From Kitasatospora phosalacinea (GTDB lineage Bacteria; Actinomycetota; Actinomycetes; Streptomycetales; Streptomycetaceae), in the NCBI RefSeq assembly GCF_000716545.1, contig NZ_JNWZ01000049.1, forward strand, positions 1 through 48,257: DNA of 48,257 bases, in the 5' to 3' direction. The position numbers and the translations under genes were made by a program. Positions 1-48,257 of the stretch are shown piece after piece. The stretch's first letter is position 1. Each line of letters begins with the position of its first letter. The notes under the pieces were generated by a model, which was given only the letters and a program-made list of their open reading frames with translations, did not search any database and was not told the DNA's origin.

Positions 1-831
1 CTGCACGACCTCGCCGGCAAGCAGGCCCGGATCCAGATCGTCGACAACAACACCGGCGGCTGGGGCCACATCAACGCCGACCAGTTCACCCTCACCGACA
101 CCCCCGCCCAGAGCCAGGCTTCGAACGTCCACTGGATGGACTACGGAGCCGACTTCTACGCCGCCACCTCCTTCAACGACGAGCCCGCCGGCCGCCGCGT
201 CGTCATCGGCTGGATGAACAACTGGCAGTACGGAGGGAACATCCCCACCTCCCCCTGGCGCAGCGCCGACTCCCTGCCCAGGGAGCTCTCGCTGAAGACG
301 GTGAACGGCGCCCCGCAGCTGGTGCAGGTTCCGGTCAAGGAACTGGAGCAACTGAGGACGGGGACGGTCAGCACCGCGCCGACGACGACCCTCGCGGCCG
401 GTGCCGACGTGCCCCTGAGCACCCAGGGCACCCTGCTCGACATCACGGCCACCCTGCGGGCCGGCACCGCGACGGACTTCGGCATCAAGGTCCGCACCGG
501 AGGCGGCCAGGAGACCCGCATCGGCTACGACACCACCGCCGGGGAGCTGTACGTCGACCGGACGCGCTCGGGCGACTCCTCCTTCGGCGGGAACTTCGCC
601 GCCGTGCACCGCGCACCGCTCAGCCTCGACGCCGACGGCAAGCTGCAACTGCGCGTCGTCGTGGACACCTCCTCCGTCGAGGTGTACGCGGCGGACGGCC
701 GGGTCGTCCTGACCGACCAGATCTTCCCCGACCCCGCCAACAACGGCGTGTCCGCCTACGCCACCGGCGGCACCGCCTCCCTGGACGCCTTCAGCGCCCA
801 GAAGCTGAACTCCATCTGGGCCGACCGCTGA
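1..831 (+). CDS. Secreted GH32 levanase/exo-fructosidase, C-terminal part (5' truncated by window)
   Basis: The reading frame is open from base 1 and stops at 829-831, leaving 276 residues. Residues 1-40 (LHDLAGKQARIQIVDN, then GWGHINADQFTLTD) look like the end of a beta-sandwich module inserted in the catalytic domain. They are followed by the GH32 segment VHWMDYGADFYAATSF, GWMNNWQYGGNIPTSPWRS and SLPRELSL. The last ~150 residues form the usual GH32 C-terminal beta-sandwich. GH32 enzymes hydrolyse beta-fructosides such as levan, inulin or sucrose. The nucleophile (WMNDPNG) and RDP motifs would lie upstream of the window, so activity cannot be judged. A strong terminator follows directly. Family assignment is firm; the exact substrate is inferred from resemblance to levanases. 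Confidence 0.9.
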   Translation: MHDLAGKQARIQIVDNNTGGWGHINADQFTLTDTPAQSQASNVHWMDYGADFYAATSFNDEPAGRRVVIGWMNNWQYGGNIPTSPWRSADSLPRELSLKTVNGAPQLVQVPVKELEQLRTGTVSTAPTTTLAAGADVPLSTQGTLLDITATLRAGTATDFGIKVRTGGGQETRIGYDTTAGELYVDRTRSGDSSFGGNFAAVHRAPLSLDADGKLQLRVVVDTSSVEVYAADGRVVLTDQIFPDPANNGVSAYATGGTASLDAFSAQKLNSIWADR

Positions 832-837
832 TCGATC

Positions 838-889
838 CCGCCCTGCCCCGGAGCGCGCACTTCTCCATCCGCGCTCCGGGGCAGGGCGG
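838..889 (+). terminator. Perfect 20-bp stem terminator after the GH32 gene
   Basis: Bases 838-857 (CCGCCCTGCCCCGGAGCGCG) are the exact reverse complement of 870-889, with a 12-nt loop. The hairpin begins 7 nt after the GH32 stop. There is no U-tract, as is common in streptomycetes. Confidence 0.8.
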
Positions 890-926
890 AGCCCGACACC
901 GCATGAGGGGCACCGGGCGATCGCCC

Positions 927-1097
927 GCGTCCTTCAGCATCACAGTGCTCCGCGCCGTCCTCGTTGCCGGTGACCTGGCAGCCCCCGACCCGCCCGCAAT
1001 AGGCGTACTGGCCGTGCTCGTTGAGGACGGGCGAACAGGAGTACAGCCGCTCGATCACCTTCTTCATGACGGAGGAGTTGCCACCGAGCCAGACCGG
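927..1097 (-). pseudogene. Remnant of an NADPH-dependent FMN-reductase-like gene (partial copy of 5044-5748)
   Basis: Read on the minus strand, this stretch encodes VWLGGNSSVMKKVIERLYSC, SPVLNEHGQYAYCGRVGGC and QVTGNEDGAEHC. This is nearly the same as the corresponding part of the intact gene at 5044-5748. At the left edge, gcgtccttcagcat (927-940) matches the intact copy near 5129-5142. It then jumps straight to sequence matching from about 5327, so roughly 185 nt are missing internally. Similarity ends at about 1097 on the other side. No start, no C-terminus and no complete fold remain, so it is a relic. It has the same orientation as the intact copy and lies on the other side of the 1303-4922 cassette. 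Confidence 0.85.
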
Positions 1098-1256
1098 CGG
1101 AACGCTCTGGCACCCCGCCTGAGCTGTGGAGATCCCAGCAGGAACGGCTCCGGGGGTGGGCTCCGCCCCGACGCTCCGGTGCGAGGGCGGCCGCACCGCT
1201 CGATCGCCCGACCCATTCCTTTACCGCTGCCAAACCGGTCGTAGACCGCCGCCGCC

Positions 1257-1262
1257 TAGGTT
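1257..1262 (+). promoter_or_regulatory. Possible -10 element (TAGGTT) for the peptide cassette
   Basis: TAGGTT fits the TANNNT actinobacterial -10 pattern and would give a leader of about 34 nt before the peptide start at 1303. I see no convincing -35 element, so this is tentative. Confidence 0.3.
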
Positions 1263-1302
1263 TCGGTGCGGCAAGACACATCACGAGTGGAGGTGACCAC
1301 AC

Positions 1303-1401
1303 ATGAAGAAGATCGTCGTCCGCAAGGCCGGCCCGGTGCGCCTGACCAGCACCGCCACGGCGCTTTACTCCGACCCGTTCTGCGGGTGGAGGCCCTTCTG
1401 A
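1303..1401 (+). CDS. Putative RiPP precursor peptide, 32 aa
   Basis: A complete small frame starts with ATG at 1303 after a strong ribosome binding site (GTGGAGGTG, 1287-1295) and stops at 1399-1401. The product begins MKKIVVRKAGPVRLTSTA and ends SDPFCGWRPF. The N-terminal part is basic and amphipathic, as a leader peptide would be. The last ten residues are rich in aromatic, Cys and Pro residues, as a modified core would be. Codon use is typical of the host. It is followed by a strong hairpin and then by a gene with a peptide-binding PqqD-like domain fused to a membrane metallopeptidase, and by a TPR protein. I do not recognise the peptide family. That it is a RiPP precursor is inferred from size, position and neighbours; a small membrane-active or signalling peptide is the main alternative. 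Confidence 0.6.
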   Translation: MKKIVVRKAGPVRLTSTATALYSDPFCGWRPF

Positions 1402-1411
1402 TGCAGTTCGG

Positions 1412-1447
1412 GTGGGGCCCGGCCGGGGCATCCCGGCCGGGCCCCAC
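1412..1447 (+). terminator. Perfect 16-bp hairpin between peptide gene and peptidase gene (partial terminator/attenuator)
   Basis: Bases 1412-1427 (GTGGGGCCCGGCCGGG) pair completely with 1432-1447 around a GCAT loop. The hairpin lies 10 nt after the peptide stop and 35 nt before the peptidase start. There is room for a ribosome binding site but I see no clear promoter between the genes, so it probably lets only a fraction of transcripts continue. That would keep the peptide in excess over the enzymes. It could also protect the 3' end of the short message. Confidence 0.7.
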
Positions 1448-1482
1448 CACATCCACGAAACCTGCTCTCCAGAGGAGTCCAC

Positions 1483-2706
1483 GTGTCCGCCCCAGTCGAC
1501 GGCGCCCCTGGTGGTTCCCGTCTCGACCTCGACCGGCCGCTGGCGCTGCGGCCGCTGGTCTACCTGCAGGAGGGCGACGAGGTCACCATCGGCAGCCCGG
1601 CGGTGGACTCCTACGCGGTGTTCCCCCCCGACGGCGCCGAACTGGTCCGCATGCTGGCCGACGGCATCCCGCCCAGGGAGGCCGCCGAGCGCCACGAGGA
1701 GGCACACGGTGAGAGCGTCGACATGCCCGACCTGCTCGCCGTACTGGAGGATCTGGGCTTCATCCACGACGGCAGCAGCGTTGCCGCACCGGCACCGGTG
1801 CGCTGGCAGCGGCTGGGGCGGGCGCTCTTCAGCCGAACGGCCTGGATGTGCTACGCGCTCCTGACCGCGCTCTCGGTCGTGGCAATGGCGCGGGCACCCG
1901 AGCTCGCACCCCACCGCAGTGCCCTGTTCTTCACCCCCTCGTACACCGCGATCAGCCTGGTGCTCTTCCTGGGCCAGATGCCCTTCCTCGCCCTGCACGA
2001 GGCGTTCCACGCGCTGGCCGGCCGCCGCCTGGGGCTGAACTCCCGCTTCTCGGTGAGCCGGCGTCTGATCTTCGTGGTGTTCGAGACGTCCCTACCGGGG
2101 CTGGTCGCCGTTCCGCGCCGACAGCGCTACCTGCCGATTCTCGCCGGGATGCTGGCCGACGTTCTCGCCATGGCCGCACTCACCCTGGTGGCGGCCGTGG
2201 TTCGCGAACCGGGCGGCGCGCTGCCACTGGTCGGCCGGGTCTGCCTGGCACTGGCCTTCGCGATCATGCTGCGCCTGCTCTGGCAGCTCTTCTTCTACCT
2301 GCGCACCGACGTGTACATCCTGCTCACCACCGTCCTGGGATGCACGGACCTGCACGGCGCGGCCGCGGCCGTGCTGCGCAACGCGGTGCGCCGATGGACC
2401 GGCAGAGCCGCCGTCGACCTGTCCGCGTACGGTCCGGCCGACCTCCGCGCGGCCCGCTGGTACGCGTACCTCCTGCCCGTGGGCTACGCACTCACCCTCG
2501 CCTCCTTCGCCACCGTGGTGGTGCCGTCGGCCTATCAGCTACTGACCGGCGTGTTCGGACGCCTGCGGGGCGGCGAGCCCCTGGCCGGGATCCTCGACTC
2601 GGCGACCCTCCTGGCCCTCCTGCTCGCCCAGTTGCTCGCAGTCGCCTTCATGGCCCTCAACGACCGCCGCGCCCGTGCCCGTGCAAGAAAGGTAGTTCCC
2701 TCATGA
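1483..2706 (+). CDS. PqqD-like domain + membrane M50-type zinc metallopeptidase
   Basis: 407 aa, with a GTG start preceded by AGAGGAG (1471-1477). Residues ~20-90 resemble a PqqD/RRE peptide-recognition domain: a short beta-rich part (YLQEGDEVTIGSPAVDSYAV) followed by helices ending in LLAVLEDLGFI. The rest is mostly hydrophobic, with about six membrane segments. H172-E-A-F-H176 is a zinc-binding HExxH motif inside LHEAFHALAGRRLG, and a later LAGMLADVLAM (Asp226) may supply the third ligand, as in M50 site-2-protease relatives and 'putative peptide zinc metalloproteases' of the YydH type. The likely job is binding the leader of the peptide encoded upstream and cutting it at the membrane. The stop overlaps the next start (ATGA at 2703-2706), so translation is coupled. 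Domain calls are from motifs; the substrate is inferred. Confidence 0.75.
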   Translation: MSAPVDGAPGGSRLDLDRPLALRPLVYLQEGDEVTIGSPAVDSYAVFPPDGAELVRMLADGIPPREAAERHEEAHGESVDMPDLLAVLEDLGFIHDGSSVAAPAPVRWQRLGRALFSRTAWMCYALLTALSVVAMARAPELAPHRSALFFTPSYTAISLVLFLGQMPFLALHEAFHALAGRRLGLNSRFSVSRRLIFVVFETSLPGLVAVPRRQRYLPILAGMLADVLAMAALTLVAAVVREPGGALPLVGRVCLALAFAIMLRLLWQLFFYLRTDVYILLTTVLGCTDLHGAAAAVLRNAVRRWTGRAAVDLSAYGPADLRAARWYAYLLPVGYALTLASFATVVVPSAYQLLTGVFGRLRGGEPLAGILDSATLLALLLAQLLAVAFMALNDRRARARARKVVPS

Positions 2707-4922
2707 CCGCTCCACGCCACCACTGGATCAGCGCATCCTCGCGGGCGGACCGGGCCGCAGCCGTGGAACGGCTGGAGCTGCCCCTGCCGCTCGCCGCGGT
2801 CAGCGCCCACCGTCGGCTGCGCGGGCCGTACACCGCCGTGGGCACGCTGCTGCGCGCCGTCGTCCCGGACGCGCTGGAGCGCTGCCCGGAGGCCGTCGCC
2901 CGGCACAGTGTCGAGATCCTCTCCACCACGCCCGAACTCCGGGCCCTCGTCCCGGCGTCCAGGGAGACGCTGACCTCCCTGGCCGTGCCCGCGGAGCGCA
3001 CCCGCTTCTACTCCGCGGTCCGCACGCTTCGCATCGCCAACGGTCTCGTCGACTTCCTCGGCGCGTACCTGCGGGCGCTCGGCGACCGGCCCCGGTCCCT
3101 GATCGTCGACGACGCCCACCGGGCCGACCCCACCGACGGCGAGTTCTTGGCCGTACTCCTGCGCAGGATCGCCCCCGAGCGTCTCACCGTCGTGGTGACC
3201 ACGGCGGATGAGCCCCTCGACGAACCGGCGGGTTCTCCCGCCGAGAGCCTCGGCGCCGCACTCGCCGTGCACTGCCGGCACCTGGTCGCCGCCGCATCCG
3301 CTGCGGCCGTCCGGCCGGGCGAACCGGCGTCCGCCTCCTCCTACATCGACAACGACGGCACCGGGGACGATGAGGCGGAGCAGGCGGCCTACCTGCGACT
3401 GTCGCCCGCCGACCGACAGGCTCTGCACGACCTGCGCCGCCAGGAGCTGGAAGCGGCCGCCGAGCCCTCGCTGCGCCTCGGGGCGATCGCCTGGCACGCG
3501 GAGAACGGCAGCGACCCGGCAGGAGCCGGTGCGGACGCCCTGCGGTACGCGCTCGACTACTGCATGGACCTCGGTTTCTACCACGCGGTCCTGGACTACG
3601 GCGCACGGGGACGCGCCCTGGTGACGTACGAGAGCAACCCCGGACACTGGTGGGCCTTCACCACCAAGATGACCACCTCGCTGGCCGCTCTCGGGCTCGC
3701 CGAGGAGGCACTTGCGTTGTACGACGGGGCCCGTGGTGTCAGCACCTCGCCGTCGGTGCACATGCAGGCCGCCTACGCCACCGCGATGATCTACACGCGC
3801 CATCTCGCCGCGGAACACCGGGACCACGAACAGGCCCGCCGCTGGATCAACCAGGGAATCGCCTTCGCCGGCCAGCTGCCGGATCCGAAGGACCGGGCGA
3901 TGACCACCGCCTTCTACCGCAACGGCCTGGCCCTCATCGAGATGCACCGGGGGAACACGGAAGCCGCGCTCGCCTTGGTGGACGCCTGCGTGGCCCGCCT
4001 CGACACCGAACTGGATCCCGACGAGCAAGCCCTGCACCGCTCGGTGCTCCGGCACAACAGGGCCCAGCTCCTCTCGGCCCTCCGCCGCCCCGACGAGGCC
4101 TTCGACGAGTTCACCGCGGTCATCGCCCGCGATCCCAACTACGCCGAGTACTACCTCGACCGGGGCATACTGCTGCATCGACAGGGGCGGCTGGGCGAGG
4201 CGCTGACCGACTACGACCAGGCCATCCGGCTCTCCCCGCCCTTTCCCGAGGCCTACTTCAACCGCGCCGAGGCGCGGACCGAAGCCGGTGACATCGAAGG
4301 CGCACTGGCCGACTACGAGTACGTCGTGGACATCGCTCCCGGCATGACGGAAGCACACATCAACCGCAGCTCGTTGCTGATCGAGCTGGCACAGGACGAC
4401 GTCGACGCCGTGCGGATCGCCTGGTCGAGCGTCGAATCCGGACTCGGCGCCACCCCCGACAGCCCGGAACTGCTCTGCCTCAAAGGTCAGTTGCACGAGC
4501 TCCGAGCCGAGTTCGAGGAAGCGGCCGCAGTCTACTCGGCGGCGCTCACCGCGGCCCCCGACTACGCGGAAGCGTGGGCCCTGCGCGGCGCGCTGGCCCA
4601 CCGGGCCGGTGACCTGGCGTCGGCCATCGCCGACCTCGAACAGGCCCTCGCGCTTTCCGATGCGCCGGGAATCCGCTTCAACCTCGCGGTCGCCTGTCAC
4701 GATGACGCCCGGCACGGGCTGGCCGTGACACTCCTGGACTCCGTGCTTTCCGAGACGGACGACCTCGACGCGCGGCTGCAGCGCGCCAGGAGCCTCGTCG
4801 CGCTGGGACGGACCGAGGAGGCGGAAGAGGACCTTCGGATCTGTGGAGACATCGATCCCTCCTACCTGCCCCAGGTGCGCGAGCTCCTCCCGGACATGTC
4901 CCCGGCGCCGCAGGGCCGGTGA
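2703..4922 (+). CDS. TPR-repeat protein with relic STAND/LuxR-type ATPase region
   Basis: 739 aa, with an ATG start overlapping the previous stop by 4 nt. Residues ~110-165 contain RSLIVDDAHRADPTDGEF followed by a hydrophobic strand ERLTVVVTT. This is the Walker-B and sensor layout of MalT/LuxR-type STAND ATPases. No Walker-A GxxxxGK(S/T) is present before it, so nucleotide binding is doubtful. From about residue 280 to the end there are TPR-like helical repeats; clear ones are ALHRSVLRHNRAQLLSALRR, EYYLDRGILLHRQGRLGEAL and EAWALRGALAHRAGDLASAI. There is no C-terminal DNA-binding domain and no signal peptide. It is probably a scaffold or adaptor for the peptidase and peptide, or a partner of an outside modification enzyme. 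I do not recognise a characterised homologue. Confidence 0.75.
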   Translation: MTAPRHHWISASSRADRAAAVERLELPLPLAAVSAHRRLRGPYTAVGTLLRAVVPDALERCPEAVARHSVEILSTTPELRALVPASRETLTSLAVPAERTRFYSAVRTLRIANGLVDFLGAYLRALGDRPRSLIVDDAHRADPTDGEFLAVLLRRIAPERLTVVVTTADEPLDEPAGSPAESLGAALAVHCRHLVAAASAAAVRPGEPASASSYIDNDGTGDDEAEQAAYLRLSPADRQALHDLRRQELEAAAEPSLRLGAIAWHAENGSDPAGAGADALRYALDYCMDLGFYHAVLDYGARGRALVTYESNPGHWWAFTTKMTTSLAALGLAEEALALYDGARGVSTSPSVHMQAAYATAMIYTRHLAAEHRDHEQARRWINQGIAFAGQLPDPKDRAMTTAFYRNGLALIEMHRGNTEAALALVDACVARLDTELDPDEQALHRSVLRHNRAQLLSALRRPDEAFDEFTAVIARDPNYAEYYLDRGILLHRQGRLGEALTDYDQAIRLSPPFPEAYFNRAEARTEAGDIEGALADYEYVVDIAPGMTEAHINRSSLLIELAQDDVDAVRIAWSSVESGLGATPDSPELLCLKGQLHELRAEFEEAAAVYSAALTAAPDYAEAWALRGALAHRAGDLASAIADLEQALALSDAPGIRFNLAVACHDDARHGLAVTLLDSVLSETDDLDARLQRARSLVALGRTEEAEEDLRICGDIDPSYLPQVRELLPDMSPAPQGR

Positions 4923-4989
4923 CCGGGCCGCCGCCGCGAGCCCGGTGCGACCTCGACTCGATCGCGGCCGGCGGCCGGGCTTCGTTCCC
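4923..4989. terminator. Imperfect stem-loop between convergent genes
   Basis: CCGGGCCGCCGCCGCGA (4923-4939) pairs imperfectly with TCGCGGCCGGCGGCCGGG (4972-4989). It starts right after the TPR gene stop and lies before the convergent reductase stop at 5044, so it may serve both genes. Confidence 0.5.
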
Positions 4990-5043
4990 GCCGCCCGCGG
5001 ACGTTCGCCCCTGGCCATGACCCCGGCGCGGGCTGCCCTGCAC

Positions 5044-5748
5044 TCAGCGGTGCTCGGGGTTCTCGAAGTCGAAGCGGCAACCGGCGTCCCACTCGGAGCG
5101 CTGGTTGCCGTGGGCCGGGATGCCGCCGGCGTCCTTCAGCATCCGGGCCAGGTGCAGTTGGTTCCAGGTCATGAAGGTGACGTTGCGGTTGGTGAAGTCG
5201 TTCTCGGGGCCGCCGGAGCCCTCATCGAGGTAGGAGGGGCCGGGGCCGGCCTCGCCGACCCAGGCCGCGTCGGCCTGCGGCGGGATGGTGAAGCCGAGGT
5301 GCTGGAGGCTGTACAGCACGTTCATCGCACAGTGCTTCGCGCCGTCCTCGTTGCCGGTGACCAGACAGCCCCCGACCCGCCCGTAGTAGGCGTACTGGCC
5401 GTGCTCGTTGAGGACGGAGGAGCAGGCGTACAGCCGCTCGATCACCTTCTTCATGACGGAGGAGTTGTCACCGAGCCAGACCGGTCCGGCGAGGGTGAGG
5501 ATGTCGGCGTTCATGATCTGCGAGTAGAGGACGGGCCACTCGTCGGTGTCCCAGCCGTGCTCGGTCATGTCGGGCCAGACGCCGGTGGCGATGTCGTGGT
5601 CGACGGCGCGGATCTCCTCGACCTGGACGCCCTGGCGGCGCAGGATGCCGGCGCTGAGGTCGATCAGGCCCTGGGTGTGGCTTCGTTCGGGGCTGCGCTT
5701 GAGGGTGCAGTTGAGGAAGACCGCCCGCAGGTCGGTGTACTCGGTCAT
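5044..5748 (-). CDS. NADPH-dependent FMN reductase-like flavodoxin-fold protein
   Basis: 234 aa, ATG start at 5748. The protein begins with a beta strand, RAVFLNCTLKRSPERSHT, typical of the FMN phosphate-binding loop of the NADPH-dependent FMN reductase family. Then come DILTLAGPVWLGDNSSVMKK (isoalloxazine side) and GGCLVTGNEDGAKHCAMNVL. The C-terminal ~70 residues extend the fold (FTNRNVTFMTWNQLHLARML). Such proteins reduce FMN or quinones with NAD(P)H; the real substrate is unknown. It converges on the peptide cassette and diverges from the glutathione peroxidase. A broken second copy of this gene lies at 927-1097, on the far side of the cassette. Confidence 0.85.
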   Translation of the reverse strand: MTEYTDLRAVFLNCTLKRSPERSHTQGLIDLSAGILRRQGVQVEEIRAVDHDIATGVWPDMTEHGWDTDEWPVLYSQIMNADILTLAGPVWLGDNSSVMKKVIERLYACSSVLNEHGQYAYYGRVGGCLVTGNEDGAKHCAMNVLYSLQHLGFTIPPQADAAWVGEAGPGPSYLDEGSGGPENDFTNRNVTFMTWNQLHLARMLKDAGGIPAHGNQRSEWDAGCRFDFENPEHR

Positions 5749-5901
5749 CGCCGTCCGTCCGTTCGTCTCGCCGTTGTCCTTCTCCGGTCCCCCATCGGAC
5801 CACGCGGGCGGGCGGCGGGCCGGGAGCCTCCGCCGGAGCGTCCGGGCGGGGTAGGTTCGGGGGCGTTGGCAGACCGTCGCAAGAGAAGGCAGGTGCAGGT
5901 C

Positions 5902-6396
5902 ATGGTGGATTCGCTGTTCGAGCTCCCGATCCGGACGCTGGCGGGCGAGCCGTCCTCGCTGGGCGAGTACCGGGGCAAGGTGCTGCTGCTGGTGAACGTG
6001 GCGTCGAAGTGCGGGCTGACGCCGCAGTACGCGGGGCTGGAGCGGTTGCAGGAGAAGTACGGGGAGCGCGGGTTCACGGTGCTCGGGTTCCCGTGCAACC
6101 AGTTCATGGGGCAGGAGCCGGGGTCGGCCGAGGAGATCCAGGAGTTCTGCTCGACCACGTACGGGGTGTCGTTCCCGCTGTTCGAGAAGATCGACGTGAA
6201 CGGGGCGGAGCGGCACCCGGTGTACGCCCGGCTGACCGAGGTCCCGGACGCCACCGGTGAGGCCGGGGACGTGCAGTGGAACTTCGAGAAGTTCCTGGTG
6301 TCGGCGGACGGCGAGGTGGTCGGGCGGTTCCGGCCGCGGACCGAGCCGGAGTCGGCGGAGCTGGTGGCGGCGATCGAGGCGCAGCTGGCGGGCTGA
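5902..6396 (+). CDS. Glutathione peroxidase-family thiol peroxidase
   Basis: 164 aa, ATG start at 5902 with AGGCAGGT upstream. The conserved family elements are all visible: LLLVNVASKCGLT with the peroxidatic Cys (Cys in place of selenocysteine), the resolving-Cys region GFPCNQFMGQEPGS, and WNFEKFLV. It reduces hydroperoxides in the cytoplasm. Actinobacteria use mycothiol and thioredoxin instead of glutathione, so the electron donor is probably thioredoxin. The gene is divergent from the flavin reductase gene and separated from the next gene by a large inverted repeat. Confidence 0.93.
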   Translation: MVDSLFELPIRTLAGEPSSLGEYRGKVLLLVNVASKCGLTPQYAGLERLQEKYGERGFTVLGFPCNQFMGQEPGSAEEIQEFCSTTYGVSFPLFEKIDVNGAERHPVYARLTEVPDATGEAGDVQWNFEKFLVSADGEVVGRFRPRTEPESAELVAAIEAQLAG

Positions 6397-6410
6397 GCCG
6401 GAGCGCGCCG

Positions 6411-6483
6411 GGCCCGGGGCCCGGGCCGTCCGAACTGTACAGGTAACCTGCGCAGTGGAACTGGACGGTCCGGGCCCCGGGCC
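6411..6483. repeat. 21-bp inverted repeat flanking a 31-nt AT-richer loop
   Basis: GGCCCGGGGCCCGGGCCGTC (from 6411) is matched 20 of 21 by the reverse complement of 6463-6483. The loop contains CTGTACAGGTAACCTGCGCA. It lies 14 nt after the peroxidase stop and ends 31 nt before the next start, so it could terminate the first gene while the loop carries the promoter of the second. Confidence 0.7.
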
Positions 6484-6514
6484 GTCCGCGCACCGCCCCG
6501 ACGAAAGGCCCGCC

Positions 6515-7099
6515 GTGTCCGTCACCGCGCTCGACCCGAACACCGCCCTGGTCGTCATCGACCTCCAGCAGGGCATCCTGGCCGCCCCCACCGCCCCGCA
6601 CCCCGCCGGCGAGGTGCTGGAGCGCGCCGTCGCGCTGGCCGGGGCGTTCCGCGCCGCGAAGCTGCCGGTGGTGCTGGTGCGGGTGTCCTTCGCCGCGGAC
6701 GGCGGGGACGTGCCGCCCGGCCGCACCGAGCAGAACCGGGGCGGTTCCGGCGCGGCCCGCCCCGAGGGCTGGGACCGGCTCTCCGACCAGCTGCTGGACC
6801 CGTCCGACCTGGTGGTCACCAAGCACAACTGGGGCGCCTTCCACGGCACCGACCTGGACGTGCAGCTGCGCCGCCGGGGCGTGACGCAGATCGTGCTGGC
6901 CGGCGTGGCGACCAGCATCGGCGTGGAGTCCACCGCGCGGGCCGCGCACGAGCACGGCTACCACGTGACGCTGGCGGTGGACGCGATGAGCGACCTGGAC
7001 GCGGACGCGCACCGCAACAGCGTGCAGCGGATCTTCCCGCGACTGGGCGAGACCGGCACCACCGAGGAGGTGCTGGCGCTGCTCGCCGGGGCGCGCTGA
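6515..7099 (+). CDS. Isochorismatase-fold (cysteine hydrolase superfamily) protein lacking the catalytic Cys
   Basis: 194 aa, GTG start at 6515 after ACGAAAGG. The fold signature is clear: ALVVIDLQQGIL with the first catalytic Asp, DLVVTKHNWGAFHGTDLD with the catalytic Lys, and the strand IVLAGVATSIGVESTARAA. In family members with hydrolase activity this last motif reads G-x-x-T-x-x-C-V; here the Cys position is Gly (SIGVES). The protein may be non-hydrolytic or use another chemistry. Such Gly variants seem to recur, so it is probably a subfamily feature and not decay. Substrate unknown. Confidence 0.85.
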   Translation: MSVTALDPNTALVVIDLQQGILAAPTAPHPAGEVLERAVALAGAFRAAKLPVVLVRVSFAADGGDVPPGRTEQNRGGSGAARPEGWDRLSDQLLDPSDLVVTKHNWGAFHGTDLDVQLRRRGVTQIVLAGVATSIGVESTARAAHEHGYHVTLAVDAMSDLDADAHRNSVQRIFPRLGETGTTEEVLALLAGAR

Positions 7100-7117
7100 G
7101 CCCCGGACGGGGACGTG

Positions 7118-7161
7118 CCGGAGCCCGGCCCGGGCGGGGGGTCGCGCGGGCCGGGCTCCGG
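7118..7161. terminator. Perfect 15-bp bidirectional terminator hairpin
   Basis: CCGGAGCCCGGCCCG (7118-7132) is the exact reverse complement of 7147-7161, with a 14-nt loop. It sits between the convergent isochorismatase-like gene and the small gene at 7202-7435. Confidence 0.75.
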
Positions 7162-7201
7162 TGCGTGCGGAGGGCGTGCGGAGGGCGTGCGGGCGGCGGG
7201 G

Positions 7202-7435
7202 TCAGGCTTCGCCGGGGTGCCAGGCGGGCCACTCCCAGGGGCGGTCGTCCCAGTGCACCCGGACCGGGTCGCGCGGGTCGAGGTCGGGGAAGTGGTGGTG
7301 CAGTTCGGGTTCGAACTCCTCCGGGGCGAGCGGCTTCCAGCCCACGCCCTGGAAGTGGACCAGGCGGTAGCGGCTGTCGGTGCGGAACTCGGCGACCCTG
7401 ACCAGGGGCTCTTCGGTGGTGCTGTTGCTCGTCAT
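7202..7435 (-). CDS. Small conserved-type hypothetical protein, 77 aa
   Basis: ATG start at 7435, stop at 7202-7204. The product is acidic and rich in Trp and Pro, with LVHFQGVGWKPLAPEEFEPE followed by HHHFPDLDPRDPVRVHWDDR. Codon bias is normal for the host. No signal peptide or membrane segment is visible. I do not recognise the family. It is divergent from the gene at 7609. Confidence 0.65.
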   Translation of the reverse strand: MTSNSTTEEPLVRVAEFRTDSRYRLVHFQGVGWKPLAPEEFEPELHHHFPDLDPRDPVRVHWDDRPWEWPAWHPGEA

Positions 7436-7608
7436 GCGGCCAGCATCGGCCGCGCCCCCGCGCCGCGCACGCACGCGCCGCCGCCCGCAGCGTGTCGCGC
7501 CCTCCCCCTGGCGTGTCGCGGTCGGTCGCGGGCCCGCCGCGGGCATGCGGGGCCCCGTACCGTGGAAGAAGCCGGAGGACGGCGGAGGGCTGGTTCGGGG
7601 AGGACCGC

Positions 7609-7881
7609 GTGGGCGGCAGGGACGGGGCGGCGAAGGGGTCGAAGGCCGCGGCGCGGGCGCGGGGGCTGAACGGACCGGTGGTGGCGCGTTCGGCGTGGGG
7701 GCTGTACCGGGAGACCCGGCGGCCGGGCGCGCCCGGGCTCGCGGCACGCGTCCGGGCGCTGCCGCGGCTGCTGCGGGACGTGCTGCTGTGGTTCCTGGTG
7801 GGCCTGACCCGCGAGTCCGGCCGGTACGTGGAGTGGGCGGCGGCGCGGCGGGAGCCGGGCGTCCCGGTCGTCGAGAGCTGA
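7609..7881 (+). CDS. Small basic hypothetical protein, 90 aa
   Basis: The GTG start at 7609 is chosen because GGGGAGGA (7597-7604) lies at ideal distance. The product has a basic N-terminal half, then LPRLLRDVLLWFLVGLTRES, a single amphipathic or weakly membrane-associated helix, and a charged tail. Third-position G/C bias supports coding. No family recognised. Confidence 0.6.
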   Translation: MGGRDGAAKGSKAAARARGLNGPVVARSAWGLYRETRRPGAPGLAARVRALPRLLRDVLLWFLVGLTRESGRYVEWAAARREPGVPVVES

Positions 7882-7950
7882 TCGCACCGCAACGACCGTC
7901 TCAACAGCCGCAAGAATCCGACACAGGGCAGAAATTTCCGTGCAACTCTC

Positions 7951-7980
7951 TTGTGGTGGTGCGGCACGCCCCCCTACTGT
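7951..7980 (+). promoter_or_regulatory. Possible promoter of the beta-helix glucanase
   Basis: TTGTGG (7951-7956) and TACTGT (7975-7980) are 18 nt apart. They end 40 nt before the start codon at 8021, in a locally less GC-rich stretch. Confidence 0.4.
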
Positions 7981-8020
7981 CGCCTCACCTCCACCACGCC
8001 TTCGAGAGAGCCGGTCCCCG

Positions 8021-10078
8021 ATGACTGCCGCCCCCGCCGCCCCCGCCCGTTCCGTCCTCCCCCGTTCGGCCCGCGCCGGGGCGGTCGTGGTCGCCTCCGT
8101 GCTCGGGCTGGGGGTGGCGCTGTGCGCCCCGGCCGCGCAGGCCGCGCCCTCCTCCGGGGACGGCCGGGCCGTGGTGACCCGGGCCGGGATCGACCCGGCG
8201 CTGACCGCGGGCCGCGGCGCCCGGGTGGACTTCCTGGAGCAGGAGGCGGAGAACGCCGCCACCACCGGCAGCGTGATCGCCGCCGACCGCACCGCGTACA
8301 CCCTGGCCGCGGAGGCTTCGGGCCGCAGCGCCGTGAAGCTGGCCCCCGGCCAGTACGTGGAGTTCACCCTGCCGGAGGACGCCAACGCGATCACCGTCCG
8401 CTACAGCCTCCCCGACGCGGCGGACGGCGGCGGGATCACCGCCCCGCTGGACGTCACGGTCAACGGCAAGGAGCGCCGACAGCTCTCGGCCACCAGCCAG
8501 TACTCCTGGCTGTACAACCAGTACCCGTTCACCAACGACCCGGAGGCCGGGCTGCTGCACCCGGACTGGTGGATCACCGAGTGCGGCTGCGTGCCCGCCG
8601 CGACCACGCCGGCGCCCACCGTGGCCACCCCGTTCCGGCCCGGCCACGCGTACGACGAGCAGCGGCTGCTGCTGGGCCGCACCCACCGGGCGGGCGACAA
8701 GGTCCGCGTCGCGCTGCCCACCGGGTCGAAGGCGCCCTGGGCGGTGATCGACCTGCTGGACTCCCAGCTGGTCGCCGCCCCGCACGTCGAGCCGAAGGCC
8801 GTCAACGTGCTGGCGCTGGGCGCGGACCCGACCGGGCGGCGCGACTCGGCGGACGCCGTCGACCGGGCGGTCAAGCTGGCCCGGACGCTGCGCCTGCCGG
8901 TCTACCTGCCGCCGGGCGTCTTCCGGGTCGACCGCCACCTGGTGGTCGACGACGTGACGCTGATCGGCGCGGGCAGCTGGTACACCGTGCTCAAGGGCGC
9001 CCAGCGGACGCTCACCACCCCCGCCCCCGACGGCAGCGTGCACACCGGCGTCGGCGTCTACGGCAAGGACGCGGCGCAGGGCGGCAGCCGCAACGTCCAC
9101 CTCTCCGGGTTCGCCATCGAGGGCGACGTCCGGGAACGGATCGACACCGACCAGGTCAACGGCGTCGGCGGGGCGTTCAGCGACTCCAGCATCGAGGGCC
9201 TGTACATCCACCACACCAAGGTCGGCATCTGGCTGGACGGCCCGATGAAGAACCTGAAGGTCACCGGCAACCAGATCGCCGACCAGATCGCCGACGGCGT
9301 CAACTTCCACACCGGCGTGGCCGACTCGGTGATCCGCGACAACTTCCTGCGCAACACCGGCGACGACGGCATCGCGCTCTGGTCGGAGAGGACCGAGGAC
9401 GCCCGCAACGTCATCGACCACAACACCGTCCAGTCGCCGACCCTGGCCAACGCCATCGCCGTGTACGGCGGCACCGACACCACCGTCTCGAACAACCTGG
9501 TCGCCGACCCGGTCCGCGAGGGCTCCGGCCTGCACGCCGGCTCCCGCTTCGGCGCCGAGCCGTTCACCGGCTACCTGCACTTCACCGACAACACCACCGT
9601 GCGGGCCGGCACGTACGAGCTGAACTGGAACATCGGCCTCGGCGCGATCTGGTTCGAGGTGCTGGACCGGGACGTCGACGCCGCCGTCGAGGTCACCGGC
9701 GACCACTACCTGGACTCCACCTACAACGCGATCATGGCGGTCGCCGAGTGGGGCGTGAAGGACCGGTACAGGCTGTCGAACCTGGCGTTCAAGGACGTCA
9801 GGATCGACGGCACCGGCACCTCGGTGCTCAGCGTCCGCGTCGCCGGCTCCGCGAGCTTCCAGAACGTGGTGGCCCGCAACGTCGGCGCCGTCGGCGTCAA
9901 CAACTGCGGCACCTTCCACTTCACCCCGGCCGGCTCCGAGTTCTCGGTCACCGACCTGGGCGGCAACTCCGGCGGCGGCACCACCGGCGACTGGCTGGCC
10001 CCCTGGGAGCTGCCCAACACCCTCACCTGCGACGACCGCCCGCCGGTGGTCGCCCCGCCGGCCCCGTCCAGGTGGTGA
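8021..10078 (+). CDS. Secreted right-handed beta-helix glycoside hydrolase (GH87-like alpha-1,3-glucanase/mycodextranase type)
   Basis: 685 aa, ATG at 8021. The N-terminus has basic residues, then GAVVVASVLGLGVALCAPA and an AQA cleavage site, a classical signal peptide. Residues ~45-175 (DFLEQEAENAATTGSV, ASGRSAVKLAPGQYVEFTLP) resemble a CBM35-like carbohydrate-binding domain. From about residue 260 (VNVLALGADPTGRRDSADAV, LPVYLPPGVFRVDRHLVV) the protein is a parallel beta-helix of the pectate-lyase-3/GH28-related type, with repeats such as NLKVTGNQIADQIADGVNFH and the Asp-rich turn NTGDDGIALWS, a probable catalytic cluster. The domain order matches streptomycete proteins called mycodextranase. 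Substrate is inferred: bacterial or fungal alpha-1,3-glucan. It converges with the acetyltransferase gene, with only 18 nt between the stops. Confidence 0.75.
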   Translation: MTAAPAAPARSVLPRSARAGAVVVASVLGLGVALCAPAAQAAPSSGDGRAVVTRAGIDPALTAGRGARVDFLEQEAENAATTGSVIAADRTAYTLAAEASGRSAVKLAPGQYVEFTLPEDANAITVRYSLPDAADGGGITAPLDVTVNGKERRQLSATSQYSWLYNQYPFTNDPEAGLLHPDWWITECGCVPAATTPAPTVATPFRPGHAYDEQRLLLGRTHRAGDKVRVALPTGSKAPWAVIDLLDSQLVAAPHVEPKAVNVLALGADPTGRRDSADAVDRAVKLARTLRLPVYLPPGVFRVDRHLVVDDVTLIGAGSWYTVLKGAQRTLTTPAPDGSVHTGVGVYGKDAAQGGSRNVHLSGFAIEGDVRERIDTDQVNGVGGAFSDSSIEGLYIHHTKVGIWLDGPMKNLKVTGNQIADQIADGVNFHTGVADSVIRDNFLRNTGDDGIALWSERTEDARNVIDHNTVQSPTLANAIAVYGGTDTTVSNNLVADPVREGSGLHAGSRFGAEPFTGYLHFTDNTTVRAGTYELNWNIGLGAIWFEVLDRDVDAAVEVTGDHYLDSTYNAIMAVAEWGVKDRYRLSNLAFKDVRIDGTGTSVLSVRVAGSASFQNVVARNVGAVGVNNCGTFHFTPAGSEFSVTDLGGNSGGGTTGDWLAPWELPNTLTCDDRPPVVAPPAPSRW

Positions 10079-10096
10079 CGGCCGTCCACCGGCGCG

Positions 10097-10678
10097 CTAC
10101 ACCAGCGGCTTGGCCAGCTTGACGAAGCGCAGGTCGGAGCGGAGCGGCACGCCGAAGCGCTCGTCCCCGTAGGGGAAGGGCTCGAACTCGCCGGTCCGGG
10201 CGAAGCCCCGCCGCTCGTACCAGGCGATCAGGTCGGCGCGCTGCTCGATGACGGTCATCTCCATCGCGGTCGACCCCCACTCGGCCCGGGCCCACTCCTC
10301 GGCCCGGGCCAGCACCCGCCGCCCCAGGCCGCCGCCCTGGAGGGCGGGGGAGACCGAGAACATCCCGAAGTACGCCGCGCCGCCGCGCCGCTCGACGTGG
10401 CAGCAGCCGACCAGGACGCCGTTCCGCTCGACCACCAGCACCACCGAGCCGGGGCGGCCCAGCAGTTCGGCCACTGCGGCCCCGTCGGTGCGCTGCCCCT
10501 CCAGCAGGTGCGCCTCGGTGGTCCAGCCGACCCGGCTGGACTCGCCCCGGTACGCCGACTCCACCAGCGCCACCAGCGCCGGCACGTCCCGCGCTTCCGC
10601 GGTCCGGAAGACCGGTTCGGCCGGGTCGCCCGACCGGGCCGGGGTGGTCGGGACGGACATCGGCTCGGCGGCGGTCAT
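10097..10678 (-). CDS. GNAT-family N-acetyltransferase
   Basis: 193 aa. The ATG at 10678 is preceded on the coding strand by GAGGAG 6 nt upstream; a second in-frame Met is seven codons in. The protein starts with VFRTAEARDVPALVALVESAY. It has the acetyl-CoA pyrophosphate loop in SPALQGGGLGRRVLARAEEW and the usual C-terminal AWYERRGFARTGE. It transfers acetyl to an unidentified small-molecule or protein amine. Confidence 0.88.
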   Translation of the reverse strand: MTAAEPMSVPTTPARSGDPAEPVFRTAEARDVPALVALVESAYRGESSRVGWTTEAHLLEGQRTDGAAVAELLGRPGSVVLVVERNGVLVGCCHVERRGGAAYFGMFSVSPALQGGGLGRRVLARAEEWARAEWGSTAMEMTVIEQRADLIAWYERRGFARTGEFEPFPYGDERFGVPLRSDLRFVKLAKPLV

Positions 10679-10835
10679 CGGTGCTCTCCTCGGGGCGGTG
10701 CCGTACGAACGGGCCCCCTCGGCGGGGGCGCCGGAACCGCCATGGTCCCACAGCGCCCGCCCGCGCCGGGAGCGCCGTTCCCCGCTCCGGGTCTGCGTCG
10801 GGCCTGCTTCGGGCTGCGGCGCGCGGTGCGTGCCG

Positions 10836-12002
10836 CTACCCGGGCGTCCCGTCGCCGGGCCGGGCCGCGCCGCCGCCGTCCGGGCCGGCGACCCGCACCG
10901 TGAGGCCGGTCGTCCCGGTGGCCTCGGCCAGGCGCCGCGCGGCGGCGGCCAGGGCGTCGGCGGGCGGGGCCTGGTCGAACGGGGTGACGGTGAGGAGGGG
11001 CCCGTCCTGTTCCCAGGTGCCGGTGATCCGGCCGTCGGCCAGCAGCAGCGGGGCGATCCAGCCGGCGGTGCGGCTGACCTCGGCGCGGTGGGCGGCGGGG
11101 AGGACCTCGGCGGCCTTGGTGCCGGGGCCCAGCACGTACTGGTCGAAGGCGCCGAGCAGGTGGACGGAGGGGGCGGGGGTGGTGGCGGCGAGTTCGTCGA
11201 GGTGTTCGGTGAGCGCGTAGGCGGGTGCGCCGTCGACGGTGACTTCGGCGAGCCGGTCGCCGAGGGTGGCGGCGAAGCCCTTGAGGACGCTCTTGCGCAG
11301 GCTGTTGCGGGACAGCCAGGCGTCGAAGCGGTCGAGGCCGGCCGGGCCGTACGCGCCGAGGTAGGCGGTGAGCAGGCGCGGTCCGGCCTCCTCGACCGGG
11401 GGGAGGCCGGGCCAGTGCGGGCTGTGGCTCGCGGGGTGGGTGAAGGCGGCGCGGCCGGCGGGGGCGGGCGCGTGGCAGAGCACGCCCTGCCAGGCGAGCG
11501 GTTTCAACAGGGCGCCCCAGCCGGAGGCGAGTTGCCCGGCGAGCGGGGCGAAGTCGGGGTCGGCGGTGAGCGCGGCGGCCAGCTCCTCCCTGGTCAGCAC
11601 CGCGCCGTGGAGCAGTTCGCCGACCGCTTCGACGAGTCGGGCGACCTGCCCGGGGGTGGCGCCGAACTGCCTGGTCCAGGCGGGCTTCTCCCACGTCCGG
11701 GCGGAGCCGATCAGGGCGAGCGCGTCGGCGGCGGTCCGCGGGTCGAGCAGGTGCAGGGTGCCGCGCTGGGCCCAGGTGCGCAGCAGGCGGCCCTCGGCGA
11801 GGTCGGCGCGCAGCGCCCCGGCGGCGCCGGGGCCGGTGCGCAGGGCGACGGCGAGGTCGGCGGCGGCCGGGACCTGGGCCTGCACCCCGGCGAGCCGCCG
11901 GACGACGGCGACCGGACCGTCCGCCGGCCGGGCCGCGTCCAGGTGCTGCCTGCGCAGCCGCCACCGCAGCACCTGCGCCGTCGTCAGTCCGACTCCGCCC
12001 AC
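10836..12002 (-). CDS. AlkZ-like winged-helix DNA glycosylase (HTH_42 superfamily)
   Basis: 388 aa, GTG start at 12002 with AGGGGGAA upstream. The protein has the three winged-helix layout of the HTH_42 (YcaQ/AlkZ) family: LTTAQVLRWRLRRQHL at the start, LLRTWAQRGTLHLLDP in the middle, and LLGAFDQYVLGPGTK and LLLADGRITGTWEQDG towards the end. VQAQV places Gln41 and Gln43 in the Q-x-Q motif that is catalytic in Streptomyces AlkZ and E. coli YcaQ, enzymes that unhook alkylated or cross-linked purines. AlkZ relatives give self-resistance to genotoxins, but homologues also occur outside biosynthetic clusters, and no natural-product genes lie next to this one. Family call is strong; activity is inferred from the motif. 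Confidence 0.8.
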   Translation of the reverse strand: MGGVGLTTAQVLRWRLRRQHLDAARPADGPVAVVRRLAGVQAQVPAAADLAVALRTGPGAAGALRADLAEGRLLRTWAQRGTLHLLDPRTAADALALIGSARTWEKPAWTRQFGATPGQVARLVEAVGELLHGAVLTREELAAALTADPDFAPLAGQLASGWGALLKPLAWQGVLCHAPAPAGRAAFTHPASHSPHWPGLPPVEEAGPRLLTAYLGAYGPAGLDRFDAWLSRNSLRKSVLKGFAATLGDRLAEVTVDGAPAYALTEHLDELAATTPAPSVHLLGAFDQYVLGPGTKAAEVLPAAHRAEVSRTAGWIAPLLLADGRITGTWEQDGPLLTVTPFDQAPPADALAAAARRLAEATGTTGLTVRVAGPDGGGAARPGDGTPG

Positions 12003-12056
12003 CGCGCGTTCCCCCTGCCGTGCCGCCGCTGTCCGAGGGTTCCGACCCTAGCCGCC

Positions 12057-12132
12057 GGTACCGTCAGCGGCCGTCGGGACCGGCGGACGGGGGCGGTACC
12101 GTCAGCGGCCGTCCGGTCCGGCGGACGGGGGC
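12057..12132. repeat. Two tandem 38-bp copies at the 3' end of the phosphoesterase gene
   Basis: 12057-12094 and 12095-12132 match at 36 of 38 positions and begin GGTACCGTCAGCGGCCGTC. The copy at 12095 includes the last codons and stop of the metallophosphoesterase; the other lies just beyond. It is a recent slippage or duplication at the gene end. Confidence 0.85.
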
Positions 12133-12986
12133 GGGACGGGCTGCTCGGCGGGGCCGGGGTAGGGGAGGATCTGGCGGAGCAGTCCGCGCGGGTGGCCGCG
12201 GCGGCGCCACTCGCGGGGGTAGCCGAGCGAGACCTCCTCGAAGCGGACGCCCTCGTACCAGGTGGTGCGCGGGATGTGCAGGTGGCCGTAGACCACGGCG
12301 GCGACGTTGAAGCGGCGGTGCCAGTCGGCGGTGAGTTCGGTGCCGCACCACTGGGCGAAGTCGGGGTGGTGGAGGACGTCGGTGGGGCGGCGGTCGAGCG
12401 GCCAGTGGCCGGCCAGGACGAGCGGCAGGTCGGGGTCGTGGGCGGTGAGCGCCTTCTCGGTGGCGGCGACGCGTTCGCGGCACCAGTCGTCGACGGCGGG
12501 GTAGGGCGCGGGGTCGATCCGGTACTCGTCGGTGCAGACCACGCCGTTCTCGTGGGCGCGGGCGAGCGACTGCTGCTTGTCGGCGACGCCGGGCACCCGC
12601 CAGCTGTAGTCGTAGAGGGTGAAGACGGGGGCGACGGCGTACGGACCGTCGGGGCCCTGCCAGACGGGGTACGGGTCCTCGGGGGTGGCCACGCCGAGGG
12701 CGCGGCAGCGTTCGACCAGCAGGCGGTAGCGCTCGGGGGCGGCGAGGTCGGCCTGGTCGTGGGTGGTGGTCCACAGTTCGTGGTTGCCGGGCGTCCAGAC
12801 GACCTTGGCGAAGCGGTCGGTGAGGAGGCGCAGGGTGGCTTCGACGTCCCGGACGCGTTCGGCGACGTCGCCCGCGACGATCAGCCAGTCGTCCGGGCCG
12901 GTGGGGCGCAGGGCCTCCAGGGTGGCGCGGTTGTCCGCGATGCCGACGTGCAGGTCGCTCACCGCGAGCAGGCGTCCGTCCGGCAC
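12102..12986 (-). CDS. Calcineurin-like metallophosphoesterase
   Basis: 294 aa. The GTG at 12986 is chosen because GGGGGAG lies just upstream and the conserved fold begins at once (GRLLAVSDLHVGI). The full metal-binding set is present in order: DLHVG, IVAGDVAE, TPGNHELW, VLAGHWPL and VYGHLH. It is a cytosolic dinuclear-metal phosphoesterase; the substrate is unknown (nucleotide, phosphoprotein or nucleic acid). The last residues (PPSAGPDGR) lie in a 38-bp tandem repeat. Confidence 0.88.
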   Translation of the reverse strand: MPDGRLLAVSDLHVGIADNRATLEALRPTGPDDWLIVAGDVAERVRDVEATLRLLTDRFAKVVWTPGNHELWTTTHDQADLAAPERYRLLVERCRALGVATPEDPYPVWQGPDGPYAVAPVFTLYDYSWRVPGVADKQQSLARAHENGVVCTDEYRIDPAPYPAVDDWCRERVAATEKALTAHDPDLPLVLAGHWPLDRRPTDVLHHPDFAQWCGTELTADWHRRFNVAAVVYGHLHIPRTTWYEGVRFEEVSLGYPREWRRRGHPRGLLRQILPYPGPAEQPVPPPSAGPDGR

Positions 12987-13188
12987 CGCTCCCCCATCGT
13001 TCGTCTCGGCCCGGTCGTCCCGGCAGCGGGACGCGCGTTGACACGGTACCGCCGGGGCGGCCGGGCGCGCCAGCACGCCGCTCTCCTGTCACTCCGTCAA
13101 CATCGGGCGGAATTGCGGGTGTTCATTTGTCACACCTATGGCTGTTCGCTCTACATACATTCATTCGATATGTGGTTTCAACACTCTG

Positions 13189-13216
13189 TTGACTGACGGG
13201 GCCATGACTATATCTT
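13189..13216 (+). promoter_or_regulatory. Promoter of the GH25 muramidase gene
   Basis: TTGACT (13189-13194) and TATCTT (13211-13216) are 16 nt apart, a good match to the vegetative sigma consensus. They sit in a strikingly AT-rich 100-nt stretch (about 13115-13215), 48 nt before the start codon. Confidence 0.6.
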
Positions 13217-13264
13217 CTCCGCATGCGGCCGACGGGGCCGCGACCACCGGATTGAGGAGTCGTC

Positions 13265-14134
13265 ATGACCGCTTCCGGCACCATCCGCACGCTCCGCCGC
13301 GCCGCCACCGCGGCCGTCTCCACCGCCCTGCTGATCGGGGCCGTCGGCATCGCCGCCGCCCCCGCCCAGGCCGCCGGGCCCACCGACCCGCCCGGCTTCC
13401 ACCCCGAGCAGGACTACGCCGGCTCGACCGTCCCCGCCCACGAGGGCCGCGGCAACGCGCACCGGGACACAGCCGACACCGCGAGCACCTTCGCAGCACT
13501 GGCCGCCACCCAGACCAAGGGCATGGACGTCTCCGGATACCAGGGCAACGTCGCCTGGAGCACCGCGTACGCCAACGGCGGCCGCTTCGCGTACGTCAAG
13601 GCCACCGAGGGCACCAGCTACACCAACCCGTACTTCACCCAGCAGTACAACGGCTCCTACAACGTCGGGATGATCCGCGGCGCCTACCACTTCGCGCTGC
13701 CGAACGTCTCCAGCGGCGCCACCCAGGCCGCCTACTTCGTCGCCCACGGCGGCGGCTGGTCCAAGGACGGCAAGACGCTGCCGCCCGCGCTCGACATCGA
13801 GTACAACCCGTACGGCGCGACCTGCTACGGCCTGAGCCAGGCCGGGATGGTCAGCTGGATCCGCGACTTCTCCAACACGGTGCACACCAAGACCGGCCGC
13901 TACCCGGTCATCTACACCACCACCAACTGGTGGAGCACCTGCACCGGCAACAACGCCTCCTTCGCCACCACCAACCCGCTCTGGATAGCCCGCTACTCCA
14001 CCGCGGTCGGCACCCTCCCGGCCGGCTGGTCCTACCAGACCATCTGGCAGTACGCCGACTCCGGCACGCTGCCCGGCGACCAGGACTACTTCAACGGCGC
14101 GCTCGACCGCGTCCAGGCGCTCGCCAACGGCTGA
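13265..14134 (+). CDS. Secreted GH25 muramidase (lysozyme)
   Basis: 289 aa, ATG at 13265 with GAGGAG 6 nt upstream. A signal peptide (RRAATAAVSTALLIGAVGIA, then APAQA) is followed by a ~45-residue spacer. The GH25 barrel follows: GMDVSGYQGNVAW (Asp88), FAYVKATEGTSYTNPYF, MIRGAYHFALP, and PALDIEYNP with Asp177 and Glu179 as the predicted catalytic pair, ending with YQTIWQYADSGTLPGDQD. It cleaves beta-1,4 bonds of peptidoglycan outside the cell. It has no extra wall-binding domain. It has its own promoter and converges with the methyltransferase. Confidence 0.95.
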   Translation: MTASGTIRTLRRAATAAVSTALLIGAVGIAAAPAQAAGPTDPPGFHPEQDYAGSTVPAHEGRGNAHRDTADTASTFAALAATQTKGMDVSGYQGNVAWSTAYANGGRFAYVKATEGTSYTNPYFTQQYNGSYNVGMIRGAYHFALPNVSSGATQAAYFVAHGGGWSKDGKTLPPALDIEYNPYGATCYGLSQAGMVSWIRDFSNTVHTKTGRYPVIYTTTNWWSTCTGNNASFATTNPLWIARYSTAVGTLPAGWSYQTIWQYADSGTLPGDQDYFNGALDRVQALANG

Positions 14135-14140
14135 CGCCCG

Positions 14141-14195
14141 CACGCACACCACCCGCACCACCCGCACCCCGCACCCCGCACCTCGCACCACCCCG
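14141..14195. repeat. Short CACC/CGCAC tandem repeats
   Basis: A run of CACCCGCAC- and CCCCGCAC-like units directly follows the muramidase stop. It is low-complexity DNA without a coding signal. The remaining ~150 nt up to 14355 show no clear gene. Confidence 0.6.
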
Positions 14196-14355
14196 CCCCG
14201 CCCACGGCCGGAACACGCCCCGCACCGGCCGCGGGCGGGCCCGGACCCGGCCGCGTCCGGCTGCGGTCCGTGCTCCTCGGCGCGGTCTTCGCCGGGCCGG
14301 AGCTCCTGGTGGACGGCACCGTGGACGTGCTCGCGGCGCGGCGCCCCGGGCGGGG

Positions 14356-15108
14356 TCAGTCGCGCCGCAGCACCAGCAGGTCCATCCAGCTGACGGCGGG
14401 CTCGTCCGGCCGTTCGGCGGCCGCTCGGCGCAGCCGGGCGAGGCCGGCCGTCCACGCCTGCTCGCTCAGGGCGCGCAGTTTGCCGTCCGCGCCGCGGCGC
14501 AGGCCGGCGGCGAACGCGGCCAGGGTGGGCGCGGAGCGCTGCGGCAGCGGCAGCAGGGCGGTCCGGGTGAAGCCGGCCGTGGTGAACGCAGCGGTGACGC
14601 GCTCGGCGCTCGGGTAGCGGTCGATACCGGCGGCGGTCTCGGGGAAGTACCGCGCCCGCAGGTCGCGTCGGCAGCGGCCGGGGAAGGAGTTGCGGATCAG
14701 CACCGGCGAGCCGGGGCGCAGTACGCGGTGCAACTCCGCTGCGGCGGCGTCGAGATCGGCGAGGTGGTGGACGACCGAGCCGAGCCAGGCGGCGTCCGCG
14801 GCCGCGTCCGCGACGGGCAGTTGCTCGGCCCGTCCGCCGAGCGGCGTGACGCCCTCCCCCGCCGGGATCGACTTCCGCATGGCGGGCGACGGTTCGACGG
14901 CCAGCACGTGCACGCCGTACCAGTCGCGGAAGGCGGTGGCGAAGGCCCCGGTGCCGGCGCCGACGTCGACGTCGAGGACGGTCGCGCCGGGGCGCAGCGC
15001 GGCGTGCTCGGCGACCGCCTCCCGCCAGGCGGTCAGGCCCTCGCGGGGGAGTTCGCGGGCCGCTCGGTAGTCGGCGGCGGTGCGGGCGTCGTACCCGGTG
15101 TCGGCCAC
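14356..15108 (-). CDS. Class I SAM-dependent methyltransferase
   Basis: 250 aa, GTG start at 15108 with GAGGAGGG upstream. Motif I reads TVLDVDVGAGTGAFATAF and is followed by the acidic LAVEPSPAMR, the VVHHLADLDAAAAELHRVLR segment and GSPVLIRNSF, as in UbiE/Methyltransf_11 enzymes. Small-molecule substrate unknown. It is transcribed in the same direction as the upstream acetyltransferase gene, 58 nt apart. Confidence 0.88.
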   Translation of the reverse strand: MADTGYDARTAADYRAARELPREGLTAWREAVAEHAALRPGATVLDVDVGAGTGAFATAFRDWYGVHVLAVEPSPAMRKSIPAGEGVTPLGGRAEQLPVADAAADAAWLGSVVHHLADLDAAAAELHRVLRPGSPVLIRNSFPGRCRRDLRARYFPETAAGIDRYPSAERVTAAFTTAGFTRTALLPLPQRSAPTLAAFAAGLRRGADGKLRALSEQAWTAGLARLRRAAAERPDEPAVSWMDLLVLRRD

Positions 15109-15166
15109 GGTCGGGGCCCTCCTCTGCCGGAAGGAAGCGGGAACGGCGGGAACGGCGGGAACGGGG

Positions 15167-16117
15167 TCAGGCGGCGGTCGGGAGCACCAACTCCCAGGTG
15201 TCGACCGCGAACCGGAGCTCCATGCCGTTCTTGAGGTAGAGCTCCATCGCGCCGGTGGCGTTCTCGGTGTCGACGCCCAGGCCGGCGGCGGTCAGGCCGC
15301 GGGCGGCGTGCGCGGCGAAGAAGTGCCGCAGCAGGTACCCGCCGAGGCCGCGGCCCCGGGTGGCGGGCAGCACGCCGATGTTGGACGCCCAGGCGGTGGC
15401 GGGCGGCCGGACGCCGGTGCGCAGGACGGCGACGTCGCCGTGCCCGTCGAGCTCGGCGACCCACACCAGGGACCAGTCCACCGTCTCGGCGCCGATGTCC
15501 CGCAGCCACTGCCCGTACTCGCGGGGCTTGAAGTCGTAGTGCGCGGCGAAGGTCCGCTGGATCAGCCGGTGCGCGACCCGCCGGTCCGCCTCCTCGACAC
15601 AGTCGCGCAGCCGCACGCCCGCCGGGGGCTCGGGCAGCGGGTCGGTGGCCGGGGAGATCGCGCGGTGCAGGGAGTGGTGGCGGCGGACGTGCCGCCAGCC
15701 GCGGGCGCGCATCGCGTCGGTGTCGGTGGTGGGCGTGCTGTTGAGCAGCAGGTGCAGCACGGCGCGCTCGGCGCCGTTGCGGCGGGCGAGTTCGGCGGCG
15801 CGGGCCTCCATCAGGTCGAACAGGTGGAGCCCGCCCGCGAGTTGGCCGGGCAGCAGGTACTGGTCGAGGTCGATCCGCTCGCCGCCGGAGCGGTCGCGGA
15901 CCAGCCCGTAGCCGACCAACCGTCCGTCGCCGTCGTGCAGGAGCCAGCTGTCGCGCGCCAAGTCCAGCCCGGGGTGGCCGAGTTCCTGCTCGACCTCGAC
16001 CAGGTCGGTGCCCGGCTCGCCGGTCTCGATCTCGTCCACCCGGTTCAGCAGCTCGCAGACCGCCGCCGCGTCCCCGCCCGTCGCGGGCCGTACCGTCATC
16101 CCGTCCGGCAGCGCCAT
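15167..16117 (-). CDS. Double-GNAT acetyltransferase, MshD-like architecture
   Basis: 316 aa, ATG at 16117. There are two GNAT halves. The N-terminal one (VRPATGGDAAAVCELLNRVD to ~150) has a poor CoA loop. The C-terminal one carries SNIGVLPATRGRGLGGYLLR and the end motif GVDTENATGAMELYLKNGM. This layout resembles mycothiol synthase MshD, but the match is not close enough to call it mshD. The substrate is probably a small amine. Confidence 0.82.
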   Translation of the reverse strand: MALPDGMTVRPATGGDAAAVCELLNRVDEIETGEPGTDLVEVEQELGHPGLDLARDSWLLHDGDGRLVGYGLVRDRSGGERIDLDQYLLPGQLAGGLHLFDLMEARAAELARRNGAERAVLHLLLNSTPTTDTDAMRARGWRHVRRHHSLHRAISPATDPLPEPPAGVRLRDCVEEADRRVAHRLIQRTFAAHYDFKPREYGQWLRDIGAETVDWSLVWVAELDGHGDVAVLRTGVRPPATAWASNIGVLPATRGRGLGGYLLRHFFAAHAARGLTAAGLGVDTENATGAMELYLKNGMELRFAVDTWELVLPTAA

Positions 16118-16323
16118 CGCCGCTCCCCCTCCGTCGTCCCCGTCGCCGTCCCGTCCGCGGTCTTTCTACCGTCCGGCACCGGCTCCCCCAAGCGGTTTTC
16201 GGCCCTCCGGCCGTCGGGCACCGGGGCGCGCTCCCCCGCCCGACGGTCAACTCACCTCCGCGCAACACCATTTGACGGGGCCGCCACCTCGCGGTTTCCG
16301 GCCCCCGCGCGATCCGTCTCCGC

Positions 16324-16329
16324 TAGATT
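16324..16329 (+). promoter_or_regulatory. -10 element giving a leaderless kinase mRNA
   Basis: TAGATT ends 6 nt before the GTG start at 16336, and there is no Shine-Dalgarno sequence. The transcript would begin at or next to the start codon. Confidence 0.5.
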
Positions 16330-16335
16330 CCTGGC

Positions 16336-18738
16336 GTGGACCAGTTGACCGCCGAAGACCCCGCGCAGATCGGCCCCTACCGGCTCATCGCCCGCCTCGG
16401 CGCGGGCGGCATGGGCCTGGTCTACCTCGGCCGGTCCGAGGCCGGGCGCACGGTCGCGGTCAAGGTCGTCCAGGCCGAGTACGCCGAACAGGCCGAGTTC
16501 CGCAGGCGTTTCGCCCGCGAGGTGGCCGCCGCCCGCCGGGTGGGCGGGAGTTGGACGGCGGACGTGCTGGACGCCGACACCGAGGCCGGTGTGCCCTGGG
16601 TGGCCACCCAGTACGTGCCGGGGCCGAACCTGGCGGCGGTCGTCGCCCGGGACTTCGGCCCGCTGCCCGAGCGCTCGGTGCGGATCCTCGCCAACCGGCT
16701 GGCCCTGGCGCTGGAGGCCGTCCACGGGGCCGGGCTGATCCACCGCGACCTCAAGCCGTCCAACGTGCTGGTGACGGTGGACGGGCCGCGGGTCATCGAC
16801 TTCGGCATCGTCCGGGCCATGGACAGCCTGGTCGGCGACAGTCTGCACACCCGCACCGGCATGCTGATCGGCTCGCCCGGCTTCATGTCGCCCGAGCAGG
16901 CCAGGGGGCTCGAACTCACCGCCGCCAGCGACGTGTTCTGCCTCGGCGCGGTCCTGGTGTACGCCGCGACCGGGCGCCTGCTGTTCGGCGCCGAGGGCTC
17001 CAACCTGCACGCCCACCTGTTCCGGATCGCCGAGGAGGAACCCGACCTGACCGGCGTCCCGGCCGCCCTGGACGAGCTGGTGCGCGCCTGCCTGGACAAG
17101 GACCCGGCCCGGCGGCCGACTCCCGCGCAGATCTCCGCCCGCACCGGCGGGGACGACTCCGGGGTGTGGCTGCCCGGTGAGATCCTGGCCCAACTCGGCC
17201 GCCACGCCGCCCGGTTGCTGGACTACGCACCCGAACCCCGGAGCGGTCCGCCGGCGCCCGCGCCCGTGCCCGCGCCCGCCCGGTTGTCCGGCTACACGCC
17301 GACGGAGCGCGCCCACGTCCCGGCCGCCGCCTCCGCCTACGCCCCTCCTGCGGCCACCACGGCCGCCGCGCCCACAGCCGCGCCCGCCCCCGGGTCCGCC
17401 CCGACCCGCGTCGGCGAGCCGACCGCGCCCCGCCGCCGCGGCGCCCGGGTGGTGCTCGCGCTGACGCAGTTCGCCGTGGTGCTCGCCCTCGTGCACGGGG
17501 ACTGGGCGACCGGCGCCCTCCTCCGCCTGGGCTCCGAGTCGGTCTGGGGCGCGGTGGTCTTCGCCGCGCTGCTGCTGCCCGGCGGCCACCTGGCCGACTT
17601 CGCGGGGCGCCGGCGCACCCTGACCGTCGGGCTGGCCGGGTTCACGGCGGCCTGCCTGCTCGACTACGCCCTCAACCTTTCCCGCGGCCTGCCGGAGGTC
17701 GCCGTCCCCGCCCTCCAGGGCGGCTTCGGCGCCCTCGCGCTGGCCGCCTCGCTCGCCGCCACGGCCACCGATCCGCGCGACCCCGCCGAGCGGGCCGGGA
17801 CGTTCGGGGTGTACGCCTCGGTCACCGTCGCCGGGACGGTGGCCGGGCTGCTCGGCATCACCCTGCTCTCCTCGTACCTCCTCCCGCTCGTCGGCTCGGT
17901 CGCCGCACTGGCCGCGCTGCTCGGCGTCCGCGCCCTGCCGGCGGACGCCCCGCAGCCGACCCGGGCCCGCTTCTCCCCGTTCGGCGCACTGCCGGGAGCG
18001 CTCGGCCCGGGCGCCCTCGCCTACGCCTACGAACAGCCGCTGCGCCCTTGGACGGTCGCGCCGTCCGTCGCCGGACTGGTCCTGCTCGCCGTCTTCTGGT
18101 GGCAGCAGCGCACAACCCGCCGGCGGATCCTGCCGCCGGACGTGGTCGAGGGGCGGGACCACCTCGGCGGCCTGCTGGTCGCGGTGCTCGCGGGCGCCGG
18201 TTTCCTCTGCCTGCTGCCGATGCTGGTCCTCATGACGTACCGGGGGGACGACCAGGCCACGGTCGCGACCCTCGCGCCGCCGGCGCTGCTGGCCGCCGGG
18301 GCGGCCGTCGGCGCCGCCGTGGCCCGCACCCGCCTGCCGCGCCCGGGGGCCTCGCCCCGCGCCCTGGTGGTGGCGGGTCTGCTGGCTGCGGCCGCCGGCA
18401 CGGCCGGGAGCATCGCCGCCCTGGACAACGGGCTGACGTTCCCGGTCGTGTCGGCCGGCACCGCCGTCGCGGGCCTGGGCATCGGCCTGGCCCTGGTGCC
18501 GGTGTTCTTCTCCGCGGCGGCGACGGTCGTCACCCGGCGGGCCGGGGCGGCCTCGGGCGCCCTGGTCGCCGCCCTGCTCACGGGGCAGGGCCTCGGCTCC
18601 TCGGTGCTGTCCGACGACACCCCGCCCTGGTGGGCGGCCGCCTGCCTGCTGCTCGCCGCCCTGCCGGCCGGCACGATGCTGCCGCGCCGGGTCCTGGTCC
18701 CGCGCGAGGCGCCGGTGGTGCCCGCCCCGCACCGCTGA
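16336..18738 (+). CDS. Ser/Thr protein kinase fused to a degenerate MFS (DHA2-like) membrane domain
   Basis: 800 aa. Residues ~14-275 are a complete PknB-type kinase: glycine loop RLGAGGMGLVYLG, Lys43 in VAVKVV, HRDLKPSN with Asp138, DFG at 155-157, and SPEQARG. A Pro/Ala-rich linker (~295-360) leads to a C-terminal half with 12-14 predicted membrane segments. This half resembles DHA2-type major-facilitator drug exporters: LTQFAVVLAL as TM1, then LLLPGGHLADFAGRRRTL, a good MFS motif A, near residue 416. The TM1 signature of real exporters (D-x-x-I-V-N-V-A-L) is missing and the first periplasmic loop is short. The membrane half may therefore be a sensor and not a pump. Streptomycete kinases normally end in PASTA, WD40 or a single membrane helix. 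Likely leaderless; converges with the SDR gene. Confidence 0.85.
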   Translation: MDQLTAEDPAQIGPYRLIARLGAGGMGLVYLGRSEAGRTVAVKVVQAEYAEQAEFRRRFAREVAAARRVGGSWTADVLDADTEAGVPWVATQYVPGPNLAAVVARDFGPLPERSVRILANRLALALEAVHGAGLIHRDLKPSNVLVTVDGPRVIDFGIVRAMDSLVGDSLHTRTGMLIGSPGFMSPEQARGLELTAASDVFCLGAVLVYAATGRLLFGAEGSNLHAHLFRIAEEEPDLTGVPAALDELVRACLDKDPARRPTPAQISARTGGDDSGVWLPGEILAQLGRHAARLLDYAPEPRSGPPAPAPVPAPARLSGYTPTERAHVPAAASAYAPPAATTAAAPTAAPAPGSAPTRVGEPTAPRRRGARVVLALTQFAVVLALVHGDWATGALLRLGSESVWGAVVFAALLLPGGHLADFAGRRRTLTVGLAGFTAACLLDYALNLSRGLPEVAVPALQGGFGALALAASLAATATDPRDPAERAGTFGVYASVTVAGTVAGLLGITLLSSYLLPLVGSVAALAALLGVRALPADAPQPTRARFSPFGALPGALGPGALAYAYEQPLRPWTVAPSVAGLVLLAVFWWQQRTTRRRILPPDVVEGRDHLGGLLVAVLAGAGFLCLLPMLVLMTYRGDDQATVATLAPPALLAAGAAVGAAVARTRLPRPGASPRALVVAGLLAAAAGTAGSIAALDNGLTFPVVSAGTAVAGLGIGLALVPVFFSAAATVVTRRAGAASGALVAALLTGQGLGSSVLSDDTPPWWAAACLLLAALPAGTMLPRRVLVPREAPVVPAPHR

Positions 18739-18758
18739 TCACCGCACCGCTGATCACC

Positions 18759-18777
18759 GGGCGGGCCGGGCCCGCCC
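18759..18777. terminator. Compact 9-bp hairpin between convergent genes
   Basis: GGGCGGGCC and GGCCCGCCC are separated by one G. The hairpin lies 20 nt after the kinase stop and 14 nt before the SDR stop. A duplicated CACCGCTGATCAC block overlaps the kinase stop just before it. Confidence 0.5.
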
Positions 18778-18790
18778 CCTCCCGGTGCGG

Positions 18791-19585
18791 TCAGACCAGG
18801 CTCTCGCCGCCGTCGACGGTGACGATCTGGCCCGTGACGTAGTTGTTGGCCATCAGGAAGAGGGCCGCGGCGGCGGCTTCCTCGGCGGTGCCGATGCGTC
18901 CCAGCGGAGCGGTCGCTCCCGCCGCGGCGACCGCCTCGTCCGAGTCGAGCCCGGGGATCGAGCGGATGAGCGGGGTGTCGACCCGGCCGAAGCGGACGGC
19001 GTTGACGCGCAGCCGCGCGGGTGCCAGTTCCACGGCGAGGGCCTTGGTGAGCGTCTCCACCGCGCCCGCGGCCGACACCAGCGCGGCCATGCCCGGGACG
19101 GGGCGGACCGCGAGGATTCCCGAGGTGAGCGTGAGCGACCCGCCCGCGGGGAGCCGCCCGGCCGCCACCCGCGCGGCACCGAAGGCGGCCTGGAGGCGGG
19201 GGTCGAGGGCCGTCCGGATCTCGTCGGCCGTCAGGCTGGTCACCGGGCCGTTGCCGCCGAGGCCGCCCGCGGTGACGAGCACGTGGTCGACGGCGCCGGC
19301 CCGGTCGAAGGCTTCGGTGAGGACCTTCTCGTCGGCGCCGTCGCCCGCGACGCCCAGGACGGCGCCGTCGGAGTCCCCGGTCCGTTCCGCGTCGCGCACC
19401 CGGGCGACGGCGGTCTCCAGCCGGCCGGGGTCGCGCCCGACCAGCACGACGCGGGCGCCGACCGAGCGCAGCAGCACGCCCGCCGCCAGCCCGATGCCCG
19501 AGGTGCCGCCGACGAGCACGGCGGTCGTTCCGGACAGGGCGCTGGTCAGCGGCGAACGGACGGGGACGGGAGTCGCAGTGCTCAT
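18791..19585 (-). CDS. Short-chain dehydrogenase/reductase-fold protein with altered catalytic site
   Basis: 264 aa, ATG at 19585 with GAGAGG upstream. The nucleotide-binding loop is classical (AVLVGGTSGIGLAAGVLL; ARVVLVGRDP), as are HVLVTAGG and the C-terminal YVTGQIVTVDGG. In the catalytic region SLTLTSGILAV supplies the Ser, but the usual YxxxK reads L-V-S-A-A-G, so both Tyr and Lys are replaced. It may bind NAD(P)H without canonical reductase chemistry. It is divergent from a TetR gene that shares operators with it, a common arrangement for SDRs regulated by a small-molecule ligand. Confidence 0.85.
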   Translation of the reverse strand: MSTATPVPVRSPLTSALSGTTAVLVGGTSGIGLAAGVLLRSVGARVVLVGRDPGRLETAVARVRDAERTGDSDGAVLGVAGDGADEKVLTEAFDRAGAVDHVLVTAGGLGGNGPVTSLTADEIRTALDPRLQAAFGAARVAAGRLPAGGSLTLTSGILAVRPVPGMAALVSAAGAVETLTKALAVELAPARLRVNAVRFGRVDTPLIRSIPGLDSDEAVAAAGATAPLGRIGTAEEAAAAALFLMANNYVTGQIVTVDGGESLV

Positions 19586-19607
19586 GGACAGAGCCTCTCG
19601 CTCAAAT

Positions 19608-19624
19608 AAACCATCTGGTTGTTT
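19608..19624. promoter_or_regulatory. TetR operator candidate 1 (AACCA-N2-TGGTT)
   Basis: AACCATCTGGTT (19609-19620) has perfect 5-bp half sites, is flanked by further A/T (AAATAA on the left, GTTTTA on the right), and lies 23 nt upstream of the SDR start. Confidence 0.65.
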
Positions 19625-19665
19625 TACTGCCGGGCACGATGCTGCCCCACCGGAGGCGCCGAGTC

Positions 19666-19677
19666 AACCGAATGGTT
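19666..19677. promoter_or_regulatory. TetR operator candidate 2 (AACC-N4-GGTT)
   Basis: AACCGAATGGTT shares the AACC/GGTT half sites of the first operator and overlaps the -10-like TTTAAT (19676-19681) of the TetR gene. This suggests autorepression. Confidence 0.65.
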
Positions 19678-19688
19678 TAATCGATGTC

Positions 19689-20315
19689 ATGGCCTATGAC
19701 GCGGAGGACACCCGACGGCGGATCTTCGCCGCCGCCAGCGACGAGTTCGCCGAGCACGGCCTCGCGGGGGCCCGGGTGGAGCGCATCGCGAAGGCCGCAC
19801 AGGCCAACAAGCAGGCCATCTACCTCTACTACGGGTGCAAGGAGCAGCTCTTCGCCGCCGTCCTGCGGGCGAAGCTGGAGGAGGTCAGCGGCGGCGTCTG
19901 CCTCGACCTCGACCTCGACGCGGTCGCCGAGTCGGTCGGGCAGATCTTCGACTGGTACCAGGACCACCCGGAGCTGATCAGGATGGTGCTGTGGGACGCG
20001 CTGGAGGCGTCCGACGACCCCGAGGGCGAGCACGAACGCCGGGTCGGCTTCCGCGAGAAGGTCGGGCGGCTCGCGGGGGCGGACCCGGCCGCCGACCCGT
20101 ACGACGCCGACCGCACCCGTGCGGCGCAGGACCTGCTGTTCACCGTCATGGGACTGATCTCCTGGAACTTCGCGGTGCCCCGGATGTGCCGGCTGGTCCT
20201 GGACGAGGAGAGCGAGGAGGCCGCCCTCGCCCGCCGCCGCGAGACGGTCATCCGCACCGTGCGCCTCCTCGCCGCCGACGCCGCACGGCACCGCTCCGAA
20301 GAACCCGCGCGGTAG
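19689..20315 (+). CDS. TetR-family transcriptional repressor
   Basis: 208 aa. The ATG at 19689 is preceded by TTTAAT 7 nt upstream and has no ribosome binding site, so the mRNA is probably leaderless. The N-terminal helix-turn-helix is clear: TRRRIFAAASDEFAEHGLAG, ARVERIAKAAQANKQAIYLY and YGCKEQLFAAVL. The C-terminal ligand and dimer domain (~60-208) has IFDWYQDHPELIRMVLWDAL, typical of TetR_C subfamilies controlling SDR-type genes. It most likely represses itself and the divergent SDR gene through the two palindromes between them. Confidence 0.92.
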   Translation: MAYDAEDTRRRIFAAASDEFAEHGLAGARVERIAKAAQANKQAIYLYYGCKEQLFAAVLRAKLEEVSGGVCLDLDLDAVAESVGQIFDWYQDHPELIRMVLWDALEASDDPEGEHERRVGFREKVGRLAGADPAADPYDADRTRAAQDLLFTVMGLISWNFAVPRMCRLVLDEESEEAALARRRETVIRTVRLLAADAARHRSEEPAR

Positions 20316-20452
20316 CGGCGGCCCGTGCGCGCGCCGCGCGGCACCGGATGCGCGGCGCGGCAACGTCCCCCGACGCCCCCTGCGCCCCGGCCGGTGGCGC
20401 CCGGACGGAAAACTTGTCGACACCGTGTCAGGGATGGCCCAGACTGCCTCCG

Positions 20453-20968
20453 ATGACCGAGCGAACCGACACGCCTCCCTCCTGGGACGAGCGCACCCAG
20501 CTGACCACCTTCCTCGACTACGCCCGGGCCACCGCGCGGGCCAAGTGCGAGGGCCTCTCCGCCGAGGACGCCCGCCGGGCGCCGCTGCCCGACTCGCCGC
20601 TGATGACGGCCTGCGGGCTGATCAGCCACCTGCGCTGGGTCGAGCACTACTGGCTGGACGTGGTCCTGCTCGGCGGGCCGCTCGAAGGCCCGCTGGCCGA
20701 CGCCACCGACGACGACCCGGACCCGGAGATGCGCACCGCGGTCGACGTCCCGCTGCCGCGCCTGCTCGACGAGTACGAGGAGCAGAGCGTCCGGCTGCGG
20801 CGCCTGGTCGCCGAGCACGACCTGGACACCCGGGCCAAGCAGCCCCACAGCGACGGCCGGAACCCCGACCTGCGGTGGATCCTGCTCCACCTGATCGAGG
20901 AGATCTCCCGGCACAACGGCCACCTCGACATCCTGCGCGAGCTCCTCGACGGCCGCACCGGCCGGTAG
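20453..20968 (+). CDS. DinB/DUF664-family protein
   Basis: 171 aa, ATG at 20453 with a -10-like CAGACT 7 nt upstream and no clear ribosome binding site. It is a four-helix-bundle protein with the DinB metal histidines in LISHLRWVEHYWLDVV and ISRHNGHLDILREL. Many actinobacterial members are mycothiol-dependent transferases or are uncharacterised; the substrate cannot be told from the sequence. Confidence 0.85.
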   Translation: MTERTDTPPSWDERTQLTTFLDYARATARAKCEGLSAEDARRAPLPDSPLMTACGLISHLRWVEHYWLDVVLLGGPLEGPLADATDDDPDPEMRTAVDVPLPRLLDEYEEQSVRLRRLVAEHDLDTRAKQPHSDGRNPDLRWILLHLIEEISRHNGHLDILRELLDGRTGR

Positions 20969-20984
20969 CCCCCGGCGGGCCCGG

Positions 20985-21434
20985 CGGGTCTTCCGGCTGC
21001 TCGCCCTGGAGCGCCCGCTGACCTCCCAGCCGGTCGGCCCGCTGATCGGCCCGCTGATCGGCGTGCTCGGCCCCCGGGCCACCCTGGAGGGGCTCGCCCC
21101 CCCTTCTCCCGCAGGGCGGTCGGCCGCAGCACGGCGGCGCCGCCGCGGCCGCCCACCACCTGCGCTTCCACCGCGACGCGGCCTGCTCCCCGCCGAGCCG
21201 TACGCCGACCCGTGGCCGTGCTTCCGGCCGGCCGCCGCCGGGTGCTTCACCGCCCGTCCGGGCCGGGAGGTCCGCGACGGCCTCGCCCTCGCCTTCCCGC
21301 CGGAGCACCGCGACCACCTGCCGCAGGCCGCCCCACTGCTCGCCGGGGCCCGCCGGATCGCCGAGCGCGAGCCCGGACTCGACGGCCACCGCCGGCTGCT
21401 GGAGGGGGCGACGGGGTACGGCGCCGGGCCCTAG
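20985..21434 (+). pseudogene. Probable degenerate gene remnant
   Basis: Between the DinB gene and the ARMT1 gene, strong third-position G/C coding bias appears in more than one frame. One frame gives VFRLLALERPLTSQPVGPLI, another gives AHHLRFHRDAA, and a third, ending at the stop 21432-21434, gives PAEPYADPWPCF, REVRDGLALAFPPEHRDHLP and LAGARRIAEREPGLDGHRRL. No single frame with a proper start covers all of them. The simplest reading is a small gene broken by frameshifts. I do not recognise the product. Its last stop shares CTAG with the convergent ARMT1 gene stop. Confidence 0.35.
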
Positions 21435-22594
21435 GCGCGGACCTGGATCAGGGCGTGCCGGCCGTCCGTCCGCCAGGGGGTGCCGGTGGCGTCGAGCCGG
21501 GCCACGGTGTCCGGGGCGAGCCCGGCGGCCACGTCCGACTTCAGGGTGCGCAGGGCCGCGACGGGGGTGGGGAAGCGGGCGGTGAGCGCGTCGAAGGGGG
21601 TGGTCGGGGGCCAGTGCCGGTCGCCCACCAGGCGGCGGTAGTTGAGGTCTCCCTTGAGGATGGTCAGCACCGCCCCGGCCAGGTCCTCGCGCAGGTCGGC
21701 GGGCATCGCCGCGTACGGCAGCGGGGCGCAGAAGAACGGGTGGGTGCGCACGGCGAGCGCGCCTCCGGCCATCGCCCGCCACAGCCGTTCGCCGACCGCG
21801 GCGGCGGCCTTGCCGGGGGCGGTGCGCAGGCGGTCCAGGCAGGCGAGGACGTCGGCCGTCGTCGCGTCCGACACGTAGTACGGCTGCGGTTTGACGTACA
21901 GCACGGCCCGGCCGGCCAGGCCGGTGGCCAGCAGGTGGTCGACGAGCACCAGGTCGGGGAGCAGTTCGCGTCCGGCGTTGTCCGCGATCAGGGCGACCCG
22001 GCCGCCCCGGCCGTGTTCGAGGGCGGCCCACAGCCGGGCGCTGTCGTCGGCGACCAGCCCGGACGCGTCGCTGCCGCCCTCCCGGGCGGTGAGCCGGAAG
22101 CTCAGGTCGGCGCGGTTGCCCCACAGCGCGGCGGCCAGCAGGGCGTCCGGCCCGGGCCCGGCGTCCAGCGCGGCCAGTTCGCCGTCGACGGCCGCCCCGG
22201 CCAGTTCGGCGGCCTTGAACGGGGCGAACGGGTCGACGCCCCGCCAGGCGTCGCCGGGCCGGAAGTAGCCGGTGGCCTCCAGCAGCAGCCGGTAGAACCA
22301 GCTCTCCGCCCACAGGAACGGCGCCTCGTCCCAGCGCCGCCCCCACAGCCCCTCGCCCCAGGCGCGCCAGCGTTCGCCGTCCGGGGTGTCCGCGGCCGGC
22401 GGTTCCAGCCGCCCGTCGCCGGTGCTGCGGGCGAGCAGGCCGGTCAGCGCCGCCCGCTGCTCCGGGCCGTACGGCAGCGCGTCCAGCACCTGCCCGATCA
22501 GCACGGGGTGGCGCTCGTGGAAGACGGCCCGGGGGAAGGAGCCGGGGGCGTCGATGCGGATCTCGGGGGCGTCGGGTACGGGGGCGTGCGGCAC
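21431..22594 (-). CDS. ARMT1-like damage-control phosphatase (DUF89)
   Basis: 387 aa from the GTG at 22594. The frame stays open to 22705, but starting there would leave only 14 nt to the divergent gene at 22720. Family landmarks: AESWFYRLLLEATGYF, LWGNRADLSF, ALIADNAGRELLPDLVLVDH with the metal-binding Asp/Asn, VLYVKPQPYYVSDAT and ILKGDLNYRRLVGD. DUF89 phosphatases are metal-dependent and hydrolyse damaged or reactive sugar and cofactor phosphates. Subfamily III members act on fructose-1-phosphate and similar compounds. Monocistronic here. Confidence 0.83.
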   Translation of the reverse strand: MPHAPVPDAPEIRIDAPGSFPRAVFHERHPVLIGQVLDALPYGPEQRAALTGLLARSTGDGRLEPPAADTPDGERWRAWGEGLWGRRWDEAPFLWAESWFYRLLLEATGYFRPGDAWRGVDPFAPFKAAELAGAAVDGELAALDAGPGPDALLAAALWGNRADLSFRLTAREGGSDASGLVADDSARLWAALEHGRGGRVALIADNAGRELLPDLVLVDHLLATGLAGRAVLYVKPQPYYVSDATTADVLACLDRLRTAPGKAAAAVGERLWRAMAGGALAVRTHPFFCAPLPYAAMPADLREDLAGAVLTILKGDLNYRRLVGDRHWPPTTPFDALTARFPTPVAALRTLKSDVAAGLAPDTVARLDATGTPWRTDGRHALIQVRA

Positions 22595-22719
22595 GGGTCT
22601 CGGCTCGGCTCTCTGCTCGGCGGGTCGGTCGGTCGATCCGGCCGGTGGGGACTCCGCCGATGCTTTCACGGAGGTGTCCCCCGGTCGGGCCGGTCCCGAC
22701 GGCACGCCACAATGACCGC

Positions 22720-23808
22720 ATGCGAGTGATCTCCACGGTGGCCGGTGCCGCCCTGCTGCTGGCGACGGCGGCCAGCATCCTGCGGACCCTGGTGGTGCCG
22801 CGCGGCCTGTACTCGGCGCTGGTGATCCGGCTGTGGTCGGTGCTGCGCCGGGTGGTGCGGACGGTCGCGGCGCCGTTCGGCGGCTACCGGGCGATCGACC
22901 GGGCCCAGACCTGGCTGGCGCCGCTGATCCTGCTGGGGATGCTGGGCTGCTGGCTGCTGTCGACGCTGGCCGCGTACACGCTGCTGCTGCGCGGGACGTC
23001 CGACCTGGCGTGGCGGGTGGCGTTCCGGGAGGCCGGGTCGAGCCTGTTCACGCTGGGTTTCGCCAGCGGCGACCGGCTGCACCTGTCGGTGATCGACTTC
23101 CTGGCGGCGGCCAACGGCCCGCTGATCATCGCGCTGCTGATCGCCTACCTGCCGACGCTGTACGGGGCGTACAACCGGCGGGAGTTGGAGGTGACGCTGC
23201 TGCAGTCGCGGGCGGGCGAGCCGGCCTGGGGGCCCGAACTGCTGGCCCGGCAGGCGCTGGTGCGCACCGAGAGCGAACTGCCGGAGCTGTACCGGGACTG
23301 GGAGCGGCTGGCGGCGGATCTGGGCGAGGGGCACTCCAACTACCCGGTGCTGATCTCGTTCCGCTCGCCGCAGCCGTACCGCAGCTGGGTGGTGGGCCTG
23401 ATCGCGGTGATGGACGCGGCCGCGATGCAGTCGGCGCTGAACCCGCGCTCGGCCCCGCCGGAGGCCAGGCTGCTGCTGCGCGCCGGGTTCACCGCGCTGC
23501 GGGACATCGCGACGGCGCTGCGCATCCCGTTCGAGCCGGACCCGGACCCGGACGGGCCGATCCGGCTGACCTTCGAGGAGTTCTACGCGGCGGCGGAGCT
23601 GGTCACCTCGGCGGGCATGGAGCCGGAGCGGACGGTGGCCGAGGCGTGGCCGCACTTCCGGGGCTGGCGGGTCAACTACGAGTCGGTCGCCTACGAGCTG
23701 GCCCGCCGGGCCGACGCCGTCCCGGCCCTGTGGACCGGCCCGCGCGACTTCCCGGCCGCGCCGATCCCACCGCGCCGCCCGGCCGACCGGCGGCCCGCCG
23801 GCCCCTGA
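22720..23808 (+). CDS. Membrane protein with two-helix pore-like N-terminal domain
   Basis: 362 aa, ATG at 22720. Membrane segments are seen at about residues 3-24, 66-90 (WLAPLILLGMLGCWLLSTLA) and 135-150 (LIIALLIAYLPTLYGAY). Between the last two lies FREAGSSLFTLGFASGDRL, which looks like the pore helix and filter of two-TM potassium-channel relatives, with TLGFAS in place of TVGYGD. The C-terminal ~200 residues are soluble and helical (LPELYRDWERLAADLGEGHS, ALNPRSAPPEARLLLRAGFT). I do not know a characterised homologue; ion-channel function is an inference from the layout. Confidence 0.75.
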   Translation: MRVISTVAGAALLLATAASILRTLVVPRGLYSALVIRLWSVLRRVVRTVAAPFGGYRAIDRAQTWLAPLILLGMLGCWLLSTLAAYTLLLRGTSDLAWRVAFREAGSSLFTLGFASGDRLHLSVIDFLAAANGPLIIALLIAYLPTLYGAYNRRELEVTLLQSRAGEPAWGPELLARQALVRTESELPELYRDWERLAADLGEGHSNYPVLISFRSPQPYRSWVVGLIAVMDAAAMQSALNPRSAPPEARLLLRAGFTALRDIATALRIPFEPDPDPDGPIRLTFEEFYAAAELVTSAGMEPERTVAEAWPHFRGWRVNYESVAYELARRADAVPALWTGPRDFPAAPIPPRRPADRRPAGP

Positions 23809-23878
23809 AAGTCCGTGCGGACCCAACTCCCGGACAGCGGTCGACGTTTGGAAGAGGTTCGGTGCGCTGTGGATGCGA

Positions 23879-23884
23879 TAGGTT
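23879..23884 (+). promoter_or_regulatory. -10 element for a leaderless EcsC-family gene
   Basis: TAGGTT ends 6 nt before the GTG at 23891, with no ribosome binding site. The spacing is the same as before the kinase gene. Confidence 0.45.
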
Positions 23885-23890
23885 CCTGCC

Positions 23891-24886
23891 GTGACCTCGA
23901 ACATAACGCCCGAGAATCCGGAACTGCGTTTCTCCGCAGTGCTGATGTACGCCGCGAATCTCCCCGGGGTGCGCGTCGACCGGGAGGCGTACCTCCGCAA
24001 GGCGCTGGCGCGCAGCTGCTCCGCGGAGCAGATCGAACGGGCGGTGGAGGAGAGCCCGGCGGCGGCGGGCGTCCCGGCCGAGGTGCTGGAGAAGGCGGCC
24101 AACGAGTCCATCCGCTACGAGGCCGGGAAGGCGAGCGCGCTCTCCGCCGCCGCCGGGCTCCCCGGCCTGCTCTTCCTTCCGGCCACCGTGCCCGCCGACC
24201 TGGCCCAGTACTTCGGTCACATGCTGCGCATCTCGCAGAAGCTCGCCTACCTCTACAGCTGGCCCGACCTGTTCTCCGGCGAGGACGACCTCGACGACGC
24301 GACCAAGGGCGTGCTCACGCTCTTCCTCGGGGTCATGTTCGGCACCCAGTCGGCGAACGCCGCCGTGGGGAAGCTCGCCACGCGGATATCGGAGCAGATC
24401 GTCAAGCAGCTCCCCCGGAGGGCGCTCACCCAGGGCGTCATCTACCCCGTGGTGAAGAGGGTGGCGGCCTACCTGGGCGTCCAGATGTCGAAGCAGACCT
24501 TCGCCAAGAGCGTCTCGAAGGCCGTGCCCGTCGTCGGCGCCGTGGTCTCCGGCGGGCTCACCCTGGCGACCTACCTCCCGATGGCCAAGCGGCTGAAGAA
24601 CCACCTCTCCGGCCTGGAGCTGGCCCGGCCCGGCCATCGGGACCTCCGGGCGGACACCGGGGACGTCATCGACATCGAGGACTTCGAGGACCTCGAGGAT
24701 TTCGCCGACATCGAGGACGCCGCCGGACCCGTCGGGACCGGAACCGGCCTGGTGGCGCGGATCCCCCGCCCGTGGAAGCGGCCCCGCCGGGACGCGCCGG
24801 AGCAGGGCGGGCAGGCGCACGACGGGCAGGCGCGGGACGAGAAAGCACAGGACGAACAGGCCGGGGAGCGCTCCGAACAGGTCTGA
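23891..24886 (+). CDS. EcsC-family protein
   Basis: 331 aa, GTG start at 23891. The central region (~75-240) has the EcsC pattern of amphipathic and membrane-associated helices: AAGLPGLLFLPATVPADLAQ, YFGHMLRISQKLAYLYSWPD and SKAVPVVGAVVSGGLTLATY. It is followed by an acidic block (DVIDIEDFEDLEDFADIEDA) and a charged Gln/Asp/Gly-rich repeat tail near the C-terminus. EcsC was named from the Bacillus ecs operon; the biochemical function is not established. The acidic and repeat tail suggests protein-protein contacts. The gene is followed by a convergent oxidoreductase. Confidence 0.8.
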   Translation: MTSNITPENPELRFSAVLMYAANLPGVRVDREAYLRKALARSCSAEQIERAVEESPAAAGVPAEVLEKAANESIRYEAGKASALSAAAGLPGLLFLPATVPADLAQYFGHMLRISQKLAYLYSWPDLFSGEDDLDDATKGVLTLFLGVMFGTQSANAAVGKLATRISEQIVKQLPRRALTQGVIYPVVKRVAAYLGVQMSKQTFAKSVSKAVPVVGAVVSGGLTLATYLPMAKRLKNHLSGLELARPGHRDLRADTGDVIDIEDFEDLEDFADIEDAAGPVGTGTGLVARIPRPWKRPRRDAPEQGGQAHDGQARDEKAQDEQAGERSEQV

Positions 24887-24920
24887 CCGACCGCCGGAGC
24901 GCTCCCCCGCCGTCCGTCGA

Positions 24921-25811
24921 CTACCGTCCGCCGCGCAGCAGTTGCTCCTCGGCGGCGGCCAGCACCTCGACCACCTGGCGGCCGAAGCGGACGTCGCAGG
25001 CGTGCGGGGTGCCGCTCCGTGCGGCGGCCAGCAGGGCGTCCACGGCGTGGGCGAAGGCGGTGGTGGCCTCGGTGTCGCGGTCGGGCAGCGCGGTGACGCC
25101 GGCGGTGCCGCGCAGTTCGACGGCCGCGCCGTTGGCGGAGGCGGCGGGCGGGGCGGTCAGGCTGAGGGTGACGGTGCTGGAGGCGCCGCCGCGGTGGCGC
25201 AGCACCAGGTGGGCGGTGTCGGCGGGGCCGGGGGCGGCGGTGAGGTGGTCGACCTCGCCGAGGACGGGCAGCAGCACCGAGAGGGCGTGCGGGCCGACGT
25301 CCCACAGCGCGCCCTTCTGCTGGCGCCAGGGGGAGGCGGCGAACGGGCTGTCGGTGGTGAACACCGAGCCGATCCAGTGGCAGTGGGCGGTGAACCAGCC
25401 GTCCCGGGCGGCCTGTTCGGTGATCCAGGCTTCCTGGGTGGGGCCGAAGCGGGTGGTGAAGAAGACCACCGAGGCGACGCCGGAGGCGGCCACCGCGTCC
25501 TCCACGGCGCGGGCGGCGTCGACGGTCGCCGCGACCGGCTTGTCCAGCAGCAGGTGCTTGCCGGCCTGGGCGGCGCGGGCCGCGTACTCGGCCTGCACGT
25601 CCGGCGGGAGGGCGATGGCGACCGCGTCCACGTCGGCCAGCAGGGCGTCGACCGTCGGGTAGACGGGGACGCCGTGCACGGCGGCGAGTTCGGCGGCGGC
25701 CTCGGGGCGGCGCCCCCAGAGGCCGGCGAAGGTGACGTCGGGGTGGGCGGCCAGGGCGGGGGCGTGCACGAAGCCCGCCCAGGGGCCGGTGCCGAGGAGT
25801 CCGATGCGCAT
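24921..25811 (-). CDS. Gfo/Idh/MocA-family NAD(P)-dependent oxidoreductase
   Basis: 296 aa, ATG at 25811. It has the Rossmann start RIGLLGTGPWAGFVHAPAL, DVDAVAIALPPDVQAEYAAR, and LLLDKPVAATVDAARAVEDA, where DKP stands for the usual EKP substrate-site motif. The C-terminal alpha/beta domain includes WDVGPHALSVLLPVLGEVDH. It probably oxidises or reduces a sugar or cyclitol; the exact substrate is unknown. It precedes no clear operon partner; the O-methyltransferase gene upstream points the same way, 45 nt apart. Confidence 0.9.
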   Translation of the reverse strand: MRIGLLGTGPWAGFVHAPALAAHPDVTFAGLWGRRPEAAAELAAVHGVPVYPTVDALLADVDAVAIALPPDVQAEYAARAAQAGKHLLLDKPVAATVDAARAVEDAVAASGVASVVFFTTRFGPTQEAWITEQAARDGWFTAHCHWIGSVFTTDSPFAASPWRQQKGALWDVGPHALSVLLPVLGEVDHLTAAPGPADTAHLVLRHRGGASSTVTLSLTAPPAASANGAAVELRGTAGVTALPDRDTEATTAFAHAVDALLAAARSGTPHACDVRFGRQVVEVLAAAEEQLLRGGR

Positions 25812-25856
25812 GCCGCCCAGTCTTCCACCTCGGCACCGGCCGCCCGAACGCCGGGG

Positions 25857-26537
25857 CTACGCCTCCAGCACCCTGATCAGGGTGAACCCGTCGTGGCCCC
25901 GGCTGCCGACGGTCTGCACGGTGGTGGCGTCCAGCCGCTTCTCGTCCGCGATCAGCTCGTGCATCCGCCGCACGCCGATCACCGCCGGGTCCGTGCTGTC
26001 GGCGTCGGCGAGCCGGCCCTCGCGCACCACGTTGTCGACCACGATCACCGCGCCGGGGCGGGCCAGCGCGAGCGCGGCCTCGACGTAGTGCGGGATGTTG
26101 GCCTTGTCGGCGTCGACGAAGAAGAAGTCGTACGGTTCGGCGCCCTGCTCGACCAGCTGCGCCAGGGTGTCCCGGGCCGGGCCGAGGCGGACCTCGACGC
26201 GGTCGGCGAGGCCGGCCCGCTCCAGGTTGGCGGTGGCCACGGCGGCGTGCGCCGGGTCGATCTCCAGGGTGGTCAGGGCGCCGCCGTCGGGCAGCGCGCG
26301 GGCCAGCCAGATGGTGCTGTAGCCGGCCAGCGTGCCGATCTCCAGGATCCGCCGGGCGCCCTGGATCCGGGCCAGCAGGTGCAGCAGCTTGCCCTGGTTG
26401 GCGGCGACCGCGATCGGCGGCAGCCCGGCCTCGTCGGCCGCCGCCAGGGCCGCGTCCAGCGTCTCGTCGGGGCCGATCAGCAGCGCCTCGGCGTACTCGT
26501 CGACCTCTGTCCACACCTGCGGGTCTTCGTCCTGCAC
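25857..26537 (-). CDS. SAM-dependent O-methyltransferase (CCoAOMT-like)
   Basis: 226 aa, ATG at 26537. It shows the Methyltransf_3 set: ILEIGTLAGYSTIWLARALP, LTTLEIDPAHAAVATANLER, YDFFFVDADKANIPHYVEAA with the metal-binding Asp, and VIVVDNVVREGRL. It methylates a catechol-like or other hydroxyl acceptor in the cytoplasm. Full length for the family. Confidence 0.92.
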   Translation of the reverse strand: MQDEDPQVWTEVDEYAEALLIGPDETLDAALAAADEAGLPPIAVAANQGKLLHLLARIQGARRILEIGTLAGYSTIWLARALPDGGALTTLEIDPAHAAVATANLERAGLADRVEVRLGPARDTLAQLVEQGAEPYDFFFVDADKANIPHYVEAALALARPGAVIVVDNVVREGRLADADSTDPAVIGVRRMHELIADEKRLDATTVQTVGSRGHDGFTLIRVLEA

Positions 26538-26661
26538 AGGGTTCTCCCCACTTCCGTGATCACTCCGGACCCGCCGAACCTACCCGGGTCCGCCCCGGGA
26601 CACGCCGAGACCGCCGCAACCCGGCGGGGTCGCGGCGGCCTCGGGCGGGCGGCGGCCCGGA

Positions 26662-27336
26662 TCAGTCGGCGGTCTCGGCGAAGGTCTCGGCGAGCGGTTC
26701 GCCGCTCTTGCCGCCGGACTGCTCGGGGTGCGCGGCCCGGGACTTCTTGGCCTTCCGCTTGAGCCAGAACGCCGAGCCGGCGCCGAACAGCACGGCCGCG
26801 CCGAGGCCGATGTACGAGGCGCCCTGGAGGTACTCCTCGGCGACCTTGCCGACCTGGTAGACCAGCAGCGTGGTGCCGCCCGCCCAGACCACGCCGCCCA
26901 GCACGTTGGCGATCAGGAACTTCCAGTACGGCATCCGCAGGGTGCCGGCCAGCGGGCCCGCGAAGATCCGCAGCAGGGCGACGAAGCGGCCGAAGAAGAC
27001 CGCCCACATGCCCCAGCGCTGGAACTGCCGCTCGGCGGTGGCCAGGTGGTCGGGCCCGAAGTGCTTGGGGAACTTCCGCCCGAGCTTCTCGAACAGCGGT
27101 CTGCCGCCCTTGTGGCCGATCGCGTAGCCGATCGAGTCGCCGATGATCGCACCCGCGATCGCGCAGAGCGCCACGCCCCACGGGCTGACCGTGCCCTTGG
27201 CGGCCAGCAGCGCGGCGGTGACCAGGGCGATCTCGCCGGGCAGCGGGATGCCCAGGCTCTCCAGCCCGATGATCAGGCCGATGATGACGTACACCAGGGT
27301 CGGTGGTACGTCGTTGATCCATTGGTCGACGTGCAA
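26662..27336 (-). CDS. DedA-family membrane protein
   Basis: 224 aa. No ATG or GTG fits. The TTG at 27336 follows GGAGG on the coding strand (27347-27351) at good distance and begins LHVDQWINDVPPTLVYVIIG, so TTG is the likely start. Family motifs: GLESLGIPLPGEIALVTAAL, GDSIGYAIGHKGGRPL, FFGRFVALLRIFAGPLAGTL and the C-terminal WLKRKAKK tail. DedA proteins sit in the cytoplasmic membrane and include undecaprenyl-phosphate or phospholipid flippases. A 30-residue hydrophilic tail ends the protein. Confidence 0.9.
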   Translation of the reverse strand: MHVDQWINDVPPTLVYVIIGLIIGLESLGIPLPGEIALVTAALLAAKGTVSPWGVALCAIAGAIIGDSIGYAIGHKGGRPLFEKLGRKFPKHFGPDHLATAERQFQRWGMWAVFFGRFVALLRIFAGPLAGTLRMPYWKFLIANVLGGVVWAGGTTLLVYQVGKVAEEYLQGASYIGLGAAVLFGAGSAFWLKRKAKKSRAAHPEQSGGKSGEPLAETFAETAD

Positions 27337-27633
27337 GGCGGAGTACCTCCGTCTGGGCAGGACAAGGCCGTCGACACGTCGTACGGCGCACAGGAAAATT
27401 TCGGCAAAGAACCAGCCGGGCCAGCCTATCCGCTGCTGCCGCCCCGCGGGCCCCCCTCCCCCGGGCCCGCCGACGGCCGGTCGGCGTCCCTTCGTACACC
27501 GGATCCAACTCCCGGCGCCGGTCCGTTCGTTCCCCGTCCGGGGGTGAGGTTCCCCGCATCCGCGGGCCCTGTCGGTCCACCCCCTGACCGGCCCATACTC
27601 CGTCTCCTGGCATCCGATGGAGGGGAAGTGCGC

Positions 27634-28539
27634 ATGGGTGACGCAGCGGCAGCGGCGGCCGGTACCTGGAGGCTCGGCGACCTGGAGGTGAACCGGCTCG
27701 GCTACGGCGCGATGCGACTGACCGGCAACGGCATGCACGGCAACTCCGACGGCCCGCCGATCGACCGGGCGGCCGCCGTCCGGCTGCTGCAGGACGCGTT
27801 CGAGCAGGGCGTCGACCACGTCGACACCGCCTCGTTCTACTTCTCGCCGCTGCGCTCCGCCAACGAGCTGATCAACCGGGCGCTGTCGGGCCGGCGCGGC
27901 CACCGGGTCGCCGTGGTGACCAAGGTCGGGCCCGGCCGCACCCCCGACGGGGAGTGGTACACCATGGCCCGGCCCGAGCAGTTGCGCGCCCAGGTCGAGG
28001 AGAACCTGCGCCAACTGGGCACCGATCACCTGGACGTGGTGAACCTGCGCCGCAACGGGCCGGACGTGGAGTCCGTCGCCGAGCACTTCGGTGCCCTCGC
28101 CGAACTGCAGCGGGCCGGGCTGGTCCGGCACCTGGGCCTGTCCAACGTCCGGCCCGAGCACGTCCACCAGGCGCGGGCGATCGCCCCCGTGGTGTGCGTG
28201 CAGAACTCCTACGGGCTGGACCGGCGCTCGGCGGACGAGAACGGGCTGCTGGAGCTGTGCGGCCGGCTCGGCATCGCCTTCGTCCCGTTCTTCGCCATCT
28301 CCGGGACGGCCCGGGAGTCCGCCCCCGCCGCCGAGCGGGACGCCCGGGTCCGGGCCGTCGCCGACGCGCACGGCGCGACGCCCGCCCAGGTCCGGCTGGC
28401 CTGGACGCTGCACCGCGGCCCGCACGTGCTGGCCATCCCCGGCACCAGGGACCCCGCGCACCTGCGCCAGAACCTCGCCGCCGCGGCCCTGCGCCTGACC
28501 CCCGCCGAGCTCGCCCTGCTGGACGCCCCCGCCGGATAG
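27634..28539 (+). CDS. Aldo/keto reductase
   Basis: 301 aa. The ATG at 27634 is chosen because GGAGGGGA (27618-27625) is 8 nt upstream; an in-frame GTG at 27628 lies too close. The AKR barrel is clear: LEVNRLGYGAMRLTGNG, GVDHVDTASFYFSP (Asp and Tyr of the catalytic tetrad), VAVVTKVGPG (Lys) and HLDVVNLRRNG, where the catalytic His is replaced, as in the YdbC-like subgroup. IPGTRDPAHLRQNLAAA binds the NADPH phosphate. Substrate unknown. Confidence 0.92.
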   Translation: MGDAAAAAAGTWRLGDLEVNRLGYGAMRLTGNGMHGNSDGPPIDRAAAVRLLQDAFEQGVDHVDTASFYFSPLRSANELINRALSGRRGHRVAVVTKVGPGRTPDGEWYTMARPEQLRAQVEENLRQLGTDHLDVVNLRRNGPDVESVAEHFGALAELQRAGLVRHLGLSNVRPEHVHQARAIAPVVCVQNSYGLDRRSADENGLLELCGRLGIAFVPFFAISGTARESAPAAERDARVRAVADAHGATPAQVRLAWTLHRGPHVLAIPGTRDPAHLRQNLAAAALRLTPAELALLDAPAG

Positions 28540-28570
28540 GACCGGCTGCTCCCCCGCCGGGTAGGACCGG

Positions 28571-29506
28571 CTACCCCTCCGCCACCCAGGCCGGCAGCGC
28601 CTCGCGGCGCTCCCACCAGGCGGCCGGGACGCCGGACGGGCCGGTGCGGGCGGCGACCACGCCGCCGGTGATCGCGCAGGTGGTGTCGGTGTCGCCGAGG
28701 CCCTCGGCGGTGGTCCACAGCGCGTCGGCGAGGCTGTCCAGGTGGTGGGCGGCGGACCAGAGCGCGAACGGCACGGTGTCCGAGGCCCGGATCCGCTGCC
28801 CGCTGCCGAGCAGGTCGGCGGCGCGCCACGGCTCGGTGTCCGGGGACAGCTCGGCGGCCGCGCGGACGCCCGCGCGGATCGCCCCGTCGGGGGTGCGGGC
28901 GGCGACCTCGCGCAGCAGCTCCGCCCCGGCCGGGCCGCCGCCGGCCGTCCGGCCCCGGGCCGCCAGCGCGGCGGCCACCGCGACGGCGACCGCCCCGGCG
29001 ACGCCCTCCGGGTGGGCGTGGGTGACCTCGGCGGAGTGCACCGCCTGCTCGGCGGCCTCGTCGAGGTCCCCGGCGAACCAGGCGCCGAGCGGGGCGACCC
29101 GCATCGCGGCGCCGTTGCCGAGGCTGCCCTGTCCCTCGAACAGCTCCCGGGTGTCGGTCTCCCAGCGCTGCGGGTGCTCGGCGAGGACGGGCAGCAGCCG
29201 GGTCATGCCGTAGCCGTAGCCGCGGGCCGGGTCGGCCAGGAAGGTGGCGCCGAACGTCGCGGCGAGCCGGGTGCGGTCCACCCCGCCCCGGTCGAGCAGC
29301 GTCCGGTACACGCACAGCGCCATCGCGGTGTCGTCCGTCCAGTGCCAGGGCGACTCCTCGGGGGTGCGCCGGGCCCGGATCTGCTCGATCGCCTCGGCGG
29401 GCGCCCGGAACAGCTTGAACCAGCGCTCCCCGAAGGCGTCCCCGAGGGCCAGGCCCTCCAGCGCGTCGCGGGCGGCCTGCCGGGCGGTGGCGGTGGTGGT
29501 GGTCAT
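28571..29506 (-). CDS. ADP-ribosylglycohydrolase (DraG/ARH family)
   Basis: 311 aa from the ATG at 29506; another ATG three codons upstream (29515) has a worse-placed ribosome binding site. All the di-metal motifs are present: GLALGDAFGERW, WHWTDDTAMALCVY, GSLGNGAAMRVAPLGAW, HSAEVTHAHPEG and GLGDTDTTCAITGGVVA. It removes ADP-ribose from proteins or small molecules in the cytoplasm. No ADP-ribosyltransferase gene is adjacent. Confidence 0.93.
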   Translation of the reverse strand: MTTTTATARQAARDALEGLALGDAFGERWFKLFRAPAEAIEQIRARRTPEESPWHWTDDTAMALCVYRTLLDRGGVDRTRLAATFGATFLADPARGYGYGMTRLLPVLAEHPQRWETDTRELFEGQGSLGNGAAMRVAPLGAWFAGDLDEAAEQAVHSAEVTHAHPEGVAGAVAVAVAAALAARGRTAGGGPAGAELLREVAARTPDGAIRAGVRAAAELSPDTEPWRAADLLGSGQRIRASDTVPFALWSAAHHLDSLADALWTTAEGLGDTDTTCAITGGVVAARTGPSGVPAAWWERREALPAWVAEG

Positions 29507-29540
29507 GCCGCGCATCCTGCCGCACCGTCCGGCGGGGTCG

Positions 29541-30368
29541 TCAGGATTTCAGGAACTCGATCAGGTCCTGGTTGAAGCGTTCCTTGTCGCCGGGCACCAT
29601 CGCGATGCCGTGCGAGCCGCCCTCGTAGACCTTGAGCTGCGCGCCGGGCACCAGGGCGGCGGTCTTGCGGCCGGTGGCGTCGATCGGGACGATCTGGTCG
29701 TCGTCGCCGTGGACGACCAGCAGCGGGATGTCGAACTCCTTCAGGTCCTGGTGGAAGTCGGTGTGCGCGAAGGCGTCCACGCAGGCCACGCCGCCCTCGA
29801 CGGTCTCGGCCATGGCCATGTACCAGAAGGCGTCCCTGTTGCCCTCGGTGACCTTGTTGCCGGGGCGGTCGGCGGAGAAGAAGCCGACCGAGGAGTCCTT
29901 CCAGAACTGCGAGCGCTCCTTGAGGATGCCGGCCTTGATGCCGTCGAAGACCTCCTGCGGGACGCCCTCGGGGTTGTCCGGGCCCTGGAGCATCAGCGGC
30001 GGGATGGCGGAGAGCAGCACCGCGGAGCGGATCCGGGAGGTGCCGTGCCGGCCGATGTAGCGGGCCAGTTCGCCGCCGCCCATCGAGTGCGCGACGAGCG
30101 TGACGTCGGTCAGGTCGAGGCCGGTGAGCAGGTCGTTCAGGTCGTCGGCGAAGGTGTCGAAGTCGTAGCCGTCCCAGACCGGGGTGGAGCGGCCGTGGCC
30201 GCGCCGGTCGTGGGCGATGCCGCGGAAGCCGGCGTCGGCGACGGCCTTCAGCTGGTCCTGCCAGGCGTCGCCGTTCAGCGGCCAGCCGTGGATGAAGACG
30301 ACCGGGCGGCCGCTCCCCCAGTCCTTGTAGAAGATGTCCACACCGTCGCGGGTCGTGCAAACGGGCAT
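29541..30368 (-). CDS. Alpha/beta hydrolase (non-haem chloroperoxidase-like)
   Basis: 275 aa, ATG at 30368. The lid-less chloroperoxidase/esterase type is recognisable: VVFIHGWPLNGDAWQDQL, GIAHDRRGHGRSTPVWDGYD, the nucleophile elbow LVAHSMGGGELARY, the acid in VVHGDDDQIVPIDAT and the His in YEGGSHGIAM. It hydrolyses esters or carries out perhydrolysis. A terminator for the mannosidase gene lies upstream, so the hydrolase is a separate transcript. Confidence 0.92.
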   Translation of the reverse strand: MPVCTTRDGVDIFYKDWGSGRPVVFIHGWPLNGDAWQDQLKAVADAGFRGIAHDRRGHGRSTPVWDGYDFDTFADDLNDLLTGLDLTDVTLVAHSMGGGELARYIGRHGTSRIRSAVLLSAIPPLMLQGPDNPEGVPQEVFDGIKAGILKERSQFWKDSSVGFFSADRPGNKVTEGNRDAFWYMAMAETVEGGVACVDAFAHTDFHQDLKEFDIPLLVVHGDDDQIVPIDATGRKTAALVPGAQLKVYEGGSHGIAMVPGDKERFNQDLIEFLKS

Positions 30369-30510
30369 GTGTGACTCCGGGGCCTGGGCCGGGCGGCGGC
30401 GGTCGGCCTCGCCCGGCGGGGAAAGGTGGGCTCGGTGCGCCCGTCCGGCCGGGACGGCGGGACGGGCGCACCTCGACCATTCAAGGCACAGCCCGGCCCG
30501 GTGCGCACTC

Positions 30511-30544
30511 GGGGCCGGGCCCGCCGGTGGGCGGGCCCGGCCCC
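30511..30544 (-). terminator. Perfect 15-bp terminator of the beta-mannosidase gene
   Basis: GGGGCCGGGCCCGCC (30511-30525) pairs completely with 30530-30544 around a 4-nt loop, 37 nt downstream of the mannosidase stop. Confidence 0.8.
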
Positions 30545-30581
30545 GGGCGCGGGTCTCAGCTCTCCGCTACCGCACGGCCGT

Positions 30582-33008
30582 TCAGGACGGCTCGACGCAG
30601 AAGACGGCCGCCCGGACCTGCGCGGCGGTCGGCGTTCCGGTGGCGCCGTGCACCCGGACGGTGGTGCGCTCGCCGGGCAGCAGGGTGGTCAGGCCGCGGT
30701 CGGCGGCGGCGGCCGGGTCGATCCGGTCGGCCTGCAGGAGCAGGTCGCGCACCAGGGTGCGGGCGGTGACGACCACGTCGAGGGCGCCGTCGCCGGCCTC
30801 CTCGACGGCCAGTTCGAACTCCGGCGCCGGGTAGGCGAATTCCTTGTCGGGGACGGGGAAGTGCACGGCGCGCAGGCCGTCCGCGTCGGCGACCAGGTAC
30901 TCCTTGTCGGAGCCGTCGGCGGGCAGCAGGCCGTCGGGGACGGGCAGCTGGTGGACGGCCCGGGCGTCGGCGGTGAGTTCGGCGGTGGTCTCGGCGAGCA
31001 CGTTGCCGTCGGCGTCCAGGCGGCGCAGGCGCAGCTCGGTCGTCCAGGGCTCGGCGGACTGGTTGACCAGGGCGATCCGGGGGGCGCCGTCGCGGTCGGC
31101 GGGCTGCAGGGTGAGCAGCCGGTCGGCGTACAGGCGGCGCAGTTCGTGGTGGAGCGGCTTGAGCCGGCCGTCGCCGTCGATCGCGGCCCAGGAGGAGACC
31201 GGCCAGCAGTCGTTGATCTGCCAGACGACGGTGCCGGCGCAGTGCGGCCAGTGCGAGCGCCAGTGTTCGATGCCGGTGGCGATGGCGCGGGCCTGGATCA
31301 GCTGGGTGAGGTAGTGCCAGCGATCGAAGTCGCCGGGGCCGGTGGGGAGTTCGAAGTGCCGGGCGACGCCGCGGTTGAGCTTGCCGTTGCCGTCCTCGGC
31401 CTTCTGGTGGTGCAGCATGCCGGGCGAGTCGGCGGCGAGTTCCTCGTTCGGCAGGGCGCGGCGCAGGGTGGCGTGCGCGGGCGGGGCCTGCCAGCCGAAC
31501 TCGGAGACGAAGCGCGGGACGCTGTCGCGGTACTCGGCGAAGTCCTGCCGGTTCCACACCTCCCAGGAGTGGTGGGTGCCGTGGTCGACGTCGTTGGGGT
31601 GGTGGTCCCAACTGCCGGACCAGGGGCTGCCGGCCGAGTAGGGGCGGGTGGGGTCGAGTTCGGCGACGATCCGGGGCAGCACGCCGAGGTAGTAGCCCTC
31701 GCCCCAGGAGTCCGCCCCCTCGGAGCCGGCCCGCAGCTCCTCCTCCCAGCCCCAGTCGCGGAAGCCCCAGAGGTTCTCGTTGTTGCCGTTCCACAGCACC
31801 AGCGAGGGGTGCGGCATCAGGCGCACCACGTTGTCGCGGGCCTCGGCCTCGATCTCGCCGCGCAGCGGCTGCTCCTCGGGGTAGGCGGAGCAGGCGAACA
31901 GGAAGTCCTGCCAGACCATGAGGCCGAGTTCGTCGCAGGCCTCGTAGAAGGCCTCCTGCTCGTAGATGCCGCCGCCCCAGACCCGGATCAGGTCGATGTT
32001 GGCGTCGGCGGCCTGCTGGAGGCGGTGGCGGTAGCGGGCGGGGGTGACCCGGGTGATCAGGGTGTCGTCGGGGATCCAGTTGGCGCCCCGGACGAACAGC
32101 GGCTCGCCGTTGACGGCGAGGGTGAAGGGGGTGCCGGTGGCGTCGGGGGTGCGGTGCAGTTCGACGGTGCGGAAGCCGATCCGGCGCTGCCAGGTGTCGA
32201 GCGGGTCGTCGCCGTCGGCGAGGGTGAGGTCGAGGTCGTAGCGGGGCTGTTCGCCGTAGCCGCGCGGCCACCAGAGGGCGACGTCGGCGGCTTCGAGGGT
32301 GAGGACGGCGCCGTCGCCGTCCAGGACGGTCTCGGCGCGGGCGCCGGCCACCGTGGCGCGGAGGGTGAGCGGGCGGCCGGTGCCGGTGGCGGTGCGCTCG
32401 ACGGTGACGTGGAGTTCGACCCGGCCGGTGGTGCCGTCGACGGTGACCAGCGGGCGGACCTCGGCGATCCGGGCGGTGGACCAGTGCTCCAGGCGGGCGG
32501 GCTTCCAGATGCCGGCGCTGGGGAGGGTCGGGCCCCAGTCCCAGCCGAAGCTGCTGGCCATCTTGCGGATGTACTGGAACGGCTCGGGGTAGACGTTGGG
32601 CCGGTCGCCGACCAGGGCGCGGACGCGTTCGGCCTCGGTGTAGGCGCTGGTGAACTCGACCTTCAGCTCGCCGGCCAGGCCGGTGGCGTCGAAGCGGTAG
32701 CGGCGGTGCATGTTGCGGGTGGTGCCGAGCCCGGTGCCGCCGAGGGTGACGGTGGCGGCGGTGTCGAGTCCGTCGAAGACCAGGTCGGTGCGCTCGTGGC
32801 GGCTGCCGTGGGCGGGCAGTTCCAGGGTGTAGGTCCAGTCGCGGCGGCCGACCCAGGCCACCTCCAGCTCGTTGGCGTCCAGGAACGGGTCGGGGATCAG
32901 CCCGGCGTCCAGCAGGTCGGTGTGGACGCAGCCCGGGACGGTGGCGGGCAGCCGGTCCCCTTCGTGGTGCAGGCTCCAGCCCTGGTCGAGCGGGGTGGTG
33001 TCCTTCAT
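30582..33008 (-). CDS. Beta-mannosidase, GH2
   Basis: 808 aa, ATG at 33008. The GH2 order is intact: jelly-roll N-terminal domain (LDQGWSLHHEGDRLPATVPG, DLVFDGLDTAATVTLGG), the mannosidase mark KMASSFGWDWGPTLPSAGIW, then a catalytic barrel with VLWNGNNENLWG (Glu411, acid/base) and PRFVSEFGWQAPP (Glu503, nucleophile), and C-terminal beta domains. There is no signal peptide, so it acts inside the cell on imported manno-oligosaccharides, releasing mannose. It is preceded by two ACCGGTT operator-like sites and lies downstream of the sugar-binding protein and mannanase genes on the same strand. Confidence 0.95.
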   Translation of the reverse strand: MKDTTPLDQGWSLHHEGDRLPATVPGCVHTDLLDAGLIPDPFLDANELEVAWVGRRDWTYTLELPAHGSRHERTDLVFDGLDTAATVTLGGTGLGTTRNMHRRYRFDATGLAGELKVEFTSAYTEAERVRALVGDRPNVYPEPFQYIRKMASSFGWDWGPTLPSAGIWKPARLEHWSTARIAEVRPLVTVDGTTGRVELHVTVERTATGTGRPLTLRATVAGARAETVLDGDGAVLTLEAADVALWWPRGYGEQPRYDLDLTLADGDDPLDTWQRRIGFRTVELHRTPDATGTPFTLAVNGEPLFVRGANWIPDDTLITRVTPARYRHRLQQAADANIDLIRVWGGGIYEQEAFYEACDELGLMVWQDFLFACSAYPEEQPLRGEIEAEARDNVVRLMPHPSLVLWNGNNENLWGFRDWGWEEELRAGSEGADSWGEGYYLGVLPRIVAELDPTRPYSAGSPWSGSWDHHPNDVDHGTHHSWEVWNRQDFAEYRDSVPRFVSEFGWQAPPAHATLRRALPNEELAADSPGMLHHQKAEDGNGKLNRGVARHFELPTGPGDFDRWHYLTQLIQARAIATGIEHWRSHWPHCAGTVVWQINDCWPVSSWAAIDGDGRLKPLHHELRRLYADRLLTLQPADRDGAPRIALVNQSAEPWTTELRLRRLDADGNVLAETTAELTADARAVHQLPVPDGLLPADGSDKEYLVADADGLRAVHFPVPDKEFAYPAPEFELAVEEAGDGALDVVVTARTLVRDLLLQADRIDPAAAADRGLTTLLPGERTTVRVHGATGTPTAAQVRAAVFCVEPS

Positions 33009-33095
33009 GCGTGCGGCTCCTTGGTCGTTCGGCCGGACCGGTGGTCGGGTTTGCGGCGCGAGCAGAACCGTAACCCGCCGGAGCGGCCGTGTCTA

Positions 33096-33107
33096 TAAAC
33101 CGGTTAC
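33096..33107. promoter_or_regulatory. LacI-type operator candidate upstream of beta-mannosidase (site A)
   Basis: The 8-bp palindrome AACCGGTT (33098-33105) sits in TATAAACCGGTTACG, 90 nt upstream of the mannosidase start. It shares CGGTTA with the sites near the divergent LacI gene. Confidence 0.55.
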
Positions 33108-33218
33108 GTAAATACCTTGATGGGTTTCAGTGACCGTCGAGTCGGCTGCCAACTGCCCAAAAGCCCGGAACGACACTGCCGCCCCACCGGCCACGGACGG
33201 GCACGGCAGGACGGCAGG

Positions 33219-33230
33219 TTTACCGGTTCA
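33219..33230. promoter_or_regulatory. LacI-type operator candidate upstream of beta-mannosidase (site B)
   Basis: TTTACCGGTTCA contains the ACCGGT palindrome, 121 nt from site A, just after the end of the sugar-binding protein gene. Confidence 0.45.
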
Positions 33231-33255
33231 CCAATCGGGTGGGCGGCTCCGGGGC

Positions 33256-34572
33256 TCAGCGCGCGGCCTTCTGCGCCTTGCTCCAGCGCCGGTTGAGGTC
33301 GGCGAAGTAGGAGTTCAGGTCGCCGGGGACGGCGCCCGTGGCCAGGTCGACCAGCCTGCGCCGGTAGTCGGGCGCGTCCAGGCCGATGCCCGCCGCCTTG
33401 TCGATCGCGTCGACCTTCGCCAGCTGCTCCCTGGTCTGCGGGATCATCCGCACCGCCCGCTCGTCCAGCGGCTGCAGCGCGGCGGGCAGCCGGGCGCCGC
33501 GCACCGAGGAGATCGACTCGTCGGCGGCGGCGCTGCCGGAGCGGGTGATGTACCACTCCAGCCAGGCCTTGGCGGCGTCCTGGTGCGGCGAGTGCACGTT
33601 GACGGCGTACTTGTAGTCCGGCTGCACGACGGTGCAGAAGTGCCCGTCGCGCTGCACCGGCAGCGGCATGAACCCGATGTCGTCCGGGTCCGTCCCCGCC
33701 GCGGCCGCCGCGTCGCGCATCTGCGAGATCGCCCACGAGCCCAGCTCCATGGTGGCCACCCGGCCGGTGGCCAGCAGTTTCTTGGACTGCTCCCAGTCGG
33801 TGGTCTGCGGCTCGGACTCGGTGAGCTTCTCGTGGACGGCCCGGTACAGCAGGCTGTCGATCTCGTACAGGTCCTTGCCCGGCGTCCACGGCGCCTCGGT
33901 CGAGGCCAGCCTGTCGCGCGCGGTGTTGTCGCAGCTGGGCACGCCGATCGCGTCCGACCACTGCCGCAGCGGCCAGCCGTCGTGGTAGTTGGTGTAGTAC
34001 GGGATCGCCTGGGTCTTCTCCTTGACCGCCTTCAGGTCGGCGATGAACTCGTCCGGGGTCTTGGGCCACTCGGTGATCCCGGCCTTCTCCCACACCGCCT
34101 TGTTGTAGACCATCCCGGAGGCGATCCCGATGTCGGCGATGCCGTACACCCGCTCGTCGACGGTGCCGTAGTCGATGTAGTCGAAGGTGTCCGACAGTTC
34201 GCGCGAGTTCCCCAACGACGTGAAGTAGGTGGGGTACTGGCCGGCCGGCATGCTGTCCGGGATCAGCAGCACGTCACCGTAGCCGCCGTCGGCCAGCCGC
34301 TTGCCGACCTCGCCCTCGTAGTCCGTGAAGCCCTCGAAGGTCACCTTCACCTTCGGGTAGAGCTTGTTGAACTCGGCGGCGTACTTCTTCAGCAGCCCGC
34401 TGTTCACCTGGTCGACCCGGTTGGTCAGCACCGTGATCGACCCCGACACCTTCGACCGGTCGGCCTCCGCCACCACCCCTTCGAGCGGAGCCGGCCCACC
34501 GCCGCCGGTGCACCCGCCCAGGGCCAGGGCCAGTGCGGTCGCCGAACCCACGGCGGCCCATCCTCTGCGCAT
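33256..34572 (-). CDS. ABC-transporter sugar-binding lipoprotein
   Basis: 438 aa, ATG at 34572 after AGAGGGA. It is a type-1 extracellular solute-binding protein. The lipoprotein signal peptide has LALGGC with Cys21 as the lipid site. The mature protein starts KVSGSITVLTNRVDQVNSGL, typical of MalE-like family members, and includes AEFNKLYPKVKVTFEGF, IASGMVYNKAVWEKAGI and the hinge-region ATMELGSWAISQM. It is anchored outside the membrane and delivers oligosaccharides to an ABC permease. No permease genes adjoin it; the nearest are at 46250-48075. Its place between mannanase and mannosidase points to manno-oligosaccharides. Confidence 0.92.
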   Translation of the reverse strand: MRRGWAAVGSATALALALGGCTGGGGPAPLEGVVAEADRSKVSGSITVLTNRVDQVNSGLLKKYAAEFNKLYPKVKVTFEGFTDYEGEVGKRLADGGYGDVLLIPDSMPAGQYPTYFTSLGNSRELSDTFDYIDYGTVDERVYGIADIGIASGMVYNKAVWEKAGITEWPKTPDEFIADLKAVKEKTQAIPYYTNYHDGWPLRQWSDAIGVPSCDNTARDRLASTEAPWTPGKDLYEIDSLLYRAVHEKLTESEPQTTDWEQSKKLLATGRVATMELGSWAISQMRDAAAAAGTDPDDIGFMPLPVQRDGHFCTVVQPDYKYAVNVHSPHQDAAKAWLEWYITRSGSAAADESISSVRGARLPAALQPLDERAVRMIPQTREQLAKVDAIDKAAGIGLDAPDYRRRLVDLATGAVPGDLNSYFADLNRRWSKAQKAAR

Positions 34573-34610
34573 CGCTTCCCTCTTGCTCGTGCTCGTTGCT
34601 CGTGCTCGAC

Positions 34611-34648
34611 CGCCCGGCGGCCGCCACTGGTACGGCGGCCGCCAGGCG
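34611..34648 (-). terminator. Stem-loop between mannanase and binding-protein genes
   Basis: CGCCCGGCGGCCGCC (34611-34625) pairs with 34634-34648 at 14 of 15 positions around an 8-nt loop. It lies 22 nt after the mannanase stop and may partly terminate, or stabilise the mannanase mRNA. Confidence 0.6.
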
Positions 34649-34670
34649 GTCATGGTCAACTGACGCTTCG

Positions 34671-36368
34671 TCAGTAGGTGCCGCAGGACTGCCCGTTGAG
34701 CGTGAAGGCGGTCGGAACGCCGTTGGTGCCCACGCTGGAGGTGCCGCTGAAGCCGAAGTTGACGCTGCCGCCGGCCGCGATCACCGTGTTGTACGAGGCC
34801 GGGTTGCTCGCCACCACCTGCTTGCCGGTCTGCACCGGCACCGCGTTCCACATGTTGGTGACCTTCTGGTCACCGGGGAACGAGAACGCCACCCGCCAGC
34901 CGTTGACCGGCGCGCTGCCGGTGTTCTTCACCGTCACGTCGCCGTTGAAGGTGCTGCCCCAGTCCGACAGTCCGTAGTGCACCGCGCAACTCCCGGCCGA
35001 CGGCGGGGTGCTGGCACTGGCGGACGGGGACGGACTGGCGCTGGCGGACGCGCTGGCGCTCGGGCTGCCGCTCGGGCTGCCGCTCGGGCTGGCGCTCGCG
35101 GACGCGCTCGGGCTCGGCGTCGGGCTCGAAGTGCCGTTGGTCAGAACGGACTTGGCCCGCATCCGGTCCGAGTGGGCTCGGAACACCGACAGTTCGGGCG
35201 CCCCGGCCAGCACGCCGAACTTCCCGTCCACGTTGTGGTCCGCGTACCACCAGAACGCGCTGCCGTCGCCGCCCGCGGCCTCGAAGTCGGGGTAGAGCTG
35301 CCCCCACCAGGCCGAGCGGTCGACGTTGTGGACGTTGAACTCGCCCATGAAGAAGGGCTTTCCGACCTTGTCGTGCGAGTCGGTGATCCAGGAGCGGATC
35401 AGCGCCTTGGTCTGGTCGATGCTCAGGTTCGCCCAGGACTCGGTCGGGTACGGGTGCGCGGAGGTGTAGTCGATGTACGGCGACTGCTGCACGTGGACGA
35501 AGGGGTTGCCCTCGTCCCCGCCGAAGCCGTAGTTCGTGCCGTGGCCCTCCAGGCCGACGCCCAGCAGGTGCTTGGAGTCGATGGACTTCACGAACGCGCC
35601 CATCTCGTCCACCCAGGCGCGCAGCGTCGTCCCGTTGACGTTCTCCGCGGCGCTCTGGCCCTCGTACCGGGGCTCGTTCATCAGGTCCCAGGCGAAGATG
35701 GTCGGGTCGTCCTTGTACTTGACCCCGCTGTAGTGGTTGACCCGGTTCAGCGCGTACGAGACGTAGTTCTTGTACGAGGTGAAGCAGCCCGGGCAGCGGG
35801 ACTTGTCGAAGAACGCGGCCCGCCCGGGCTGGCCGCCGGAGAGGCCCTCCCACTGCAGGCGGGTGTCGATGCCGCCGTACGCCTCCCAGTAGTTCTCGAG
35901 GACCGGGACGAGCCGGATGCCGTGCGCCTTGGCCGACTGGACGATGTAGTCGAACTGGGCGAACTCCTGCTCGTCGTAGACGCCCTTGGTCTTCTCGAAG
36001 CCGTGCCAGTTCTCGTGGCTGAACATCCACAGCCGCACCACGTCGACCTTGTCGGCCTGCAGGTTGGCGAACTGGGCGTCGATCCGCGCCTTGTCCATGA
36101 ACTGGGTCTCGGTGTCACCGGACGCCGAGCCGTAGGTGAACATGTCGTAGGTGTTGGTGCCCGCGAAGTAGTACTCCTTGCCGTCCAGGCAGAAGTGCGT
36201 GCCGCAGCGGGTGGCGAACGAGGCGGCGCCGGCCGCCTGCGCGGTGTCGGCCCGGCCGAGGGTCAGGCCGGCCGCGGCGACGGACGCCGCCAGCAGGAAC
36301 GCCATCGGCGCGAGGCGCTTGGCGGAGGGGCGGGTGTGGGGGCGGTGGTGCTGGAGTCTCGGGTTCAC
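34671..36368 (-). CDS. Secreted GH5 beta-mannanase with C-terminal CBM2
   Basis: 565 aa, GTG at 36368 with GAAAGG upstream. A signal peptide (LAPMAFLLAASVAAAGLTLG, then AQA) is followed by a GH5 mannanase barrel (~50-420): KEYYFAGTNTYDMFTYG, VDVVRLWMFSHENWHGFEKT, AWDLMNEPRYEG (Glu232, acid/base) and KPFFMGEFNVHNVDR (Glu343, nucleophile). A long Ser/Pro/Ala/Gly linker (~435-480) leads to a CBM2 cellulose-binding domain with SCAVHYGLSDWGSTFNGDVT and VNGWRVAFSFPGDQ. It cuts mannan or glucomannan outside the cell while held on cellulose. It is first in the direction of transcription of the mannan genes, with two operator-like sites in a ~400-nt upstream region shared with a divergent LacI gene. 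Confidence 0.95.
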   Translation of the reverse strand: MNPRLQHHRPHTRPSAKRLAPMAFLLAASVAAAGLTLGRADTAQAAGAASFATRCGTHFCLDGKEYYFAGTNTYDMFTYGSASGDTETQFMDKARIDAQFANLQADKVDVVRLWMFSHENWHGFEKTKGVYDEQEFAQFDYIVQSAKAHGIRLVPVLENYWEAYGGIDTRLQWEGLSGGQPGRAAFFDKSRCPGCFTSYKNYVSYALNRVNHYSGVKYKDDPTIFAWDLMNEPRYEGQSAAENVNGTTLRAWVDEMGAFVKSIDSKHLLGVGLEGHGTNYGFGGDEGNPFVHVQQSPYIDYTSAHPYPTESWANLSIDQTKALIRSWITDSHDKVGKPFFMGEFNVHNVDRSAWWGQLYPDFEAAGGDGSAFWWYADHNVDGKFGVLAGAPELSVFRAHSDRMRAKSVLTNGTSSPTPSPSASASASPSGSPSGSPSASASASASPSPSASASTPPSAGSCAVHYGLSDWGSTFNGDVTVKNTGSAPVNGWRVAFSFPGDQKVTNMWNAVPVQTGKQVVASNPASYNTVIAAGGSVNFGFSGTSSVGTNGVPTAFTLNGQSCGTY

Positions 36369-36562
36369 GCGAGTGCCTTTCGTCCCGGTGTGGGGGTGGG
36401 GGTGCGGGTGGGAGTCGCCCCGGCCGCCGGGCGTCCCAATCGCGGCGGCTCGGGGCCGGCGGTGCGGGCGGCGACGTTCGTTGGGGCGTGCCGCCCGCAC
36501 CGGGCCTTGCGGGGAAGTGCTCCTCTTGCGCGGGGCAGGCGTCCAGCGGCCTGCCCGATCGG

Positions 36563-36572
36563 CGGTTAACCG
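36563..36572. promoter_or_regulatory. LacI-type operator candidate (site C)
   Basis: The perfect palindrome CGGTTAACCG sits in GGCGGTTAACCGATTAAGG, in the mannanase-LacI divergent region. The 36369-36770 gap otherwise holds only GC-rich leader sequence. Confidence 0.6.
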
Positions 36573-36620
36573 ATTAAGGCGTGAAGACCGTACGGGCGGC
36601 CAGACATCGTTGTCAACGCC

Positions 36621-36630
36621 CGGTTAACCG
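36621..36630. promoter_or_regulatory. LacI-type operator candidate (site D)
   Basis: The same palindrome CGGTTAACCG occurs 58 nt from site C. Paired sites at this distance suit looping by a tetrameric or paired-dimer LacI protein. Confidence 0.6.
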
Positions 36631-36770
36631 TTTGTTGCAGAAGGCTTCCCGGCCGGAGCGCCGGGCTACAGTCGGCAGGGGTGCGCGTAGTAGCTTGAGA
36701 GGGCACAGCAGGTCCGCGTCCGGCACCAGGACGGTCGGCGGGCGGTCGACGAGCAGTCCTGAAAGGTTCC

Positions 36771-37823
36771 GTGGAGCAGGTGTCCCAGCAGCAGAGCCCG
36801 CCGGCGAAGCGGCCGACCATCGCCGACATCGCCAGGATCGTGGGCGTGTCCAAGGTCTCCGTCTCCAACGCCTTGAACGGTCAACCCGGCGTCTCGGACG
36901 CCACCCGCGCCAAGATCGCCGCCGTCGCCGAGGAGCTCGGCTTCGTCCGCAACAGCGCCGCCCGCGCCCTCAGCGGCGCCAAGGCCGCCGCCGTCGGCCT
37001 CGCGCTCTGCCGGCCCGCCCGGATGCTCGGCACCGAACCGTTCTTCATGGAGCTGATCGGCGGCATCGAGAAGGTGCTCTCCGACGCCTCCTACTCGCTC
37101 GCCCTCCAGGTCGTCTCCGACCACGAGCGCGGCCTGGAGGCGTACCGCCGCTGGTGGGGCGAGCGCCACATCGACGGCGCGATCCTGGTCGACCTGCGCC
37201 GCGACGACGCCCGGGTGCCCGCGCTGGAGGAGATGGGCCTGCCCACCGTCGTCATCGGCCACCCCTCCGGCTCCGGGAGGCTCACCCCCGTCTGGTCCGA
37301 CGACGCCGCCGCCGTCCGCGAGACCATGGAGTACCTGGCCGCGCTCGGCCACCGCCGGGTCGGCCGGATCGCCGGCCTCACCGGCCTGGTCCACACCGCC
37401 ATCCGCGACGAGGCCTTCGCCGCCGCCTGCGCCGACCTCGGCCTGGACGCGCTGCCCACCGTCCACACCGACTACACCGGCGAGGAGGGCGCCCGCGCCA
37501 CCCGCCGCCTGCTGCTCTCCCCCGCCCGCCCCACCGCGATCCTCTACGACAACGACATCACCGCCGTCGCCGGCCTCTCCGTCGCCCAGGAACTCGGCCT
37601 CTCCGTCCCGCAGGACCTCTCCCTGGTCGCCTGGGACGACTCCCCCCTGGCCCAGGTCGTCCGCCCCCCGCTCACCGCCCTCAGCCGCGACATCCACGCC
37701 TACGGCGCCCACGCCGCCCGCACCCTCCTCGACCTCATCGCCGGCCGCCCCGTCACCGGCTACGAGGACCAGGCCCCCCAGCTCACCCCGCGCGGCTCCA
37801 CGGCCGCCCCGCCGGCCCGCTGA
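36771..37823 (+). CDS. LacI-family regulator of the mannan genes (paralogue A)
   Basis: 350 aa, GTG at 36771 with GAAAGG upstream; an in-frame GTG at 36780 is an alternative. The HTH is PTIADIARIVGVSKVSVSNA, followed by the hinge RNSAARALSG. The sugar-binding domain has FFMELIGGIEKVLSDASYSL, RWWGERHIDGAILVDL, AILYDNDITAVAGLSVAQEL and LVAWDDSPLAQ. It is divergent from the mannanase gene, so control of that operon and of itself through the CGGTTAACCG sites is likely. Mannobiose or a manno-oligosaccharide is the inferred inducer. Confidence 0.92.
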   Translation: MEQVSQQQSPPAKRPTIADIARIVGVSKVSVSNALNGQPGVSDATRAKIAAVAEELGFVRNSAARALSGAKAAAVGLALCRPARMLGTEPFFMELIGGIEKVLSDASYSLALQVVSDHERGLEAYRRWWGERHIDGAILVDLRRDDARVPALEEMGLPTVVIGHPSGSGRLTPVWSDDAAAVRETMEYLAALGHRRVGRIAGLTGLVHTAIRDEAFAAACADLGLDALPTVHTDYTGEEGARATRRLLLSPARPTAILYDNDITAVAGLSVAQELGLSVPQDLSLVAWDDSPLAQVVRPPLTALSRDIHAYGAHAARTLLDLIAGRPVTGYEDQAPQLTPRGSTAAPPAR

Positions 37824-37832
37824 CACCGGCCG

Positions 37833-37864
37833 CCGGTGCCGGGCCGCCGCCGGCCCGGCACCGG
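37833..37864 (+). terminator. 13-bp terminator hairpin after the LacI gene
   Basis: CCGGTGCCGGGCC (37833-37845) pairs perfectly with 37852-37864 around a 6-nt loop, 9 nt after the stop. Confidence 0.75.
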
Positions 37865-37933
37865 AGCGGGCCCGTCGGACGGCGCCGGTAGGGTCCCGTC
37901 CGTACCCGGACCGGTCGAGGAGTCGTGCAGCGG

Positions 37934-39778
37934 ATGAGGTCACCCGAGGAGTTGGAGCAGGTCGACTGGGCGGCGCTGGAGCACGCGTACGGATCGGCGG
38001 AGGACGTGCCGGAGATGCTGGCCGCGCTGTACGGGGAGGATCCGGCGGCCGTCGACGAGGCGGAGGACGAGCTGGTCGGCGCCGTCTGCCACCAGGGCAG
38101 CGTGTATTCGGCGTCGGCGGCCGCCGTCCCGTTCCTGGCGCACGTGGCCCGGCACGCGCCGCTGCGGGAGGCCCGGCAGCAGGCGATGGTACTGCTGTTC
38201 GTGATGGCGGAGCACGAGCCGGAGGCGCTCGCCTCCCCGAGGTGGGCGGACGGGGCGACGGCGGCGGTCTGCGCCGAGCTGTGCGGGGTGCTGCCCGAAC
38301 TGCTGCCGTGCCTGGCGGATCCGGAGCGGGAGACGCGGCAGCTCGCGCTGCGGCTGGTGGCCTCGGTGGCGGACGTGGTCCCCGGGGCGCGGCGGGCGGA
38401 GCTGGTCGCGCTGCTGACCGGGGTGTTCGAGGCGGACGCCTCGCCGGCCGTCCGGGCCGACGCGCTGGTGGCGCTCGACCGGTTCGGGGTGCGACTGGCC
38501 TTCCTGGACAGCCCGTTCGCCGAGATCCGGCAGGTCTCGGCGGTGCTGGCCGCCGACCGGCACGGGCCGCCGTACCCGGCCGGGGTGGTGGAGGTGTTCG
38601 CCGCCGACGGGCCCTCCGGCGGGCCCGGCCCGCTGTGGCCGGTGACCGGCGGGCCGGAGGAACACCTGGCCCGGCTGCTGCGGCGCGACCCGGACGCGGC
38701 GCTCGCCGTCGCGGGCCGGTGGATCGCGGACGGGGACGAGGGCGGCCGCGGCAGTCGGCTGGCCGAGCGGATCGTGGCGACCTGGCGCGACCGCGAGGCC
38801 GAGGTGCTCGACCTGATGACGGCCGCGCTCCCCCACCACCGCGACGGACCCGGCCCCCGGCTGGAGACCGTCGCCCACTGGATCGAGCACCTGCGCACCC
38901 CGCCCGCCGCCCTGCTGGACGCCCTGCACGCCCACCTGGACCGGCACCCCGCCGCCCTGCTCGGCCTGGTGCGGGCCCGCGACCCGCGCGCCCTCGACCT
39001 GCTGCCCGGCCGCCCCGACGCCGGCCTGCTCGCGGAGGCCGCCCGCCTGCTGCCCGCCCCGGCGCGCCCCCGGCTGCGCACCCTGATCTCCCGGCAACTC
39101 GCCGACTGCGCGGACGAGTTCGCCAGCGCGACACTCGTCGACGCGCTCGGCGAGGTCGGCGGCGGAACGCCCGAACTGACCGCCTGCCTGCGCGAGGGCC
39201 GGGCCGCCGCCGGGGCCGCCCGGGTGCTCGGCCGCACCGCCACCGCCACACCCGGACTCACCGCCCTGCTGAGCGGATCGGCCCGCGCCGAGGACGGGAC
39301 GCTGCGCGCGGCGGCGGCCGCCGCCCACTACCGGCTGACCGGGGACCCGGCCCTGGCCCTGCGGGTCTTCGCGGAACTCCTGACGGACGGCCGAGACGCT
39401 TCCGCGCCGGCCGCGTTGGCGCCCCTCGGCGAAGCCGCCGCGCCCCTGCTGCCGCTGGTCGTCCCGCTGCTCGCCGACCACCGCCCGGAGCGCCGGATCG
39501 CCGCCGCCGAGGCGCACCTGCGCATCACCGGCTCCCCCGGCCTGCCCGCCGCCGACCTGATCGGTCGGCTCTCCCCGTCCGGTGCCGCGTTGAGAGCCCT
39601 GCCGCTGCTCGCCGCCCTGCCCCGGCTCCCGGAGGAGGCCCGCCCGTTCCTGCGCGGCCTGGCCTTCGCCCCGCGCCGACTGCTCCCCGAGGGCTTCCTC
39701 GGCCTCCTGCGCAGGACGGGCGGCGGCCTCGACGACTACCGGGCCCGCGACCTGGCCCTCGCGCTGCTGCGCGGCTGA
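37934..39778 (+). CDS. HEAT-repeat-like protein
   Basis: 614 aa. The ATG at 37934 is preferred over the GTG at 37925, which lies only 2 nt from GAGGAG. The protein is built almost wholly of paired helices: ELLPCLADPERETRQLALRL, ELVALLTGVFEADASPAVRA, HLARLLRRDPDAALAVAGRW and RIAAAEAHLRITGSPGLPAA. No enzyme motif, signal peptide or membrane segment is visible. HEAT-repeat proteins act as scaffolds; the partner is unknown. A gene for a similar function is not seen in the neighbourhood. Confidence 0.75.
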   Translation: MRSPEELEQVDWAALEHAYGSAEDVPEMLAALYGEDPAAVDEAEDELVGAVCHQGSVYSASAAAVPFLAHVARHAPLREARQQAMVLLFVMAEHEPEALASPRWADGATAAVCAELCGVLPELLPCLADPERETRQLALRLVASVADVVPGARRAELVALLTGVFEADASPAVRADALVALDRFGVRLAFLDSPFAEIRQVSAVLAADRHGPPYPAGVVEVFAADGPSGGPGPLWPVTGGPEEHLARLLRRDPDAALAVAGRWIADGDEGGRGSRLAERIVATWRDREAEVLDLMTAALPHHRDGPGPRLETVAHWIEHLRTPPAALLDALHAHLDRHPAALLGLVRARDPRALDLLPGRPDAGLLAEAARLLPAPARPRLRTLISRQLADCADEFASATLVDALGEVGGGTPELTACLREGRAAAGAARVLGRTATATPGLTALLSGSARAEDGTLRAAAAAAHYRLTGDPALALRVFAELLTDGRDASAPAALAPLGEAAAPLLPLVVPLLADHRPERRIAAAEAHLRITGSPGLPAADLIGRLSPSGAALRALPLLAALPRLPEEARPFLRGLAFAPRRLLPEGFLGLLRRTGGGLDDYRARDLALALLRG

Positions 39779-39797
39779 ACGCGGTGCCGAGCCGCAC

Positions 39798-39820
39798 TGT
39801 CCTCGGGGAGTCGAACCCCT
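39798..39820 (-). other. tRNA T-arm-like fragment, possible attachment-site remnant
   Basis: The minus strand reads GGGGTTCGACTCCCC followed by GAGGACA, which looks like the T-arm and 3' acceptor strand of a tRNA. No matching 5' acceptor strand (TGTCCTC) is present within 80 nt upstream, so this is not a complete tRNA gene. Such fragments can be left by integrative elements, but chance is not excluded. Confidence 0.3.
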
Positions 39821-39871
39821 GCGCTGCTCTTCACGCACCGATGGCCGGAGCACCGCCGGCCCGTGGCCGGT

Positions 39872-40040
39872 CAGTCCTCGATCAGGTCGATCTCCCGGTC
39901 GGTGCGCCGGACCAGGGTGTCCACCTGCGGATCTCCTCGGCCAACGCATCGGCCCGCGCCCGCGACCGCTCCACCTGCCGCGCCGCGGCCGCGCGCCGCG
40001 CGGGCGCTTCGACCGGCTTCGCCCTGCCACCACCTCGTGC
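39872..40040 (-). pseudogene. Possible frameshifted coiled-coil fragment
   Basis: On the minus strand two pieces in different frames show host-like codon use and charged helix character: KPVEAPARRAAAARQVERSR plus ARADALAEEIR, then QVDTLVRRTDREIDLIED ending in a stop at 39872-39874. One extra or missing base near 39928 would join them. No start or family recognised. This is all I can see in the 304-nt gap between the HEAT gene and the next LacI gene, apart from the T-arm-like fragment. Confidence 0.3.
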
Positions 40041-40082
40041 GCGCCGTCGACCGCCGGACGAGTACGCACACCACCGACCGGG

Positions 40083-41111
40083 TCAGGGCGCGGCGGGGCC
40101 GGTGCTGCCGCGCGGCACCAGGACGGGGGTGCCGGCCGGGCGGGACGGGGCGCGGCCCTCGTCGATGAGTTCCAGCAGGCAGCGGGCGACCTCCTCGCCG
40201 ACCGCGAACGGGTCGTGGCTGAGGGCGGAGAGCTGGGGCCGGGTGATCCGGCACAGGTCGGAGTCGTCCCAGGCGACCAGCGAGACGTCCTGCGGGACGC
40301 GCAGGCCGAGTTCCTCGGCGACGGCGAGCGCGGCAACGGCCATCAGGTCGTTGTCGTAGACGATCGCGGTGGGGCGTTCGGCGGCCGTCAGCAGGGTGCG
40401 GGTGGCCCGGGCGCCGGCGTACGCGGAGAGGTCGGTGGGGAGGGTGCGGGCGGTGACGTCGGGGAGTTCGGCGGCGGTCGCGGTGAAGGCGTCGCCGCGC
40501 AGCAGGGTGCGGCCGAGCGTCTCGGGGCCGGTGACGTGGGCGATCCGGCGGTGGCCGAGCAGCGCCAGGTAGCGGACGGCCTCGGAGATCGCCGCCGCGT
40601 CGTCGGTCCACACCGCCGGGAACGGGCCGGACAGCGCGGGCTGGCTGACCGCGACGGCCGGCATGCCGAGCCGGTGCACGGGCTCCAGCCGGGGGTCGTC
40701 GGCGACCACCCCGACCAGCACCGAGCCGTTGACCCGCCCGGACTGCCACCACTGCCGGTACAGCGCGATCTCCGCGTCCCGGTCGGGGACGGTGTGCAGC
40801 AGCAGCGCGCACGGCCGCTCCGCGAGGACCTGCTCGATGCCGCCGATCAGCGCCATCTGCACCTGGTCCAGCCCGGCGCCGCCTCGGGTCAGCGCCATGC
40901 CGACGGTGTGCACCCGGTCGCCCTGGGCGAGCGAGCGGGCCGCGAGGTTCGGCGACCAGCCGAGTTCGCGGGCGGCCTCGACGATCCGCCGCCTGGTCGC
41001 GTCGGAGACGCCCGGCCGGTCGTTGAGGGCGAGCGAGACCGCTCCGGCGGACACCCCGGCCCGGGCCGCCACGTCCCGGATCGTCACCCGGCGCTGCATC
41101 CTGCTGCTCAC
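40083..41111 (-). CDS. LacI-family regulator (paralogue B)
   Basis: 342 aa from the GTG at 41111, which has GGAG about 8 nt upstream; an ATG at 41099 (MQRRVTIRD) is an alternative with no ribosome binding site. The HTH is VTIRDVAARAGVSAGAVSLA, with LNDRPGVSDATRRRIVEAAR. The effector domain shares YRQWWQSGRVNGSVLVGVV, TAIVYDNDLMAVAALAVAEE and LVAWDDSDLCRITRPQLSA with paralogues A and C. It is divergent from the hypothetical gene at 41275. Its target is unknown; it probably senses a related sugar. Confidence 0.9.
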   Translation of the reverse strand: MSSRMQRRVTIRDVAARAGVSAGAVSLALNDRPGVSDATRRRIVEAARELGWSPNLAARSLAQGDRVHTVGMALTRGGAGLDQVQMALIGGIEQVLAERPCALLLHTVPDRDAEIALYRQWWQSGRVNGSVLVGVVADDPRLEPVHRLGMPAVAVSQPALSGPFPAVWTDDAAAISEAVRYLALLGHRRIAHVTGPETLGRTLLRGDAFTATAAELPDVTARTLPTDLSAYAGARATRTLLTAAERPTAIVYDNDLMAVAALAVAEELGLRVPQDVSLVAWDDSDLCRITRPQLSALSHDPFAVGEEVARCLLELIDEGRAPSRPAGTPVLVPRGSTGPAAP

Positions 41112-41274
41112 CCCGTCCACTCCGTACCCGCGCGGACCCTCGCGGACCCGCGCGCACCCGCCACCTGCGGCTCCCCATCCTGTCAGGTCCCCGGCGCCGA
41201 GCGGCACATCGGCTCCTGGTAGCGTCGCAACCTTCGCCGGACGACCCGGCGGAGTACCCCAGCAGGGACTCGGC

Positions 41275-41934
41275 ATGACGACCGCGCAACAGCGCCTGCA
41301 CCACGCCCTGGACGCCCTCGACCGCACCGCCCGCCCCGGACCGGTGGTCGACGGCTGCGGACACTGCTACACCCCGGAGGAGTTGGCCGCCCTCGCCGGC
41401 CCGCCCGCCCTCGTCCCCGAGCGGCTGCTGCACTCGGCCGCGATGAAGTTCCCCGACCACTGGGTCGACTTCCCCACCCTCTACCGGCGCCTCGCCCCGC
41501 GCCTGCTGAGGAAGTTGACCACCCGTACGCTGGCGGTCGACGGCCGCCTGATCGCCTCCCGCCTGGTCGCCGCCGACTGGACGTCCTGGCACCGCGCCGA
41601 ACTCGTCCGGGACGTCCTGGACGCCTGGTGGCCCGCCACCCTCGACGACCCCACCGCGAACGCCGCCGACGTCCTGGAGACCCTGGCCGTCGCCACCGGC
41701 ACCGCCACCCCCTGGCTCGCCGCCTGGACCGAGACCCGCACCCCGACCGCCGAACGGCACATCACCCGCACCATCGACGACTGGCTGCACTTCGCCCGTC
41801 TCCCCGACCTCCACCTCGGCTTCTACCGCGAACTCCCGGTCGGCCCCGAGGTGGCCGCCTGGATCGCCGACCTGCCGCCCCGCCTCCTCGGCGAGGACCA
41901 CCGCTCCTGGCTGGAGACGGCCTACCGGGCGTAG
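41275..41934 (+). CDS. Hypothetical protein with CxxC-type N-terminal motif
   Basis: 219 aa, ATG at 41275. The N-terminus has VVDGCGHCYTPEELAALAGP, with two Cys three residues apart. The rest is helical and Trp-rich: FPDHWVDFPTLYRRLAPRLL, VRDVLDAWWPATLDDPTANA and TIDDWLHFARLPDLHLGFYR. No membrane segment or known catalytic motif. Codon bias is typical. Family not recognised. It converges with LacI gene D, with 18 nt between the stops. Confidence 0.72.
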   Translation: MTTAQQRLHHALDALDRTARPGPVVDGCGHCYTPEELAALAGPPALVPERLLHSAAMKFPDHWVDFPTLYRRLAPRLLRKLTTRTLAVDGRLIASRLVAADWTSWHRAELVRDVLDAWWPATLDDPTANAADVLETLAVATGTATPWLAAWTETRTPTAERHITRTIDDWLHFARLPDLHLGFYRELPVGPEVAAWIADLPPRLLGEDHRSWLETAYRA

Positions 41935-41952
41935 GAGAACCCGACTCCGCCC

Positions 41953-42981
41953 TCAGTGCCCGCCGGGCGGCGTCTCGCCCGACCCGCGCGGGATCAGCAG
42001 CGTCGGGAGCTCCAGTCGCGCCGGGGGCGCGCTCTCCCCCGCCAGGCGGTCGAACAGGCGGCGGGCGGCGAGCGCTCCGAGGGCGACCGGGTCCTGGGCG
42101 ACGACGGTGAGGGCGGGGGTGAGGAGGTCGGCGAGTTCGAGGTCGTCGAAGCCGACCAGGGCGGGGCGCCGTGCGGCGGGGAGGTGGTGGAGGGCGGCGA
42201 GGGTGACGCGGTTGTTGGCGGTGAACAGGGCGGTGACGGCGTCGGGCCCGGTGGTGAGGCGGTGCACGGCGGCGGCGACCCGGGCGCGGTCGGTGGGGCC
42301 GCAGTCGATCCAGCGTTCGTCGACGGGCAGGCCGGCCTCGGCCATCGCCTCGCGGTAGCCGCGGGCGCGTTCGGCGGCGGTGTGGATGGACGGGAGGTCG
42401 CCGATGAAGCCGATCCGCCGGTGGCCGTGGGCGATCAGGTGCGCGGTGCCGGCCTTCGCGCCGCCGGCGTTGTCGCTGAGGACGGCGTCGGCGTCGATGC
42501 TGCCGGGGCGGTCCAGGAAGACCACGGGGGTGCCGGACTCGACCTCGGGCAGCAGGTAGCCGTGGTCGTCGCCGGCGGGGACGACGATCAGACCGTCGAC
42601 CCGGCGGGCGCAGAAGGCGAGGGCCAACTCCTGCTCGCGGTGCGGCTGTTCGCCGCTGGAGCCGGTGAACAGCAGGCAGCCCTCGGTGGCGGCGACCTGT
42701 TCGACGGCGCGGGAGAGCGCGGAGGAGAACGGGTCGCTGATGTCCTCCAGCAGCAGGGCGACGCTGGCGGTGCGGCCGGTGCGCAGCAGCCGGGCGCTGT
42801 CGTTGCGCCGGAACCCGAGCGCCTCGATCGCGGCCCGCACCCGGGCGGCCATCTCGGGCGTCACGCCGCTCTCGCCGTTCACCACCCGGGAGACCGTCTT
42901 CAGCCCGACCCCGGCGGCCGCCGCGACGTCCTTCATGGTGGGGCGGGCGCCGCGGGTGCCGCCGGCAGGGCTGCTGGTCAT
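41953..42981 (-). CDS. LacI-family regulator (D, divergent type)
   Basis: 342 aa, ATG at 42981. The HTH is PTMKDVAAAAGVGLKTVSRV, with VNGESGVTPEMAARVRAAIE. The effector domain begins TASVALLLEDISDPFSSALS and has IDADAVLSDNAGGAKAGTAH and RPALVGFDDLELADLLTPAL. It belongs to the more common ScrR/RbsR-like LacI type and lacks the WW and YDND marks of the other three LacI proteins here. No ribosome binding site is seen; TATCCT 7 nt upstream of the ATG suggests a leaderless message. It lies 44 nt downstream of the SGNH esterase gene on the same strand. Confidence 0.92.
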   Translation of the reverse strand: MTSSPAGGTRGARPTMKDVAAAAGVGLKTVSRVVNGESGVTPEMAARVRAAIEALGFRRNDSARLLRTGRTASVALLLEDISDPFSSALSRAVEQVAATEGCLLFTGSSGEQPHREQELALAFCARRVDGLIVVPAGDDHGYLLPEVESGTPVVFLDRPGSIDADAVLSDNAGGAKAGTAHLIAHGHRRIGFIGDLPSIHTAAERARGYREAMAEAGLPVDERWIDCGPTDRARVAAAVHRLTTGPDAVTALFTANNRVTLAALHHLPAARRPALVGFDDLELADLLTPALTVVAQDPVALGALAARRLFDRLAGESAPPARLELPTLLIPRGSGETPPGGH

Positions 42982-42988
42982 GTCAGGG

Positions 42989-42994
42989 AGGATA
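42989..42994 (-). promoter_or_regulatory. -10 element for leaderless LacI-D
   Basis: On the minus strand TATCCT is followed after 7 nt by the ATG at 42981. There is no purine-rich ribosome binding site. Confidence 0.45.
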
Positions 42995-43025
42995 GTGCGC
43001 GCACCGCCCCGCTCCGCAGGGCGGG

Positions 43026-43643
43026 TCACTCCCCGCCGTTGACGAGTCGCAGCCAGGCTTCGGCGAGCAGGCGGTGGCCGAGTTCGGTGGGGTGGACGCC
43101 GTCGGCGGCGATCAGGGCGGGGTCGCCGGCGGTGCGGGCGGCCTGGTTGAGCAGGCCGTCGGCGGCGAGCAGCAGGGCGTCGTGGTCGGCGGCGAGGCGG
43201 CGGACGGCGTGGATGCGCGGGTCGAGGTCCTCGCGCCAGGTCCACTGCTCGGGGGTGACCGGGACGAGGAAGGGTTCGATCAGGACCAGTCGGGGCGCGC
43301 AGTGGGCGTGCAGGCGTTCCAGCAGGGCGCGGTACTCGTCCTCCCAGGTGTCGGCGGGGCTGGGCAGGCCGCTGTCGTAGCGGCGCCAGGTGTCGTTGAC
43401 GCCGATCAGCAGCGAGAGCAGCTGCGGGCGGTGGGCGAGCGCGTCCTCGTCCCAGCGTGCGCTCAGGTCGGTGATCCGGTCGCCGGCGACGCCCCGGTTG
43501 AGGACGGTGGAGGTGCCGGGGAGGGCGGCGGCGACCATGGCCGCGTAGCCGTAACCGAGGTGGCCGGGGCGGGCGCGGTCGCGTCCGGCGTCGGTGATGC
43601 TGTCGCCCTGGAACAGGACGGCGGTGGTGGCGGTGGGCTGCAT
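43026..43643 (-). CDS. SGNH/GDSL-type esterase
   Basis: 205 aa, ATG at 43643 with GAGGAGC upstream on the coding strand. The blocks are in order: VLFQGDSITDAGRDRA (Ser), NRGVAGDRITDL (Gly), LLIGVNDTWRRY (Asn) and AADGVHPTELGHRLLA (Asp and His). There is no signal peptide, so it is cytoplasmic. In this setting a role in removing acetyl groups from imported acetylated manno-oligosaccharides is plausible but not shown. It lies between the manA and LacI-D genes on the same strand. Confidence 0.92.
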   Translation of the reverse strand: MQPTATTAVLFQGDSITDAGRDRARPGHLGYGYAAMVAAALPGTSTVLNRGVAGDRITDLSARWDEDALAHRPQLLSLLIGVNDTWRRYDSGLPSPADTWEDEYRALLERLHAHCAPRLVLIEPFLVPVTPEQWTWREDLDPRIHAVRRLAADHDALLLAADGLLNQAARTAGDPALIAADGVHPTELGHRLLAEAWLRLVNGGE

Positions 43644-43691
43644 GCGGGCTCCTCGGGGACGTGCGGTGCCCGCCGCCCGGGTCGACGGTCA

Positions 43692-43800
43692 CCGGGCGGC
43701 GGGCGGTCCGGGCGGGCGGTCCGGGTGGACGGTCCGGGCGGGCGGTTCGGGCGGTTCGGACGGGCGGGCGGTTCGGGTTCGGCGGGTGGACAGGACGGAC
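43692..43800. repeat. Degenerate GGGCGGTCC/GGGCGGTTC tandem repeats
   Basis: About ten imperfect units of 8-13 bp (GGGCGGTCCG, GGGCGGTTCG, GGTGGACGG) lie between the manA stop and the SGNH gene start. No coding signal or clear stem-loop. Confidence 0.75.
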
Positions 43801-43829
43801 AGTACGGCTCCTGCCCGCCCGCGCCGGGT

Positions 43830-45023
43830 TCACCGCACCGGCGGCACCTTCGCCCGGAACACGGTCGCGTCCCCGGTCAGCCGCACCGGCCCGCTCGCGG
43901 CGGGGACGTACGCGCACTGGCCCGGCCCCAGGGCGGGCCCGTCGTGGAGGCGGGCGGTGCCGCGGGTGCAGAGCAGGAGTTGCGGGCCGTCGTCGTCGAG
44001 CACGGCGGGGGCGTCGAGTTCGAGCCGGGAGAGGGCGAACTCGGCGGCGGGGGTGAGGAACTCGAGTTCGCCGGGGCCGACCGGGACGGTGGGGGCGCGG
44101 TGCGGGGCGGTGGGCCGGAAGTCGACGACCTCGGCGAGCGCGGCGGTGTCGACGTGCTTGGGGGTGAGTCCGCAGCGCAGCACGTTGTCGGAGTTGGCCA
44201 TGATCTCGACGCCGAGTCCGCGCAGGTAGGCGTGCGGGACGCCGGCGTCGAGGTAGAGGGCCTGCCCGGCGCCGAGCCGGACGTGGTTGAGCAGCATGGC
44301 GGCCAGGATGCCGGGGTCGCCGGGGTAGTCCCGGGCGGCGGCCAGGTACGCGGCCCAGCTCGCCGCGTCCGGGTCCGCGCTTTCGGCCAGCTCGCTCAGG
44401 GCGGCGGGAAGTTCGGCGGCGGCCTGTTCGCCCCTGGCCCGGTCCTCGGCGAGCGCGCCGGTCAGGACGGTGCGCAGGGCCGTTCCGGCGGGGGCGGTGC
44501 GCAGGGTGTCGATCCAGGGGGCGAGCACGGGCAGGTCGAGGCGCTGCCAGAGCGCGGCGCTGGCGCGCGGGTCGCGGAAGCCGCACAGGGCGTCGAACTC
44601 GCCGAGCGCGCAGATGAGTTCAGGCTTGTGGTTGCGGTCGCGGTAGATCCGCCGGGGGTCGTCGAGCGGGAGGCCGGCGGCGTCCTCGGCGGCGTACCCG
44701 GCTTCGGCCCGGGCGGCGGTCGGGTGGACCTGCACCGAGAGCGCCTTCTCGGCGGCCAGCACCTTGAGCAGGAAGGGCAGCCGGGGGCCGAAGCGGTCGG
44801 CGACCCGGGGGCCGAGTTCGGCGGCGGGGTCGCGGGCGATGACGGTGTCGAGCGGTTCGGGGCCGTGGCCGCGGTCGACCCGGGAGGGGGCGCCGGGGTG
44901 GGCGCCCATCCAGAGTTCGGCCTCGGGTTCGCCGGTGGGCGGGCGGCCGGTGAGGCGGGCGATCGCGGTGGTCGAGCCCCAGGCGTAGGGGCGGATCGTG
45001 GTGGCGAGCAGGTCGGCGGTCAT
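43830..45023 (-). CDS. manA: Mannose-6-phosphate isomerase, class I
   Basis: 397 aa, ATG at 45023. The type I PMI marks are present: IRPYAWGSTTAIARLTGRPP at the start, ELWMGAHPGAPS, LLKVLAAEKALSVQVHPTAA (zinc-binding Gln and His), RNHKPELICALGEFDALCGF (zinc-binding Glu) and YLDAGVPHAYLRGLGVEIMA with the C-terminal His. It interconverts mannose-6-phosphate and fructose-6-phosphate in the cytoplasm. This links mannose from the beta-mannosidase to glycolysis, or supplies GDP-mannose. It follows LacI-C, separated by a hairpin. Confidence 0.95.
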   Translation of the reverse strand: MTADLLATTIRPYAWGSTTAIARLTGRPPTGEPEAELWMGAHPGAPSRVDRGHGPEPLDTVIARDPAAELGPRVADRFGPRLPFLLKVLAAEKALSVQVHPTAARAEAGYAAEDAAGLPLDDPRRIYRDRNHKPELICALGEFDALCGFRDPRASAALWQRLDLPVLAPWIDTLRTAPAGTALRTVLTGALAEDRARGEQAAAELPAALSELAESADPDAASWAAYLAAARDYPGDPGILAAMLLNHVRLGAGQALYLDAGVPHAYLRGLGVEIMANSDNVLRCGLTPKHVDTAALAEVVDFRPTAPHRAPTVPVGPGELEFLTPAAEFALSRLELDAPAVLDDDGPQLLLCTRGTARLHDGPALGPGQCAYVPAASGPVRLTGDATVFRAKVPPVR

Positions 45024-45054
45024 CGGGTGCGCTCCGGGCGGGTGGTGCCCCGGT

Positions 45055-45096
45055 CCGGCCCCGGACTTCCTTACCCTCAGAAGGAGTCGGGGCCGG
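45055..45096 (-). terminator. Stem-loop between LacI-C and manA
   Basis: CCGGCCCC (45055-45062) pairs with GGGGCCGG (45089-45096), and the inner arm continues imperfectly with GGACTTCCTT and AAGGAGTC. It lies between the LacI-C stop at 45133 and the manA start at 45023. Confidence 0.6.
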
Positions 45097-45132
45097 GCCG
45101 GGAGTCTGCGGGAAACGGCGGTCGGGCGGCGG

Positions 45133-46167
45133 TCAGTGGACGGCGGCGGGCGGGGCGCTGCTGCCGCGCGGGACCAGGACGGGCGTGGGCGCGGGCCCGG
45201 CCGGTGTGCCGCGGTGCTCGATGACGTCGAACAGGGTGCGGGCGACCAGCGCGCCGTAGCCGTGCACGTCGTGGCTCATCGCGGACAGCGCGGGGTGGGT
45301 GAGCCGGCACAGCTGGGAGTCGTCCCAGGCGATCAGCGACACGTCGGCGGGCACGTGCAGGCCGAACTCGGCGGCGACCGAGATGCCCGCGACGGCCATG
45401 ATGTCGTTGTCGTAGATGATCGCGGTGGGGCGGTGCGCGGAGGCCAGCAGCATCCGGGTGGCGCGGGCGCCGGCCTGGCCGGAGAAGTCGGTGGGGACGC
45501 TGCGCGGCGGCTCCAGTCCGAGCTGTTCGGCGACGGCGGCCAGCGCCCTGGTGCGGATGGCGGTGTGGCCGAGGTCGGGGGCGCCGCCGACCCGGGCGAT
45601 CCGGCGGTGGCCGAGCATCGCGAGGTAGCGGACGGCGTCCTCGACGGCGGCCGAGTCGTCGGTCCACACGGCGGCCAACTCGCCGCCGGCCAGGCCGGGG
45701 TGGCCGGCCGCGACGGCCGGCATGCCGAGTGCGGCGAGCGCGGGGATGCGCGGGTCGGCCTCGGTGAGGTCGACCAGCACGGAGCCGCTGACCCGCCGGG
45801 TGCGCCACCAGGTGCGGTGCACGGAGATCTCCTGCTCCCGGTCGCGGACCAGCCGCAGCAGCAGGGTCGCCGAGCGTTCCTCCAGCACGCTCTGGATGCC
45901 GGAGATGAACTCCATGTAGAAGGGTTCCAGGCCGAGTTGGCGGGCGGGGCGGGTGATGACCAGCCCGACGGTGTCGCTGCCGGGGGCGAGCCGGGCCAGG
46001 CTGCGGGCGGCCTGGCTGGGCACCCAGCCGAGCTGCTCGGCCGCGGCCCGGATCCGCTCCCGGGTGGCGGCGGACACCCCGGGCCGGTCGTTCAGCGCCA
46101 GCGAGACGGCCCCGGCGGAGACTCCGGCGAGGGCGGCGACCTCCCGGATGGTGACGCGTCCGCTCAC
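45133..46167 (-). CDS. LacI-family regulator next to the ABC sugar importer (paralogue C)
   Basis: 344 aa, GTG at 46167. The HTH is VTIREVAALAGVSAGAVSLA, with LNDRPGVSAATRERIRAAAE. The effector domain has FYMEFISGIQSVLEERSATL, HRTWWRTRRVSGSVLVDLTE, TAIIYDNDIMAVAGISVAAE and LIAWDDSQLCRLTHPALSAM. It is closely related to paralogues A and B across its length. It lies just downstream of the two permease genes, behind a hairpin, so it probably controls the importer. Confidence 0.92.
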   Translation of the reverse strand: MSGRVTIREVAALAGVSAGAVSLALNDRPGVSAATRERIRAAAEQLGWVPSQAARSLARLAPGSDTVGLVITRPARQLGLEPFYMEFISGIQSVLEERSATLLLRLVRDREQEISVHRTWWRTRRVSGSVLVDLTEADPRIPALAALGMPAVAAGHPGLAGGELAAVWTDDSAAVEDAVRYLAMLGHRRIARVGGAPDLGHTAIRTRALAAVAEQLGLEPPRSVPTDFSGQAGARATRMLLASAHRPTAIIYDNDIMAVAGISVAAEFGLHVPADVSLIAWDDSQLCRLTHPALSAMSHDVHGYGALVARTLFDVIEHRGTPAGPAPTPVLVPRGSSAPPAAVH

Positions 46168-46193
46168 CGTGCCACCTCCGCCGGCTCCCCGCG

Positions 46194-46226
46194 CGGCGGC
46201 ACCGCGGCGCAGGTGCGGTGCCGCCG
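46194..46226 (-). terminator. Perfect 12-bp hairpin between permease operon and LacI-C
   Basis: CGGCGGCACCGC (46194-46205) pairs with 46215-46226 around a 9-nt loop. It is placed 24 nt after the permease stop. Confidence 0.65.
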
Positions 46227-46249
46227 CCCGTTCCCCCCGGCGCGGCGGC

Positions 46250-47113
46250 TCACTTGCTGGAGCCGGCCGCGAAGCCGGCGTAGATGAGGCGCTGCAGGGC
46301 GAGGAAGACGACCAGGGTGGGGAGGATGACCAGGATCGCGCCGGCCGAGATGATCTCCCAGTTGACGCCGAACGGGCCCTGGAAGCGGAACAGCGAGGTG
46401 GAGATGGTGCCCAGGTCGGTTGAGGGCATGTACAGGAACGGGATGAAGAAGTCGTTGTACACCGTCACCCCCTTGACGATCACCACGGTGGCGATGGCGG
46501 GCTTGAGCATCGGCAGGATGATCCGCCGGTAGATGGTGAACGAGTTCGCCCCGTCCAGCCGCGCCGCCTCGTCCAGCGAGACCGGGATGGAGCGGATGAA
46601 CTGCAGGAAGATGTAGATCGAGATGATGTCGGTGCCCAGGTAGAGCAGGATCGGCGCCCAGCGGGTGTTGAACGCGCCGAGCTCGTTGACGATCTGGAAG
46701 GTGGCGACCTGGGTGGTGACCGACGGCACGAGGCTGGCCAGCAGGAAGGCGCCCATGACGAGCTTCTTGAAGCGGAACTCGAAGCGGTCGATGGCGTAGG
46801 CGGTCATCGAGCCGATCACCACGGTGCCGGTGACGGACACCAGCAGGATGATCCCGGTGTTCAGGAACGCCGGCATCATGTTGCCCTGGGTGAAGGCGAT
46901 CCGGAAGTTCTCGAAGTTGAACCAGTCCGAGGGCAGGTCCAGCGGCCCGGTGGTGAGCGCTTCCTTGCGGGTCTTGAGCGAGGTGAACAGGATCACCAGC
47001 AGCGGCACCAGCACCACGGCGCTGGCCAGCACCAGCGAGAGGTACTTGGCTCCGGAGGCGGCGGCGGAACGGGCGTGGAAACGACGGCGGTTGTGGTTCA
47101 CGGCGGTGGTCAC
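46250..47113 (-). CDS. ABC sugar transporter permease, MalG-type
   Basis: 287 aa. The GTG at 47113 overlaps the stop of the upstream permease by 4 nt (GTGA). Six membrane segments are evident (e.g. YLSLVLASAVVLVPLLVILF, FLNTGIILLVSVTGTVVIGS), with the ATPase-contacting EAA loop EAARLDGANSFTIYRRIILP. It forms the channel with the next permease. The matching ATPase is not in the window and may be a shared MsiK-type protein. Confidence 0.95.
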   Translation of the reverse strand: MTTAVNHNRRRFHARSAAASGAKYLSLVLASAVVLVPLLVILFTSLKTRKEALTTGPLDLPSDWFNFENFRIAFTQGNMMPAFLNTGIILLVSVTGTVVIGSMTAYAIDRFEFRFKKLVMGAFLLASLVPSVTTQVATFQIVNELGAFNTRWAPILLYLGTDIISIYIFLQFIRSIPVSLDEAARLDGANSFTIYRRIILPMLKPAIATVVIVKGVTVYNDFFIPFLYMPSTDLGTISTSLFRFQGPFGVNWEIISAGAILVILPTLVVFLALQRLIYAGFAAGSSK

Positions 47114-48075
47114 GACAGTTCCACCCTCTCCTCCGGCACCAGGCGGCGCTGGATCCAGGTGACGATCAGGATCAGGACGATCAGCACGACGGCGCTGGCC
47201 GAGGCGAGACCGAACTTGTCGAACTTGAACGCCATGTTGATGCTCTGGATGACGAAGGTCTGCGAGCCGTTGGAACCGCCGGTCATGATGTACGGGATCT
47301 CGAAGACGGCGAGCGAGCCGGAGACCGCCAGGATCGCGCTGAGGCTGATCACCGGCTTGATGCTGGGCGCGATGATGTGCCGGAACTGCTGCCAGCGGTT
47401 GGCGCCGTCCAGCGCCGCCGCCTCGTACAGGTGCGGCGGGATCGACTGGATCGCGCCCAGGAACAGCACCAGGTTCAGGCCGGTGTAGCGCCACACCGAC
47501 ACGCCGGCCAGCGACTTGTTGACCAGGTCCGGGTCGCCGAGCCACTGGTGCTTGCCGTGCGCGCCGAACATCGACAGCAGCGAGTCCAGGGTGCCGTGCG
47601 GCTGGAAGAAGAACAGGAACACGAACCCGATCGCCACGCCGTTGATCAGGTACGGGAAGAACAGGATGCCCTTGAACAGGTTCCGGAAGCGGGTGTTGAA
47701 GCTCAGCACGGTGGCGAAGTACAGGGCCAGCGCGATCTGCAGCACCGCGGCGACCAGGTAGACGCCGGAGACCAGGAAGACCTTGAACAGCTCGGGCCGG
47801 GTGAACAGGTCCGTGTAGTTCTCGAAGCCCACGTACTCCTTCTCCGGACTGATCCCGTCCCAGTCGGTGAAGCTGTAGCCGATCATGTCGCCGATCGGCA
47901 GGTACGTGAACGTCACCAGGAACGCCAGCGGTACCACCAGGTACAGCCACGGCGTGAACCACCAGTGGCGGCGCAGAGCCTTGCGCCGGGGAGCGCGGCG
48001 CGGGCCGGCCGGGGCGGCGTCGTCGGCCGCCGCGGGGGGCTTTCCGGCGCCCCGGTCCCTCTGCAGTGCAGTCAT
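47110..48075 (-). CDS. ABC sugar transporter permease, MalF-type
   Basis: 321 aa, ATG at 48075 after GAAGGAACGGAAG. An N-terminal basic stretch (RRAPRRKALRRHWWFTPWLY) leads into six membrane segments and the EAA loop EAAALDGANRWQQFRHIIAP. The order, binding protein then MalF-type then MalG-type on one strand, is the usual carbohydrate uptake family 1 operon. The substrate is inferred as manno-oligosaccharide from the surrounding genes. Confidence 0.95.
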   Translation of the reverse strand: MTALQRDRGAGKPPAAADDAAPAGPRRAPRRKALRRHWWFTPWLYLVVPLAFLVTFTYLPIGDMIGYSFTDWDGISPEKEYVGFENYTDLFTRPELFKVFLVSGVYLVAAVLQIALALYFATVLSFNTRFRNLFKGILFFPYLINGVAIGFVFLFFFQPHGTLDSLLSMFGAHGKHQWLGDPDLVNKSLAGVSVWRYTGLNLVLFLGAIQSIPPHLYEAAALDGANRWQQFRHIIAPSIKPVISLSAILAVSGSLAVFEIPYIMTGGSNGSQTFVIQSINMAFKFDKFGLASASAVVLIVLILIVTWIQRRLVPEERVELS

Positions 48076-48164
48076 CTTCCGTTCCTTCTCAAGTCCTGAC
48101 ACCCGGTGGGCGGCGCGGCCGGTGGTGTTCCGACCGCGCCACTCGGTCAACTCGACCCGTGTGG

Positions 48165-48257
48165 TCAGCCGTTGACGGTCTTCTGCGCTTCGGACCACTT
48201 CTTGTCGAGTTCGGCGAAGTAGCCGTCCCGGTCGCCGGAGGCGGCGCCGCGGGCGAT
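48165..48257 (-). CDS. Sugar-binding protein, last 30 residues (cut by window end)
   Basis: The minus-strand frame from the window edge ends at 48165-48167 with SGDRDGYFAELDKKWSEAQK. This resembles the C-terminus of the binding lipoprotein at 33256 (PGDLNSYFADLNRRWSKAQK). It is the binding protein of the permease operon that follows. Confidence 0.8.
   Translation of the reverse strand: MARGAASGDRDGYFAELDKKWSEAQKTVNG

Follow-up and report, generated by a model that had tools for sequence, protein, structure and literature searches.

A short reading frame followed by genes for a membrane peptidase and a TPR protein lies near the start of a 48,257-nucleotide stretch of Kitasatospora phosalacinea DNA (the window, meaning this whole stretch). 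Do the three genes make, recognize and trim a small peptide, and if so, what kind of product would it be? Our analysis favors a RiPP-like cassette, at a probability of about 0.8, whose common core is an RRE-fused site-2 protease (RRE-S2P protease) and a pseudo-STAND TPR protein.

The short frame encodes a peptide with a conserved leader and a variable core

The precursor peptide gene occupies positions 1303–1401 of the forward strand (32 codons plus a TGA stop at 1399–1401) and its product, MKKIVVRKAGPVRLTSTATALYSDPFCGWRPF, ends in Phe. An earlier note on this DNA had described a 32-codon frame with a very strong ribosome binding site. The frame is indeed there, preceded by the Shine–Dalgarno sequence GGAGGTGA (1289–1296, forward strand, 6 nt 5′ of the ATG at 1303), and it recurs in relatives. 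Alignment of these relatives separates a conserved leader (codons 1–18, MKKIVVRKAGPVRLTSTA, 1303–1356) from a predicted variable core (TALYSDPFCGWRPF, 1357–1398). The leader consensus across the precursors is MKKIxVRKxGxVRLTxxA, while the core is hypervariable. Tyr and Cys, here Tyr22 (1366–1368) and Cys27 (1381–1383), are the only universal core residues, and their positions shift between cores. Both were found in the core of all 200 unique precursors and of all 38 divergent cores, compared to a maximum of 28 after shuffling. Tandem precursors also occur, in 2 to 6 copies. Between the precursor stop and the protease start lies a 17-bp stem-loop (1411–1448, forward strand; z −6.7), also assessed in relatives.

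The precursor profile matched this gene at E 2.8e-16, which was the single match in the 7.6 Mb of its own genome at E ≤ 0.1. Compared with a close relative, the window precursor shows 3 synonymous and 3 nonsynonymous codon changes. Among 91 leaders, the three codon positions differed at 0.25/0.135/0.378, with 14735 synonymous and 20817 nonsynonymous pairwise changes, values that are not decisive for selection. Two orphan precursor matches (G202 and G252) were discarded, their regions holding no convincing precursor. The division into leader and core, the Tyr and Cys rule, the tandem precursors, the intercistronic hairpin and the neighbors in relatives all go beyond the earlier note.

The downstream gene encodes a predicted RRE-fused site-2 protease

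The second gene (1483–2706, forward strand, GTG start, 407 aa) is predicted to encode a site-2 (M50-type) membrane protease, and its product models as an RRE domain fused N-terminally to this protease. The HEAFH zinc motif (residues 172–176, 1996–2010) and the distal Asp276 of an LRTD motif (2308–2310) are both on the forward strand. The H, E and H of the motif, as well as the Asp, are unchanged in 200/200 close homologues, and these HExxH and distal Asp zinc ligands are also kept in 10/10 distant ones. The membrane zinc peptidase that had been read from the sequence is supported.

The window protease has no match in Pfam or NCBIfam even at E 10. Pfam PqqD (PF05402) was likewise unmatched at E 10, and one distant relative reached E 0.045, below the cut-off. 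PF02163 did not match the window protease either, while the distant relative L117 passes it (28.5 against 27.2). A search of PDB sequences with the protease profile found nothing. The PqqD/RRE assignment therefore rests on structure: the N-terminal domain (residues about 18–97, 1534–1773) has the winged-helix fold of an RRE, and its best structural match is the lasso peptide RRE protein TbiB1. The PqqD/RRE-like domain of the earlier note is accordingly borne out by fold, not by family match. Lasso peptide systems have an RRE akin to that of the cassette, but their peptidase is of the cysteine type and is accompanied by a macrolactam cyclase.

The TPR protein has a STAND-like domain without Walker A

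As proposed, a TPR gene follows the peptidase gene (2703–4922, forward strand). It overlaps the protease stop by ATGA, from which we infer translational coupling of the two genes. Its N-terminal domain is STAND-like and had been called a relic ATPase. This description holds in that the AAA_16 match is weak (E 0.00035, 21.6 bits, cut-off 32.6) and Walker A (GxxxxGK[ST]) is absent, occurring in the first 120 residues of 0/204 TPR homologues. It fits less well in that the motif at the place of the P-loop, RGPYT (residues 40–44, 2820–2834), is itself conserved, as RGP[YF][TS] in 196/204. FxSxx-COOH and HaaA cyclophane systems use radical SAM cyclophane chemistry, and NCBIfam names their TPR proteins (NF040586 and NF041717, respectively) as partners of RiPP-like systems. 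The window TPR protein matched neither model at E 10, and the L124 TPR protein does not count as a match to either one.

The three genes recur together

Among 394 Streptomycetaceae genomes, a homologous short precursor lies 81–516 nt upstream, on the same strand, of 104/105 close protease homologues, a count from which ten protease entries (short ones or second pieces) are left out, as are precursor matches with E values poorer than 8.2e-4. In the same genomes, 0/33 distant protease homologues have a precursor in front. In loci from named genomes the precursor was found in 59/61; the contigs of the remaining two start inside the protease gene. The earlier note had named M50/TPR pairs consistently lacking a peptide, or a frame not conserved in relatives, as findings that would speak against it. 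We found the peptide in 104/105 and in 59/59 assessable cases, and a frame conserved over many genera. The close protease type is present in 74/394 Streptomycetaceae genomes and in 2/396 of a phylum sample, and the trio of precursor, protease and TPR genes is found across many actinobacteria.

Genome comparison shows that the precursor family is genetically locked to two partners, the predicted RRE-fused site-2 protease and the TPR/pseudo-STAND protein. The features looked for in a RiPP are found here: a ribosomal precursor with a conserved leader and a variable core, and, judging by linkage and modeled fold, a putative leader-recognition domain and a protease encoded with it. The recurring trio and the kept Tyr and Cys point to an undescribed family of bacterial peptides that are made and trimmed. 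In agreement with the earlier note, neither the leader nor the cassette was found described in open-licence PMC texts, supplements aside.

Genomic neighbors differ between relatives

The Pfam scan of the window covered 32 other genes, at least 6 called genes being outside it. As the earlier note had stated for the surroundings of the cassette, none of the 32 is a LanM, radical SAM, YcaO (cyclodehydratase) or P450 gene; a PF00465 oxidative decarboxylase and a PF00202 aminotransferase are absent among them too. The window holds two methyltransferases, 9 and 21 kb from the cassette. As to LanM, the genome has one PF13575 match, on another contig.

LanM and LanD are enzymes of class II lanthipeptides. 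In relatives, LanM lies within 10 kb of the cassette in 4/105 places and additionally at locus L080 (carriers G050, G074, G111, G189 and L080), and a LanD-like flavoprotein gene adjoins three cassettes whose precursors end in a C-terminal Cys. LanM is not near most cassettes and was not found in 24/73 genomes. Among the genes scanned, no RiPP enzyme is near the window copy, but the presence of LanM and the LanD-like flavoprotein beside a few cassettes independently supports the RiPP reading. It also means that use of the peptide without heavy modification, one option in the earlier note, does not hold generally.

Flavin enzymes, including flavin reductase and OYE types, are near the cassette at 45/80 loci. 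Regulators of SARP/STAND type (SARP, AfsR-type, LAL; four LAL genes are included) lie within −3 to +5 genes at 49/80 loci, an enrichment over distant slots; 31/80 loci, including the window, have none. No position-specific transporter, exporter or immunity gene was seen among the neighbors. None of 5 proteins matched a known defense system in PADLOC-DB at E 0.01. An association of the flavin enzyme with core order (raw counts 37/48 vs 8/32) was dropped, as it was unsupported in independent pairs.

Comparison with described systems

We considered whether the cassette could be a divergent member of a described RRE-S2P or M50 class (daptide, epipeptide, pearlin) or of the class II lanthipeptides, and judge this improbable. 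Excerpts of the daptide work describe MpaA precursors and MpaP, an RRE-fused intramembrane peptidase (PMC10036551). This arrangement resembles the cassette in its site-2 protease with an N-terminal RRE, its short and often multiple precursors and its first discovery in Actinomycetota. The same excerpts give daptides a leader ELExMEAP and an invariant C-terminal Thr, neither of which is in the precursors here, as well as an oxidative decarboxylase, an aminotransferase, a methyltransferase and ABC transporters, a set not seen here (PMC10036551). L117 matches the daptide protease model (E 4.5e-8, 32.6 bits against a cut-off of 300), whereas the window protease does not. The few cassettes with LanM and the LanD-like flavoprotein, the latter with C-terminal Cys, resemble class II lanthipeptide systems. 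Neither enzyme is near most cassettes or near that of the window, and the leader would here be processed by the RRE-S2P protease.

YydF and YydH are an epipeptide precursor/protease pair; epipeptide systems have a radical SAM epimerase, and their protease is not known to carry an RRE. No radical SAM gene is seen near the cassette. What is similar, going by part of the source, is that the M50 membrane protease EpeP acts on the small EpeX precursor and may also export it (PMC10885120). According to the same excerpts, the pearlin systems resemble the cassette in having a membrane M50 protease (TglG/TmoG), a carrier peptide and cysteine chemistry, but differ in that these proteases trim a scaffold peptide by a C-terminal amino acid (PMC10885120). 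In the cassette, the Cys mostly lies inside the core, and PEARL enzymes were not seen. In TMcin, as far as the excerpts go, the S2P-clan HExxH protease TmcP takes the leader off a RiPP precursor within the membrane; this type of protease with a RiPP-like precursor is shared, while the transmembrane precursor and the DUF3267 protease, for which these excerpts describe no RRE, differ (PMC13252029). Membership of the daptides, epipeptides or pearlins was dropped, as the MpaB/C/D/M set, radical SAM and PEARL genes are absent among the annotated neighbors.

Proposed mechanism and nature of the product

The precursor would be made in excess, as inferred from its strong ribosome binding site and the hairpin before the protease gene. 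The IxVRK...VRLT leader may join the protease RRE as an added beta-strand, and the TPR superhelix may hold or present the precursor and its partners. A step requiring both residues would fold or cross-link the Tyr/Cys core or modify it in another way, with extra tailoring specific to lineages. At the membrane, the S2P active site would cut between leader and core and set a short peptide free. That the protease recognizes and cuts the precursor is strongly implied; it may also export the peptide.

Whether the product is a natural product or a signal is the least certain part of this explanation. Tentatively, we rank highest a secreted natural product, antimicrobial or other, namely a RiPP whose structure depends on Tyr and Cys and which would resemble a lanthipeptide at loci with LanM and LanD-like genes. 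The leader-core architecture, hypervariable core, tandem precursors, patchy distribution, frequent flavin enzymes and the few LanM and LanD-like genes argue for it, and the LanM find moved the odds towards it and away from a signal. Established modifying enzymes are nevertheless missing at most loci, the window included, and no position-specific transporter or immunity gene was seen. This last result would suit a pheromone, which we also regard as possible and rank next: the protease would free a short peptide read by STAND/TPR regulators or by the TPR protein, with core variability as signal specificity. M50-type proteases such as Eep mature pheromones in other systems and may serve as a precedent by analogy, and the regulators are enriched near the cassette. 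Against it, the window is among the loci without such regulators, SARPs and LALs occur in antibiotic clusters too, and the few LanM/LanD-like genes point to a tailored product.

An intracellular product seems unlikely; here the core would be turned into a metal ligand or a group resembling a cofactor, for use by the TPR protein or by some flavin enzyme. The universal Tyr and Cys and the nearby flavin enzymes would fit, but precursors of PQQ- and mycofactocin-like cofactors vary far less in core length and sequence, and no recurrent apo-enzyme was seen. Hardly credible is an attenuator or leader ORF that merely regulates translation of the protease gene. It would account for the strong ribosome binding site and the stable hairpin, yet amino-acid conservation between genera is seen at the N-terminus, next to a variable C-terminus, the Tyr and Cys positions shift and the neighboring gene encodes an RRE; we rejected it on the tandem copies and the amino-acid conservation.

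For the RiPP-like cassette, a bolder and rather doubtful proposal is a new RiPP class on a shared maturation chassis, in which the RRE-S2P protease and the pseudo-STAND TPR protein recognize a single type of leader. Lineages would add their own tailoring, by a flavin reductase, by OYE or by LanM together with a LanD-like decarboxylase. One of the two universal proteins would carry out a family-wide Tyr/Cys-dependent modification, e.g. a Tyr–Cys cross-link of freely variable ring size in either order, a chemistry for which no RiPP enzyme is established.

The precursor and protease form a defined pair that is widespread in antibiotic-producing actinobacteria and apparently has no name. It is easily overlooked because the precursor gene has only some 30 codons and the protease matches neither Pfam nor NCBIfam. 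The Tyr and Cys rule and the relatives bearing LanM or LanD-like genes make the chemistry directly testable. If the product does signal to SARP-type regulators, it would give a means of acting on gene clusters that are silent.

Results

The window cassette

The earlier note had described a peptide frame, an HEAFH protein and a TPR protein, and the sequence places all three where it put them. The precursor frame (32 codons, 1303-1401) has GGAGGTGA 6 bases 5' of its ATG. The protease (407 aa, HEAFH at residues 172-176) occupies 1483-2706 and the TPR protein (739 aa) 2703-4922, its ATG overlapping the protease stop (ATGA). Neither peptide nor protease matched Pfam or NCBIfam, even at E 10; in the TPR protein, the same searches recognised TPRs clearly and AAA_16 weakly. 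The precursor-protease gap contains a 17-bp stem (z -6.7), and this gap shows z <= -2 in 52 of 68 distinct loci.

Downstream lies an FMN_red flavoprotein gene (5044-5748, minus strand), which belongs to the local backbone: 55 of 70 genomes from the genus have a match. The cassette is flanked by a 157-nt FMN_red fragment (941-1097) and the full copy (matching part 5328-5484), 94% alike. At a related locus (L155, G183:C1:4408000-4420000), the FMN_red, GPx and isochorismatase block is shared with the window and no cassette follows FMN_red; the window cassette therefore looks like an accessory insertion. Extra partial FMN_red copies, mostly reaching the gene end, start at nt 259-270 of the gene in 7 of 10 fetched genus regions, seven of the ten having been picked because such copies were already listed there. 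In genome G069 (L160), FMN_red is split at this point by an ORF that by eye resembles a transposase. Is nt 259-270 a recurrent insertion point?

The precursor is locked to the protease and the TPR protein

The conserved precursor family is genetically locked to a predicted RRE-fused site-2 protease and a TPR protein. Protease matches occurred in 102 of 394 Streptomycetaceae genomes (E 1e-3), and a precursor profile was run independently on the same genomes before both lists were joined. The earlier note had proposed looking for short frames upstream of homologous proteases; at E <= 1e-50 we found them at 104 of 105 close protease places (74 genomes), on the same strand and 81-516 nt upstream from match to match, in a joined list that omits ten short or second-piece protease rows. 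Conversely, a close protease adjoins 115 of the 117 precursor matches with E <= 8.2e-4. The lone exception among the 105 close protease places, genome G132 (L093), carries directly upstream a frame ending RLTTACYYSCSQA, which looks like a decayed precursor because this ending by eye resembles the core (the hypervariable part after the leader) of locus L112. Beside distant proteases (E between 1e-40 and 1e-13), the joined lists show no such upstream precursor at any of 33 places.

In named genomes, 61 protease loci were identified, in genera including Streptomyces, Kitasatospora, Streptosporangium, Lentzea, Amycolatopsis, Actinokineospora, Micromonospora, Actinoplanes and Stackebrandtia. The precursor was detected in 56 at first and in three more with relaxed criteria; in the remaining two, the contig starts within the protease gene. 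Thus M50/TPR pairs consistently lacking a peptide, the pattern that the earlier note had set against its own proposal, were not what we found (59 of 61 with precursor). In a phylum-wide sample, only 4 of 396 genomes matched at E 1e-10, own genome counted, and two of these were of the close type; the system is therefore patchy. A public search with the precursor alignment returned 541 proteins at E <= 10, and the 120 matches listed were unnamed or hypothetical except one 'Transposase'. A 43% identical protease lies at the edge of a 4.6-kb contig of a binned Deltaproteobacteria MAG (L090), through either transfer or misbinning.

A TPR family gene was called in 84 of 94 loci with a protease of the cluster; the other ten are nine of the distant type and L111, which has an apparent fragment of the gene. 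Among 204 TPR proteins (84 from loci and 120 among the matches listed, partly overlapping), none has a Walker A motif in its first 120 residues and 196 carry RGP[YF][TS]. The predicted structure is confident (pLDDT 94), and its TPR part resembles superhelices such as that of OGT.

Every core examined contains both Tyr and Cys

Across 34 aligned precursors, M1, K2, R7 and T15 never vary, and K3, I4, K8, G10, V12, R13, L14, A18 and Y22 hardly vary; about 3 to 20 hypervariable residues follow Tyr22. Arrays hold two precursors (L034), three (L036), four (L030), six (L082 and L091) or two plus a divergent third (L037). Decayed copies with broken leaders occur within the L036 and L037 arrays.

All 200 unique precursors have both Cys and Tyr after residue 15, and none has Cys in the first 15 residues. 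Of these, 95 came from fetched loci and were picked by leader pattern alone, without Tyr bias; the rest, from among the 120 public matches listed, are biased for Tyr because the search profile contains a Tyr column. Both residues are present in 38 of 38 cores less than 50% alike, compared with 19.8 on average and at most 28 when the same residues were randomly re-dealt (2000 trials). Relative to Tyr, the closest Cys is found at positions -3 to +10. The order of the two switches at least 6 times on an 80-protease tree with both retained, so common descent alone does not account for the rule. One counter-case is a decayed extra L036 copy, where Phe replaces Tyr.

Tailoring genes and regulators beside the cassette

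RiPP tailoring genes stand beside some members. A Flavin_Reduct or OYE gene lies at most three genes downstream in 45 of 80 loci of relatives, compared with no match among 279 gene slots at a distance of six to eight genes. In seven Streptosporangiaceae loci (L042, L044, L045, L046, L050, L054 and L055), an OYE homologue replaces the flavin reductase 3' of the TPR gene. SARP, AfsR-type or LAL regulators occur within -3 to +5 genes in 49 of 80 loci, and ABC ATPases, two-component pairs and MFS proteins at scattered positions. Neither type of flavin gene nor any such regulator adjoins the window cassette; the own genome has five Flavin_Reduct genes, all on other contigs. As the earlier note held for radical SAM, LanM and P450, Pfam found none of these, nor YcaO, among 32 window genes scanned besides the protease and TPR genes (of at least 38 such called genes); two methyltransferase genes are present, at distances of 9 and 21 kb.

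Among the relatives' recurrent neighbour clusters, annotated through representatives of the larger ones, one is LanM (DUF4135 and LANC_like domains), adjoining the cassette in L109 (G050), L111 (G074, split) and L080. LanM was found in 49 of 73 cassette genomes, with no match in 24; it lies within 10 kb at 4 of 105 places (G050, G074, G111 and the second G189 cassette) and at 15-28 kb in four more. The own genome has one match, on another contig. In G111 and G189, precursor, protease, TPR and flavin reductase genes share one strand, and a LanD-like Flavoprotein gene (PF02441), a LAL regulator and LanM diverge from them. Loci L161 (5544-16365) and L162 (549-11443) each form a coherent cluster in which a precursor with a C-terminal Cys is accompanied by protease, TPR, flavin reductase, LanD-like flavoprotein, LAL regulator and LanM genes.

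The LanD-like gene also adjoins the cassette of L096 (G043, no LanM match). The three cores beside it end in Cys (YILTVC, YVLVVC, YCTDCC), as do only 4 of 80 locus cores. The L094 and L095 cores also have a terminal Cys, without this neighbour. Because the three loci are close relatives, the association is statistically weak. Decarboxylation of a C-terminal Cys is the reaction of LanD-type enzymes, which gives these loci a product prediction open to test.

Distant proteases

A ThiF-family gene lies directly upstream in 7 of the 10 distant-protease loci listed; two of three checked by Pfam have a weak PaaA-like N-terminal domain. After RBS filtering, L114 has three short tandem frames MA[DE]VIVIRKLDKKETT..., and L118 and L120 one similar frame each. 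These sequences suggest a possible second RiPP-like family, and the range of the protease family may extend to further precursors, those whose leader reads [IV]x[IV]R. L118 (G387:C1:530000-549900) holds both systems in one 13-kb stretch: ThiF, distant protease, AfsR-type regulator and SARP, then precursor, close protease, TPR and flavin reductase.

Discussion

The protease principle is already known: daptide leaders are removed by RRE-fused site-2 proteases (PMC10036551), the type predicted for our cassette, and M50 proteases occur in epipeptides and pearlins (PMC10885120). The leader family, gene set, TPR partner and Tyr/Cys rule have no description in the open-licence literature searched, including passages of PMC12710340, PMC7470986, PMC13381572, PMC12257519 and PMC13252029. 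In the mechanism we propose, the precursor leader would be bound, cleavage would take place at the membrane, the TPR protein would serve as scaffold, and one step would require both Tyr and Cys.
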